Of a stretch of 64,000 nucleotides of DNA, positions 1 to 64,000 are shown one piece after another. Both the position numbers and the translations under genes were made by a program. The first letter of the stretch is position 1. The number at the start of each line of letters is the position of its first letter. The notes beneath the pieces were generated by a model. It saw nothing but the letters and a program-made list of their open reading frames with translations, searched no databases and was not told the origin of the DNA. This stretch comes from Hyalella azteca (lineage: Eukaryota > Arthropoda > Malacostraca > Amphipoda > Hyalellidae), in the NCBI RefSeq assembly GCF_000764305.2, contig NW_025935099.1, forward strand, positions 4,975 to 68,974, given 5' to 3'.

Positions 1-19
1 AGATGTGTATAAGAGAGAG
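1..19 (+). other. Nextera mosaic-end-like sequence at window edge
   Basis: The first 19 bases match the Tn5/Nextera mosaic end (AGATGTGTATAAGAGACAG) at 18 of 19 positions, with one C-to-G difference near the end. This is most simply untrimmed library adapter at a contig end, so the first bases should not be read as genomic. Confidence 0.75.
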
Positions 20-480
20 TCCTACCACAATTTCGGTTATCTGCAGCGCCTGAGCTGCGCGGCGTGATAAGCAGGAAGCCGCTTATCAGGCTCATTATCT
101 TATCGGAAAAGATAATTAGTGCCAGTGCCCGCAACCAAGCGCCTTCTGGTGCAGGTGTGGTGTCTTACTCATCATATTCGTAACTCTGAACTAAGTAGTG
201 ATCCAGCTTATTATTTTTCCTATACCTCATATATTTCTTTATATGCATAGGTTCAGTTAGAATATTATAGGTAGATGCCATTTTTTGACGGCTTTAAAAT
301 AAAAGAATCGAATTGATTGAAAAATGCCCGCAGTGGCATACGGTCGCAATTAAAACTTCTTGGCAGAATTTGAAAAAAACGTGGTTTCACTTAGATTTCT
401 AATTAAAATTTGAAATAAAAACGAATAAAAATAAATGTCTGTTCAGCCTTCTAACGCCCTGACATTTTTGCCATCTGTTT
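17..480. repeat. dispersed repeat, copy A
   Basis: This segment shares a diverged series of blocks, in the same order, with 1190-1560: a 'ctgcagcgcctgag' block, a 'cctgataagca' block, a 'ggttcattta/ggttcagtta' block and a 'tttttacggct' block. No coding potential is evident. The family is not recognised. Confidence 0.6.
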
Positions 481-1189
481 AGAACCTCTTGAGGACAGTG
501 CAGATTTATGGCGCTGTCTTCTCATCCGTTTAACTCTGCAGTCAGCATGCAGCATTTCTCAGCAATCTATTTTGTTGGCTGTGGGCTAGGAAATTTCTAC
601 CTTAATAGCGCCCAAAGTGTTTTATACAGATGTTTCTATCATAATTTGTATGCGTTTTGTTGTATACCGGGGCTGCTGCATGCTGCCACGAGCATCGCTA
701 ACAATATCTCAGCGTACGGTGTTGCAGCTGAAGCAGTAAGCATTTGAGTTACAGCGGATCTGAGATCCACGCGCATGCTCCAGAACAGCAGAGTTATAAA
801 TTCTGATTTGTTCAGAACCTTTCTCGCGCGTCTCGGTGGACACAGTTGGACAGATCTGAAACGATAATTGAGAAGAAATCGAAATTAGGTTTTTTACTTG
901 GGACAAATGAAATTGACTAAAAATACAAAAAATGCTTTTTTTATATATTTTGAAACAAGCACCCACTGAGATTTCCATGTTCTATGAAAAATAAGGTTTG
1001 AACGAGTCTATTTAATTAGCATGCATTCGATTTATTATCCTTAACTTAATCAGAAATTACGGATTGGGACTTGCCGAATTCCGAAATTTCAGGGATTATG
1101 GGCAACGCCGGCTAGCCTGATAGTTTGAAAGAAATGAAAAGTTTTAGCACTCAATCTGTCACACTTACTCACGCTTTTTTAGATGATAT

Positions 1190-1560
1190 CGAAGTCCTGC
1201 CACAATCTGTGCAACCTGCAGCGCCTGAGTTGTGCGGCCTGATAAGCAAGAGGCCGATTATAAGGGCCATAAAGATAAAGAGCCAGCGTCTGAAACTATG
1301 CGCCTGCTGGAGCAGATCAGAGCTATTAAATTTCACGTCTGAGACTCCAAACAAAGAATTCCTTGTTATTTCTTATACTGCCCTTCAAGTCTTCCATCGG
1401 TTGCATCGGTTCATTTAGGAAATTATTGTGAGCAGCCGTTTTTTACGGCTCAAAAAAGAATGAAATGATTAGAAAAATGTCCGTAAGAACACCCGATTAC
1501 ACCTAAGTTCGCTGGACAGAAGTTTAACAGGTGGTGATATCACTTATATGGGCTGCGGCC
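1190..1560. repeat. dispersed repeat, copy B
   Basis: Second copy of the repeat at 17-480, with the same blocks in the same order. Short ORFs across it on both strands look like chance. Confidence 0.6.
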
Positions 1561-2470
1561 TCAAATTTGTAACAGAAGAGAAGTATTGAATTCTTTCCTA
1601 ACATGCACCCATTTCACAGTACTGGCTGAAATTTTGCTTTAGAAGAATGCTACAATTTCGAACAGCGAAGCCAGAGGAACTCTGATGCTTTCTTTTCTCA
1701 CTTTCGCCGAGTTGTTTATTTGCCGTCACAGATTCCGTTATCCAGAATAAATATACACGAGCGCCTTCGAGATCAGAATTTCGCTCAGGTTAAGTGACTG
1801 AGAACATCAAACTTGCAATTTATTCACGTACGTTATATAACCTAAATTTACTCGTGAAAGATATAATCGTCTGAATTTCTTGCCACAAACGCGGCTATGT
1901 ATTTACAGTCGCCAAGCTCCGCCACGCCATTATCAGCGCCGCGAGTCCGTCATCCGAGAGAGCGCAGCAAGAGGCTCCTGACGCGCGGTCTTCCCGTGAA
2001 CACGTGCCAGCAAACTATTTTCTCCATTTGTAAAGTTAATCAATTTATGATGAACCGGATGTTAAAGAACAACAATGAGTTGATGATTATACGAGAAAAT
2101 ACGCGAATTAAATTTGCGATTTCGGTCAAGACTCCTCTCAGGCATTCTCCTCACAAAAGTCTTCCGCGTCTGTAGGCATGCGAGATAAAGATTCAATTTC
2201 TAGTATTGTAAAAGTCTAAGATTTAAGTATCGAATAATTTAAGTTTCACTCGGCAAAGGCAGATTGAAATTGAAAACCTAATATAAATTCGTAAAAGTTT
2301 GTATGTTTGCAGTCCGGCAATGCTATAATATGGGGGCAATTGAGGTGCGTGTCCAGGATACTTGAATTACCGTGTCGGGATATACTACCTGGACCTGGGA
2401 ATTTCCAGTCCAGGTAATTAGCTGAAATAAATTGGTATTCCTGATACCCTCAAGGAAGACGCCTTCAGCT
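1561..2470. other. no recognisable feature
   Basis: Moderately AT-rich sequence with short ORFs only. I see no gene, RNA or recognisable mobile element. Confidence 0.5.
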
Positions 2471-2479
2471 GCTTCATGA

Positions 2480-2690
2480 TCTTCCTGCCCACTAGATATT
2501 CCTGTCCACTCGATCTTCCTGACGACTCGATCTTCCTGACGACTCGATCTTTCTGGCCACTCGATCTTCCAGGCCACTCGATCTTCCTGGCCACCCGACC
2601 TTCCTGGCCACTCGATCTTCATGACGACTCGATCTTCATGACGACTCGATCTTCCTGGCCACTCGATCTTCCTGGCCACAAGTCCTGTCA
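2480..2690. repeat. 17-bp minisatellite
   Basis: About a dozen imperfect copies of a 17-bp unit of the form actcgatcttcctggcc, with gacg/ggcc variants. The long ORFs here on both strands are products of the repeat, with a 17-residue periodicity. Confidence 0.85.
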
Positions 2691-2799
2691 CGATTTCTGT
2701 TATCAGCGTCTCCTCAAGCTGCTTGACAATCATAAGGCCACTCAACAGGCCGGGCAAGATAACGAGTGTTTTTAACCTCACACTTTACAGAACGTAAGG

Positions 2800-4180
2800 T
2801 CATGCTTTTTTCATTCTACACCCTAAATTACGTCCTGCGTTAAGCTTTCTCTTATTCTCTACCTTCGTATCGCCAATCAATTTCATCACTTGAGTCCGGG
2901 ACTTTTCTCTTGATGATGGAGAAAGAGGGGAGCTGGTGATGGCGGGGGTGCTACGTTTTGCTCCAAAATAGCTAACAGGAGCTGGGAACAAATGCATCCT
3001 GCTGAGTTCAATATTCCAGGATATCTTAAGATATCAGTGTTAAAATCACTTGTTTGCTTAAATCGCAAATTAATCAGTAATTTAAAGTATTGAAAATACC
3101 ACAATAATTCACCATTTAACAAAAACTATGCGCGTGGGATCAAAAATGGCATTGAAATACAGTTGATTGTGGCAAATTTCATTTCGTTTATCCAAAAAGT
3201 AAATCATAATGTAGGCCGGTATAGCCTGACTGGGCTGGGAGAACGCGAATGGTCGGATAAGAACCCAACCACCTCATGACGTGATCGCCCCGCGGCCAAT
3301 GAACCCATGCCATTCCGTTCAGTGCTGCAAATAATTTTACGAAATATCTGTTAGACTATGAATGTATCTTATATTCAATTGGATAGAATTCTTGCATAAA
3401 TATATTTAAGTTCTCATTTGATCTATTACTAAATTAGAATCTAGCTATATCAATTTATAAATCTATTATGGATCAAAATATCTATTAATCAATTATCAAT
3501 TCAAATTATAGCTTTGGGCACGGCCCGTCTATCTCTTATAATACACTGCATGCCAGCATGCAGTTAAAACTAAATGATATTCAAAATATTCAAATATATA
3601 GAACTAAACAACTATTTGAAATGTAGAGCACCTTTATTTTAGTAGGTCAAGGGGAAGAGTAAAGCTAGGTCAGCTTTCGAAACAGTCTGGCATGCACTCC
3701 CACGACCAAGTGGTACCGCGGACTTACGTCTCGTATAAATCTGGGTTGGAGCTTATCGCAGAAGATGGCGGTTGCTCCGACTGAGGCTCGGGAGATCATG
3801 CCAGGAAGCAAATGGACTAGCCCCCCATAACTGAAGTCCACAATCGGCGAATAGTCAGCGACTTGAGTCCAATCATGGCCTCTGGGAGTAGACTGAAGGA
3901 AAATGAGACCGACCCAGAGTAGTTGGTCACTGAAGGAGAGGCTGACGTAGACTGCCAATAGTTAGTCGCGGGACTTGCAATTCTCGTATCTCCAGAGGAA
4001 ATCTCAATAGCAAAAGCCCGCCATCGCACAAAGTCGCTAGTAGGGGTGCCAAGCTATTCGATTAATTACGTATTTAAATAAACGAAAATAGTTATAAGGC
4101 TAATTATTGTAATAGCTTAAGATAGCAGTAAACGCTTAAATTTAATGGACAAAGATCCTTTAAAACTATACTATTTTCGA
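2800..4180. other. no recognisable gene
   Basis: Overlapping minus-strand ORFs at 3665-4029 could not be assigned to any family and lack supporting splice or domain signals. The rest is AT-rich and unremarkable. Confidence 0.4.
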
Positions 4181-4185
4181 CACCA

Positions 4186-4935
4186 TTTCTTTATAAGAGA
4201 AAACGTTTCGGAGTCCAGCTCCATAGTCAGTTCAAGGCACAAGTCCTAGAAACACAAATACAATCAATTAGTAATGTAAAATCCACTGTCTGGTAATTAA
4301 AACGCAAACAAGCAAATGACGACATGAAATAAACACTAGTAAACGGGCCTATCAATTTAATATTTCAAAGGGAAAGGAGCTAAAAGCAGCATTCAGTCTA
4401 GGCTTCTGTATGAATATATACAATGAGTCTTAAATTCGTAGATCAGTAACACCGGTTGTGGAAATCACTATCAGATACGGAGGTATTACCCTGCTCGGCA
4501 TGAACAAGTACAGCAGAATGAGGGGGAAGAGCAAGTAGATTCCCCGTTCTATAACTCCTCCCCATTTATGCTCTGTCAGCCTAGTGTAGAACCTGCGTGA
4601 CGTCATACCGACGTACGCTGATGTACACTGCGCACAACTATATCTGTAAACTAGGGACGATTGCTCAAGAACGAGGAGAGTATCCTTATACCTGAAAAAG
4701 AGCCGATTCTAAAATTTTTAACAAACACATGAAAATTTACACCAGGAAGGTATTTAACGAACAAAACTTTTAATTCCTTTGACATAGTTTCAGATGCGAG
4801 GTCAGAGTAGGGAGTAACACTTGGGAGTAACTTCAGTATATTACTTGGACATAAATTTTTTAAATTGAGTAAGCACCAGGAGCGATGGGAAGCTCTTTTG
4901 TGAAAAGATACTGCGCAAAAATTCAAATTCAGAGT
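4186..4935 (-). mobile_element. Penelope-like element, 3' fragment (copy 1)
   Basis: Read on the minus strand, a frame ending near 4650 continues into the GIY-YIG endonuclease start typical of Penelope-like retroelements (VYRYSCAQCTSAYVG), followed by TSRRFYTRLTEHKW. Upstream the frame contains a TPYSDLASETMSKEL motif resembling the segment just before the endonuclease in this family. The sequence is collinear with copy 2 at 24581-25581. The reverse transcriptase core is absent, so this is a truncated, decayed copy. Confidence 0.75.
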
Positions 4936-5640
4936 GCATAGCTAGAAAAGTAGGGACAAATGCGAAAGCAGCGGTTTATCAGTGTTTAATTCCCATTTTA
5001 TATTTTCATGTGTTTTCGCATTATCTTCACATTTTGGGAAAATTACAGCAAACGGTGAATGTACAGAAAACGGAAAATATGCGACTTTAATTTTTAAACT
5101 CTTATAGCCATATAGCTAATTTTTTGCAAAAATAACATTATATTCGTAACTCAAATGACCGTCGATTTTAGAGCTCCTTATTTTTTACATTTTTGGAGGT
5201 GTTTGATTCTTACCAACAATTTTTATCCCATGCTATGAAAAAAATAAATCAGAAAAAAGGCTTCTAGAGTCGATACTTATTTGCAATATATGCCGAACGA
5301 TATATTTCTTGACAATTCAGATCTTAAACTGAAGTTTTTATAGATTATAACAGCTGAAAATGTCAATAACATATTTCTAGAGTTTTCGGAGCTTCCAATT
5401 GATTTGCGACAGTAATCGCTTAATTACGAAATTAAGAAATGACTGAACCAAAAAGTTCGCAATTATTACCATCACTGCTTAGAGTTAAATTAACGGTTCG
5501 GTGAAGCCAAACTACTGAAACGGGTTCAAATGGTGTGGAGGTTAACAAAATAGCTAGGTACTGTACTCTCGTTTTTCCCATTGCCGGTTCCCGTCATTCG
5601 CTACATGACTCATATTTTTCCAGTTTGGAGTGAATGATGA
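4936..5640. other. no recognisable feature
   Basis: AT-rich sequence without convincing ORFs, tRNA-like folds or repeats shared with the rest of the window. Confidence 0.45.
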
Positions 5641-5649
5641 CGTACAAAC

Positions 5650-6150
5650 AAATTATTTTTAGGGGACCGTTATGGTAAAAAAAAACTTTTTTTATTTACG
5701 GACGTATCGTTTTTAAACTTGGTACAAATATGTAAAACAAAAGTCAAAGACCTTTTTGTTCGCGCAAATTTTTCTAAAAAAAATGAAAAAAAACGTGAAA
5801 TTAATAGAAAACGGCGAAAAAAGCGGGTACTGTAAAAATCTAAGTCCTCATTCAATAAACGAGCTACAACTTCGAGAGGCATATCATTCGATTTGTAAAG
5901 ACCATATCTAGAAACCAGACCATCACTTTTTTTAATTCTATTTTGTTGGAGTGGAAGGGGCGATTTTCCGGAATTTTCGCCTCCCTCCTTTTTCCAATAT
6001 ATGTATATAATTCAAACTACGTAGCTATAACGAATAAAAATTATCGGGTGGATTGTAGAATTTTCTTTACGAATCGAGCGGTATAACTCTCATTGTTATA
6101 TCTTTGAAAATCATAGGAGGGGAACGATTTCCATGATGCAAAATTTCAAT
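5650..6150. repeat. foldback repeat related to the element inside the mariner
   Basis: This is a diverged relative of 13915-14375. Both hold the blocks 'atcattcgattygtaaagac' and 'ctttacgaatcgarygg' in opposite orientation, so each can fold into a long hairpin. It is probably a degraded copy of the same non-autonomous DNA element family. No terminal repeats could be located here. Confidence 0.55.
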
Positions 6151-6719
6151 TTACAGGAGAACGGAAAAACTGAAATTTGTCATCTTTGAAGGTAAGGTTT
6201 TACTTGCTCATTGACGGCTGTCTTGAATGAACAAATGAACGCGCAAACATTGGGACACTGCAAACGCGCAAACATTGGGAACGCGCAGACATTGGGCTCT
6301 TTAAATGCGCAATTTTTGGACCTGTGGAACAGCCAAAAAACCGAAGAAGCAAATATTCTCGATTTTTGACCGAAACGGTCCCCGTAAATAATATTTATAC
6401 CCATTGTAAAAAATGAATATTTTTACGAATCGAAACTGCCTCTGCACGCATATACATGCGCTGCATGGCACATACATTGGCTACTTTAGAAGCGCCTTGT
6501 GCACAACTACCATTTAAGTTCAGCAACCTTTTTCAATTTCTAACACAGACGCTCCTCACAATTTGGTAACGGTTTAAACGTCTGAAAATTTCTTAGGAAC
6601 AAAGAATTTACATTAAATTCATAAAAGCCTATCCCAGCTGGTAGTGTTGGTGCTTATCAGCGCCTTGTGTGTCAATCATTCTAGACACGCAGCCATAAGC
6701 GCTGCAAGCAAATTTCAGT

Positions 6720-6880
6720 CTCGAATCGAAGATGCAACACGTATGCCTCACGTAAGTTCCAGTCTCGAATCTAAGATACAAGACGAATGCCTCATGTAAG
6801 TTCCAGTCTCGAATCTAAGATACATCACGCATGCCTCATGTAAGGTCCAGTCTCGAATCTAAGATACAACATGCATTTCC
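6720..6880. repeat. 44-bp minisatellite (copy 1 of family)
   Basis: Four units of 44 bp beginning ttccagtctcgaatc. The same unit recurs at 8930-9065, and the flank (tcagcgcc ... gtcaatcatt) is also shared, so the array travels with a larger dispersed repeat. Confidence 0.8.
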
Positions 6881-6899
6881 AACGTAAGTTCCCTAAGCA

Positions 6900-7870
6900 C
6901 TTCGACGATCCATGCATACTTAGTATCCTTGGTATTTGTTTCGGACGTAGTAGTCCCAGGCCACGATGGATCGCCGCGTCTGAAAATCGCGCATCCGCCC
7001 TCATTTGGGCCACCTGATGCACGATGCTGTTGCTTGCTTGTCGCCGATAGTATTTTTGCAGGGGAAGTCGATCAGGGATTGTGCCCAGGAACACGTCCAG
7101 TCGTCTCTTGAAGGTCTGCAGGGTGAACTCCCCCTCTCTTTGATCCGTTTGTAGCACGTTGAACAGCCTCGGCCCTGCCATAGAAAATGATCCTTCCCGC
7201 AGGGATTGAAATCTGACTGCAGATCTGTTACGTAGTGTGGGGATCTTGCACAGTCTCCTTCTCTCGTTATGAAATGTCTCAATCCTGAAGGTCTCGCTCT
7301 CGAAGTTTGGTGCTGTTCCGGTTATCATTTTCCTTGTATACAGAATGACATACCTCTCCCGTTTCCTCTGCAGTGAGTATAGACCCCGGCGCTTCAACTT
7401 CTCCCAGTAGTTCAACTCTTCCATCATTCTGATCCAGGAAGTGATAGTTCGCTGGACACCTTCAAGTTGCCGCACTGCGCCGAGTGCGAACATGGTCCAG
7501 AGCTGGCAGCAGTAATCAAGAATTGGTATTACAAGAGCTCTAAAAAGTGTGATGTGATCATCGGTTCCGCTTCTCTTGTTTTCAACGTCTGCCAGATCCA
7601 CCCCATCTGTCGCCTATCTCTTGCGGTTATTGCCGTTATGTGACCACCAAACTTGACCTGAGTATTCATTAACACAACACTCCTAGATCGCGAACGAGCC
7701 GCTTCTCTTCGATTTCCGAGTTGTCAGGTGCTAGGTAGCGGTGTTCCATACCAGCTCTTCCGCTACCTCTGTATCTAAGAACCTCAAACTTGGTCCCGTT
7801 GAACTGCATGTTGTGCACTTAATCCAATCATATATTGCAGAGAGGTCTCCTGTAACCTCTCGCAATTGGG
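6900..7870 (-). pseudogene. LINE reverse transcriptase C-terminal fragment
   Basis: Minus-strand translation gives the C-terminal part of a jockey/CR1-type non-LTR retrotransposon polymerase: MQFNGTKFEVLRYRG, then RLVRDLGV, then RALVIPILDYCCQLW, then the family's usual tail (RLDVFLGTIPDRLP). The open stretch 6825-7601 carries 258 residues, and the more N-terminal part is in other frames or behind stops. The palm-domain catalytic YADD would lie upstream and is not visible, so the copy is 5'-truncated and inactive. Confidence 0.85.
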
Positions 7871-8227
7871 CCGAGTACTGAGATGAGATGCTGTGTCGTT
7901 CATGTGCGTAATTGTGCCAAACAGTCCAGAGAATGTCCTCTCGGCTCTATTACGCCTACGCGTCCTACTCATAGTCGTTGGCTTCAACGTAGTCGATGAA
8001 ACTTCGATGAACGTAGTCGATGAAACGGCAACTACCGTGTGTTGATGCAGTCGCTTCTGGCCAAGAACGATGCCCGTTCGAGTACGATGTCCGAGTACGA
8101 TCGCGATCATGCCGCGTATATGAAACTATAGCTAGATTCAACTAGCATTTCTGGAGAAGTATGATAAATTTATTTGAGAAGTAATACATGGAGAAGTATA
8201 ACACAAATTTATTGCATTTTGCTGCAG

Positions 8228-8381
8228 GTCGCCACTCGGAGATGGACATAGGCACCGGCGTCCTGTGGACATGGACGCTGTGGGCTGCTACGATGGTGGT
8301 GGAGGAGAAAAATGAAGTCAAGTTTTGGATCCTCGTTTTATTCACTGTCACTCTTCTGGCACTTCTCTACTTTATTAGCAG
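8228..8381 (+). CDS. orphan exon with a transmembrane segment
   Basis: The stretch is bounded by a good acceptor (tttgctgcag) and donor (AGCAG|GTAAAA). It is open throughout and encodes an acidic-basic stretch followed by a hydrophobic helix, FWILVLFTVTLLALLYF, just before the donor. A methionine lies near the start of the exon, so it could be the first coding exon of a small membrane protein. I do not recognise the family and found no partner exon nearby. Confidence 0.35.
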
Positions 8382-8929
8382 GTAAAAGCCGTGCAGATAC
8401 AGTTAAGAACCTGCAGGTGCTAGTAAGAATCACGCATGTTTGAATAATTTGATGATGCTCTTTTTTGCTCTATATTTACTTTAATTTCACTTCTGCATCG
8501 GTACTTTGCTTCTATTTTGTCAGGTTGAATAGGCAAGAGTGATCTGTAAAGGCTTGCAAACAGGTTCAGAATTTATTTACTGTGCAGGGTTTAACAGTAG
8601 AAGGTACATTGAAACACAGGGGAGATTGATAACACTAATTATTTGACAATATTGCTCAGACAACACCGATACAAGATTATTCACTAGTCTCATCTTAACA
8701 CAGGATGCGCACCGTTCCCTGCATAAGAAACGCCCTGTACACAGTTAAAAAATCAGCTCATAGAATTTTTTTTATTTTTAACAGAGTAGCTCCTCTTAAA
8801 ATGTAAATGATTTGAACGTCTAACATTTTCAGGAACAAAAAATGTTGGGTTTCAATCAATAACAATGTTCTGGCTCGCAATGGCTGCTTTTATCAGCGCC
8901 GCATGTCAATCATTCAAGTTAACGCATAC

Positions 8930-9065
8930 CTCACGTAAGTTTCAGTCTCGTATCGAAGATACAACACGCACGAGTTACCAAAGTTCCAGTCTCGCATCGT
9001 GGATACAACACACATGCCTCACGTAAGTTTCAGTCTCGTGTCATGGACACAACACGCAGGCCTCA
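8930..9065. repeat. 44-bp minisatellite (copy 2 of family)
   Basis: Three units related to those at 6720-6880 (ttycagtctcg ... gatacaacac). The 8750-8930 flank also resembles 6530-6720. Confidence 0.75.
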
Positions 9066-9299
9066 TCTACTAGGGAATGAGGTGTCGCTGATTCATGGTT
9101 GAAGAAAATTTGCTCGAACCAAATCAGTCGGAAAATCGACGTTCGCGCCAGCGGTTACTTTATTTATCAACACTGTACACGAGCGAGTGAATTACCGAGG
9201 TCAGGGGTTGCGGTGGCTATAGGCTGCCTTGATAGCAATCATCTGCGTCGTCCTCAGCTGCGCGGCTTGGTCAGAAGCTAATTACAACCAAAGTTTAAA

Positions 9300-11920
9300 G
9301 TTTAAAGAAAAGTACTATGGCCGGTTAGCACCGTCATTTCGGACTGTTAATCCCGTTTTTTTTTAAATTCGTTTTGTCAACAGCGTCGTCAACATTTTTC
9401 TTGCTTCCATCCTCCCAACGCATCGATTCTTAAGTTTCGAATGTCGCAATATGTCTATTGTATATTCGCCGCGCGTTGATTTGGACTGCGACTACTGTCC
9501 AGTGGCGGCTCCATTGGCCCATTGCCTGCTAATGAAATGCCCTCCAGGCGTTCGTCGCCCGTGTGTCGCCGCCGTCCCAATTTAAACATATCGCCCTACT
9601 TCGGCCGATAGCTACCATCACTCCTGCTTTGTTGTCGAATAGCGTCGATACTGCCTTTTTTGAGTCGACGTCCAAAGAGGGCCTCTACTGAGTACTCTGT
9701 AGACTTATTGCCGCCGTGCAGCAGGTCACGCTACGCAGGCTTTGGTAGTGCGCCGACGACTATTTTATCGGTGATTGAGGGTCTGGTGATTTTAGGTTAA
9801 TTGGGATGTAGCGCGAGGGAAGGGAAAGAGGAAGAATTGAAGGAGGTTTCTAATTTATATCAAACTATCATGATTGAGAAATTAATTTTTAAATTATTCT
9901 AAAGAGTGGTGTTTGTTGATCTCACTCATGTCTCACAAGCATTATTGAAGTTTTTCGTTACCTATACAATGTAACTGAGATGTTAACGCAATTAGAACGA
10001 GCGGCGACAGAACAAAGCAGAACTGATCAGGCGAAAATTTTTACGTCGAGCAATTTTGACTCTGCACATATGCATCACTTTATTTATTGCTCCTGCTTTG
10101 CCGGCCAAAACAAACTAGCGCGGATCTTGGTTCCCATCAGACTTTTCTTCATCTAAAATAATCGCTATTGGCATGTAATTCTTATAATTCATATAAATTT
10201 ATTGTATTTTTTATATAAAATTTGTTTGCGCATTTGAGGTCTTCTTTGAGTATATACACGGGCCTGGAGCGAGTATCCAGAATACCTGCCGTGTTGCATA
10301 ATGTCGACCTTACCGAAACCTGAAATTTTATTGTCACTACGAAATTGTATATATTTTTTTTACTGTCATTTATTGGAATTACGAGGTCTCGTAGAACGGG
10401 TATCGCTTCCAGAATTAGATGGAAAATTTAAGTGCAATTTAGTTCTAATTTTGATAGATTTTATCGCTTGAGAAATTTATGAAATTTAAAATTAATTTTC
10501 AATTTAGAAACATTCTGCAAAATTTTTCCTGCACTTCTGTAGGATAGGACGTTTCTGTTTGCTATCAAATTCACACCTAACTCTGTTCACTAACGAAAAA
10601 AATTGTTGATGTCAACTTTATGAATGATTTTTATGAATAAGTTAAAAGTCTGATTCTTCTAAATAATACATTTATTATCAAGTATTGCCAAAGCCTACTT
10701 GACAATAACTTCGTAGTTATGACAATTCAATTTTATGGTTTAACCAGCAAGTTAGCCTGCATGGCGTTGCCCAGGATATACAATCTTTGCAATTTGAGAA
10801 TCCCGTCATTAATTCCGAGTCCCGTTAACCCAAACCCCGTTATCCCGTATCCAATGCATTATTTCAAAGCAAAGTAAAGCAATGTATTAGGGTGCTGGTG
10901 CACTCCCAGAGCAAGTAAAGCTTTATAATTTATCATTAATGAATATGAATAAACTCTTCTTACAAAAATGAATCCTCCTTATCAGCGTAATTTTCCTATT
11001 ACCCACCCTTCCTTCAAAGGTTTTTACAGGCTCAATAAATGATTGCTTTGGAAGAAAGCAATCCAAAGCAATTGGAAGAAAGAGCTGAATTGGAAGAAAG
11101 AGCTGTTGCTCTAACGCGTGGGGAAGAAGTAGTGTACTTTTGAGGGAAATTTCAGTAAGGCAGGCTTGTTTCTATCAAAGATTCCCGACTTCGATGAAAT
11201 GATAGACTGTCATACTTTGGCCGACAGTATAAAATATTATTAATATATCTCCTTCGGAAAGTAAGTTAAGTCTAGACTGTCTCCGTTTTTTGATGTTCTT
11301 TCGCTTATTCCATTAGGTATGAAAATTGGCTTCTCAGGGGTCCATCTAACTTTACGTTAAAGCAACAGGGCGAATCTGATCCAATTCAAGGTATTCAAGG
11401 CGTAACAAATTACATTGAAGGACAAAGAAGTAAGATGAGTCTCCTCGAGACAGCGTTGCGTGCTTAGCTCTTAGCCAAAGCCAAATGTTGTGGAAAACAT
11501 TCTTTTGTAATTAATTTCCGTTTTTCATATTTTTGAATTTAATTCAGAGAAACCATGCAGAGGCTAGATCCGTAGTATAGGCATTGAAACGTTCTATAAT
11601 ATCCGAGAATCCGCATTGGCAAGGTGAGGTTATATTACTACACATATTATTATGTTATATTATGAATTATTTATTTAATGGTTCGATATATAAAATAAAG
11701 TTTTGTACATAAGGGTCCATAAATTTCAATTCTTAAATGTTTTAGTGATCTTTTTATTCAGTTTAGTTTTGATATTACTTATCAGGAGTGTGGATATTGA
11801 TTCAAGTTCGATTACTGGCCAAATATACTATATATGTACTAAGGAGACCAAGCGACATGTTATTATCCCGGAGCGTTCGTGAACTGAGAACCTGGGGCAG
11901 ATTCCCTACAGCGGAACAAC
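9300..11920. other. intergenic, no recognisable gene
   Basis: Mostly AT-rich. 9400-9790 is more GC-rich but has no long open frame. No RNA gene or mobile element was recognised. Confidence 0.4.
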
Positions 11921-11929
11921 TATTTACTA

Positions 11930-12285
11930 CTATGTATCAGTCAAATATCATAAATTTCAGTAATGGATAGTAACGGCCAGCAGCACTAGCTTTGTGTTTT
12001 AGTCAAATATCATAAACTTCAGAAACGAATAGTAACGGCTATGCAGCATAAGGCTATTACTTGTACGAGAGATACCGATGCTATACGCTTAATTTATTTT
12101 ATGATTTATCGATTTTCTCTCCAAATACTGCATATTTTAAGATATTTTGTTGACATATTCGAATTTTCGTACCATTTTCTTCAAATGTATTCATTTAACC
12201 ATTCTAAAATTCAAAATTAATTTCTTTCATGCGTTTGGCATAAAATTTTATACAAAATATTCCATATTATGTTGAAATATTATAT
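11930..12285 (+). repeat. dispersed repeat, paired with 23040-23582
   Basis: It begins with two 60-bp-type units (atcagtcaaatatcataaat ... gtaacggc) and continues through 'cagcataaggctattacttg' into an AT-rich tail. The whole is nearly identical in order and sequence to 23050-23582. The two sites are 11 kb apart, which suggests a mobile or recently duplicated unit carrying a minisatellite head. Confidence 0.8.
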
Positions 12286-13326
12286 AAATATCTTATAATT
12301 TTTGTTCGAATAGTATTTTTCCAGCTCATTAGAATATTCTATAAATAAAAGATTTTAGTTCTAACATTTCATTCGCCCACAAATTTTTTTGGGAATGTTT
12401 CATAATTTCGAAGATTCAACTTCATATCATAAATTTAAACATACTTTTTTCATGCAGTGCTTAGTGTTTTAACCCTCTACCGCCTGACTTGAATAACCAG
12501 CGCAATATTGTCACAAGCCAACTTCCAAAAAAGGATACGATGCTAGTGAGCACAAAATGACATGCATAGATGGTTGCCGCCACGTACGACAACTTTATAA
12601 TTTCTCTGTTGCGTACAAACGTCCTTAGGTTGCTACAGTCAGTAGTTTACGTATAATTTGATTTTAATTTTATTTTCCTGGAGATTTACATACGGCGGTA
12701 TAAGGTTAACTGCTAAGTGTTTTTAACTACCTAGCAAAAACGGGACAGAAACCTATCAATTATCTATTTCAAAATGACAAGAACAAGCCGGCAAATGTCA
12801 GTTTGCGGTACACGGACGTCTGAAAACGACCGATACCTATTTCAATCATAGCATCAAGCAACAGAAATTACCGTCCCCACAGCTGGCACAGATCCGCGGC
12901 TTCGTTAGCACTGTCTGCACGATTGGAGGGAACGTATAATAGGTGGCAACCTATTGTCAATTGCTCTTTCCACTGAAATTATATGAATAAATATCTTTGA
13001 TAGTCAAAATAAGCAAACCTGCGACCATACTGGTTTCTTAGTGATAACGCCTTTTTTTAATGCAATTTTAATGATATCGCAAGGTCGCTTTCCATGTGTG
13101 TTCGCTGCTCACTCTTGTCGGGAAAAAGCAACGCAAGATTTCGAATATATGAATTGGTGACTTGATCAAGTAATTTATCTCCAGCATTATAGAAGTACTA
13201 TAACGACAGGGTAAGATGGTAAGAAAACACCGCATGATTGATTTAAACATATAAAACAAATCTAAGCGGCGGATGAATTTAAATGTTATGTCAATTATCA
13301 AAACTTGCTGCAGTTGGCGATGACTA
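12286..13326. other. no recognisable feature
   Basis: AT-rich intergenic sequence up to the mariner terminal repeat. No supported gene. Confidence 0.4.
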
Positions 13327-13558
13327 TACAGGGTCATCAATATTTAGCGTTACAACTTTGAGTGGTTAGAACTATGAAATGAAACATAATTGTGAATGTT
13401 TGAAAATGTATTTATGTAAGCAGAGGTTCAGGGATACAATTCCCACAATTTCATTCAATATGTCCACCATCTGCATCAATAACGAGTTGTAGACGCTTAG
13501 AGAAAGCCTTACACGAGTCACGAATGACACTCTGCGAGATTTTGGCCCACTCCTTCAT

Positions 13559-15081
13559 GCCGCGTTCTCACAGTGCCAGCGGGCCTAAATTTGCATAACT
13601 TACCTGGAATACCGGGAAAAAAACCGGGCCTACCCTGGTTTTACGGCAGTTCTTACTGCTCGAACGGCTCTACCTGCTGTTTTACCGGCTTTTTTCCGGG
13701 AATTCCGGCGATCTACCTGGAAATCCGGGAGGCATACGGGACTTCCGGCAGGCTTCCGGGAGTACCGGGAATACGTTGACAGCCGGTATTGCAGGATCTC
13801 CCGGCTGCTGAAGCCGAATCTCCCGGATATCCGGCTCTTCCGGGAAACCTTCCGGCCCCTACGGGACAGCTACCTGGAGGGCATTAGCATATTAAGGGGA
13901 TTTATCACCCTCCGTAAAAACTTCTACAGTTATTATCCGATCATCGTGAAACTTCACATACACACGTAAAATGTTTAAAAAATAAAATTTTGCCCCTATG
14001 AATTTTTCGAAAAAAATTGATAGAAAACGTGATATTCATAGAAAACGGCAAAAACGGATACTATAGAAAATCTATCTCCTCCTACAAATATCGTTCTACA
14101 ACATCGAGACACGTATCATTCGATTCGTAAAGACAATACCTATCGACTCTGCCATCCATTTATTTCATTTTCCCCATAGTTTTTTTATGCGCGTTTTTCC
14201 CATTTTTCACACTTTTTTCCCATTTTCCCCCCTCCCCCCTTTCTCCCCCATATATAAGACATACCATACACAAATTCAAAAAAATGATCGTAAAGTCGAT
14301 AGGTATGGTCTTTACGAATCGAATGGTATATGTCTCAGTGCTGTAGCTTGAAAACTGTAGGAGGAGATAGTTTTGCCGTGAGAGTAATAGGAGGTTTTCA
14401 CCACGCCCAAAAAACTGGCGCGCGGCACGTAAAATGACGTAAAAGAGTCGTAACGTAGCCTAGATACCGTAACTAAGCCTCAAACCAAGTCAGCAAGGCA
14501 TAGAGCGACTGGCTGCATACCTCTCACCTCGCTGTCATGATGGAAACTGACTGCTTTGGCGGCAGCAGGATATATTTATAGTCCTGCTCTCCAATTACGC
14601 CCATAGGAATTAGTGAAGGCCGCCCAATACCGCCCCCCGTTCGACGGCGCGTCGTGTACGTCAAAATGCACGTAGAAAGATGGTTCTGGTACCGTTCGAC
14701 GCGTCAGAAAGTAAGCTTTAAGATGAGTATAAGCACCGGATAATGCCCTAATTGGCCGCTTTTTGTCAGACGTTCCTTTTTAGTGTGTCCAGCCTTCGAA
14801 TTAATCCCATAGACTTTACTGAAGGACCCTCAAAACCGCCCCCCTTCAGGGAGCTGTCACGAAATCATTTTTCGACGCAGAGAGATGATTCTGGTACCGT
14901 TCGATGCGTCAGAAAGTAAGCTTTAAGATGAGCACAAAAACCGGAAAACGCCAAAATTGAAAATTTAGGGGTGATGGGTCCCCTTAAGCCCTGCCCCATA
15001 TACCAGCTATAAACCTGGCATTTCAACCGGCTTGGCATTTCCGGGACTTCCGGCCTTTTAGCCGGCAGTGTGAGAACGAGG
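13559..15081. mobile_element. nested non-autonomous element with 3-bp target duplication
   Basis: It sits inside the mariner transposase and splits ...KLLM / KEWAK. Removing it and one copy of CAT restores the reading frame, so the target duplication is CAT. The ends are imperfect inverted repeats (gccgcgttctcacagtgcc at left, complement of ggcagtgtgagaacgagg at right). The interior has no transposase. It has a 75-bp palindrome (14071-14147 against 14295-14370) and a direct repeat (about 14666-14740 and 14870-14950). A 3-bp duplication fits PIF/Harbinger or CACTA relatives, but I cannot assign the superfamily. Confidence 0.8.
14071..14370. repeat. long hairpin within the nested element
   Basis: Arms of about 75 bases (14071-14147 and 14295-14370) are reverse complements with few mismatches. 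They include tctatctcctcctac against its complement and cgattcgtaaagac against gtctttacgaatcg. The loop is about 150 bases. Confidence 0.8.
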
Positions 15082-16344
15082 CATCAGCAGTTTGACCTTT
15101 AGGGCGTCCAAACTGTGATGGTGAATGGTCGAGACCTTGCTCTCATGGTATGACCAGATCCCAAAATCCAGAGGATTCAGATCCGGCGATGATGGGAGCC
15201 ATTCATCTTTGGTAATGAAGTGGGAACATTCTCGGACAGCCACTCCTGAGTCGATTTGGCCCCATTGGATGGTGCAGAGCCCTTCTGGAACGACCAGGGA
15301 CGTTTTTTGAAGTGCTTTCGTGCTCAAGGCAACAATGCACCAGCAAGGATGGCATATCGATAGTTCTTCAGATTCAATTTCACCCCTTTGTCAACAAAAA
15401 AGAGGGGACTCCTTGAGGACTCTGTTACGGCTGCCCAGACCATCACTGAGGTCGGGCATTGCTTCCTAGTCACCACACGGGATCCTTCGTCCCATTCTTC
15501 GACCAAATTCGATCGTTTTGCGAGTTGAAGTGGTGTTCAACCTTGAATCTCTTCTCATCACTGAAAACGAGGTTTGGCAGCGTGCCATCATGAATGCGGG
15601 AAAGAAGAATCTTGGATCTTTGGAGGCGTTTGTCAACAACTTGAGCAGACAGTTGGTGTTTTTTGACACCATAAAGAGGATAAATGATAAATAATGATAA
15701 AGATTAATGAGGAAGTGTAAACAAATGACAAATATCGAGGACAATTATCAACAATTGATTTTGAAAATAAATGTAACGCTAAATATTGATGACCCTGTAT
15801 ATAGGAGCAAGATAAGTGAATCTGACTTGTACGATTGCGGTACGTAAAAATTATGAACACTATTGAAACAGAATGTGTCTCTAGCACAGATCTAGGAAAT
15901 TGAGAACCGCATCCACAGTGAAAAGATGTTAATCCAACCATTAGGTATAGATGGATACGTTGCCGCCATCAATGATCTTCGTACCTTAAGGCTAATTAGT
16001 AACGAGAGTTACTGCAAGTAAAATCTTTACATTATCTCACGGAAAATATTTAGTAATATGTCTTCTCTATAGAGCAAAATAAAATATTATACCGATTTAC
16101 ATCAATGGACCTCAGTTTATGTCATTTACGCCCCTTTGTGAACAGTGATCGCGGCCAAAGAATTTAATTGGATGAAGTTATATCATCCAATGATCCTATA
16201 GTATATGATATTATATTCTCCTAAATGTAAACCTGTGTTCATTGGACAACTATCAACTATGTTAACCTGGACACCAATCATTTTGTAACATTGGGTTATG
16301 CAGTCACTTCTAGGCGCTAATGTTTAAGAATTGTGAATAATATC

Positions 16345-16570
16345 AGGTGGCTCAGTGGTTAACAGTTCAGAGTATCAGGATTGGAGCTGCGGGGTGCGGG
16401 TTCGATCCCAGTTTCTGGTCAGAATCGGTGAGGAGGTCGGGCGGTTAGTCACAGCAAAATTGGAGCAGTGCTCGAGACTGCAACAAGCTGGGAATTTTCT
16501 GTGATATTAAAAAAAATCAGGGACAAGCCTACAGCCCAATAAACGTTTAAACCACTATTATTACTATCTC
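16345..16570 (+). mobile_element. tRNA-derived SINE
   Basis: A box-A-like sequence (tggctcagtggtta) and a box-B sequence (gggttcgatccc) are spaced as in a tRNA. They are followed by an unrelated body and an ATT-rich tail (ccactattattactatc). The structure is that of an internal RNA polymerase III promoter and SINE. The part from 16427 onwards was copied by the tandem duplication that also carried the adjacent gene. Confidence 0.75.
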
Positions 16571-18108
16571 ATCATCATCTAGACAGTAAACGAAGGTGCT
16601 AAGCTTTGAATATCATTTAAATCATGAATCAGTCAACAAAATTGTTGATTTGGCATCTACTGTATTTTGTTCGGTTATCAGAAGGAATTTGAGTTGCCAA
16701 AACTCAGCAAGTGGAACACTCATTTTTTATACAAAAAGTTTGTTAGAATATATAATCGCAATCAAATCAAATAAATGAATTTAAGTGAGGTCATATCAAC
16801 TATGCAAAAAATTTACGAGGCCTCAAGGCCAAATTTAGAATAGGTTCCAGGAGAGTCGACGGGCGGGTGATTGTTCTGGTCTTTGTATTAATTAAGTAAT
16901 CGCTTCCGGCTTAGTAATGTTGCGGTGATAACGCCTGCCATGACCACGTTTCTACCTGCTTCACGCTATAATGTAATCAACTTTGTAGTTTTGAACTTTT
17001 TTTATGTCACTCGGCTGAGAAGCAACAGATGATATTTAAAATAAGTTTCAAATCGAGCAAGATTTTGTTTTTAGAGAACACAGGCCATAAAAGACTGGAA
17101 ATATGAGGCGAAACATATATGAACAACGAAATATTATGAAATAATAATATTATTAATACTACTTCTCCTATGACTATTGTCAGCACTAGAAATCTTCATT
17201 GTAGATCTCACCTTATCAGATACTGGGAGATGGGCAACACAGCTTCCTCTACCGCCCCAGCGCCCCTTACCGCCACAGCTGGCGATCTGCCAGGAGCGAC
17301 AGCATCGGTTTACCGCGTTGTTGCGTGCAACCTGTACCTGAGCCCCAAGATCATGCGTTTCGTCCTCAGCAAGGAATGCCAGGCCAAGCGAGACCATGAG
17401 ACCTACAGGCAGTACGTGGATCGCCTGAGGACAGAGGCAAATGAGTCACCAATCACGAACAATGAATGGAAAAAGGCACTAGGATCCTCATCAAAGGATG
17501 TTGACAAGTTAACTAATATCGAGGGGCAAGACGTAACAGGCATCTTCAGTCTGCTCAGCTACATGCTCACCACTGTTCACAAAAAGGACTCGCGGGATTG
17601 TGGCGGACTGCTCGAGAAGTTGAAGAGGGTCAAGAAGTTTCGAAATGAGGCCTTCCACAACTTCAATGCCGTCCACAACGAGCAAACCCTAATTAATCTT
17701 ATAGCAGCGCTGAATGATCTGATTGATGAAACCGGGAGATTCTACGCTCTTTCCCGGAAAGAGATCGATGATATTAAATACGAATTAGAGCAAGACGTAT
17801 CTACCTTGCAAGAGCTGAACCAGAAGAGCATTTACTATTGGTGTTGTAGCGTAGGCTGATGATGAACGGCAAACAGGAGGTGAAACATCTTTGGAAGGCC
17901 AGGCTATCCAGTGAGGCGCTCAGTATAGGCAATGAAATAATACACGTCAAGCGTCGAGACGTATTCCACGCATCAGAGGTAAAGAAGAGGGCAGACAGTA
18001 GTGGAGAGGGCTTTTCTTACACTGAAATTTTCAATGGACGTGAGAAGATTATCTTGGTAACGGGAGTTGCCGGAGCCGGTAAAACAACCCTCGTCAAAAA
18101 CATCGTAC
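16427..18108. repeat. tandem duplication, copy 1
   Basis: This block (SINE 3' part, upstream region, 5' part of the HEPN-NACHT gene) is repeated at 18109-19785 with an offset of 1,682 bases and only scattered substitutions. The junction at 18108/18109 joins the middle of the NACHT coding sequence to the middle of the SINE through a shared 'cgg'. After about 17848 the offset drops to 1,677 because this copy has five extra bases. Confidence 0.95.
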
Positions 18109-18113
18109 GGTGA
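17230..18113 (+). pseudogene. truncated HEPN-NACHT duplicate (copy 1)
   Basis: Near-identical to the first part of the gene starting at 18912. A five-base insertion (tgttgtagCGTAGgctgatg region, near 17848) puts a stop after YYWCCSVG. The frame then resumes from 17859 until the sequence breaks a few codons after the Walker A lysine, where it runs into SINE sequence. It would therefore make at most the N-terminal HEPN region. It could be a true recent duplication or an assembly artefact from two haplotypes. Confidence 0.85.
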
Positions 18114-19785
18114 GGAGGTCGGGCGGTTAGTCACAGCAAAATTGGAGCAGTGCTCGAGACTGCAACAAGCTGGGAATTTTCTGTGATATTAAAAAAAATC
18201 AGGGACAAGCCTACAGCCCAATAAACGTTTAAACCACTATTATTACTATCTCATCATCATCTAGACTGTAAACGAAGCTGCTAAGCTTTGAATATCATTT
18301 AAATCATGAATCAGTCAACAAAATTGTTGATTTGGCATCTACTGTATTTTGTTCGGTTATCAGAAGGAATTTGAGTTGCCAAAACTCAGCAAGTGGAACA
18401 CTCATTTTTTATACAAAAAGTTTGTTAGAATATAAAATCGCAATCAAATCAAATAAATGAATTTAAGTGAGGTCATATCAACTATACAAAAAATTTACGA
18501 GGCCTCAAGGCAAAATTTAGAATAAGTTCCAGGAGAGTCGACGGGCGGGTGATTGTTCTGGTCTTTGTATTAATTAAGTAATCGCTTCCGGCTTAGTAAT
18601 GTTGCGGTGATAACGCCTGCCATGACCACGTTTCTACCTGCTTCACGCTATAATGTAATCAACTTTGTAGTTTTGAACTTTTTTTATGTCACTCGGCTGA
18701 GAAGCAACAGATGATATTTAAAATAAGTTTCAAATCGAGCAAGATTTTGTTTTTAGAGAACACAGGCCATAAAAGACTGGAAATATGAGGCGAAACATAT
18801 ATGAACAACGAAATATTATGAAATAATAATATTATTAATACTACTTCTCCTATGACTATTGTCAGCACTAGAAATCTTCATTGTAGATCTCACCTTATCA
18901 GATACTGGGAGATGGGCAACACAGCTTCCTCTACCGCCCCAGCGCCCCTTACCGCCACAGCTGTCGATCTGCCAGGAGCGACAGCATCGGTTTACCGCGT
19001 TGTTGCGTGCAACCTGTACCTGAGCCCCAAGATCATGCGTTTCGTCCTCAGCAAGGAATGCCAGGCCAAGCGAGACCATGAGACCTACAGGCAGTACGTG
19101 GATCGCCTGAGGACAGAGGCAAATGAGTCACCAATCACGAACAATGAATGGAAAAAGGCACTAGGATCCTCATCAAAGGATGTTGACAAGTTAACTAATA
19201 TCGAGGGGCAAGACGTAACAGGCATCTTCAGTCTGCTCAGCTACATGCTCACCACTGTTCACAAAAAGGACTCGCGGGATTGTGGCGGACTGCTCGAGAA
19301 GTTGAAGAGGGTCAAGAAGTTTCGAAATGAGGCCTTCCACAACTTCAATGCCGTCCACAACGAGCAAACCCTAATTAATCTTATAGCAGCGCTGAATGAT
19401 CTGATTGATGAAACCGGGAGATTCTACGCTCTTTCCCGGAAAGAGATCGATGATATTAAACACGAATTAGAGCAAGACGTATCTACCTTGCAAGAGCTGA
19501 ACCAGAAGAGCATTTACTATTGGTGTTGTAGGCTGATGATGAACGGCAAACAGGAGGTGAAACATCTTTGGAAGGCCAGGCTATCCAGTGAGGTGCTCAG
19601 TATAGGCAATGAAATAATACACGTCAAGCGTCGAGACGTATTCCACGCATCAGAGGTAAAGAAGAGGGCAGACAGTAGTGGAGAGGGCTTTTCTTACACT
19701 GAAATTTTCAATGGACGTGAGAAGATTATCTTGGTAACGGGAGTTGCCGGAGCCGGTAAAACAACCCTCGTCAAAAACATCGTAC
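18109..19785. repeat. tandem duplication, copy 2
   Basis: Second copy of the 1.68-kb unit. It continues without interruption into the intact gene, so this is likely the ancestral arrangement at the 3' side. Confidence 0.95.
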
Positions 19786-20780
19786 TGCAATTCTTCGACC
19801 CGCAACAGGGGACTGCCGATTACTTGAGCTCCTTTAACCAACTCGTCTTCTTCGAGTGCAGAGATCGCAACACTGAAAAATTGAGCGATGTCATCGATAA
19901 ACACTACGAAGGCCTTTGTAGTGAACTAGGGAATGAAAATGTCTTCAAGGCTCTTATGCGTACCGATGTCTTATTCATCATCGATGGCTTCGATGAAGTC
20001 AACGAATTTTCCATGAAAGTCGTGACCGAGATTATTAAAACGACGTGGCGCCCTAACTGTCATGTGTTGATCACGACTCGTCCTCATGCCGTGAAGGAGA
20101 AGCTGGCACCGCTGTTGTGCCACAATGATGTCAGCTCTGCTCAGTACGAGATCCTGCCGCTCACGAAGCTTGCCGATCAACTTGAATTCCTGAGGCGGTA
20201 TGAAGAGTCTTTGAGTGATGGCACTTCGACTGAAGAGATGACGAAGAGCTTCGAGTCGCTCAGCGAAGATGTCAGAAATCAATTCACTGAACCTATTAGC
20301 TTGGTTCATTTTTGTGAGATTCATAAGCATTTCCCTGAAGCGATATCCTCGTGGCAGACGCCCGGAAACGTGGCGCCATCCATTCTTCGCTTGTATAAAA
20401 ATCGCATCCTGTCGAAATTGGCGGATTCGAGCTGCAGCGCAACTGACGTCTTGGTTGCCGACGTGTTTGATGTAATCGGTCGTGAGGCGCTGGATTTGCT
20501 GCGTGACAACAGCGTAACATTGTCAGGAGAAGAGCTCCTTGGATTGAAACAAAAGTGCCAGAAAATAATAGATGCTACTGGGAAATTCGACTCGAAAATT
20601 GTTCTTTCAGTCTTACTCAAGGAGCAAAAGCCACTAAATAAAGGAGAGTGCATGAGCTATGCCTTCCCGCACAAGACTGTGCAAGAGATCGTCGCTGCAG
20701 ACCACGTCGTGCACCGCATCCTAGCCAGCAACGACTCCCTCGACTGCATCCTGGGGGCCACGGCAGAGGAAATACCACGG
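18912..20780 (+). CDS. HEPN-NACHT NLR-like protein, first coding exon
   Basis: The open frame starts upstream at 18852, but the ATG at 18912 gives MGNTASST, a plausible N-myristoylation start, and is preferred. Numbering from 18852: residues about 50-220 resemble the DZIP3-type HEPN fold, with the R-X4-H motif RNEAFH at 158-163. A NACHT ATPase follows with Walker A GVAGAGKTT (297-305), Walker B LFIIDGFDE (374-382), a sensor-like HVLITTR (404-410) and a winged-helix FPHKTVQEIVAA (605-616). Such STAND proteins act as intracellular sensors that oligomerise on nucleotide exchange, and HEPN domains are often RNases; both roles are inferred from families. The exon ends at a donor (CCACG|GTAAGC) in phase 2 and joins 22907 in frame. 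A near-identical truncated copy lies immediately upstream. Confidence 0.88.
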
Positions 20781-22090
20781 TAAGCATCTGTCGTTTTTAT
20801 GTTGTTTTTATTGTTCAATCTAGTGCCTTTTTCTATTTATACGTTAATTTTCATTTCCTTTATTTGACTCATATAATATATCAGGTCACCAATTAAATAT
20901 TCAAGTATGGAACAAAACTGATGGAATTTTACTTCTTTCCAATAAGCGATCAAGGCACCTCGGAGGCCATGTTTCAAAAAGTCCTCGTATGTAATTGATG
21001 CAGAACTGTAATTGTTGGACACCAAAATGCGACTATAAGATGGATAGTCGCTCATTGATAACGACTCCACTTGCACCTGTAAATTTGATTGATGCACGGA
21101 AACGTTGAATAGGCAAAAATTCAACTTGAGGTATATAGCCTAGAGCTACAAGTCGTGTGAGTATGAACTCCCGACTTGATCTTTTTGCAACCTACGTTAA
21201 GAGCACTAATAAAAATAAGAAATTCTACGAATTAGCGGCATAATTGGGATTAAGGTAGGGATGGAAGTATTTTTAACAGGCGTTATCGATGTTTTACATT
21301 AGATACAAGGGTAAATAGTTAATGAGACTTGCATCGTAGCATTTTATGCGTGGTAAAACGAATAATACGACTTATATCGACACATTACATGTAAGGTATC
21401 ATGGTTAATTAAATTTAGATTGTCATGGTAGCCTAGAACATAAATACGGACTCTTACCTTCTGCTAAAGCTAAAGCTATATTTAGGGTTATAGTTAAGAG
21501 AGAAGGCCAAGCAGCAAACCAGCAATGAGGGGTCATTACATTAATGACAGGGTCATTACTCGGCCCTGCATGATGCAGGACTCACATGCTCCCAATGTAA
21601 TAAACCACTCACCCGAGAGAGGTTCACTATGTCGGCATATTCTATCATCAACATACCACATTCCACTGGGTTTTCTCATCGTCACTAATTGGTCTGTACC
21701 ATATTCAGAATTACCAGGCCCCAACTATGTACCATGCCCCTATTCTTCACTATCTAAATAAATGGTCTATGTATATATAGAAGACTAAATTTCTTATTCG
21801 TAACCGGACGATTGTATTTTCTTAGCACTTCTATATAGCTGCTTCTAACCTCATCGTTCTCCGTACTGACCACTTCACTGGCTTAGTTTTATAAATATTC
21901 TCACACGACGTAGTTGCCTTTGGCACGAGTAAGATTTTCTCTTATCTTCATAAATGAAGATCATCAGAGAACTGGACTGCATTTCATTTTCACTCCGGAT
22001 AAATTCAACAAACTCAAATCTGTTTATTAGCTTTGCCGCCCACGCCAAGCTTCTACTGTTCATAATTTTTCGGAACTGCATCAATGAAGA
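20781..22090. other. intron of the HEPN-NACHT gene
   Basis: Between the donor at 20781 and the acceptor at 22905 I see no further exon in this part. ORFs here are short and unconvincing. Confidence 0.5.
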
Positions 22091-22094
22091 ACGT

Positions 22095-22315
22095 ACCTCG
22101 TTACTTATCTCAATCCCCGTAACTCAATCCCCGTATCTCAATCACCGTCTCTCATTCCCCGTATCTCAATCCCCGTATCTCAATCCCCGGATCTCAATCC
22201 CCGTAACTAGATTCCCGTATCTCAATCCCCGTAACTCAATCCCTGAATCTCAATCTCCGTATCTCAATCCCCGTATCTCAATCCCCGTGTCTCAACCCCC
22301 GTATCTCAATCCCCC
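22095..22315 (+). repeat. 14-bp minisatellite
   Basis: About fifteen imperfect copies of ctcaatccccgtat. It lies in the presumed intron before the second HEPN-NACHT exon, and the apparent ORF is a repeat product. Confidence 0.9.
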
Positions 22316-22624
22316 GCCAAGCACCTTCGTTCAGTGGGGTCATTCATCAAACACGATATTGACCTCGGGGCCGAGTCAACGTGTGTCCAATGAGATTATT
22401 GTTGCATGTTGATGAATTTGAATGAAATGAATCAAATGAAACTGGTCAATGAATCGCAATGTGCATTAATAGTTTTTGCGTCAATTTAGGACTAACGATT
22501 ATAAACGTTTTTATTATTTCAGAATCCATTCACACATCATTCAATAATGTCATAAAAGTCATTACATTACTAATTCACTCAGCACTGTTATCCCTTCAGA
22601 GGAATCCCTTCAGAGGTTTGTGTT

Positions 22625-22725
22625 GACTGAGCACTGAGCAGACTTATATTGTGTTGACTGAGCAGACATGCATTGTGTTGACTGAGCAGACATATTTTGT
22701 ATTGACTGAGCAGACTTAAATTCCA
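22625..22725 (+). repeat. 27-bp short tandem array
   Basis: About four diverged copies of a unit containing tgtgttgactgagcagac. Confidence 0.8.
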
Positions 22726-22906
22726 GCACAACTAAGCAGGAAGCAGACACTTTTTGTCAAACAGCCACCAGGCAATGGGCATTAATTATGGTTTAACAGA
22801 AAGGAAATAACAGACAACTAAAATGACGCAATAGTTTAGTTGGAAACAGACCTAAAATGTGGCCCCATGCACCCCCAGAACCTCACCCCACACTCCCCTC
22901 CCCCAG

Positions 22907-23054
22907 GCTGCGGGAGGTGCTGCTGTACGTGGTGGCGGCGCTAAGCAAGAACAGCCCCCGCCACTTCACCCGGCGGTGGCCGCAGCTGAAGGAGGCCCTG
23001 AGGGAAGCCCACGTCACCGGCGACGATGTGAGGGACTGCGTCGCGAAGCACTAG
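22907..23054 (+). CDS. HEPN-NACHT gene, second exon (truncated by minisatellite)
   Basis: The acceptor is a pyrimidine tract ending ctcccccag. Splicing from 20780 gives ...EEIPR-LREVLLYVV in the correct phase, continuing to ...GDDVRDCVAKH and then TAG. No donor is visible at the end. The last codons run directly into the 60-bp minisatellite at 23040, so either the true exon end was overwritten or collapsed in assembly, or this is a premature end. Confidence 0.75.
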
Positions 23055-23360
23055 CTTGTGTATCAGTCATATATCATAAATTTCAGTAATGGATAGTAAC
23101 GGCCGGCAGCACTAGCTTGTGTATCAGTCATATATCATAAACTTTAGTAATGGATAATAACGGACAGCAGCACTAGCTTGTGTATCAGTCAAATATCATA
23201 AATTTCAGTAATGGATAGTAACGGCCAGCAGCACTAGCTTTGTGTATCAGTCAAATATAATAAATTTCAGTAATGGATAGTAACGGCCAGCAGCACTAGC
23301 TTTGTGTTTCAGTCAAATATCATAAATTTCAGTAATGGATAGTAACGGCTATGCAGCATA
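23040..23360 (+). repeat. 60-bp minisatellite
   Basis: Five units of about 60 bases (cactagcttgtgtatcagtc ... gtaatggatagtaacgg). The array starts within the last codons of the preceding exon. It is followed to 23582 by the same AT-rich tail found at 12040-12285. Confidence 0.95.
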
Positions 23361-23582
23361 AGGCTATTACTTGTAGGAGATACCGATGTTAAACGCTTAA
23401 TTTATTTTATGATGTATCGATTTTCTCTCCAAATATTGCATATTTTGTGATATTTTGTTGACATATTCGAATTTTCGTACCATTTTCTTCAAATGTATTC
23501 ATTTAACCATTCTAAAATTCAAAATTAATTTCTTTCATGCGTTTGGCATAAAATTTTATACAAAATATTCCATATTATGTTG

Positions 23583-23583
23583 N
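23583..23583. other. contig joint (single N)
   Basis: A lone N separates the AT-rich tail of one repeat from the next array. It is probably a scaffold joint of unknown true length. Confidence 0.7.
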
Positions 23584-23800
23584 GAACCTGTGGGTGCATG
23601 TAAGAACCTGTAGGTGCATGTAAGAACCTGCAGGTGCACGTAATAACCTGTAGGGGCATATAAGAACCTACAGGTGCATGTATGAACCTGCAGGTGCATG
23701 TAAGAACCTGCAGGTGCATGCAAGAACCTGCAAGTGCATTAAGAACCTACAGGTGAATGCAAGAACCTGTAGGTGCATGTAAGAACTTACAGGTTAATGT
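23584..23800 (+). repeat. 20-bp minisatellite
   Basis: About ten copies of gaacctgtaggtgcatgtaa with substitutions. Confidence 0.95.
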
Positions 23801-23930
23801 AAGAATATGTAAGAATATGGTAAATGTAATGTTAATGTATTAATAATAATTAATATAATAATGATAATTAATTTCATTACAAGGGATTGCTGGTCATATT
23901 CATGCCTCCCCTCACCCTCCTGTGGGACAG

Positions 23931-24073
23931 GGTGAGGCTGGTGGAGTTCAGCGGCTGCGTGGGCCCCGCTGGTGTCCCCAGCCTCGCCACCGTGGGCTGC
24001 GACGCTTGGCTCTCCATCCGCATGGCGGCGCCCCTGGACCTCAGCGCCCTCGGGAGGACATGCAAGGACCTCT
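23931..24073 (+). CDS. probable third HEPN-NACHT exon
   Basis: Bounded by an acceptor (tgtgggacag) and a strong donor (CCTCT|GTGAGT). It encodes VRLVEFSGCVG ... DAWLSIRMAAPLDLSALG and then RTCKDL, a leucine-rich pattern that could be part of an LRR-like tail. Assignment to the same gene rests on strand, GC-rich codon use and position. The joint at 23583 and the damaged end of the previous exon prevent a phase check. Confidence 0.55.
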
Positions 24074-24200
24074 GTGAGTCTTAACCAGCACGGGACCGTG
24101 GGCTGCGACGCTTGGCTCTCCATCCGCATGGCGGCGCCCCTGGACCTCAGCGCCCTCGGGAGGACATGCAAGGACCTCTGTGAGTCTTGCCCAGCACGGG
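23989..24200 (+). repeat. 106-bp tandem duplication including an exon end and donor
   Basis: The last 85 coding bases, the donor and about 20 intron bases of the preceding exon are repeated once, at 24095-24200, ending with a second intact donor at 24179/24180. The second copy leads straight into the next minisatellite. Confidence 0.9.
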
Positions 24201-24487
24201 ACCGGGGGCACCGTACTTGGGCACCGTACGTGGGCCGTACGTAGGCGACGTACGTGGGCACCGTACGTGGGCGCCGTACTTGGGCGACGTACGTGGGCAC
24301 CGTACGTGGGCCGTACGTGGGCACCGTACGTGGGCGCCGTACTTGGGTCGTACGTGGCGCCGTACTTGGGAGCCGTACGTGGGCCGTACGTGGGCACCAT
24401 ACTTGGGCGCCATACGTGGGCCGTACGTGGGCGCCGTACTTGGGCGCCGTACGTGGGCCGTACGTGGGCACCGTACTTGGGCGCCAT
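24200..24487 (+). repeat. short-period GC-rich minisatellite (cgtacgtgggc)
   Basis: Some 20 units of 11-15 bases alternating gtacgtgggc and gtacttgggc with cgcc/acc spacers. The long ORFs on both strands across it are repeat products. Confidence 0.95.
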
Positions 24488-24580
24488 AATCATACATCGT
24501 ACAGTCATACATCGCATAGTCATACATCGTATATATCGGAGAGTCATACATCGTATAGTTATATATCGGATAGTCATACA
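24488..24580 (+). repeat. catcgtatagtcata array, left part
   Basis: Imperfect 14-16 base units (gtcatacatcgtatagt). The same array resumes at 25620 on the far side of the Penelope-like element, so the element appears to have inserted into it. Confidence 0.85.
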
Positions 24581-25581
24581 TGGAATTTAAAAGCAAAGAA
24601 AATCGCCAAAAATTTCGTCATTTCTTATAAGAGAAAACGTTTCGGAGTCCAGCTTCATCGTCAGGTCAAAACCTAGAACACAGGTACAAACAATTAGTAA
24701 CCTAAAGTTCACATAAAGAAATTCGCATAAACTTAAGGACATTAGAACCAAAATAGAAAATAGAACGAGCATAAACGGGACAACTTGAGCAGAAGGTACT
24801 ATCTATTAACAATTTATAGAGGATAGGAATTAAAAGCAGCATTTAAACTGGGCTTCTGTTAAAAAATATACAATGATTCTAAAATTCTTAAGTCTGAAAC
24901 ATCGGTTATGAAAGCTAAAATTCTAAAGTCACTATTGGACACCGGGACGTTGCACTGCTCGGCATGAATACGTACGGCTGAATGAGGGGATGCGCAAGTA
25001 TATTCCCTGTTTTATAACTCCTGCCCCTATATATGCTGTGCAAGCCTAGTGTACAAATTACGCAGATGCACACTGCGCACAAATATATTGATAAAATATG
25101 GACGATCGCATAAGAACAGGGATAGGATCTTTGTACTAGGAAAACGAGCTAATTTTAAAATTGTTCACCAGCAATATATGAAAATTTACATTCGGGAGGT
25201 ATTTAGTGAATAAATATTTAGATATTTAAATTCCTTTGCCATTGTCTCAGAAGCGGGGCCAAAGTAAGGAAAAGAACAAGTGACACTATTCCTAGCGTCA
25301 AGCTCGGGAACAACCTCAGCATATTGCTTAGCCAAGAATTTCTTAATTTGAGTATACACCAATTGTGATGGAAACCCATTTAGTGAAAAGATACTGCGCA
25401 AATGTTCAAATTCAATGGTTCTAATGTCCTTAAGTTTAGGTGATTTTTTTAATATGAATTTTAGATTACTAATTGTTTGTACCTGTGTTCTAGGTTTTGA
25501 ACTGACGATGGAGCTGGACTCAGAAACGTTTTCTCTAATAAGAAATAATGAACTTTTTGGTGATTTTCTTTGCTTTTAAAT
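24581..25581 (-). mobile_element. Penelope-like element fragment with inverted terminal segments (copy 2)
   Basis: The ends are inverted copies of each other: 24581-24715 against 25440-25581, from aatttaaaagcaaagaaaat at the left to its complement at the right. The minus strand encodes FSLNGFPSQLVYTQIKKFL and a YFGPASETMAKEF motif seen in Penelope-like polymerases just before the GIY-YIG endonuclease. It is collinear with copy 1 at 4186-4935. Inverted, LTR-like terminal segments are known in this class. The polymerase core is missing. Confidence 0.75.
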
Positions 25582-25619
25582 TCCTGTTAATTTTGCGATT
25601 TAAGCAAACAAGTGTTTTT

Positions 25620-25765
25620 AATACCTGTAGTCATACATCGTATATCGCATAGTCATATATCATATAGTTATGTATCGGACAGTCATACATCATATAGTTA
25701 TGTATCGGACAGTCATAAATCGTATTGTTATATATCGTATAGTCACGCATCGTATAGTTATGCAT
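25620..25765 (+). repeat. catcgtatagtcata array, right part
   Basis: Continuation of the array at 24488-24580, with the same units in the same orientation. Confidence 0.85.
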
Positions 25766-25854
25766 TTAAATCGTTTGAATTGTTATTGACCTAATCATTT
25801 GTTTGCATTTCGTGATCGTTAGTGAGTCTGGGGGACGGCCAAGTTGGGGGAGTT

Positions 25855-26495
25855 ATGCTTCTGGGGGAATGACATTGCAGTTTGTGTATCTTGGGGAATG
25901 ACGCTGCAGATTGTACGTCTGGAGGAATGACGCTGCAGTTTGTACGTCTGGTGGAATGACACTGCAGTTTGTACGTCTGGAGGGATAACACTTCAGTTTG
26001 TGTATTTTGGGGAATGACGCTGCAGATTGTACGTCTGGAGGAATGACACTGCAGTTTGTACGTCTGGAGGGATAACACTTCAGTTTGTGTATTTTGGGGA
26101 ATGACGCTGCAGATTGTACGTCTGGAGGAATGACACTGCAGTTTGTACGTCTGGAGGGATAACACTTCAGTTTGTGTATTTTGGGGAATGACGCTGCAGA
26201 TTGTACGTCTGGAGGAATGACACTGCAGTTTGTACGTCTGGAGGGATAACACTTCAGTTTGTGTATTTTGGGGAATGACGCTGCAGATTGTACGTCTGGA
26301 GGAATGACACTGCAGTTTGTACGTCTGGAGGGATAACACTTCAGTTTGTGTATTTTGGGGAATGACGCTGCAGATTGTACGTCTGGAGGAATGACACTGC
26401 AGTTTGTACGTCTGGAGGGATAACACTTCAGTTTGTGTATTTTGGGGAATGACGCTGCAGATTGTACGTCTGGAGGAATGACACTGCAGTTTGTA
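25855..26495. repeat. 87-bp minisatellite
   Basis: Six to seven near-perfect copies of an 87-base unit, itself built from three related blocks around ctgcagtttgtacgtctgg. Because 87 is divisible by three, the minus strand reads as a 29-residue repeat. I regard that ORF as a by-product. The array ends at a single N (26496). Confidence 0.95.
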
Positions 26496-26499
26496 NGGA

Positions 26500-26705
26500 T
26501 GTGTGTTCTGTGTGGAATTAATGAGGCCGTGCGTGTGTGTGTTTTGTGTGGGTTTAATGAGGCTGTGTGTGTGTTCTGTGTGGGATTATTGAGGCTGTGT
26601 GTGTGTTGTGCGGGATTAATGAGGCTGTTTGTGTGTGTGTGTTTTGTGTGGGATTAATGAGGCTGTGTATATGCGTGTGTGTTTTGTGTGGGATAAATGA
26701 GGTGC
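26500..26705. repeat. GT-rich minisatellite
   Basis: About six copies of a 28-36 base unit (tgtgtgggattaatgaggctg). Confidence 0.9.
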
Positions 26706-26820
26706 TATATAATTAATGAATATATATATTATTAGTGTTTACGTGATTTTCTTTGTAACGCAATTAGTTTGATTTTTGCTGAACGAGTTTTAATTGATGA
26801 ACATAATTCTTGTATTGTCG

Positions 26821-26883
26821 CAGGGCAGAGCAGAGTCGCTCTCATCGCCTGAGCTAACTGCTGTCTCCTTCCTGGTCTCCTTA
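26821..26883 (+). CDS. possible further HEPN-NACHT exon
   Basis: An acceptor (tattgtcgcag) and a donor-like TTACCT|GTAACA enclose GRAESLSSPELTAVSFLVSLP, a leucine-rich stretch. It is short, and its phase does not clearly match the exon ending at 24073, so this is tentative. Confidence 0.25.
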
Positions 26884-28094
26884 CCTGTAACATTTAAACT
26901 ATTAATGCTGTTGTCAGTCCTTCTCATTTGCCTGCAGATCAAAACAAGCGTAATATTTGTTTGCGATGGAACAAACCTACGAATGATACGAATGCTCCCT
27001 GCACAATCCTTGTCAGGAAGCCACTTAATTATCATGCCAGGAAACCAAATGACTGGTAAGAATCTATGTCTTACATTAGCAGATAACCGTACAATAATTT
27101 CTCACAAACCTCGATCGTGTCAATTCGGACTATATATCTTTACAATGGATGACAGATGCTGCTGCATTTATGAACTACTTTTTGAAGTTTGTAATGAAAA
27201 TATTGCTGCTGCAGTGCCTGTATAGATCAATATACTGTTCCGAATCCGTGAGCTGGTCGAACTATAGGAGTTAGGAACGTGTTGAATCTCATGCGGGAAC
27301 TTTACCACCCTTCATTGGATATCGCTTATTTCGATTTAACTACAATAAAAACCCAAGATTATGCTTTGCAGCGACGATTCAAATATTGTAGAAGTATTTC
27401 AACTTTTAGATGCAAACTCAATAAATTTGCCAGCATTTTCATTATAGAGAACGATGTAATGAATACGAGACAGCATGTGATGTTTTTAATATACTTAAAT
27501 AAATCGTGTTGCCTTCAGAGATTACGAAAAAGTAATGAAATTAGCATGACTGCATTATCGCTGGACACTTGGGCGTTCAGAAGGCAAAGGATAGAGTAAG
27601 GGAGCATTTTTCGGGTGTGGTTTGAATGTAGTCGTTCTACTAAGTTACCATTGATTAAAGTGTCTCTAGTAGAAAGTTTAAGGTTGGGGAAATGGTTTTG
27701 TCATCGCTTCCTACTAGCGCCAAGAATATTGGCAGAACGTTTTAGGGGCTTTCAAAGTAGCGAGACGGATCATGGGATCAATAAGGTTGATAATGTCATT
27801 AGAGTCAACGATTCTGAATGAACATATCATGTGAACAAGTTGAAGGTATTCAGGGAACGAAGAGAATGACTTACAACCTGTACTCCTGCATGTTCCTTCC
27901 GTAGCGCTGAGGATCGAGGTGCCTAGTGATTTTAAGAGCGGGAAAGATTTAAATGGTCTGTTCTTCATTCTATTTCTTAAGGTGTTGAAGGATAACGGAA
28001 ACTGTTTCAAGGATGTGCCAGAGAGATTTGATTTTATTTATTATAAAATTCTTATTCCTGAGCCTGTAAAACTGCCAGAAGTGTTGATGCTGAG

Positions 28095-28255
28095 ATCAAG
28101 AAAAGGAATGACATATATCATATACCATATACTATATACCATATATGATATACCATATGTCATATATCATATACCAAATATCATATACCATATACAATAT
28201 ACCATATACCATATACTATATATCATATACCATATAGCATATACTATATAGGGTA
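28095..28255. repeat. catatac low-complexity array
   Basis: Self-complementary AT-rich repeats of the form atataccatatac, able to fold in many registers. Confidence 0.9.
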
Positions 28256-28590
28256 ACATGGGGCAGCGAGCCCACTGCGGGTCACGGGCCCATAACGGGT
28301 TTCTCGCTAAGTATGGCAGATATTGGTCCGTGTTCTCTACCGCCGGTCGACGTTTCACTGGGATGAAGTGTACGGATTTACGTTTGCTAAGTGTTTGCGT
28401 TATTAAGTTCTTTGCGAATAACTGTTTTAGTCCAGATAAAAATTTTTTTGCCGCTAAATAAAGTTTTTTTCCATTACTACAGATGAAAATTTTGAAATTA
28501 CTTTGAATTATTTTTTCAAAGTAATATTTATAGGGATAATTTTGAGACCAAGTTTAGACTATTAGCTTTTAAAATAAAATGTTGACACGA

Positions 28591-28605
28591 NNNNNNNNNN
28601 NNNNN
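28591..28605. other. assembly gap (15 N)
   Basis: The gap lies at the edge of a 36-bp minisatellite, so the array length is unknown. Confidence 0.99.
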
Positions 28606-28840
28606 GCCCCCAGCCTGCGTCGCACCAGACAGGCGACCTGCGCCCCCAGCCTGCGTCGCACCAGGCAGGCGACCTGCGCCCCCAGCCTGCGTCGCACCAG
28701 ACTGGCGACCTGCGCCCCTAGCCTGCGTCGCACCAGACAGGTGACCTGTGCTACAGCCTGCGTCACACCAGGCAGGCGACCTGCGCCTCCAGCCTGCGTG
28801 GCACCAGGCCTGCGTCGCACCAGACAGGCGACCTGCCAAT
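28606..28840 (-). repeat. 36-bp minisatellite
   Basis: About six copies of gcccccagcctgcgtcgcac plus cagacaggcgacctgc. The period equals that of the unrelated array at 29055-29390. On the minus strand it reads as a 12-residue repeat, but no supported exon extends here. Confidence 0.95.
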
Positions 28841-29038
28841 AATAGCTGCTAATATCAGTCAATAATAGCTGCTAACATCAAGATAAACCGCGATGCAGGG
28901 TTATGTCATGATATTAGCAGCTATTATTGACTTGATATTAGCATTAAAGAGAGGTTATATATGTAGCGATGCAGACCCTCACACCAGTCATAGACATCAC
29001 CATGATGCAGACATAACCTCTCGCCAGACAGAAGTTAC

Positions 29039-29467
29039 CGTGATACAGACATAACGCAGCTGTCGTCCAGGGACGGCAGGACGGAGCAATGACAGCTGTC
29101 GTCCAGGGACGGCAGGCTGGAGCTGTTGCAGCTGTCATCCAGGGACGGCAGGACGGAGCAATGACAGCTGTCGTCCAGGGACGGCAGGACCGAGCAATGA
29201 CAGCTGTCGTCCAGGGACGGCAGGCTGGAGCTGTTGCAGCTGTCGTCCAGGGACGGCAGGCTGGAGCTGTTGCAGCTGTCGTCCAGGGACGGCAGGCTGG
29301 AGCTGTTGCAGCTGTCGTCCAGGGACGGCAGGCTGGAGCTGTTGCAGCTGTCGTCCAGGGACGGCAGGCTGGAGCTGTTGCAGCCATCCAGCGCATCGGA
29401 GGACGGCGCACAACATCGACGCGTCCCACGAGAACTTGCCCGAGAGATCGCGCATGATAAGTCATAC
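29039..29467 (-). CDS. RALGAPA: last RALGAPA exon seen, with in-frame minisatellite
   Basis: Acceptor gcgcgcag at 29468-29469. Conserved VRxIVRDLSGKYSWD appears here as V-stop-LIMRDLSGKFSWDASML: the second codon is TGA where Arg (CGA) is expected. A one-base shift after SML then opens the frame APSSDALDGCNSSSLPSLDD, which runs through nine or ten copies of a 36-base (12-residue, CNSSSLPSLDDS) repeat to a possible donor at 29038. The two lesions may be sequencing or assembly errors. Confidence 0.65.
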
Positions 29468-32400
29468 CTGCGCGCAGACGGGTTCACTTGCAGCGCAACT
29501 ACTTCATTAATGATAGTGGGTTATCTAGTTGAATTAATATATTGTAAAGGAGTTACAAATTGACTCGTTGAATTGTCAGCATAAATTCAATTAGTTAGAT
29601 AGCAAGCCGCAGCAATAGTTGTGGAAATTTGACACCTCGTCAAGAAAATTGAACTGCTGCCAAGAGCTGGTAACTATCTTCAATTACGTCGAGCCATCAT
29701 CGAGTTTATCTGGTAGTAACAGACCTTGCGACTATATGCTAATCTAAACGCTATTTGTCGAATCAAACATCGTTTTGAGGAGTGGAAATATACTCTGAAT
29801 TTTTTCCATTCTGCAGTACATCATCCATGGCTAACTATCGTCGGGGGATCAGACCATGCTGGGACTGGACAATTTGACATGAATGGCATGAAATAATGCA
29901 TCGAGGGGAGCCTCATAGCGACCATTGCAGGCATCATGTTAGATAATTAATTCGCCCGGAACTCTTCATTAGTAAGCTGGAACCTCTCATCTGCCTCCAA
30001 ATAGAAGATCCTAGACATCAGGCAGATACATTCCTGACGTTATCAATCGTACCTAAGCGTAGTTGCCACAGTTCTTCTGGCCGCAACAAACTGATGCTTA
30101 GCCTGACTTTGCAAATGCGAGTCACTGAATTAGCCCCTCCTCGTACTCATGAGTTCACAGGCTAACTCTAGCCATTTTGTGGTAGCTTAATGTGCCGGCT
30201 ATGTTGCGGCCCCCGTTAAAGATCAACAGCCAAATGGCAGGTTCTTGCATGTCCTTTTAATAGCCTGGTCGTCACCGTTAGTGGAATTTTCTATATAAAC
30301 ACTTCACTTGCGACATTCTTTATAATTAAATCTTATAGAATCGTAGGTTTTGGGGTCATTGAGACATGCATGCCCCTCTCCCTCATCCTAATGACACGGG
30401 CAAGATGGCACGACAAAAGAAGGTAGGGGGACTGCAATTCAAAGTCTCTCTAATAGCTAACAAGCAAAAAGATTCACATAACACTAGAAGAGATTTAACA
30501 CATAATACAAGTTGCAGCATCCATATTTTCGCAAAATAAATGCGCTAAATTGAGTCAGAGAAAATTTTGTAATTATGTTATTCATGCATTTGCATCAATA
30601 TTTCAACAGGCATTGACTATACAAGTAGATAGAATATTTTCAATTCTCGAGCGCATTAGGCAAACCTCAGTTGACGGAGTGACGAACCCAGCAACTCCGG
30701 GGCCGTGCAGAGCTGGCAGCTGCACCATTGAGAAGAGGCAATTGTTATTGAGGGCGGAGATCTGCACGTGAGGAGACAGGAAAACATCTCCAGTGGGTTC
30801 CTCAGAAGCACAGCCCGGCAGGTCGTCGCTCTCCACTACGAAAGAGGAGAGTCGCTGGGCACTGACGCCCAAAGGGCAGTGCCACAGGAGGTACAGGAGA
30901 CGCTGGCTCATCTGCAAGGCATTGTCAAGGATAGTAATGTGGCAGGTCAGCTGATTATAATAAGATTATGCAAGAATAAAGTTCGTTACGGAAAAACCGC
31001 TCAATATAAGAGGTGACAACTGTGCTCAAATAACGGCCAAAATTTTAATGGAGTGATATATTTCATAGAAGTGAAGACATAGAAGTGCGTGCGACTTGCA
31101 TTCCGTCACTCTTAAGGACGATAATGATGACCTAATAATTAATATGAGTTGACCGAAGAGTGCGTGTGACTCACAGGACATCACAATTACGCATGATAAT
31201 GATGATCTACTAACAATTATTGCACGCGACTCATGGTCCATCACCCGTAATGAGGTTAATAATGATCTATTAACCTCATTATTATTATCTTCTATTATCA
31301 ATCGAAGACAGAAGAGTGCGTGCAGCTCACAGTTCTGGCTGACGGCCTGACGGTGGTATATAGAGACGCCAGGCGCGATGGTAATGATGATGATCTAATT
31401 AATAAGCCAAGACACAGCATCACCATCACCTCACACTTGTGCGGTGCTGAAGTCTGCCACGTACACCGCTAGTGCCTTGCTCAGCACCGTGCTGCTCGCA
31501 CCACCCGCGCTCACCACATCCACAACCTGATACATCACATCATGTCATCATGATCACATTAACTTGCATCATTCCCTTGCTTCAATCGCAACTCAATAAG
31601 GAATGTAAAATCAAAGAAAACGACGACTATATCCACTACATAATTGATTATGAATTCGATGAAGATATCGTGAGTTGGCGTTTTCTTTATTTATACATTC
31701 TTAAACGGCAATAGAGATTATTGAAATGAATGAATCTCAATCGAAAGAAAAATTAGACTCGTTGAAAACATGACCTGAATGAATTACCTTGAAGACATGT
31801 GCATGGGAGCTTAATGCCCTGTGAAGAAATTTTCAGAGTACCATACACATACCTCGTGAGAAACTGAGTTGAAGAAACTCCCTGCCTGCAGGATTCGAAC
31901 TCCAGTCTCCCACACGCGAAGCAAAGCTTTACCGTTGAGGAGCTTCATTACCTGGGAGCTTCATTACCTCCTGCGGGAGCTTCATGACCTCCTGTGGGAG
32001 CTTCATGACCTCCTGTGGGAGCTTCATGACCTCCTGCGGGAGCTTCATGACCTCCTGCGGGAGCTTCATGACCTCCTGCGGGAGCTTCATGACCTCCTGT
32101 GGGAGCTTCATGACCTCCTGTTGGAGCTTCATGACCTCCTGTGGGAGCTTCATGACCTCCTGTGGGAGCTTCATGCCCTCCTGCTGCAGTTGGTGCTACC
32201 ACTGCCTCTTATCACTGGCAGTCTGGCACAGCACCGCGGTACAACTATAGTGCTATAGAACACCTGCAGTACAACTATAGTGCTATAGAACACCTGCAGT
32301 ACAACTATAGTGCTACAGTACACCTGCGGTACAACTATAGTGCTATAGAGCACCTGCAGTACAACTATAGTGCTACAGTACACCTGCAGTACAACTATAG

Positions 32401-35400
32401 TGCTATAGAACACCTGCAGTACAACTATAGTGCTATAGAACACCTGCAGTACAACTATAGTGCTACAGTACACCTGCGGTACAACTATAGTGCTATAGAA
32501 CACCTGCAGTACAACTATAGTGCNAAATAGGGTGACCAAGCCGAGTCAAAAATTCTCCCGGAAATACAAAATACACACTTCATTCATCAAATTTATATCA
32601 GGATATTAATCAAAGAAAACAGCAAACCTGAATGATGCGCGGCGGCATATCGGGGTAGTGGTCGAGCAGAGCTTCGCTGTGGTCACTGAGCAGCATGAGC
32701 AGGTCTGCCGCAACCTGCCCCACCAACCGCCCGATCTGCGCAGCCATGGCTCTGTTCATTTGCTTGTTATACTAATTCTGCTTCACCATAACAGCTTCAC
32801 TTGTTATAATTCTGCTTCACTATAACAGCTTCACTTGTTATAATTCAGCTTCACTAAATCATCAGATATGTACTGACAACTGTGCGAGCACGGCTGCGGT
32901 ACTTAAGTTTTAATATAGTCTCCACTATTGTCGTAAAGCATTTGCGCACAGAAAATATTTAGACGATTTGTTAGCTGAACGAGTCCAATCGACCACCGAA
33001 TTTAGCAGCTAAATCAACGGTAATAGCAGTAATATTAGATGAAATGCAAAAACGTAAAAGTAAAACAGGGGGAAACATGCCACAAAATAATGAGTTAATA
33101 CAAGTATTGTAACTGATCTAAAACCACGTTATTGTAACATCAACAGTCAATTGATAACGCAATCACAAGCAACCAATCACATCAGGCCATCGAAAAATAA
33201 AAATCCCAAGNAGGAGTGTGTTGGCAGTCACAGCAACAAGGGGCAGGTGCGTAAAACAAAACAAGGTCAGTAAAATGAAAAAAAAAAAATACTCAAGCTA
33301 CACCAACAACAGAACGCTAACTCTACCACAAACTCCTGCTTTCATACCTCAGGTTACAGCGAAATTAGGCTGAAGCAACACCCATGTGAGCTGCAAGAGC
33401 TTTGCTAGGGATTTGCTATTAGTGATGTGCACGGTTAAATAAGTAAAAAACCGCAAATTAAATTAATAAACGAAGCATGGTTAGCTATAAACTGAATGAC
33501 CAAATGTGCAATTGTATTGTGCTCGTAATAATAGGCATGCCTTAAAAGATCTTCAGCGAAGACCACTCACGCAATGCGAGTTACTTGAATGCAAAGGAAG
33601 GAATGCAAAATCTACGGATTACTAGCCAACCCACACGTCAAAAAACGGCCACTATAATTTTTTGACAATGAAAAATTTCTAAACTAATGCTGAGGTGCGT
33701 ACATTCAAATCTTAATAAAAATCTAGCAACCAAGATGTTTAATATACGTCTATTAAAACACGTAAAAGCATACACAAGGGAAAATATCCGCTAAAAAGAG
33801 CATAAATTTCAAAAACTAAGTTAGCAGCACAACCAAGGTAAAAGCAATCAAAATATGTTAGGGTCGAGTCGGAAAAGTGCTCGAATGCTGTGATTAAGAA
33901 GCCGTAATCAACCGTTCGTAACAAATAGTCAAAAAATCCGCGAAGAAAAAATACGAACAGAGTATAACCATTTAATACGAAGAGCTTATTACCATTTAAA
34001 ACGAAGAGCGTATTACCATTCAATACGAACAGCGTTTTAACATTTAATACGAATAGCGTATTACCATTGAATACGAACAGCGTATCACCCTCTGCGTGGC
34101 ATGACGACAAGTGTTACCTTGAGGGCGGCCAGCAGCACACTGACGGCGTCAGTAAGGCGGGGGTGTGGCGGCGGTTGGTTCAGTTGGTGGTAGAGACTCG
34201 AGGCGAGCGCACAGAGCGCCAGCGACCGCGTCCGCCAATAGCCGTCACGTTTGCCGCTTTTTAGCAGCACCGTTAGAATGTGATCCTAAATAAACAAACT
34301 TTATTATTACTCTACGGAATTATGAAATCAATTATTATTTATTACTATACTGAATTATGAAATCGACGTTTTTGACGGGAATTAGATTTATGCGTGGAAT
34401 CTCTGAGTGCACCAGGAAATTTAATAAGTACCAAAAATTATTCCATGTTTAGACAATTCTTGTCAATGATCTAAGTATTATTCAGAAGCTCATTAGTGCA
34501 TATTTTCATGTAAAACTTTCTCACTTCGCTTTGACATCCAAAAAGTTGATGTGGAAGGTACCAAGCTGCTCACAGAGCTTAATGATGTTGATTTAAAGTA
34601 ACACTATTGAACGTTATCAAAGTAAGTGTTGCTATGTAACGTCAAGTTTATACCTTGACGTTAGAGCAGAGTAAAGTTAGAGCAGAGTAAAGTTAGAGCA
34701 GAGTAAAGTTAGAGCAACGCACACAGCGCCAGAGACCGCGTCCGCCAATAGCCGTCACGTTTGCCGCTTTTTAGCAGCACCGTTAGAATGTGATCCTAAA
34801 TAAACAAACTTTTATTTATTACTCTACGGAATTATGAAATCAATTATTATTTATTACTCTGCGGAATTATGAAATCAATTATTATTTATTACTCTACGGA
34901 ATTATGAAATCGACGTTTTTGGCGGGAATTAGATTTATACGTGGAATCTCTGGGTGCATCAGGGAATTTAAAAAGTACCAGAAATTATTCCATGTTTGGA
35001 CACTTCTTTTCAACGATTTAAGTATGGTTCAGAAGCTCATTAGTGAATATTTTCATGCAAAACTTTCTCATTGCGCCTTGATATCCAAAAAGTTGATGTG
35101 GAAGGTACCAAATATCAATCTGCTCACAGAGCGTAATGAGGTTGATTTAACGAAAAATTATTGAACGTTTTCAAAGTAAGTGTTGCTATGTAACGTCAAG
35201 TGTGTACCTTGGCGTTAGAGCAGAGTAAAATTGCTTGATCAGGTTGATTGAAGTAATGACTTGAAGTGACGCTCAAAAGTGAGTGTTGGTATATAGTGAA
35301 ATAATGACCTTGACGTCAGAGCAGTTCATGAGAGTGAAGGAGCCATGCTGGGGCTGCAGGACTGGCACGGTGGGAGACAGGGAGGCGAGGGGGAGGAGGG

Positions 35401-38400
35401 ACCCCAGGAGGCTGATGGCTTCCTCGCGGGGAAAAACTCCGCCCTGCAACCGTTAACGCAAGCAGGTTCAGCTGATGCATTTACAATTGTAAACTTGTTA
35501 TCCTACAAGCATATTTAATATATTAGACGCTGCCGAACTATATATAGTTATAACTATGATATATTAGACGCTGGTATGCATAATAATACCGAAATAAGGA
35601 AAAAATTCCGCGCCTTTGCATTTCATAGGATGAGAAGTTAATGTTAACCTAGACTCTTATGGTTGGAACGTGCTGTATTTCCTATTCATCTAAGAGTTAA
35701 ATGCTAGTTATGGAAACGTACCTAACTTAAATAATGTGAAATACGATAAAAATTAAAAATGTCGCACCAATGTAGCAAAACTTCTTATTTTTTTTATTAA
35801 ATTGAGTTTTTTATTTAGTATATTTCATACGGTATTATTAAATGCAGTTGCTAATTATCGTGTCAGCTGGAGCGCACCTGTTTGCCCTCAGGCGCGGCCA
35901 CGACGGTGTTGGCAGCGAATATAAAGTCGAGCATGAGCATCGATGATCCAGGAAGTCCCAAGGAGAAGAAGTGTGGGCCACACGCCCCCACCAAGCAACT
36001 TATCACCTCCTGCAACAGTAACAACAAACTTCACATAAAGATATCGCAACCTGACCGGAAAAGGGTTCCGGTTTTCCGATCTTTTGAAACCAGAAAAACG
36101 GCGAATAAGCTTCTCAAATTACAGAGGATGTAGTTGCTTTAGCTTTGTAACTCTGATAACGAGGACTTGAGACCAGCTTTCTTGCGTCAAATGCATGATT
36201 GCTACAGAAAATAGTAATCAGTGTCATCAAATGAATTTCAGGATCTCAGCACTTTGCTTTAGAATATTCTTCAAGGGGATCAACTTTAAAAACAAGCTCC
36301 AATGTGAATAGATTTTTTCATGAATGCATTATAGGGTGAAAAACTTAAGGACTTGGGACCTGAGGGACCTGGAGAGACGATGAAATTATGGATGGAAAAA
36401 GAAAAATAATTGTACACTTTGAAAATGAAAATTTGAAAAAAATCGCCAGATGATCGCAGAGCAAAAGTGTTGCACGACTCTTAGATTAATTGCCAAAGTA
36501 GCAAGGAGCTCTCAATCAATCAGAAAGCTTAAAAAATATAATTCTTACCCGCACTGAAAACCTAAACGAATCGGAGGTTCGAAGTCTCATCAACAGTAAA
36601 CAAACAATAGATACAGCATGGCCAAAGATCAATCAATCGATAGACATTTTTCATAACAAAGAACCAATTATGAATATAAATATTGCTCTTTGGACAAGCA
36701 AACGATAGTTAAAATCAACTGCAATTATCCGACAATACAATTAAAGTTATTTCCTTCGAGAAAGGTATGCACGTTTATAAACTGGATACAGTTGAAAAAA
36801 ATGTTTGTGTTTGTTGAGGCTTAGCTAGTGTCAACTGGCAACGTATATACTAGTGAGGGGATGGCTGTCAACTGGCAACATATATACTAGTGAGGGGATA
36901 GCTGTCAACTGGCAACGTATATACTAGTGAGGGGATGGCTGTCAACTGGCAACATATATACTAGTGAGGGGATGGCTCTCAACTGGCAACATATATACTA
37001 GTGAGGGGATGGCTGTCAACTGGCAACATATATAGTAGTGAGGGCTGTCAACTGGCAACATATATACTTGTAAGGAGATGACTGTCAAATGGCAACGCTT
37101 ATGCAAGTTACAAGGCTGACCTGATCTTGCCCCAGAAGCCCCTGATGCAGGGCACCGTAGAAGGCCGTGAGCAGGTCACGTGACGGCGGCAGGTCGTGAC
37201 GGCGCACCAGCATGGAGCACAGCAGACGGTACGCTAGTAACTTGCCGCGCTGGTACGCGTTAGGCAAGTTCAGCGCCTGCCCACAACACATACTTAACTC
37301 TTACACTAATAAATACTTTTTGGACTTCGATTACAAAATTTTTATGATTTACCTGGTATAAATTATTAATTCTTACACGAATAACTTTTCTTTTGGACTG
37401 CGATAAAAAAATGTATGATTAACCTGGAATAAATTATCACTGAATACCCCCAGGATATTTGATAAATAATGAGAGAATGTGACTATGCCGCGAATTGTAA
37501 GTTCAGGCCTAGTGCAAAACACAAAATTACTATCAATATGGCAATCATCAAAAATATTAATTAACATCGCAGTGTAAAGGCAAAAAAGATAATTAACATA
37601 GCAGTACCTGGAGATCTTCTCCATAAATTTCCATAAAAATCAATAAACGTGAACCAAACTGTGGTATGAACAGTAATTTAAGTTAAATTCGTATTGAATC
37701 ATACTAAATACCATGAAGACAAAGTCTCCAAATCACTTGAAGTTACAAAGATCTTGAAATTAAACTTTATCGACACAAAATTCTAATGAAATATCAGTGT
37801 CAGAAATAAGAATATCCGGCGTGAGGAACCTTGAGACACCAGGGGGCGATGAGGGTGATGGGGGGCACGAGCTCAGGAGGGGGAGGGGTGCTCTGGTTGT
37901 CCACGGAAATGCCTTGATTGTCCCGCAGCTGCACAACATCATAGATTAGTTAAGCTTCAGTTTTATTTATCCTTGACATAAGATATAAAATTAACAGCTC
38001 TGAAAGATGACTTAAGCTTGCTCTAGACACTTCATTAACGCAAATATGATCTAACCTGTAACTTAAATAACATTAAATTCCAGCACAAATAATAATATAA
38101 GTATGAGTAACTAGTTGGCAATGAAGAAAGTAAAGAGAGTGACACATGTGAGAAGTTCGTATTGAATGTCCGTTGAGATAATGTATGACATCGTCATGCC
38201 TGACCTTAATCTTAACGAAGGCGCTAACCTTAATTAGGCCTGACCTTAATGAGGACGTTAACCTTAATTAGGCCTGACCTTAATGAGAACATTTGAGAGG
38301 TCGGTGAGGTGCGAGAAGACCATGGCGTTGATGGCTGGAGAGACGACGGCCGTGTTGTTGGGGTCGCCGAGGAGCCCCAGGACGCGCTTCCACAGCACCA

Positions 38401-41400
38401 CGGCCACGTCAGGCAGCCACCCTCGCACCGACCCTCCTGCCATCACCGACTTCTGGTCGCATGACACGCCCTCACATGTGTCTGCCCAGGATAAAAGTCA
38501 TGTAACAAAGTTAAATGCAAATATACTAAAAGTATCTAGTCACCATGGATGAAAACTTCAAGACGAACCTAATAAATATGTCAGGACCTCTCACGTCTCT
38601 ACTCACGCCAGGCGTGTGATAAATTTAAATGTAAATAAACTTAAAGTATCTAGTCAATATGAATGAAAAGTAAGAGGAGCCACTTCGTTTAAGAGGAACA
38701 TAATAACATGCCAGCACTTAGCACGTGTCTTACAACAGTCAATCCCAAGTTACACATGCCTTAAAACATCAGCAAGAAAAAGCCATTAAAACCAAAGACC
38801 AAAGGACCAAAGTTTCTCACACATAATTTTGGGGTTAAAACAAATGTCATCAAATTGAATTAATCTCATAAAACCTTAAATTCACCACGATTCAGAACTT
38901 AATTAACAGACTATTGAAGGTATTACTTATTGAAACCTGAGCGAAATTACTAATGACCAGCTACACGCCTAGACGGCAAACTGATGTTAATTCCATTGAT
39001 ATTTGGTAAGACTAAACGAGTAATGTTTTCAGGCCATCCGAGCCCCCAGCCTACATGAATTGTTGGCAGAAGTAAATGAAATTGAGTGAAAACAACATTT
39101 CAGGTAATAAGAGTGAAACTTCCAAGCCTTAATTATATCACATTTTATAAACCAAGGTGAACTCTGGACTAGAATGAGAACAGCTAGCACCAGTCTCGTC
39201 AGTGAGCATACGTTCAAATAGTGATACTCAGCTTATTCATGTTTAAATAAACATTTACTTATTTTATCAATAAAGCAATGTTATATTTTAATCTAGAAAT
39301 GCAAACAACATATTTCTCCAACAGAGTTAACTTAAGTAGGCTATTCCTAACAACTTAATAGTACACTCGCCTCTATATTCAATCTAAACTTATTCCATTT
39401 TCAACAGCACAATTAAAACGTAAGCTACAATTTTCAACTGTAATTTTAGAAGTTCTAAATTGAAGAAGCTGAGCTATTGTTAGTGTCCAACAATTCCTGC
39501 TTGTGTTGATGTACATATAATCAATTTAAGTTTTACTTAACACAATTAACTAAACATATTACCTTAAAACTGCCCAATGAAAACTGGGTGTGTAACAAAG
39601 TAACTGTCGTGGTAAAGTTTAAATGTACAACATCAACTGTAAAGAATGTAACCCATGCAAATAAACGATTATTTAGTCAAGTAACTAACATTGGTGCAGA
39701 GCAGACGTAGAACGGCATTTCATAACGTGCTCGTATCTGTCATACACTGCACAGAAAAAAAAAACTTCATTAGATAATCATGATAAACATTAACTTCGGT
39801 TCAAATAGATGACTACGAGTGTGGCAACAAAGCCAGAGGCAGCGCGGGGCAAACAACTGCCCTACTGTACATGGTACCTGCTATAATATGCAATAGAACA
39901 GAGGCAGCTAGACAAGCTGTAGTGCTTTATTCATGGTAAAGAATAGCATCAGCCAGAGAAAATACTTTTATGTTTTTAATGTAGACAAAAAATCCATTCG
40001 GATAGACATTAAACTTTGATGTTTTTTATCCAAATAGAAATCTCCTCACCCAGGTATAAACTTGATTTTTTATGTAGATAAATGATTGCCTCAAGCTGAT
40101 ATTTATTTTTTTATTTTTCGAATCTAGATAGAGTCAACTTTTATCTGGAGATCAGTCAATTAACCACCACATCACGATTTAAAGCAAATTATAAATGATT
40201 TTTGAAAGGGTACATAGATTCGAAACTAGGTAGTTCTTGAAGGAGTCCAAAATCTGACCTTTTCTCATGTGTAGATTGGAGTCTGACAGCACACGGACTA
40301 GTCTAGTGGGGCAGTTGTGGTGGTGCTGGTGGTGGTGATGGTTGTGGTAGTGACGGTGAGGGCATGTCGGCATCACCACATCCTGGTGGTGACCAACGCC
40401 CTCACCACTCGACGGGTGGTGTTGTGAGGAGCTCGAACTGTTCATTCGTCTGCGGTGGTACTGTTCGCTTCCTGTTCAACACAGTTGAAGAGCTAGAAGC
40501 TAGAATATTAAGTTTCACTAGCTTGAACATCAACAAATAAGTATTAAAGTAGGGAATATTCAATTGCAATGAACCTACATTTCTAAAACTTGATGCAAAC
40601 ATCTCTTCAACTTATCCACAGAATACTAGCGCATTTTATACATCAAACTCATAATTTGGTGTAAACAAACTTCCCTGTACATGGGTTGCTGACCTGTGAG
40701 CGACGTCTCCTCCGGCAGGTGTGGCAGGACCGCGGACGCTCCTACAGAGGGCGTGGCGCTGCCCCCTGCCTGCTGTTGCTGCTGCTTCACGCCGTTCCAG
40801 GTGCGACTAAAGTTAGCGCTGCTGTGGCTACTGCGGATGCTCTGCACAAATACATGCAAGCGTCAGCACGGAAATGCGACCAAGTCATTACATTGTGTTA
40901 GAATTACACACTTTTAATGACGATTTTAAATTAAATTTCGTTTTGTGAAACTTCCATCTTTTTTGGTTAAACAAACTACAGTGATATCGCTCCTGCTGCT
41001 TTACTTTATGGCACAAACTGAATTCTAATTCAAAAAGTTATTATATCCGGTATCGGGAAATGAAATTGAACGAGAATGTAAAGTTGAGAATGTAAAATTT
41101 CTTAATGGCTGACCGCATTATGGCTCTTGCTGCCCCGCTTGATGGCGCGGCGCTCGTTGACGCGGTCCAGAGGCAGGTTGTTCACCTCAAGGCCGTACAC
41201 GTGGCGGGCCAGACCACCGCATTACATTTGAGTGCAAAATTTAAAGGTACGAAATACGTATTCATTAATTACAAGGAACCATAAGTGTGGATGCATAGTG
41301 AATAAGCTTCACCTTGAACATACGCCATTAGTTGATTAGAGTGAAGACTTAACATGACCCTCAAACCAGCTCTATAGCTGCCCAGAGATCAACATTAATG

Positions 41401-44400
41401 ATCGATTAGTCAAATCATTAGCATAATTCAATTGATGTCACTATGTTTTTACTCACCGCCCACTCTTTGACAAGCTCGTCGAGATGTGAGAGGGATGAGA
41501 GGGTAGAGAGGAGCTGGTCCCAGAGCTCGCCACTCACAACTACACTCAGGTTGGCCTTGATCCACGACACTATTAGCGTCTGCACGGCGAGAAGAGAGTT
41601 TTAATGCGTGGTTAAAACAAAATGCTTTTCCTTCAACATTTATTGGCAGGTTACTAATACAAACAAAAATTAAAACAAACAGGTCAAGTTAATATCGAAG
41701 TGTGAAGAAGTTAACTAACGGCATATTTGTTAAGAACGTAATTAAATACTATAAATCAGTTCAAGTACGGACACATGCATTGATAATATTTCGAATGTGT
41801 GACTGCGTTTACCTGGAAAAGAGCTGAAGCAAATCTGCCACCCAGGGAGTCTTCTTTTGGCTTGACATGGCGGCCACTGAGCGTCTGTGATGTGATGTGG
41901 AACAGCACGATCAGCAGCTGCTCCCTGCAACACACATTTGCTTCAATAATCAACTTCAATAGAGCACAAGTAGCAAAACTTATTCATAATACAGGAAGAA
42001 CTTGCACGATTATAGGATGCAAATGTATCAGCAGTACACATTTTGGCAGCAATTTCTTACATCGGGTAACGCTTAGTATATCAAATTGATAATTTATAAC
42101 AGCTCTGACAAAAAAAATCTCTTACTATGAGAATTTTTTTTTTGTTTCATACACTAAGGGTACACTGACTAAACTATCATCTGCTCTTCACATGTCTTGC
42201 TTTCCATGCCCGCTTACTACTCTAAGGACAAGCCTGTTGTCTTATTACCATGTCTTCCTTTCCATGTCTACCTACTACTCTAAGAGCACGCCTGTTGTCT
42301 TATTACCATGTCTTCCTTTCCATGCGGGTGTTCATGACCATATATCGGTAGGTGTTGAGGACGTGCTTGCAGTGCTCGACCTGCTCGTCGAGCAGCAGCG
42401 GGTAGTCGGGCGATACCTGCAGCAGAAACACGTTCGCTGCGCTCGTCACGAACACTTGAAGCACGTTCTGAAAATCCAGAATATTTGGTGAGGTTAGCAT
42501 TAGAATATAGAAACATCAATAAAACCTGTCAGTAAATTTATAAGGCGAATTAATTATTTTGTGGGATCAATGATGCATAAATAAATAAATAAAAAACAAG
42601 CAATAAATAAAAAACAAGCAATAAATAATTTAGAGACATAACCAAATTACTAGTTGGACAGTGCCGGGAAGAACATTCGAATGTAAACAATGGATACAAG
42701 ACAGTGGGATGAATCGAACAAAATTATTAAAAAGTAATAGAATTTCTTCGGCGATGCATGAACAAAACTTAATTCCCGCGCCACAACCGAAGAGGTTTAT
42801 TTCCCACTTGTAATTAGAATACGTTAATATCAAGAGTTTATACTATAAGAAGACAGATAACTCTGGATTTGTACGTTAAGAGGAACCAGTGCACGATGTA
42901 TAGTTAAGTAATAGTTGCTTAAGCAATTAGGATGAGATGAAGCAGCGTGTAGACCTGCAGTCCTGCGCGGACGTTGTTGTCCCTGTTGATGGCCACGAGG
43001 TATGAGTCGCTGCGGCCGCGTCGCCCGCCGTCTGTTTGACTGCCAGGCGACTCCAGCTCTTCTGAGTCACACTCGCTAGGCTCCAGCAGGAAAATCGGCA
43101 CGTCGCCAGTCTGTGAGATGATAACAAGAGCTTAAATGTTTTTAAAGAAGCCAATCTCCTAACAGAACTAAAAAATGCATTTGCAATATATTTGCAATTT
43201 ATAAGGCACTGCGTAGGCTCAATGGTCCCAAATATCTAGCCAAGCCACTGCTCAGGCCCTTAAGGCAATTTATGGTTCGAACCAACAGAGTTTCTAGGCA
43301 ACAGCACCTCTTGTGAAACACAAAAAATACAGTACAATCTACAATTACTTGTAAGTACCAAATAAAAATGATGTAATGTTATAAGGAATAAGAATAAAAT
43401 ATACCTGGTAAACTACATACATTATAAAAAATTATAATTGCAAATAATCAACTTTAGTACAATGTATACAAAAAAAACAATCAAAAAATTAAATTTTTCG
43501 ATAAAAAGCGCACATTTAATTCTACCTCATGAATACTTCACTACACTAAGCTAGGAAGACAATTGAATGTATAAGAGTTTGTTTGCCTCAAAACTGACCA
43601 TTTGTATCCAATCTCTGTAGCACAAGATGACCGTCTTGATAGCTTCAGAGTACCGGAAGCTCAAGCAGAGCGCCTGACGGAATAGCTCGTGTATGAAGTT
43701 GACGTTGGAGCGCGTGGAGAAGAGCACTTCTCGCACCAGTCGCGCCTCCTCGCCCGCACTCGCGTCACTGAAACCATTAATTCTTATTACTAAAACAAGC
43801 TCATCCTGCTTATAAGATAACACAATTAACGAGGCATTGCTACATGCTATAGTTCAGCTCTTGATCAATCCGTGCTGCAGGAATAAAAAAAAAAGACAAT
43901 ACAATACTTCAGGCACCGTATGCAATCATAATGCCGAACATTTTTTACATTTATTAGAGACTAAAATAGTGCTTAACCCACATTGAACATGAGTAGAAGG
44001 GGCTAAGCCACTATCATGTACTTCTATCACAACTTAGGCTATGATATATGGAGTTTAAAATGCGGAAATATAACATACAAAGACAGAAGGTTTGGTCGTA
44101 CTTAGCGTAGTGAGCAGAAGACACCGAGTCCTGATCGCTGGTGCTGCCCGTGCCTTCTTGGGAAGTGTTCTCACCTCGACGTTCATCCCTGTCACAGTAA
44201 AAAAAAACACTTACACAAGTAAACATGAACCTTCTACATGTTAAGAAAATGAACACTACTAATTAACATGAATATTTAAGCAAATGTTAATCATAAATGA
44301 AATTTTTCGATAAAAAGAGCACATTTAATTCTATCTCAATAATACTTCACTATACTAAGCTAGGAAGACAATTGTATGTATAAGAGTTTGTTTTCTCAAC

Positions 44401-46808
44401 AATGACAATAACATCTGTATTTGTAAACATCCTGTCACAAGAATGAAGTTAGGTCAGACCCAGTATGTTGGCGTGACAGAGGAGGCTGTGTGGCAGGAGG
44501 CACAGATGACACGTACTGACGCACCCAGCGTATGAGCACCACCTGGCAGGTGCCGTACAGGCTCTTGCCAGGACTGCTGCGTAGCTCTGGTAACTCTGCA
44601 AAACATTCACTTATAAGAATTCAATTGTGAGCAACATGACTCCAATATCCATCTAGAACTAATTCAATTAACAGCCGATGCTCATAAACTGAATAATGTT
44701 AACAAGTTTTACTTTAGTTTATCCTAGAATTTCTTCTTATTCAATGTATAGAGATGTCTCTAAAGAATTTTTTCTACAGACAACTATCAATGAATTCTGT
44801 TAAGAAATTTTTAAATAATTACAGTCGATTAGACACTGTTGGTATATCGATTAGACACTGTTGGTATACTTATATACCTACATCCAACGCAAGAACTAAA
44901 TTTGAAATCTATTAAGAGTTTAAGACCAAACATTTCTCAAAAGAGATTCGTTTGCCAAGCAAAACGTTACCTAGGTTGGGTCTGTAGAGCGAGTTGCTGG
45001 AGCTGAAGTTGGGGAAAATGTAGGGCAGGTAGACGGCCCGGAACATAGAGAAGAGGTACGAGAAAGCCACGTGGCAATGCTCTGTCTTGGTGCCGCCTCG
45101 CCACTCTACCTTCCGAACCTGCAGTACAACAGCTGCTCAGTGGCAACTCGCTCACTATGGCAACATTACGGCTATGTTTTAATGACGAAACATTACATTG
45201 TTGACAGCCTTCCAGTGGAGAGAACATTGTAGTGTAAGCAAAATTTTTTTTATTGAAGCAACATTTTAGTGACGACAATACGCATACACACTAAACACAG
45301 AGGTAATTGAGACTGCTATAGCAAAGTGTAGCAGTTTGAACTTAAATCCTTAACACGGAAAAATACAAAGCCTTAGCTTGCAGATACCATGGTTTCCATA
45401 AAGGGTAAGAATTACAAGTAGGCCTATCATTGTGATTGAAGTTACCAGCATGTCGTTAAACCAGCATCACATACCTGAGTGACCATGAAGTCCAGGAGAG
45501 AAGAAAGGAAATAAGCTGTGATGTCGTCAGGGGTTTTATCTGTGGATGAGGAGGGGATGATGGCCATGGCTTCAATGGGGGAAACTTTTGTGCCATCGCT
45601 GCTTGTAGTGGGGAGGACTGCGCGAGGGGGAGGAGTGGGGAAGCCAGGAACAAGGGAAGCAAACATGGCGTCCATGTCTGGGGTCTTGCTCTCGCCAACT
45701 ATCATGTACCATAAGATGAATAACCTGCAAGATGAGGGGTAAAGAAATTTTAAAGTGAGGACACTTACAATAGAGGCCACAAAGTTTGTATTTCATGAGA
45801 ACAGGCTAATAATGGACTCAATACTAGAATTTGTAATTTTTTATAGCCGGATTTTGGGTTTAACGTTGAACAATTAGGACAAACTTGAAGTTCTCAAAGA
45901 TTGCTAAATATTGAAATAAAAAATATTTTCCACAAAGAAACAGAAACTAATTTAGGAGAATGGAACTTAACTCACCGGCATCCTTCCCTGCGGAGCCTTA
46001 TGTTATTGCCCCGATGCAGGAGCTTCTTAAAGACATGGGTGAGGGCATTGCATTGCCAGCGTCGCGTGAAGAGCTGCGGCAGCAAGCACAGCAGTCGCTC
46101 CAACACAAACAATGACTGCTCCAGGTCCTCTCTGTGAGGCCGCTGCTGGACACTGAAGCCTGGAAATCCATCCATTATGAGAAAAGAAAATACTTTTCAA
46201 GGTAAAGTAGAAGTTTTAGATATATATACTACATACCATCTTCTAAATGAACCAAAAACATATATTAAATATAATTAATATAGATTATCAAATCACCAGT
46301 CATAAATCAAAGATTTAGCAGTAGCATTTATTTTATAAGTTATTTAACATTCTTTTCAAAAGTCATAAATTCTGATCTAACAGGTAAGGCTGAAATGATC
46401 ATAAAATTCTATTTGGTGACTTCATGTCAAATATGTAGACAAAGCTAAGAGCGTGTTACCCCAGTTAAATATACTACCATATAATTTTAGTGTTCTCCAA
46501 ATCAACCATTAAGACATCAAGTACAGAACCACCTATCCACTAACAACTAATGCAGGGTGCATAAGGATAATACAGTACAACTGCATTGTTATTTCAAGCC
46601 ATTTTGCTACTAGTTTATAATAACGTAGTGAATGGTTACACACAGAACAGCAATCACTTGAAGAGTCAAGACATTATATATATGTACGTATATATACCTT
46701 TCTGCTGGAGTTGTGTCTCAAAGAAAATAAAGGCATCATAGAAGACGTAGAATACGGGGCTGTAGTTGGCATCCAAGAAGGATTTCAGTTCAGTCAGCTC
46801 ACAGTTAT
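29039..46808 (-). CDS. RALGAPA: Ral GTPase-activating protein, alpha subunit (partial gene, 20 exons seen)
   Basis: Exons listed separately translate to the alpha subunit of the RalGAP complex, in the order and phase known for animal homologues, from DNCELTELKSFLDANY at the N-terminal side to RDLSGKFSWDASML. The protein pairs with the beta subunit and stimulates GTP hydrolysis by RalA/RalB through a C-terminal tuberin-like GAP domain. That GAP domain is not found in this window: downstream of 29 kb on this strand there are only minisatellites and the opposite-strand HEPN-NACHT gene. The first exon (start Met) is also not seen. One exon boundary near 41.2 kb is damaged, and the last exon shows a TGA and a frameshift, so the locus is fragmented by assembly or is decaying. 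Confidence 0.9.
29055..29390 (-). repeat. 36-bp coding minisatellite
   Basis: Nine to ten copies of cagctgtcgtccagggacgg plus caggctggagctgttg. The period keeps the RALGAPA frame, giving a Ser/Leu/Asp 12-mer. Confidence 0.95.
29500..30665. other. RALGAPA intron
   Basis: No additional exon, RNA gene or recognised repeat. Confidence 0.5.
30666..30911 (-). CDS. RALGAPA: RALGAPA exon
   Basis: Acceptor atgccttgcag, donor ACTGAG|GTTTGC. 82 residues from MSQRLLYLLWHCPLG to FVTPSTE, matching the region around LSPELFESPNIQFFVLNN in homologues (here VFLSPHVQISALNNNCLF). Confidence 0.85.
30912..31864. other. RALGAPA intron, exon expected but not found
   Basis: Homologues have about 100 further residues between the exons at 32628 and 30666. 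I could not locate them here. They may be lost at the joint at 32524. Confidence 0.35.
31865..31945 (-). other. tRNA-like fragment (possible SINE)
   Basis: The reverse strand has a box-B-like gagttcgaatcctgcagg and an anticodon-arm-like stretch upstream (cttcgcgtgtgggagac). No complete cloverleaf could be drawn. Confidence 0.3.
31930..32180. repeat. 21-bp minisatellite
   Basis: Eleven to twelve copies of gggagcttcatgacctcctg plus t. Several frames stay open only because 21 is a multiple of three. Confidence 0.95.
32225..32523. repeat. 30-bp minisatellite
   Basis: Ten copies of acaactatagtgctatagaa plus cacctgcagt, ending at a single N (32524). The ORFs in all frames are repeat products. Confidence 0.95.
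32628..32735 (-). CDS. RALGAPA: RALGAPA exon
   Basis: Acceptor gctgcgcag, donor ATTCAG|GTTTGC. Encodes IGRLVGQVAADLLMLLSDHS then EALLDHYPDMPPRIIQ, aligning with the HVACNMLHMLVHY...IIQ segment of homologues. Confidence 0.85.
32765..32850. repeat. short 28-38-bp tandem repeat
   Basis: Three copies of cttgttataattctgcttca plus a variable spacer, located just 5' (in gene direction) of the 32628-32735 exon. Confidence 0.8.
33211..33211. other. contig joint (single N)
   Basis: A lone N within a RALGAPA intron. Confidence 0.6.
33965..34090 (-). repeat. 24-bp minisatellite beside a RALGAPA donor
   Basis: Five to six copies of aatacgaacagcgtattacc plus attg. Confidence 0.9.
34118..34285 (-). CDS. 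RALGAPA: RALGAPA exon
   Basis: Acceptor tttatttag, donor CTCAAG|GTAACA. Encodes DHILTVLLKSGKRDGYWRTR, then SLALCALASSLYHQLNQ ... VSVLLAALK. A 24-bp minisatellite begins 28 bases past the donor, and part of the exon is duplicated upstream at 34716-34795. Confidence 0.9.
34200..35180. repeat. tandem segmental duplication carrying part of an exon
   Basis: About 34200-34630 is repeated at about 34715-35180. The upstream copy holds only the acceptor and first two dozen codons of the 34118-34285 exon before it diverges into cagagtaaagttag repeats. Confidence 0.85.
35309..35443 (-). CDS. RALGAPA: RALGAPA exon
   Basis: Acceptor ggttgcag, donor GTCAAG|GTCATT. Encodes GGVFPREEAISLLGSLLPLA and ends FTLMNCSDVK. 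45 residues in phase 0. Confidence 0.9.
35878..36009 (-). CDS. RALGAPA: RALGAPA exon
   Basis: Acceptor tgttgcag, donor AAACAG|GTGCGC. Encodes EVISCLVGACGPHFFSLGLP then GSSMLMLDFIFAANTVV, matching the conserved FFSLGLPG core. Confidence 0.93.
36010..36829. other. RALGAPA intron
   Basis: No exon or mobile element recognised. Confidence 0.5.
36830..37095 (-). repeat. 37-bp minisatellite beside a RALGAPA donor
   Basis: Seven copies of gtcaactggcaacatatata plus ctagtgaggggatggct. Confidence 0.95.
37121..37276 (-). CDS. RALGAPA: RALGAPA exon
   Basis: Acceptor ttgtgggcag, donor GATCAG|GTCAGC. Encodes ALNLPNAYQRGKLLAYRLLC ... ALHQGLLGQDQ. A 37-bp minisatellite begins about 25 bases after the donor. 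Confidence 0.93.
37830..37928 (-). CDS. RALGAPA: RALGAPA exon
   Basis: Acceptor gttgtgcag. Encodes LRDNQGISVDNQSTPPPPEL then VPPITLIAPWCLK, matching the RDNLGIS...LIPPL segment of homologues. The donor GTTCCT is weak. Confidence 0.88.
38190..38290 (-). repeat. 34-bp tandem repeat containing a splice donor
   Basis: The donor sequence cattaag|gtcagg of the RALGAPA exon is repeated 34 bases downstream (gaccttaatgaggacgttaa on the plus strand), with a third diverged unit beyond. Confidence 0.8.
38279..38481 (-). CDS. RALGAPA: RALGAPA exon
   Basis: Acceptor cctgggcag, donor ATTAAG|GTCAGG. Encodes SVMAGGSVRGWLPDVAVVLW, then KRVLGLLGD ... SHLTDLSNVLIK, strongly conserved. Confidence 0.93.
38482..40258. 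other. intron region, no exon recognised
   Basis: The family's variable linker should continue here, but I could not identify further exons. The sequence is AT-rich with short ORFs. Confidence 0.4.
40259..40471 (-). CDS. RALGAPA: RALGAPA exon, His-rich linker
   Basis: Acceptor gttgaacag, donor GAAAAG|GTCAGA. Encodes a Ser/His-rich segment (HHHHQHHHNCPTRLVRVLSD). The phase matches the preceding exon exactly. The His tract is lineage-specific low complexity. Confidence 0.75.
40694..40841 (-). CDS. RALGAPA: RALGAPA exon
   Basis: Acceptor tttgtgcag, donor CTCACAG|GTCAGC. Encodes SIRSSHSSANFSRTWNG then VKQQQQQAGG, matching the SFSRGW-type motif of homologues. In phase with both neighbours. Confidence 0.85.
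41114..41214 (-). CDS. RALGAPA: RALGAPA exon, 5' end damaged
   Basis: Encodes LARHVYGLEVNNLPLDRVNE then RRAIKRGSKSHNA, with donor AATGCG|GTCAGC. The conserved residues expected just before (a short METLTRV-like stretch) and any acceptor are missing: the match stops abruptly near 41214 and becomes AT-rich sequence. Confidence 0.8.
41457..41579 (-). CDS. RALGAPA: RALGAPA exon
   Basis: Acceptor ccgtgcag, donor GGCG|GTGAGT region. Encodes TLIVSWIKANLSVVVSGELW, then DQLLSTLSSLSHLDELVKEWA, highly conserved. Confidence 0.93.
41813..41924 (-). CDS. RALGAPA: RALGAPA exon
   Basis: Acceptor gtgttgcag, donor TTCCAG|GTAAAC. Encodes WEQLLIVLFHITSQTL ... GGRFASALFQ, with Trp split across the junction. Confidence 0.93.
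42190..42326 (-). repeat. 58-bp tandem repeat containing a splice donor
   Basis: The end of the RALGAPA exon (catggaaaggaagacatg, then gtaataag) recurs at 42241-42266 with an intact donor, and again at about 42190-42210 in diverged form. Confidence 0.85.
42307..42467 (-). CDS. RALGAPA: RALGAPA exon with repeated donor region
   Basis: Acceptor gattttcag, donor AAGACATG|GTAATA. Encodes NVLQVFVTSAANVFLLQV ... HVLNTYRYMVMNTRMERKT. The 58 bases spanning its donor are tandemly repeated downstream, so alternative downstream donors exist. Confidence 0.93.
42955..43110 (-). CDS. RALGAPA: RALGAPA exon
   Basis: Acceptor tctcacag, donor CTGCAG|GTCTAC. Encodes TGDVPIFLLEPSECDSEE ... RDNNVRAGLQ, leading in frame into NVLQVF of the next exon. 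Confidence 0.9.
43599..43767 (-). CDS. RALGAPA: RALGAPA exon
   Basis: Acceptor ggtttcag, donor AAATG|GTCAGT. Encodes LVREVLFSTRSNVNFIHELF ... YRDWIQM, a conserved block. Confidence 0.93.
44102..44188 (-). CDS. RALGAPA: RALGAPA exon
   Basis: Acceptor tgtgacag, donor CTAA|GTACGA. Encodes an acidic, Ser-rich linker (DERRGENTSQEGTGSTSDQD). Joins the next exon in frame (...AHYA-N-DAS). Confidence 0.75.
44513..44595 (-). CDS. RALGAPA: RALGAPA exon (donor uncertain)
   Basis: Acceptor ttttgcag. Encodes ELPELRSSPGKSLYGTCQ then VVLIRWVRQY, matching the conserved VIRW segment. Several weak donors are possible within 15 bases, and the one given does not fit the next exon's phase perfectly. Confidence 0.75.
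44971..45118 (-). CDS. RALGAPA: RALGAPA exon
   Basis: Acceptor tactgcag, donor AACCTAG|GTAACG. Encodes VRKVEWRGGTKTEHC ... VYLPYIFPNF ... SLYRPNL, matching the conserved YLPYIFP region. Confidence 0.93.
45475..45724 (-). CDS. RALGAPA: RALGAPA exon
   Basis: Acceptor catcttgcag, donor CACTCAG|GTATGT. Encodes LFILWYMIVGE ... SLVPGFPTP ... DDITAYFLSSLLDFMVTQ. Joins the previous exon through a split Arg codon. Confidence 0.93.
45976..46159 (-). CDS. RALGAPA: RALGAPA exon
   Basis: Acceptor ggatttccag, donor GCCG|GTGAGT. Encodes a stretch with VLERLLCLLPQLFTRRWQC and HVFKKLLHRGNNIRLRREG, strongly conserved in the family. Confidence 0.93.
46698..46808 (-). CDS. RALGAPA: RALGAPA exon, N-terminal
   Basis: Acceptor tttcttccag, donor CAGAAAG|GTATAT. 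Encodes DNCELTELKSFLDANYSPVF, then YVFYDAFIFFETQLQQK, matching the N-terminal helical region. Begins and ends in phase 2 and 1, and joins the next exon in frame. Confidence 0.9.
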
Positions 46809-49800
46809 CTGGAAGAAAAAACTAACTTATTTTCAACACACAATAAAGCTGATAGCTAACAAATGCAGCTAAACCATCAAGATCCATTAAGTGATTACCA
46901 AAACAATAAGATTTATTAGGTGGTGTTATCATAATTTAACCAGCCAACCTTACTGTGGTACCATATTTTTTTTCTTTTTTTTTTTTTGTCTTTCCTCAAC
47001 ACTGAAGGTTATGATGAACATAGAAATTTAGGAAAATATATTTGAGGATCCAGATGCTTGGCAAATAGTATCAAATTTTATTCATACAAGTTATGAGTGT
47101 TCTGCAGTTGTGGCAGACAGAGACAAATTTTAATTTGCATACAATATATAATGGACCTTTAAAATCCTATTGTGAATATCCTGCTAAGGCTTTCCAAATT
47201 TGAAGGTTCCTGGTAAACAATAAAGTGCAGACAAGACAAAATGTGTTCTTCACTTTTTGCAAGAATCACTATAGGTAGACTGTCTCAAACTAGTCCTATA
47301 GGTAGACTCACTCTCAGACTAGTCCTATAGGTAGACTCACTCTCAGACTAGTCCCCAATTCTCACACTAGTCCTTAGTAAGATAATATAATTAGGATACA
47401 ACTCATCTAGAATAACTGGGCTTTTTTAAGTTAAATAATCCCAGTATTTCTTGTGCCTTTGATATCTGTTGCCAAGAATATTTTTAAGTAGGTACAGTAC
47501 CTATTAAAAGGCAAATTGCCTTTTAATAGGTACTAGGTAAGTTTGGCATATATTGTAGAATATTTGCCAAATGCTATTGGCTATCCTATGCTACTGTGCT
47601 TTTTTCAAAGTGGCATAGGTTTGTAAGTCTCATTCTTAAAAGCTTGTTGGTAATTTCAAGTCAAGTGCAAAAATTTTGAAAATCAGACCATTGCCAGTTT
47701 TGACAAAATTTCACACAAGTGCTGATTTTTTTTCTAAAGTAACTTAGCTATATTTTTTGCTAACAATATGGAAAATTAGAGAGGCTAGAGATTATCACAT
47801 GGGGTGTTAAAAAAGTCATAGATCTTGTGGTGCATAATCTATTCAGGACAATCTGGATTGCTGCTGATTTTAAAAGTCATTCATAGAACTTGTGGTTGTC
47901 TTTAAAAAAATAATAGTCATAAAATTTGTATTAGTATTGTAAAAACTTTTTGAGTAGAATAATTTCAAACATACACAAAAATAGCTAATGACTTTTTAAA
48001 AGTTTAATGACCTGCATACAAATAGAAAGTTATTAATACCGGTAGCTCTCTGGTAGGTACTTATTTAGTTCATCACCATCAGAAGTAAGATTATATACCT
48101 ACATAAAATATTTAAACTTGACTTATTTGTTTTTCCATAACTCACAACAACTCAGAATTGTCAAACCATTTTTTTGCCACTTTGATTTTGTTCTTTCAAT
48201 GCCAAAATGATTAAGTACATCTCAAGCACTTTAGTTGCAACAGCATTCATAATGAAGAGAAAGGCAATACCATAATATAAAATATTTCTTTGTAGGAGTT
48301 TTAATCTGATGAGGGAAATTAGTTTAAGAAAATTCAGAATCTGATTTTTTTTCAGTGTTTGGATTGAATAGCAATAATTTTGCAGCAGATTCTGCAATAC
48401 AAGAGGCAGTGAAATGTTTAGTTTAGTTGTTGTCATGGCATTTATATTTGGTTTTGAATAAAAAAAATACACTTTCATGTATATGGACTATAATTTTTGC
48501 ATTTTAATGGAGTAAATGGACAGTCATTAAAATTATCTAATTCAGAGAATCTTGACTCTTCTCTCATGCAAATATTGAATAATAAAGAATTAGGAGTTAC
48601 TCTGTGGTGGCTAGGTGATATCTTATTCTGAATTGATAACTATCAGCAATATACCTATTTTGCCTTTCATAGTTACACACGCAGGGTTGACTAGTTTCTG
48701 TGCAATTGGCAGACAAATAAATTTTGCTTGCTTGCTAGATGGTTCCTGGAAAGTATTATTATTTTTTTTTTGTGGATGCAAAGATAGCAAATAAATGTTT
48801 ATGGCAAGAAAAGAGATAAAGTTTTTCTCTATCATCAAATAATTACTGAAAACAGGCTGCATTGATACCCAACAAAATAAATTATTGTGTAGGTAAGTTG
48901 GTAATCCTACAATTTTCAGGAAACCAATAGAAGTTAATTTATGCTGGCCAATGGAATGATTGACTGGAACCAAATTGGTCCATGAATTTTGCCAGTGCAT
49001 CACACAAATTTTACAAAAATTACCAAACCACATTTTGTCATAGGCTTTTACTGATCGCAGCAAGCAAACTAAATTTGGTGCCTTGATAAATTGTTAACGT
49101 ACTTCAAATGTTTAGTCAAGGAATGCTGCTGCAATAAAATAAATGAGCTTGCATCTGATGCAAATTGACAGAAAATGAATCCAAGAATTCACCAATTTTA
49201 GGTTATTCTCATATAAAGAATAATTGTATTAAGTAGAATAATAATTTTTCCATTGGCATGGTCATTATTAAACACAGAGAAAGAAAATTATTTTATATTT
49301 TTGAACATGTTACATTTTATTTTGATAAAAAAGTATAAATTACATGGGTACTATGAGAGTAATTTTTTTTGAATGATCACCCAGAGCTCTACAGAAAACT
49401 CCATTAGATAAACTGGATATGCCACAGAACAGGTCTGCAGTATGTGGATCATCTGGGACATTGTCTCTATCTGCCTTTGATGGCCGAATTGTCCAGTAAA
49501 ATAAACATTAACGGTTGCAAGAACCTAGACTCGTCAATGCAGCTACGATTCCCATAAGAGCACATTTAAAAATCTACAAGGAACAGCCACGGCTTTTAAA
49601 TATTTATGTCGGTCAGTATCAACACTCCAGCTGCAACTCAGCTTTGAGGCAACACGAGAGACCACGATATGTCCAATCACTCCAATGATTATAATACTGG
49701 CAATAATGAAGATTCAAGTTCTGAGCACTGCACAATAATTATATTATTGTACAGCCATCAGCATAGTATGGTCACAGTCATTGTTAGTAGCGGTACAGTC

Positions 49801-50470
49801 CACAATTACCAAAATCAGAAGTACGGCAATGAGCTCTGAGTAACCTCATCAACTATGAAGACAAATGCCACTACTGAAAAGTACGGTTGTGATAAAACAA
49901 CCTACGGCCAGACTGACCTGATTTTGATTGTGTTCAGACGTTCTTTTTCATGTACTAGAGATGTTTGTCAACATAGGATGTGAACTTGAACTTCCAATTT
50001 TAATATGAAATGCACCAGTGTTTAATGGCAACCCTCTTTGTACAATATTTTTACCGTAAACTTTTCATACAAGAACTTACAACATGCCTCTACTGACCAC
50101 TATGGATGCAACCTGACTAAATTATATTAAAGCAATCTCTGATCAATCTATAAATAAAATTACCGCAATGTAAACAAATCACCAAAAATCATTATAATCA
50201 TGTGAATCATAATCCAAGAAGAAGTGTAATAGTGGCGGCTGTCTTTTACAATCCTAACTGATGTCTTTGGAGCAATAATTTTCTGTACATTTCCAATAAG
50301 TTTTTCTCTATCTTCAAAAAATTACTGAAAACAGGCTGCAATGACAATCAACAAAATTAATTATTGTGTAGGAATGTTGGTAATCCTATAATTTTATTGA
50401 AACCAACAGAAGTTAAATTATGCATATTATATATAAGGCATATTATATTGATATAATTAGCCTCACTCAA
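46809..50470. other. AT-rich region without recognised genes
   Basis: It contains a 34-bp triplicate at 47285-47360 (ctataggtagactcactctc) and a pair of direct repeats (about 48816-48942 and 50300-50420, sharing attactgaaaacaggctgca). A 146-residue minus ORF at 48623-49063 overlaps one copy and was not recognised. The missing first RALGAPA exon was not found here. Confidence 0.4.
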
Positions 50471-50474
50471 CAGT

Positions 50475-51490
50475 TGGAAGGATTTCTAGAAATAATGATT
50501 CATATTTCTAAGACCAATCCAGTCTGGTAACTTGAGCCATTGTAGCTACTAGCTACTACTGCAGCTAGTAGTGTGGTTCCCCAATGCCTCTCCTTCTTGC
50601 AATCTCTAAGCTGCAAACTATTCAAAACTCTGCCCTTTGCATAGCCATGGGATCTCTTCAAATGGCCTCCACCTCCAACTTACACAGCAAAGCTGAGGTC
50701 TTACCTGTGACCGAACACCTCTCTCTGCTCTGTTCACAGTACCGTAAACTGGGGTAACTTTGACTCCCGGGGTAACTTTGACCACTTTTGGTTTTCTAAC
50801 AAAAACCCCCAAAACTCAAAAACTATTTGACATAGAAAAATTTTGTCAATGGGCATTAAAGGCCTAATACTGAGGCTACAAAAAAAAAGTGGTCAAAGTT
50901 ATCCCAGTTTACGGTACCTAGCCAGTGCCCTACGACCACACCATCCCAGCTACCCTATCATCACCCAGACATCGGGGCCCCGTCCCATGAAGCACACGAT
51001 TCAGACCCACTTCCTCCCTTCATTCTCTCACCTGCTGAAGGAGGGGGTCCCTCCCTCTTGACTCCTACTCCACTGCCCTCAACACCCTGCACAGTACTGC
51101 CATCTCCTATTTGGCCTCAGCATCTCCTAACAAGGTTTTGCTGATCCCTGCCCCCTCTTTCTCATTCAGTGAGCTATCCCTCCCCAGGGCGGCCAGTAGC
51201 GCCCTTTTCCAGCTCCACTCTGGCTACTTATTGCAGCTCAACTTGTACCTTGCTTTCATTGGTGCAGCAAACCCTCTCTGCCCTGAGTACCTACAGCGCA
51301 ATGGATCATACCACCCATCACCTCTTCAGCTGCCCATTGCACCCCACCTTGCTAACCCCACTGGACTTCTAGTCTAACCCTGGACCAACTGCAGCATTCT
51401 TCTCATTGCTCCCATCCTTCTCCAACATCATAGGATCCTCCTCTCCCGGAGCTGCCCTCTTTCCGGGGGCACTTCCGAGCAGCAGTCCAG
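50475..51490 (+). pseudogene. LINE C-terminal fragment interrupted by a MITE
   Basis: Translation gives KLQTIQNSALCIAMGSLQMA, VLPVTEHLSLLCSQ, then (after the MITE) YLASALRPHHPSYP, RPMKHTIQTHF, and further on ALFQLHSGYLLQLNLYL and HHLFSCPLHPTLLTPLDF. This is the conserved post-RT segment and Cys/His tail of jockey-like non-LTR retrotransposons. Frameshifts and stops make it inactive. Confidence 0.85.
50742..50914. mobile_element. MITE with TA target duplication
   Basis: Terminal inverted repeats ccgtaaactggggtaacttt and its near-complement, flanked by TA on each side. It sits between LLCSQ and YLAS of the LINE frame, and removing it with one TA restores that frame. Probably a Tc1/mariner-type non-autonomous element (inference from the TA). 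Confidence 0.85.
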
Positions 51491-51747
51491 GGCAATTAAC
51501 AACAACAACTGCATTGTATCTACAGTACTAGCTTGAGTAAATACTAGGGCAAATAAGAGTTACTGTGGAAGGTAAATTACAAAAAGTCTCCTCTTTGTCA
51601 CCATGATTTTAGCAAGCAGTTCAAAAACATCAGCTCATCATGAAAAGGAAATCTAGTATTAAAATCTTATAAACAAAATGAATTAGTGTAGTAGTTATTC
51701 ATGGATATATGGATTATCTTCATCTTGAATTCCACCCTGCTTTACAG

Positions 51748-51857
51748 TGTGAGTCTCAGTCCACTGTGCAGAGAGTGGATGAATATTGCAAGATCTTTGG
51801 CGACGCTTCAGTAGCAAAATTTATGCCTTCAGAAGATCTTGCCAACACATTTAGATT
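51748..51857 (+). CDS. partial exon truncated by the gap
   Basis: Acceptor gctttacag, then an open frame CESQSTVQRVDEYCKIFGDA, followed by SVAKFMPSEDLANTFR, up to the Ns. The composition looks like real protein, but I do not recognise the family. Confidence 0.4.
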
Positions 51858-52281
51858 NNNNNNNNNNNNNNNNNNNNNNNNNNNNNNNNNNNNNNNNNNN
51901 NNNNNNNNNNNNNNNNNNNNNNNNNNNNNNNNNNNNNNNNNNNNNNNNNNNNNNNNNNNNNNNNNNNNNNNNNNNNNNNNNNNNNNNNNNNNNNNNNNNN
52001 NNNNNNNNNNNNNNNNNNNNNNNNNNNNNNNNNNNNNNNNNNNNNNNNNNNNNNNNNNNNNNNNNNNNNNNNNNNNNNNNNNNNNNNNNNNNNNNNNNNN
52101 NNNNNNNNNNNNNNNNNNNNNNNNNNNNNNNNNNNNNNNNNNNNNNNNNNNNNNNNNNNNNNNNNNNNNNNNNNNNNNNNNNNNNNNNNNNNNNNNNNNN
52201 NNNNNNNNNNNNNNNNNNNNNNNNNNNNNNNNNNNNNNNNNNNNNNNNNNNNNNNNNNNNNNNNNNNNNNNNNNNNNNNNN
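51858..52281. other. assembly gap (424 N)
   Basis: Scaffold gap. Linkage between the left part (RALGAPA, HEPN-NACHT) and the right part (gene with TAA/TAG as sense) depends on it. Confidence 0.99.
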
Positions 52282-54020
52282 CACACAGCTCGTTCCAAGC
52301 TGTGTGCAAAAATTAAAATTTTCTTAATTAAAAGCTTAATAACTGTTAATTAAAAGCCTAATTAAGTAGTGCTCAATATTCAATAGTGTTCTAATTCAAA
52401 GCCGTGTCGTATTCCAATACAGCTCACACAGTGATCGGAATTTGAACACGTGGATGTCGGAATTACATATTAGTACAATTTGAAGCGCGGTCGGAATACG
52501 TCTCACCACGTGCCAAATATAGTCACACACAGTGTCAAAATATAGGGATTTGGTAGCCTCACCAAATGGTAGCCTGGTAGGTTTGCATTCTAAAGGCTTT
52601 TAAATAAATATGGCAACATTTTGTGACATTTCATCATTGCTGGTACGTAGTATGGTGTATTGAGAGTCACCTAAAGCAAACAGAACTAACTTGAGTAATG
52701 CATACGCCATACGGTTATTTTATTATAGTTTTTAATTTCTGGATGCGTCCTTAATATGTCGGAATATACAGCGTTTACCCTATTTACAGATTGGGTTTTG
52801 GAATAAAGCACAATTAGAAACATCATAATGGTAGTAACCAAAATCTTGCAGCATTGAACTTTTTTTTTCATAGTTAGGGTTAAGACTTGTGGCAACAAAT
52901 GCACCCACCAGCCTGATCTCTGTCAGAAAGCATTGAACTATCAGTATCCAAGCAAATATTTTGACAAAAATGGAAATCTTGGACTCAATGATAATTCCCA
53001 ATGCTCGACTATCATCACATTTCTCTATAATTAGAAAAATTTCAAATTCAAGGTTTCTGTGTATGAATTGCATTAGTTAAATAATATTGAATGATTACCT
53101 ATAACTCTATATATAGTATAAGCTATAATTATTCAAGTAATTCAACAGCCATGCTGCCATAGCAGACCGCTGAATTCTGAAAGGGAACAAAATGCTTTCC
53201 ACTTCGGCACTTCCAGAGTTCCAGTGTTGTGTAATGAACATCAAAGACAATCATTACAAACTCAGGCTGTAAATGGATTTCTAGGGAATATCTCTCTTAA
53301 GAAAGTAACCATTCAGCTCATAGCCTATTGCTATGATAGACTATAGTCAAATTTACCTAAAACTATCCTCAGGTGTTTTAGTCTGGTGGGCGTATCTTTC
53401 TTTGGGTCCACACATTTCTGTTGGCTTTTCTTCACATCGGCGGAGGAAGTGTTCTTTTTGAACATTATTCAATTTTCATGCTACCTCAAATGGTGAATAG
53501 AATGCATTACCATAACAAAATGAACCATCACAGACACGACGCAACCAGGGCTTTCATCGTATTCTGTGGCACCAAAACAGGCAGCAAGTTCATCATATAC
53601 AATGTGTTCGATTCCATAGACAAAGGTATTCGAAAAAGTGAAATTATTGAATTTGCTGTGCCTATTTTTTTAATAAGGGGACATAAAACAAGTAGGACTA
53701 ATATTTTTCATACATGCATACAATAGCTAATATGTCTTAAACTTGAAACATGTGTGATCATTATATGAATGAAACAGCAGAGCAGCAGAGATATTCGTGA
53801 CTGGTCCTGGCTCAGAGAAATTTTAGTAGGAAAAACATTATTATGTGTTTCCTCAAAAAAGTTACTTGAAAGAATGATCTAATGACAATGAAAATGCGAA
53901 AGGGGCAATTTAATTAAAATACGGAGTCGCTTGAGATGAATCGAACAATTGCAACATAAATAATAAAGCAAACATTTTGGGGGTTCATTAATTTCTTCTT
54001 TTTAATTGCGCCCGAACAAT
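52282..54020. other. no firm gene
   Basis: AT-rich. A minus-strand frame 53711-53469 (ATG to TGA, containing one TAA and one TAG) would be open under the same altered code as the neighbouring large gene and in the same register. At 80 codons it is too short to trust. A plus-strand ORF overlaps it. Confidence 0.3.
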
Positions 54021-57000
54021 TCATACATTTTGATATTCCGCTTCATACACTTTCTTCAATTTTACTTTTTGCTGGACAGATAGCGCCTTTTAAACAGCGC
54101 TAGGCAGTGTTGATTGCAATTCTGAAATTCTTTCGTAAACTTTTTTCATTTAGTTTCTAAGTATCAACATCCGCACTATCGAGAAAATCATAGCAATAGC
54201 CGTCACAATAATGACTAAATGCAGAACAAGCGGATGGCGCTCGACTTAATGAGTAAATGTTGTTAAAATATATATTCCTTTCTTATTCGTCGGTCGACCC
54301 TGGATTACTTCAACGCGATGCCAAGCTGTAACAAATTCGGACATTGACTTCTTGTAATGGAGTTTGCATTCCCACACTCCTGCGTCACTTAACATAGCTG
54401 AAGTGATGACCATGGAATCTTCTGTTCTTATGTCTACATTTGGAATAGTTTAGTGGATCTTGCCATCGTGATACCATTCCATGACCAGGTCATATTCTTA
54501 GAAAAGTTCAAGACCAGAACTGCCACATCGCAAAGAAAAAGTCTCGCCTTCATGGACAACCAAGGTGTTTTTCGGGGTCTCTACCGTTACACCTATGATG
54601 AGAAGAATTTAGTCTATTCCCGAGGTAAGCGTTACTAAGAATGACCACACTCCGGAATGCCGTGGAGCGCTATCATAAATGAACAAGTCGTCGTCCCGAA
54701 CTTCTACGTTCAACAGATTGGGTGCAGGTGACATCAAGGAATAAACTGACACAGGAGGTGCAACGTGCTTCGAGTTGTTTGAAGTTATCTTGAAACTATT
54801 GAACAACCATGAAAATTAGGCTTATTTATCAGATTATTTGATTTCGTAGTAAGTTTTCATTTTTACTGACAGCATACGAGTTTCACCTGCCGAAAGTCGG
54901 ACCGAATAATTAACATACAAAATTTGTCGCTTGATTTGCTTAATGATTTCAGAACCTAAAGAGCCACATGGATGCAAATTGCAAGTCCTGGATTCTCGCT
55001 GATTGCCCCCACAGGGTATGCCGTACATGGAAGGTGGGGGGTTTTGGCAAAGACGAACTCTGTGGCCCCATCCTCCTCCGCATGAAGCGTTGCAGCTCCA
55101 AGGTGACCACGAAGACCAACCTCCCCGTCGAGGAGCGTTGAACATGTCAGGAGGTATATTTTTACACGTTGAGACTACCAAGCCTTTATCTTACTATGAA
55201 AATGTCAAGAAATTAGCCTGTAGTTCGGGCATTTTTATGTAGCCATTTAAAACAGCGATTAAACTAGAGGCAGTTCGGTTTATTTGTACATGAAGATCTT
55301 TCCTCGTCTAGTGAAGAAACCAGTCACGATTGCGATCCTCGGCGGGGGTTTTATATGATAAAAATTGCAATCTTGCTGGATGTACAATAATTGAAGCCAC
55401 TTTTTCCAAATTGTATAAAAAATCGATTGTAAAGCCATAAGAGTCTGATGGAGAGTGTTTAAATACGTAGAAATCATTTTTCGATTGAATTTTATAGTAC
55501 ATCACTTCGTTTTTTAGCGGATTGTTCACGCTCTTCTGCGCTTCGAACACTAAACATTTTTAATCGTGTTTGGAGGGTGCAGGAAAATTAATTATTGCAA
55601 ACTTATTATGTGCCTTAGGATATGGGTAGAGACAGGGCTAAATTTATACGTACTTGAGGGTGTCGGTCATAGGACTGAGTCTGTTCTGGAAGTTTGGTGA
55701 CAGATTTCCTTCCTCGAACAACTACCAACTTGTGTCAGTCCTTACAAGCTCAAATCTTTTGTAATACGATGCGTGCAAGAGATTCGGAGTCATAAAAACT
55801 GATTTCGGGATTCTGTCAGTGAAATTCATTATTGCAGATTCTTCTTCTCCAAGCTAAAACTTGATTTTACTGCCATATTGTCCAGTCAACGTGAGACACA
55901 TTTTTATTTTGGGGCCTTGATAATTTGAAAGACGAATTCCAAACTTCAAAGTGTGCTTCTCTGTATTCGGTACGAAGTAAATTTTTTGCATATCAGGTTG
56001 CCTCTCGTAAGAAGCGTCTATGGGGAAAAGAATAAATTTGTAACCTACTTCATCATTGCATAAGCGTTCCACCTGCTCTACCTAGTCAGCTGTTTCAAGG
56101 CATGACGACTTGCATGTCGAGATCATTTCATCGCAAAAATCTTTTGCTCCAAACAGGTCAACGTAACACCAAGGCTTATGAGGATTAACCTTGATGGAAG
56201 TCAATACATCGTAGTTGATGTTCCGACAAGTCGTCTGATCATCCGAAGATGTGTACGAAAACGTTCTAGATTCAGGGAGCATCGAAGCGCGTTTAATGGA
56301 TTCGAAATCTTTGTTCCTCGTAAATTCTTGGAAAGAATTAGGAATTACCACGTTTTCATGGTAGCGCATTGATGTGATTGTCCAGCTGAGGCAGGGCCGC
56401 CCAGAGTTTGTAAAAAATACAGAGCCCTTGTAGGCTTCATCTAACGTGGTGCAGAGGGGACGTTGATCGTATGAACTGCGAGAAGGCTCACAACCTTCAC
56501 CCAATATTTTGAATGTAAGAGGTGTCTTAGAGTGGATCGGCTCTGGATGATAAGGCATTAGTTGCCAGAAACGACCATAGATTCCACGATATGAAGATAT
56601 CGTTTATTATTTTGCTACCTAAATGTGAAGAAACCTTTCAGTATCCGAAATTTTAATTTCCAGTTTGATTTGAACTGGTCTATCTAAGTCAAATGAGTTC
56701 ACTTGGATATGTTTTTCAACAACATTTTCACACTCTGGTACGCCATCCAAGTTAATAACTATCAATTTCTGACACAGAATGACGGTGGTAACTTTCTTCG
56801 TTACTCCCACGAATACCCCTCTTACAGGGTAGTCGAGTTTCCAACCTCTCGGCTCATAGAAAAGAAAATCGTAAACGTAAAGAGCCGCACTCGCTGGGTA
56901 AACTTCTAAATGTAAAGTGCGGTCGTTAGCACCTGGTAAAAGTTCAAGTTTGGGAGGAACTCCTCCTGGTGTAAATGGAAGATCATCTTCTGCTAAGCTA

Positions 57001-58271
57001 GCATGGAATCTCATGTACTGCCAGATATTCGTTAAGGGCATAACATAATGAATTTGCCTGTAGTTGACGCCATCAAACGGGTAGGGTATGTAACCTTGAA
57101 GGCAGTTCTACCATTCTTGGTTGATTCGTTTCAGGGCGAACAACAATGATGATCGTGTATAAGGAGTTTGAGTTATTGTGAAAAATTTAAACTTTTCCCA
57201 GGGATCTACATCATAACTATTGAGCGATAGAAGAGAATATTCAGATCCCTCGTAAGACATTTTAAACTTTGTTGTCTTTTTTGTTTTTTGAATTTGTATG
57301 TTAAAATGCATCCACTGATACGACATGGAAGTCGGATCGAAGTTTTTTGCTGATGAAGATCGCTCAGCTCTTGGGGTCTCATCACGCGCGACATATTTTT
57401 CACGCACTACTGAAAGATCTGATCCTTTGAAGGAAATTGTAAGTTTGGCAGTTTGTGCTGCGTCGTGGGACAAGGTCAACTTCAGCTGGAAGCTGGTCAA
57501 GTCAGCTGCGTCCGCAAGTCTCATGGCGAAGGATATGTTCAATTCGTCGCCGTAGGGAGGAATGAAGTAGGCCGTTGGAAGCACATTATTTTATCGATAA
57601 ATAAATTATGTAATCGGCGTGACTACAATCTGTTTATCTATTCCTTCAATCACTTGTGGTAACTCCAGCCCAGCTCGAAGCGGTAAATCGCAAGGGATTT
57701 ATTAGTTGTCTATGGTCATGCAGCTAAATCGATTCCAGCGGTTGCGTCTCACGCAAGAACTTGAGCAGTCGTCTTGTTTTAAAAAGGTCACATTACCTTG
57801 CATCTCTTCGCCAACAAAAGAAGAAGTGCTTCGGTAAACGCTTCTGCAATACTTTATCGCACAAGACTCCAGCACGGCTTTTCCCTCTTGCATTCGAAAG
57901 CACGAGGGCTCGTCGAAAAAATTCTCTTAATTCTGGCACTCAGTCGAATTTTCGAAGCGTTAACCTTAATATTTTGGATCGTCCAAGAACGAATATTTTT
58001 AGGAAGGCTGAATTCTAGACGGTACATGGGACCATTAAACGCATTTATGGCCGTGCTTTGTGATGCTTTTTCCCCCGCGGTATTCAACTCCCGCACGCGT
58101 CAGCAAACACGGAGCTTGAAAAGCCGGGAGCCCTGGAACCGCGTCCAGACTTGGTATGGAAAACCACCCCACACTGAAGGCCTTGCTATGCGCCGCCAGC
58201 GCTGCCGTGCATTGCCATGCGAATATCACACTAAGGGCATGCGATGCCAAGCAACGATGACGGAGTTACAT
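54021..58271 (-). CDS. kringle/TSP1/Ig type I membrane protein with 32 in-frame TAA/TAG codons
   Basis: One frame runs from ATG at 58271 to TGA at 54021-54023 with no frameshift: 1,416 codons, 24 TAA, 8 TAG, no internal TGA. With TAA/TAG as Gln the protein has a signal peptide (RHRC-rich start, hydrophobic core, ALA-AHS cleavage site). Kringle 1 is at about 55-142 (YRGGKSITKHGHKCVQW, where Q is TAA). A long beta-rich region follows at 145-600, then kringle 2 at about 607-721 (YKGSVFFTNSGRPCLSW, KPWCYVDLFGAKDFC). Next come a TSP1 repeat 1051-1102 (GGWSSWSPWSCNASCGGGW), an Ig domain about 1228-1320 (C1249, W1266, D1296-A-G-V-W-E-C1302), a transmembrane helix 1347-1371 and a 44-residue helical tail ending EAEYQNV. 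It is intronless, unlike RALGAPA. Arg CGN and ordinary CAA/CAG codons are used too. It is probably a cell-surface adhesion or receptor protein (inference). Under the standard code it would be a pseudogene, but its clean frame argues against decay. Confidence 0.85.
54966..55121 (-). other. thrombospondin type 1 repeat
   Basis: WSSWSPWSCNASCGGGWGHR, then RVRLCQNPPPSMYGIPC and CNLHPC: the layered Trp and six Cys expected of a TSP1 repeat. No stop codon falls within this domain. Confidence 0.9.
57888..58109 (-). other. first kringle domain (needs TAA read as sense)
   Basis: Cys at 55 opens the domain. YRG, the internal CVQW and the closing Cys pattern (ECQNQENFFDEPSCF ... LESCAIKYC) follow kringle spacing. 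Five TAA codons lie inside it, one two residues after the conserved Cys and immediately before the conserved Trp. Confidence 0.75.
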
Positions 58272-59870
58272 CAGGCTCGTGTTTCTTGAGACTTGAATTT
58301 CAGGCGAGAGGACGAGCAGTTTTTGATCAAGGACGGAAACATGGAAATAACTGAAACATATTGCCGCCCTGTTAGTATCATTGATACAATTTCTAATATA
58401 GGTTGGATTACTGCTGAAGTTTTTGGGTGAATAATTTTACAGCGTGCTGGCGGTCCAGTGCTACGCACACCACATTTTACATAAAGATTTTTTTCTAAAC
58501 ATAAATGCGTATGTTTCTTTTGCCCGCTATTTTCGTAATGCTCTCGTAATACCAGTTAAATATTATCTCTTTGTTTTACATCTCTGAAAAATAATATGCA
58601 CAATAAAATTACATATGAGGATAAATTAGCCGTGATTTTCGAAGCCTCGTGTTAAAACTACTTAACATGCTTGATTGATGGAAAACTAGAAATTTCTGCT
58701 AAAATTTGCTAACAAATCGAAAAAGCTTAAAATTTGTTGCGGTAAACAAATAAAGGTTTTTGATTATTATGATCTTGAGACCCGAATAATGAATCTGACT
58801 CATTTCAACATAATTAATTTCGAAATTTATTGAAAAGCCTCGATCGAGAAACTCAATTTGACCGTTAATCTGTTTATAAATGTGAGTGTATACATTATTT
58901 AAGTGTATCAAACAATGTACAAGTATATTACACAAGTTTTTGTTTTACATTCGTTGAGACTGGGATAAGGCTCCTCAAAATCTAGTTTATAAAAATGAAT
59001 GATAGAAAATAAATTCTGCAGAAAATGGAACGATATTGATATCGAGAACTTTACTTCTTTGAAATAGTCGAAAAAGCTGCAATTTTACCCCAGAAATAAG
59101 TTCATAATGTACGCATTGCTTTAGTGGGAAAGTTAAAAACTCAGACCAAATAATTTTTTGGAAAATTCAAGTTAAAAAAATGCGAAGGTTTAGACAATAA
59201 TGCCAAATGCTGCAGAAACTATAATACAAGAAATAAGTTAAGTTCGTTTAATTAATGCGTAGTTGCGAATCAAATTATTATTGGAAACGACCGCAGAAGC
59301 AAGGAATCGTTAATTGTGCTTGTGCAATAATGTAGAATTGATGTGCTGGACGACACAGGAAATTATATTGTTAGAAAATGAAGAGATCTTTAACAAATGG
59401 TACTTTATTTCTAATGAGTTCATATTTTCGAGTCAGTCGCTTGTACGTATAATCGTCCAACTTTTGGCTAGGTTTGAATATCTACCGGGCTTATTATGTT
59501 GTTTTTTATTACTTACCTGGGATGATTAAATCTTAGTCTGATCCAGATAAGTGACCACGCAGAGCTGACTTCGTTTAAGCAATTTATGTATATTTGGCTT
59601 CTGCTTAAATGATATTAGCATGTAGCGTGTCTTGGCAAGCATAACATTTTCCTGGTAACATCAAAGCATCCATACCTGGATTGATATTTCTCTCAAATTC
59701 ATGAACCAGTTCACAACATCATAACTATTAGCACCTAAATAGTTTCTTTGCTATGGAGCATCGCTTAGGAATGTTGGCTGCAGCGTGCGACACCCATAGT
59801 ACCGCGCCACGGAGGTGTGGTTAAAGAAGATATCCTGCCTGCTGCACCCATGCAGCCTCACCCTCCAGCA
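58272..59870. other. upstream of the altered-code gene; nothing firm
   Basis: The same register stays free of TGA for at least 130 codons upstream of the chosen ATG, but translation there shows no domain and contains further TAA/TAG. I chose the ATG at 58271 because it gives a good signal peptide. No promoter element is recognised. Confidence 0.35.
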
Positions 59871-59876
59871 GCGCCA

Positions 59877-60262
59877 GCAGCGGTGCTGTCCGCACTCCTA
59901 ATATCCTATGTTGTCCTGCGGTGGTGTTACCGGCTTTCTGCGCACATATTTTATCCTGACATAGAGTAACCGCACTCCTACTCCATATACAGCGGTGGGC
60001 TAGAGCACTCCAACTTGAAGCTGCGATGGAGATACCAGACCTTCTACTTTGTGTTGCGGTAGAGAGAATGCTTTATTTGTTGATGGAGCTGCCTGCACTT
60101 TTACCTTATCCTTCGATGCTACTTTCTGCACTCTTACACTTTTCTGCGGAGTTGCTGTCCATACTTATAATTTATTCTGCAGTGGAGCTACGAGCACTCC
60201 CACATTATCCTGCGATGCTGGTATCTGAACTCCTGCTTCATAATTCAGTGCTGTACCAGCAT
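59877..60262 (+). repeat. degenerate 33-bp repeat
   Basis: Strongly diverged units of 33 bases (gtggagctacgagcactccc plus acattatcctgcg). In the 60026-60265 frame they read as an 11-residue repeat (MELPALLPYPS, MLLSALLHFSA, VELRALPHYPA). Confidence 0.75.
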
Positions 60263-60269
60263 TAAAAGC

Positions 60270-63200
60270 TCAACCTGATGCGCTGCAAACATGACTTCGC
60301 TCCTTATTGGAACAACAGGTTTTATACCAGTAAGTCGTCTGTATACTTCTTTAGCAGCTACAAGAACTGATCGCAGCGATTACATAGTTCTTTAAAAAAT
60401 TTTGCCACATATCTATACTATTTCAAATGTTCTTTTTTAAAACAAGCCGAAACTCCCAATCCGAAAATGACCTTTGTTTTATTAAATAACTTCACAATTT
60501 TCTATTATTCAGTCAAGAATATATACTTTAGCACTACTTCCGTTGTTAAAGAGAACATATCGAATTTTTTATCATACGTGTATATCCTTCAAACAATACG
60601 CATTCCGACCCTAATGGCTCCTTCCTTGCGAATCCCGACCCCTTCCGAGGCTCCTCCTGTCACTCGTTCGCCAGTGCGTATCGGCATCGCACGGGGATGT
60701 AGCTCTGAAGCTCCTGTAGCTGCAGTCAGTAGCTCCATCTTCCTTTTGAGGATTTCCTTATCTCCCTGATGTCTTGGAGGAATCGTGTCCTGTGCCTTTC
60801 ACACTCAGCTTCAAATTTACAATAAAAACTTGATGCGGTGAAGAGGAAATGCACTTTAAATCTCACCAGGCAGCTTAAAGTTGGAGTGCGCTCAACATTT
60901 GTCCCTTTTTCTATTTGTTGTCCCTATTTCCATGGAATTGTCTATGACCTATTAAGATACCATCCATAGATTTAAGGGACTCAAGGTATTTTTGAGGAAA
61001 TATCGATTAGTTTTAAGTATTAATCTAAGGTCTAATTAGCACACATTCCTTAAATTTGGCCTGTGAATAGGCAAGAAATTTTGTACACTTAAGTATTTCA
61101 GAAAAACTTTCTATGTAAGCGAGTTTCCGAATTGCTTCATCAATCCTAATTTTATCTGAATGTTTGGTTGCATTTATGGGAAGGCATTTAAGTTTATCGA
61201 GGGATATTATCACAGCTTTGAAGTAATAATACCAAATTGTTTTTCTGCGTATACGGTAAGGAATCAACTGCTTTTCTCGCTATCACAACCTTGACGATGA
61301 TATACGCCTCGCAATAATAATCTCTGCTTTTGAACCTTGACCTGCGTAAATCAGCTGCGGTTTTGGAAAGAATAAGTTTTTTTTTCACATTTCAATATCA
61401 TCGTGCTAAGTTTCGGTATAATGTATAATCTTAAGTAAAGTCTTATTTTGGTGCATGACTTCGCCTACCAAGGTTTAAGGTTTATGTGTTATAACTTATA
61501 CATATATAGTCGTAAATTTAGTTCATCTTGGATGCACCGGGGTAAATTTAATCATATTAATTCTTACATTGATAAAATTACAAAATTCAAAACATCTGTT
61601 TACAGACAATGAAGAAACGGCTTTTGGTTGTACAACATGCATCATTATTTATTGTAATTGACGTTGTGGACGTTGCGATTGGGCTAATTTGAAATTATCT
61701 TTTAGGCTAACCGCTGTAATTTCTCACGAAATATGATGGTTGTACGGGCAACGAAAGTAGCGTTTAAACATAAACATAACTATCTACCCTTTTCAAATAA
61801 TATCGTTTTGACTACCTCATAAAGAAAGGAAATGCATACAACCTCAGCGTAGAATGCTTTGCAGCCAATACGGGCGCTATGCCATCCAAATGGAGTAAAG
61901 ATATACTTTACAAACTGAATTCATTACAACAGATCCCTTCCTCATTCCCCAAGTTTTACAGCCATCGTTATATTTACTCTGCAAATACCAAGAGATTCCC
62001 GATGCGCGCGCTTACAAATGGTAATCCGATAATGGGTTCCTTGTCGCCAGCGCGAAGCCTTTTTTCTTAATGGAATTGAGGCAATTGCAGCGAATTCACG
62101 AGGTGTTACTGGATTAAATAATTGAAGCGGCGCTGGCGAGGCCTCGAACAACTTTAAGCAGGGCTCTCAATTAAGGAATTAAAACTTTCTGATAAATTCA
62201 GACCCTTCTCAGTGACTGCATCGCACTGGACCGTGACTCACATGAGCGGCTGTGATCTAAATTCTATACCAGCACAGGAGCCAAACTTGATGAAGATGGC
62301 GTGGCTGTACTGTTATCATCAGTTGTCTTGGCAGTTTAATGGAAATTTTTTTAAATTTCAATGTTTTTGACAAAAATTACAGGTAACAGGCTTATAAAAA
62401 TTGCGAAAAAATATTAAAAAGCAAAAAGGACATTGGAATTATGCCACATGAAATAACTGCAAGCATGGCTCGATGAAGAAACATGCGAGATAAAATTCAC
62501 GTATTTTTCTTTGTTCTCGTAGAATGTATCTGCACTTGTATGTGAATTAACTAATTTGTTTACGGTATTTTAATTAAGAAACTGATTCCAGAAATTTTTT
62601 TACACGAGATTCGTACACGTTTTACGCATTTCCAGAAAATTTTGAAACCAATCTGTGGGATTACAGAGAAATGATAAGCCGTCTTTAAAGCGGGTGCCTC
62701 GACGCGGGCTAAATATAGCAGCCATGGCTAGAGGGTTATGAGAGGGGAGATGGAGAAGAGGGGAGATGGAGGAGAGGGATGAAGTGTGAGGGTAGGAACA
62801 AGATCGCTGGTCCAGCGACTAAGACGCGGAAGGTTCGATGCAGCGACGGTTGGAACAAAGGGACTCTGAACACGAGAGTTAACCCAAAGATTTGGCGCCA
62901 TGCGATAACAGGGAGAGATTAAGGCGTCTATTTTAACTTGATTTAATATAAGTTTGTAATCTAATAGCAGTGAATAGACCATAAGAATTAATAGGTTAAC
63001 ATAATGAGAGTTTATTCTCTTTAGAGTCAACAACCACAGCTGAAGAGGGGCGTTGACTTATCATTAAGATCAATAAATTTATATCCGTCCACAAGTTATA
63101 GGCAAAAATGCATGCGAAATTGTTCCCTCCAACTATCATATCGTTCTTCATAATTATTTTTCCGAAGCCACGGATACAGAAATACAGAACATTATCGCTA

Positions 63201-64000
63201 TTGATAGGGTTTGAGCGCAGGGTCTAACGTTCAACGTGTTGCTACTGACTTACAAATTACATTATATTATGAACGAATATTGTCCACACTGCTGTTTCCA
63301 CTGATATTTCAGAAACTCATAAGTCATATATAACTAAAAGTGTATTTTATTTTAGAGGTGTTATATGACTCTACTCAGAGGCTGGCTGAGGTTAACTGCT
63401 CATACGTACATAGAGAAAATTCTGACTCGGAGTGTAGCATTTAATTCAGCCGGCAGAGAGCTGTGCAATTGCTGCCTCCCTTGGCCACGTAGTATTCCTG
63501 TGAGGTAAGCATCTCAGGGGCTTAATTTCCAAAACTAAAATTCAGATCACCACTCAATATTGAGCACGATTTAGGAATGCCAGTTTCAGGACAGCAACCA
63601 AGTTATGAGAAGTTTTGTAAAGTACAGAGCAGAGCAGGCTGATTAGCGCTGCTAATGGAGGGGGAAAGTTTTTTTACCCTGAAATCTCACTGATTGCTAA
63701 GGAAACACTTCAATAAGGAGTCTACACTATTTAACTATTTATTTTCTAATTTTTATACACATAGTTTATTATTCAAGAATGGTTTAAAACAATATTTTTG
63801 TTTATAAATGTGTCAATACTACTATCGGTAACATTAGGACGCATTGGAAGTGGAAATTACCAATAGATTTAAACTTAAAATCGAAAAGAAAACTTTGAGA
63901 AACTCTGTCCTAGAGAAATAGATTTCTTCCTTCCCTTTTGTTTGTAGCAAGAAACTAGATTTAAGTCAAGAGGCCGCCATGCAAGTTAAAGTTTTACCCC
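60270..64000. other. no recognisable gene
   Basis: Short ORFs on both strands, none with a recognised domain or convincing splice structure. I also looked for frames broken only by TAA/TAG. The pair at 60026-60265 and 60467-60769 is separated by a TGA and rejected. Confidence 0.4.

What the first reader, a model, noticed from the sequence alone, without database searches (positions are those of the whole stretch)
54021..58271. Large open frame using TAA and TAG as sense codons, ending at TGA
Seen directly: 1,416 codons in one register, 32 TAA/TAG (24 TAA, 8 TAG), no TGA before the terminal one, no indel. Under neutral decay, mixed stops and frameshifts would be expected. If the three stops were equally likely, 32 with none TGA has odds of about (2/3)^32. 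Established: TAA/TAG = Gln with TGA = stop is the ciliate-type code (translation table 6), also found in some other protists. I know of no animal nuclear genome using it. Inference: the gene is translated with altered decoding.
Basis: partly seen in the sequence, partly recalled or inferred. Interest (0 to 1): 0.97.

Follow-up and report, generated by a model that had tools for sequence, protein, structure and literature searches.

The report
Second genetic code in an amphipod
A gene in a small crustacean appears to use two of the three stop signals as the amino acid glutamine, and the same genome carries tRNA genes and a spare, altered stop-reading protein of the kind such a second genetic code would need; if borne out, it would be a second nuclear genetic code inside an animal.

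Summary
In detail: on the MINUS strand, 58271-54021, one frame of 1,416 codons has 24 TAA + 8 TAG and ends at its only TGA. Read with TAA/TAG=Gln it looks like a type I membrane protein (kringle, TSP1, Ig, TM). The genome is Hyalella azteca. The same assembly holds fitting machinery: (1) tRNA genes with a tRNA-Gln body and anticodons TTA (reads UAA) and CTA (reads UAG), clustered on contig C4613; (2) a second, intronless, divergent eRF1 (C4694) with relatives in other amphipods. It keeps GGQ and NIKS, but 10 of 10 family members are changed at positions 122, 123, 124 and 126, the four whose joint mutation makes human eRF1 UGA-only (PMC4698671). Ordinary genes of this genome still stop at TAA/TAG: histones at TAA, canonical eRF1 at TAG. 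Best reading: a gene-restricted second nuclear code (UAA/UAG=Gln, UGA=stop) in an animal, probably confined to some cell type. Expression, tRNA charging and release were not tested, and no second such gene was found. Ten full-text searches of open-licence PMC papers listed no report of this.

The parts
54021..58271 (-). Intronless ORF, 1,416 codons, 24 TAA + 8 TAG in frame, ATG to TGA, read with TAA/TAG = Gln
58185..58271 (-). Putative signal peptide; codon 2 is TAA
   Evidence: read by eye in the translation; no program run
57846..58100 (-). Kringle 1 (contains 5 in-frame TAA)
   Evidence: PF00051, E 1.8e-7, 31.8 bits for the whole protein, below the curated cut-off 34.3; PDB matches HGF and ROR1/ROR2 kringles
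56349..56438 (-). First half of a probable kringle 2 (Pfam part only)
   Evidence: PF00051, residues 60-89 of piece 55824-56615, E 5.3e-4, 20.7 bits, below cut-off
54966..55115 (-). Thrombospondin type 1 domain
   Evidence: PF00090, 28.3 bits over cut-off 21.6; PDB thrombospondin-1, 6.6e-22
54348..54578 (-). Ig domain, contains 2 in-frame TAA
   Evidence: I-set and ig over their cut-offs, Ig_3 and Ig_2 just below, when the C-terminal piece is scanned; all below cut-off on the whole protein
54159..54230 (-). Putative transmembrane helix, followed by a short charged tail
   Evidence: read by eye; no program run
54021..54023 (-). TGA, the only TGA of the frame and the inferred true stop
58272..58799 (-). 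Upstream continuation of the TGA-free frame (9 further TAA/TAG); probably non-coding, not part of the gene

Best explanation
The ORF is a functional nuclear gene of the amphipod Hyalella azteca whose UAA and UAG codons are decoded as glutamine and whose UGA is the stop. Shown by sequence: the frame; tRNA genes with a tRNA-Gln body and anticodons TTA and CTA; a second eRF1, conserved in a family of ten, altered at stop-recognition positions; ordinary genes of the same genome ending in TAA or TAG. Inferred: GlnRS charges the two suppressor tRNAs; the second eRF1 has lost UAA/UAG and keeps UGA; in cells where it dominates over canonical eRF1 the suppressor tRNAs win at UAA/UAG and the full 1,416-residue membrane protein is made. 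In other cells translation from this ATG would stop at codon 2. The second code would then be confined to a cell type (gamete or gland is a guess) and act as a translational switch.
For: Frame statistics. Domains in order, running through the stops. TAA:TAG 24:8 beside CAA:CAG 31:15. Of 14 tRNA-Gln-like loci found with an ordinary tRNA-Gln query (a lower bound), 4 are TTG, 7 CTG, 1 TTA, 1 CTA, 1 TCA; the last three share one contig. ARAGORN calls all three as tRNAs. TTA and CTA are 67/72 alike, 52-56/72 to the ordinary ones, have the D-arm of the ordinary tRNA-Gln, complementary acceptor, anticodon and T stems (by eye) and a T-run just downstream. A search with that body gives 3 matches of 3 candidates, all on C4613, so no dispersed SINE. 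eRF1-2: intact 435 aa, intronless, 33-43% identical by domain to the canonical eRF1; keeps E55, NIKS, Y125, C127, F131, GGQ. In 10 of 10 family members T58 is K/R, T122 R, S123 F, L124 I/V/M, L126 D/N/H. Human eRF1 changed at 122/123/124/126 gives UAA 0, UAG 0, UGA 80 (PMC4698671, Table 1 passage). The residue at 126 tracks the code in ciliates (PMC4482090). Six histone frames with the usual C-terminus end at TAA, canonical eRF1 at TAG.
Against: No expression, peptide, charging or release data. No homologue of the gene was found, so conservation at the 32 sites is untested. No second such gene was found: of 9 kringle matches one has TAA inside, not in a long frame. That search did not list the window gene either, so it is a poor detector; a kinase scan did not complete. 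Codon-usage signal is weak. eRF1-2 is divergent throughout (N domain 41%), so change at four given positions in one sequence is unsurprising; the fixed pattern in 10 is stronger, but T122R also occurs in P0013, outside the family. Asp/Asn/His at 126 are not named in the text I read. Gln ranks 5th of 20 at the kringle sites. The minimum-energy fold of the CTA tRNA is not a cloverleaf, nor is that of the ordinary CTG one; the CTA gene has C at position 73 where the others have T. The TCA copy would read UGA; it is one base shorter and may be decaying.
Confidence: 0.85

Rival explanations
1. A decaying (processed) pseudogene that by luck kept its frame.
For: It is intronless and no second copy was found; it has many stops.
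Against: 0 of 600 neutral simulations without TGA (no indels simulated, which would only make it rarer); no frameshift over 4.25 kb; domains recognisable throughout; genes for cognate suppressor tRNAs exist.
Confidence: 0.03
2. RNA editing rather than tRNA decoding: e.g. A-to-I turning UAG into UGG (Trp), or U-to-C restoring CAA/CAG.
For: Fungal A-to-I editing of UAG/UAA is known (PMC11156358, search listing and start of abstract only).
Against: UAA would need two A-to-I edits; Trp scores 19th of 20 at the kringle sites and low in 3 of 4 Ig models; U-to-C editing on this scale in animals is unknown to me (recalled); the tRNAs and eRF1-2 make it unnecessary.
Confidence: 0.03
3. Serial leaky readthrough of UAA/UAG by ordinary tRNAs, without dedicated machinery.
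For: Abundant readthrough is reported in insects (PMC5100048, search listing and start of abstract).
Against: 32 stops in series at a few percent each would give essentially no product; UGA, the leakiest stop (recalled), is absent; dedicated anticodons exist.
Confidence: 0.02
4. The decoding is right but the second eRF1 has another job (decoy, quality control), and the suppressor tRNAs simply compete with canonical eRF1 in all cells.
For: Specificity of eRF1-2 was not assayed; it is divergent throughout.
Against: 32 competitive events would need near-complete suppression, which would also extend genes ending in UAA/UAG.
Confidence: 0.05
5. Contamination or lateral transfer from an organism with code 6, such as a ciliate symbiont.
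For: Code 6 is the ciliate code; symbionts of amphipods are plausible. The tRNA contig was not shown to be amphipod by any gene on it.
Against: Kringle-TSP1-Ig-TM architecture is animal-type (recalled); the window also carries a standard-code NACHT ORF and minisatellites, and C4613 has similar repeats; eRF1-2 is a Hyalella protein in NCBI with relatives in Trinorchestia and Hirondellea.
Confidence: 0.02

Closest known systems
Ciliate, dasycladacean and hexamitid nuclear code (NCBI table 6)
   Same: UAA and UAG read as Gln, UGA the stop; variant tRNAs and an eRF1 of narrowed specificity as the means (PMC4482090, section 3)
   Different: Here an animal; known in one gene; the ordinary code and canonical eRF1 persist in the same genome
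UGA-only human eRF1 mutant T122Q+S123F+L124M+L126F (PMC4698671; its table prints T112Q)
   Same: The same four positions are changed in 10 of 10 eRF1-2 sequences; S123F is identical in all ten
   Different: Natural paralogue, other residues at 122 and 126 (and mostly at 124); specificity not measured
Phages with TAG = Gln (code 15) in standard-code hosts (PMC9523058, search listing and start of abstract; suppressor tRNAs and late-gene use recalled)
   Same: Two codes at work in one cell, Gln suppressor tRNA, code used by a subset of genes
   Different: Nuclear animal gene; both UAA and UAG; own paralogous release factor
Programmed stop codon readthrough of arthropods (e.g. PMC5100048, search listing and start of abstract)
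   Same: In-frame stops translated
   Different: Typically one stop and a C-terminal extension, no dedicated tRNA (recalled); here 32 stops throughout the protein

Membership tests
Nuclear code with UAA/UAG = Gln (table 6) | TAA and TAG in frame in coding sequence, TGA only terminal | tested here: met
   24 TAA, 8 TAG, single terminal TGA; that it is expressed is not shown
Nuclear code with UAA/UAG = Gln (table 6) | tRNA-Gln genes with UUA and CUA anticodons | tested here: met
   C4613; charging not tested
Nuclear code with UAA/UAG = Gln (table 6) | eRF1 that does not recognise UAA/UAG | tested here: inconclusive
   Altered at the known positions in 10 of 10; activity not measurable here
Nuclear code with UAA/UAG = Gln (table 6) | Code used by the genes of the genome at large | tested here: not met
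   Six histone frames with the usual C-terminus (2 H3, 1 H4, 3 H2B) end at TAA; canonical eRF1 ends at TAG
Nuclear code with UAA/UAG = Gln (table 6) | Residue at the sites is Gln in homologues | tested here: inconclusive
   No homologue found; profile scoring: Gln 5th of 20 in the kringle, best of 10 in 3 of 4 Ig models
Class 1 release factor eRF1 (for the C4694 paralogue) | Three-domain eRF1, GGQ and NIKS | tested here: met
   4.7e-85 to an eRF1 chain of the PDB over residues 18-438; GGQ, NIKS kept
Class 1 release factor eRF1 (for the C4694 paralogue) | Peptide release at a stop codon | not testable with these tools
   Needs an in vitro release assay
Programmed stop codon readthrough | A single leaky stop with a C-terminal extension | tested here: not met
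   32 stops along the frame
Processed pseudogene | Mixed stops and frameshifts | tested here: not met
   No internal TGA, no frameshift

The most novel reading that the evidence does not exclude
Amphipods run two nuclear genetic codes in one genome. A dedicated paralogous eRF1 and two suppressor tRNA-Gln species switch a cell lineage to UAA/UAG = Gln, UGA = stop, and a set of genes, of which this is the first seen, can be expressed only there, their stop codons acting as an all-or-nothing translational lock elsewhere. The spread of the eRF1-2 family suggests that the switch is as old as the amphipods or older.
Probability: 0.6. Interest if true: 0.99.

Novelty: categorically new. Interest (0 to 1): 0.97.

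Why it matters
Stop-codon reassignment in a nucleus is so far known from protists and some algae (recalled; the searches listed nothing for animals). A second code in an animal that still uses the standard one would show how reassignment can begin: gene by gene, behind a paralogous release factor, without harm to the rest of the genome. It would make the long-debated intermediate state of code evolution open to experiment in a laboratory animal, and it would be a form of gene control in which a whole protein is locked by its own codons. Annotation pipelines would tend to discard such genes as pseudogenes. The parts (suppressor tRNA, altered eRF1) are of known kinds; two codes in one animal nucleus is not.

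Tried and rejected
Neutral decay, tested by simulation and rejected. Genome-wide code change, rejected by histone and eRF1 stops. SINE or tRNA-derived repeat as source of the suppressor tRNAs, rejected by copy number; a degenerate fourth relative (ARAGORN tRNA-Ile GAT) lies on the same contig. Trp by editing, disfavoured. Internal alignment of the two kringle halves to see what stands opposite the stops: score within the shuffled range (17.5; 100 shuffles, maximum 26.5), not used. Codon-usage scan: weak. Other TAA/TAG genes through the kringle family: none, but the search did not list the window gene either. A 551-codon TGA-free frame with 19 stops on C4613 read like non-coding sequence by eye. 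Protein homologues of the gene: none at E 0.001 in two searches. Rfam at gathering threshold and tRNA scan of the window: nothing. Paper searches: (10 of 10 used; open-licence PMC only); one search matched 635 papers of which 12 were listed, 79 of which 10, 38 of which 20; in what was listed, none reports an animal nuclear gene of this kind.
Full report
WHAT IS THERE. The open frame lies on the minus strand, from ATG at 58271 to TGA at 54023-54021: 1,416 codons, 24 TAA, 8 TAG, no internal TGA. A TGA-free frame runs further upstream to 58799, but that part looks non-coding. The other five frames of 58799-54021 hold 28-50 TGA each. The longest TGA-free run in 60 simulated windows was 583 codons, and in 176,480 held bases the runner-up among 8,339 runs was 681 codons, a NACHT ORF. 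Starting from the same ORF with CAA/CAG at the 32 sites, 0 of 600 neutral simulations reached 32 stops without TGA (substitutions only). A leave-one-out codon-usage scan was weak: the frame was best of six in 10 of 23 windows, with one tie.

WHAT IT ENCODES. Read with TAA/TAG = Gln the product has a signal-peptide-like start (by eye), kringle 1 (31.8 bits for the whole protein, cut-off 34.3), half of a second kringle (below cut-off), a TSP1 domain (28.3 bits, cut-off 21.6), an Ig domain (I-set and ig above cut-off when the C-terminal piece is scanned), a transmembrane-like stretch and a short tail. The domains run through the stops: five TAA lie in kringle 1, two in the Ig domain. TAA:TAG is 24:8 beside CAA:CAG 31:15, and Gln would make up 5.5% of residues. 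Putting each of 20 residues at the five kringle sites, Gln ranks 5th (P 33.5, K and A 31.1, H 30.4, Q 30.3 bits), Trp 19th, Cys 20th. At the two Ig sites, of 10 residues tried, Gln is best in 3 of 4 Ig models and third in the other; Trp is low in 3 of 4 and 7th of 10 in Ig_2. This fits Gln, does not prove it, and argues against Trp.

WHOSE GENOME. The assembly has 519 Mb in 4,890 contigs and the window lies on C1291. The eRF1 paralogue below is identical to an NCBI protein of Hyalella azteca whose contig length, 328,578, equals that of C4694. No second copy of the ORF was found: a DNA search with its middle returned only itself, and a protein search only itself plus four TSP1-region matches. 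Two searches of 5.8 billion proteins found no homologue at E 0.001.

THE tRNAs. TTA and CTA would read UAA and UAG. They are 67/72 alike and 52-56/72 like the ordinary ones, share the D-arm of the ordinary tRNA-Gln, have complementary acceptor, anticodon and T stems by eye, and are followed by a T-run. RNAfold gives a cloverleaf as minimum-energy fold for TTA, TCA and ordinary TTG, not for CTA nor for the ordinary CTG. CTA has C at position 73 where the others have T. A search with the TTA body returned 3 of 3 candidates, all on C4613, so they are not a dispersed SINE. The TCA copy is one base shorter and may be decaying; a fourth, degenerate relative is on the same contig.

THE RELEASE FACTOR. 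A search for the eRF1 N domain gave four matches: two exons that read as Pelota (by eye), an exon of canonical eRF1 (C1960) and an intronless ORF on C4694. Canonical eRF1 is spread over ten exons (boundaries by eye) with the usual motifs and ends in TAG. The C4694 protein (435 aa, ends in TGA) is a full eRF1 (4.7e-85 to a PDB eRF1 chain), 41, 43 and 33% identical to the canonical one in N, M and C domains. It keeps E55, NIKS, Y125, C127, F131 and GGQ, and is changed, in human numbering, at G31, M34, I35, F56, G57, T58, A59, T122, S123, L124, L126, D128, N129 and K130 among others. A protein search (41 hits at E 1e-20) found relatives in Trinorchestia longiramus (67%) and Hirondellea gigas (58%) and seven unnamed ones at 48-60% (P0004, P0006-P0011). 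In 10 of 10 of these sequences T58 is K/R, T122 is R, S123 is F, L124 is I/V/M and L126 is D/N/H; F131 is kept in 8 of 10. T122R occurs also in P0013, which groups with canonical-type eRF1. A tree of 17 rows splits the ten, together with the long-branched P0012, from six canonical-type rows with 100/100 support; the ten-row clade itself has 82/77.

WHY THESE POSITIONS MATTER. PMC4698671 (outline and passages read) gives for human eRF1 with the 122/123/124/126 quadruple change UAA 0, UAG 0, UGA 80, and for F131A 10, 7, 62 (percent of wild type). PMC4482090 (sections 3 and 10 and passages) reports that the residue at yeast 123 (human L126) is Leu in standard-code species and mostly Phe where UAA/UAG are Gln, and that several substitutions there give UGA specificity; Asp, Asn and His are not named in what I read. 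So a UGA-only eRF1-2 is a well-founded inference, not a result.

THE STANDARD CODE PERSISTS. Of 12 histone frames printed, the six with the usual C-terminus (2 H3, 1 H4, 3 H2B; C-termini recalled) end with TAA; the other six (5 TGA, 1 TAA; two pairs of overlapping loci) break off elsewhere and were not counted. Canonical eRF1 ends with TAG. The second code is therefore not genome-wide.

MECHANISM. Shown: gene, tRNA genes, paralogous eRF1, persistence of the standard code. Inferred: charging by GlnRS, UGA-only release, co-expression in a restricted cell type, and a lock elsewhere because codon 2 is TAA. Without restriction the tRNAs would extend the genes ending in UAA/UAG, which is why a cell-type limit is the likeliest arrangement.

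LIMITS. No expression data; no orthologue of the gene; one gene only; eRF1-2 specificity and tRNA charging untested. Nine kringle matches showed no second such gene, but that search did not list the window gene itself, so it says little; a wider family scan (PF00069) did not complete. Absence from print rests on 10 searches of an open-licence PMC library, of which the listed papers were seen.

Against the calls I mended: the simulation model's description, the Ig ranking of Trp, the CTA fold, the L124 column, the T122R row outside the family, the failure of the kringle search to list the window gene, the histone rows not counted, and the paper listings seen in part.

Noticed in passing
G000:C4613:82826-82896 (L032): A third suppressor-like tRNA-Gln copy with anticodon TCA (would read UGA), one base shorter than its sisters: opal suppressor or decaying copy.
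   Followed up: partly
window 17140-17859 and 18822-20783, + strand: A NACHT-domain ORF (653 aa, standard code) with a nearly identical duplicate of its N-terminal part about 1.7 kb upstream, within direct repeats.
   Followed up: partly
window 6825-8429, - strand: A LINE-like reverse-transcriptase remnant (label recalled, no family search run).
   Followed up: no
window 2478-47354: Many minisatellite arrays of different periods (7 to 107 bases; 39 overlapping rows).
   Followed up: no
L043 (C378), L045 (C1636): Standard-code frames with a kringle followed by a stretch of unknown family; possible architectural relatives of the window gene (by eye).
   Followed up: partly
P0010, P0011: Two unnamed eRF1-2 relatives have V or I at F131, a position whose Ala change also makes human eRF1 prefer UGA; perhaps crustaceans outside the amphipods (guess).
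   Followed up: no
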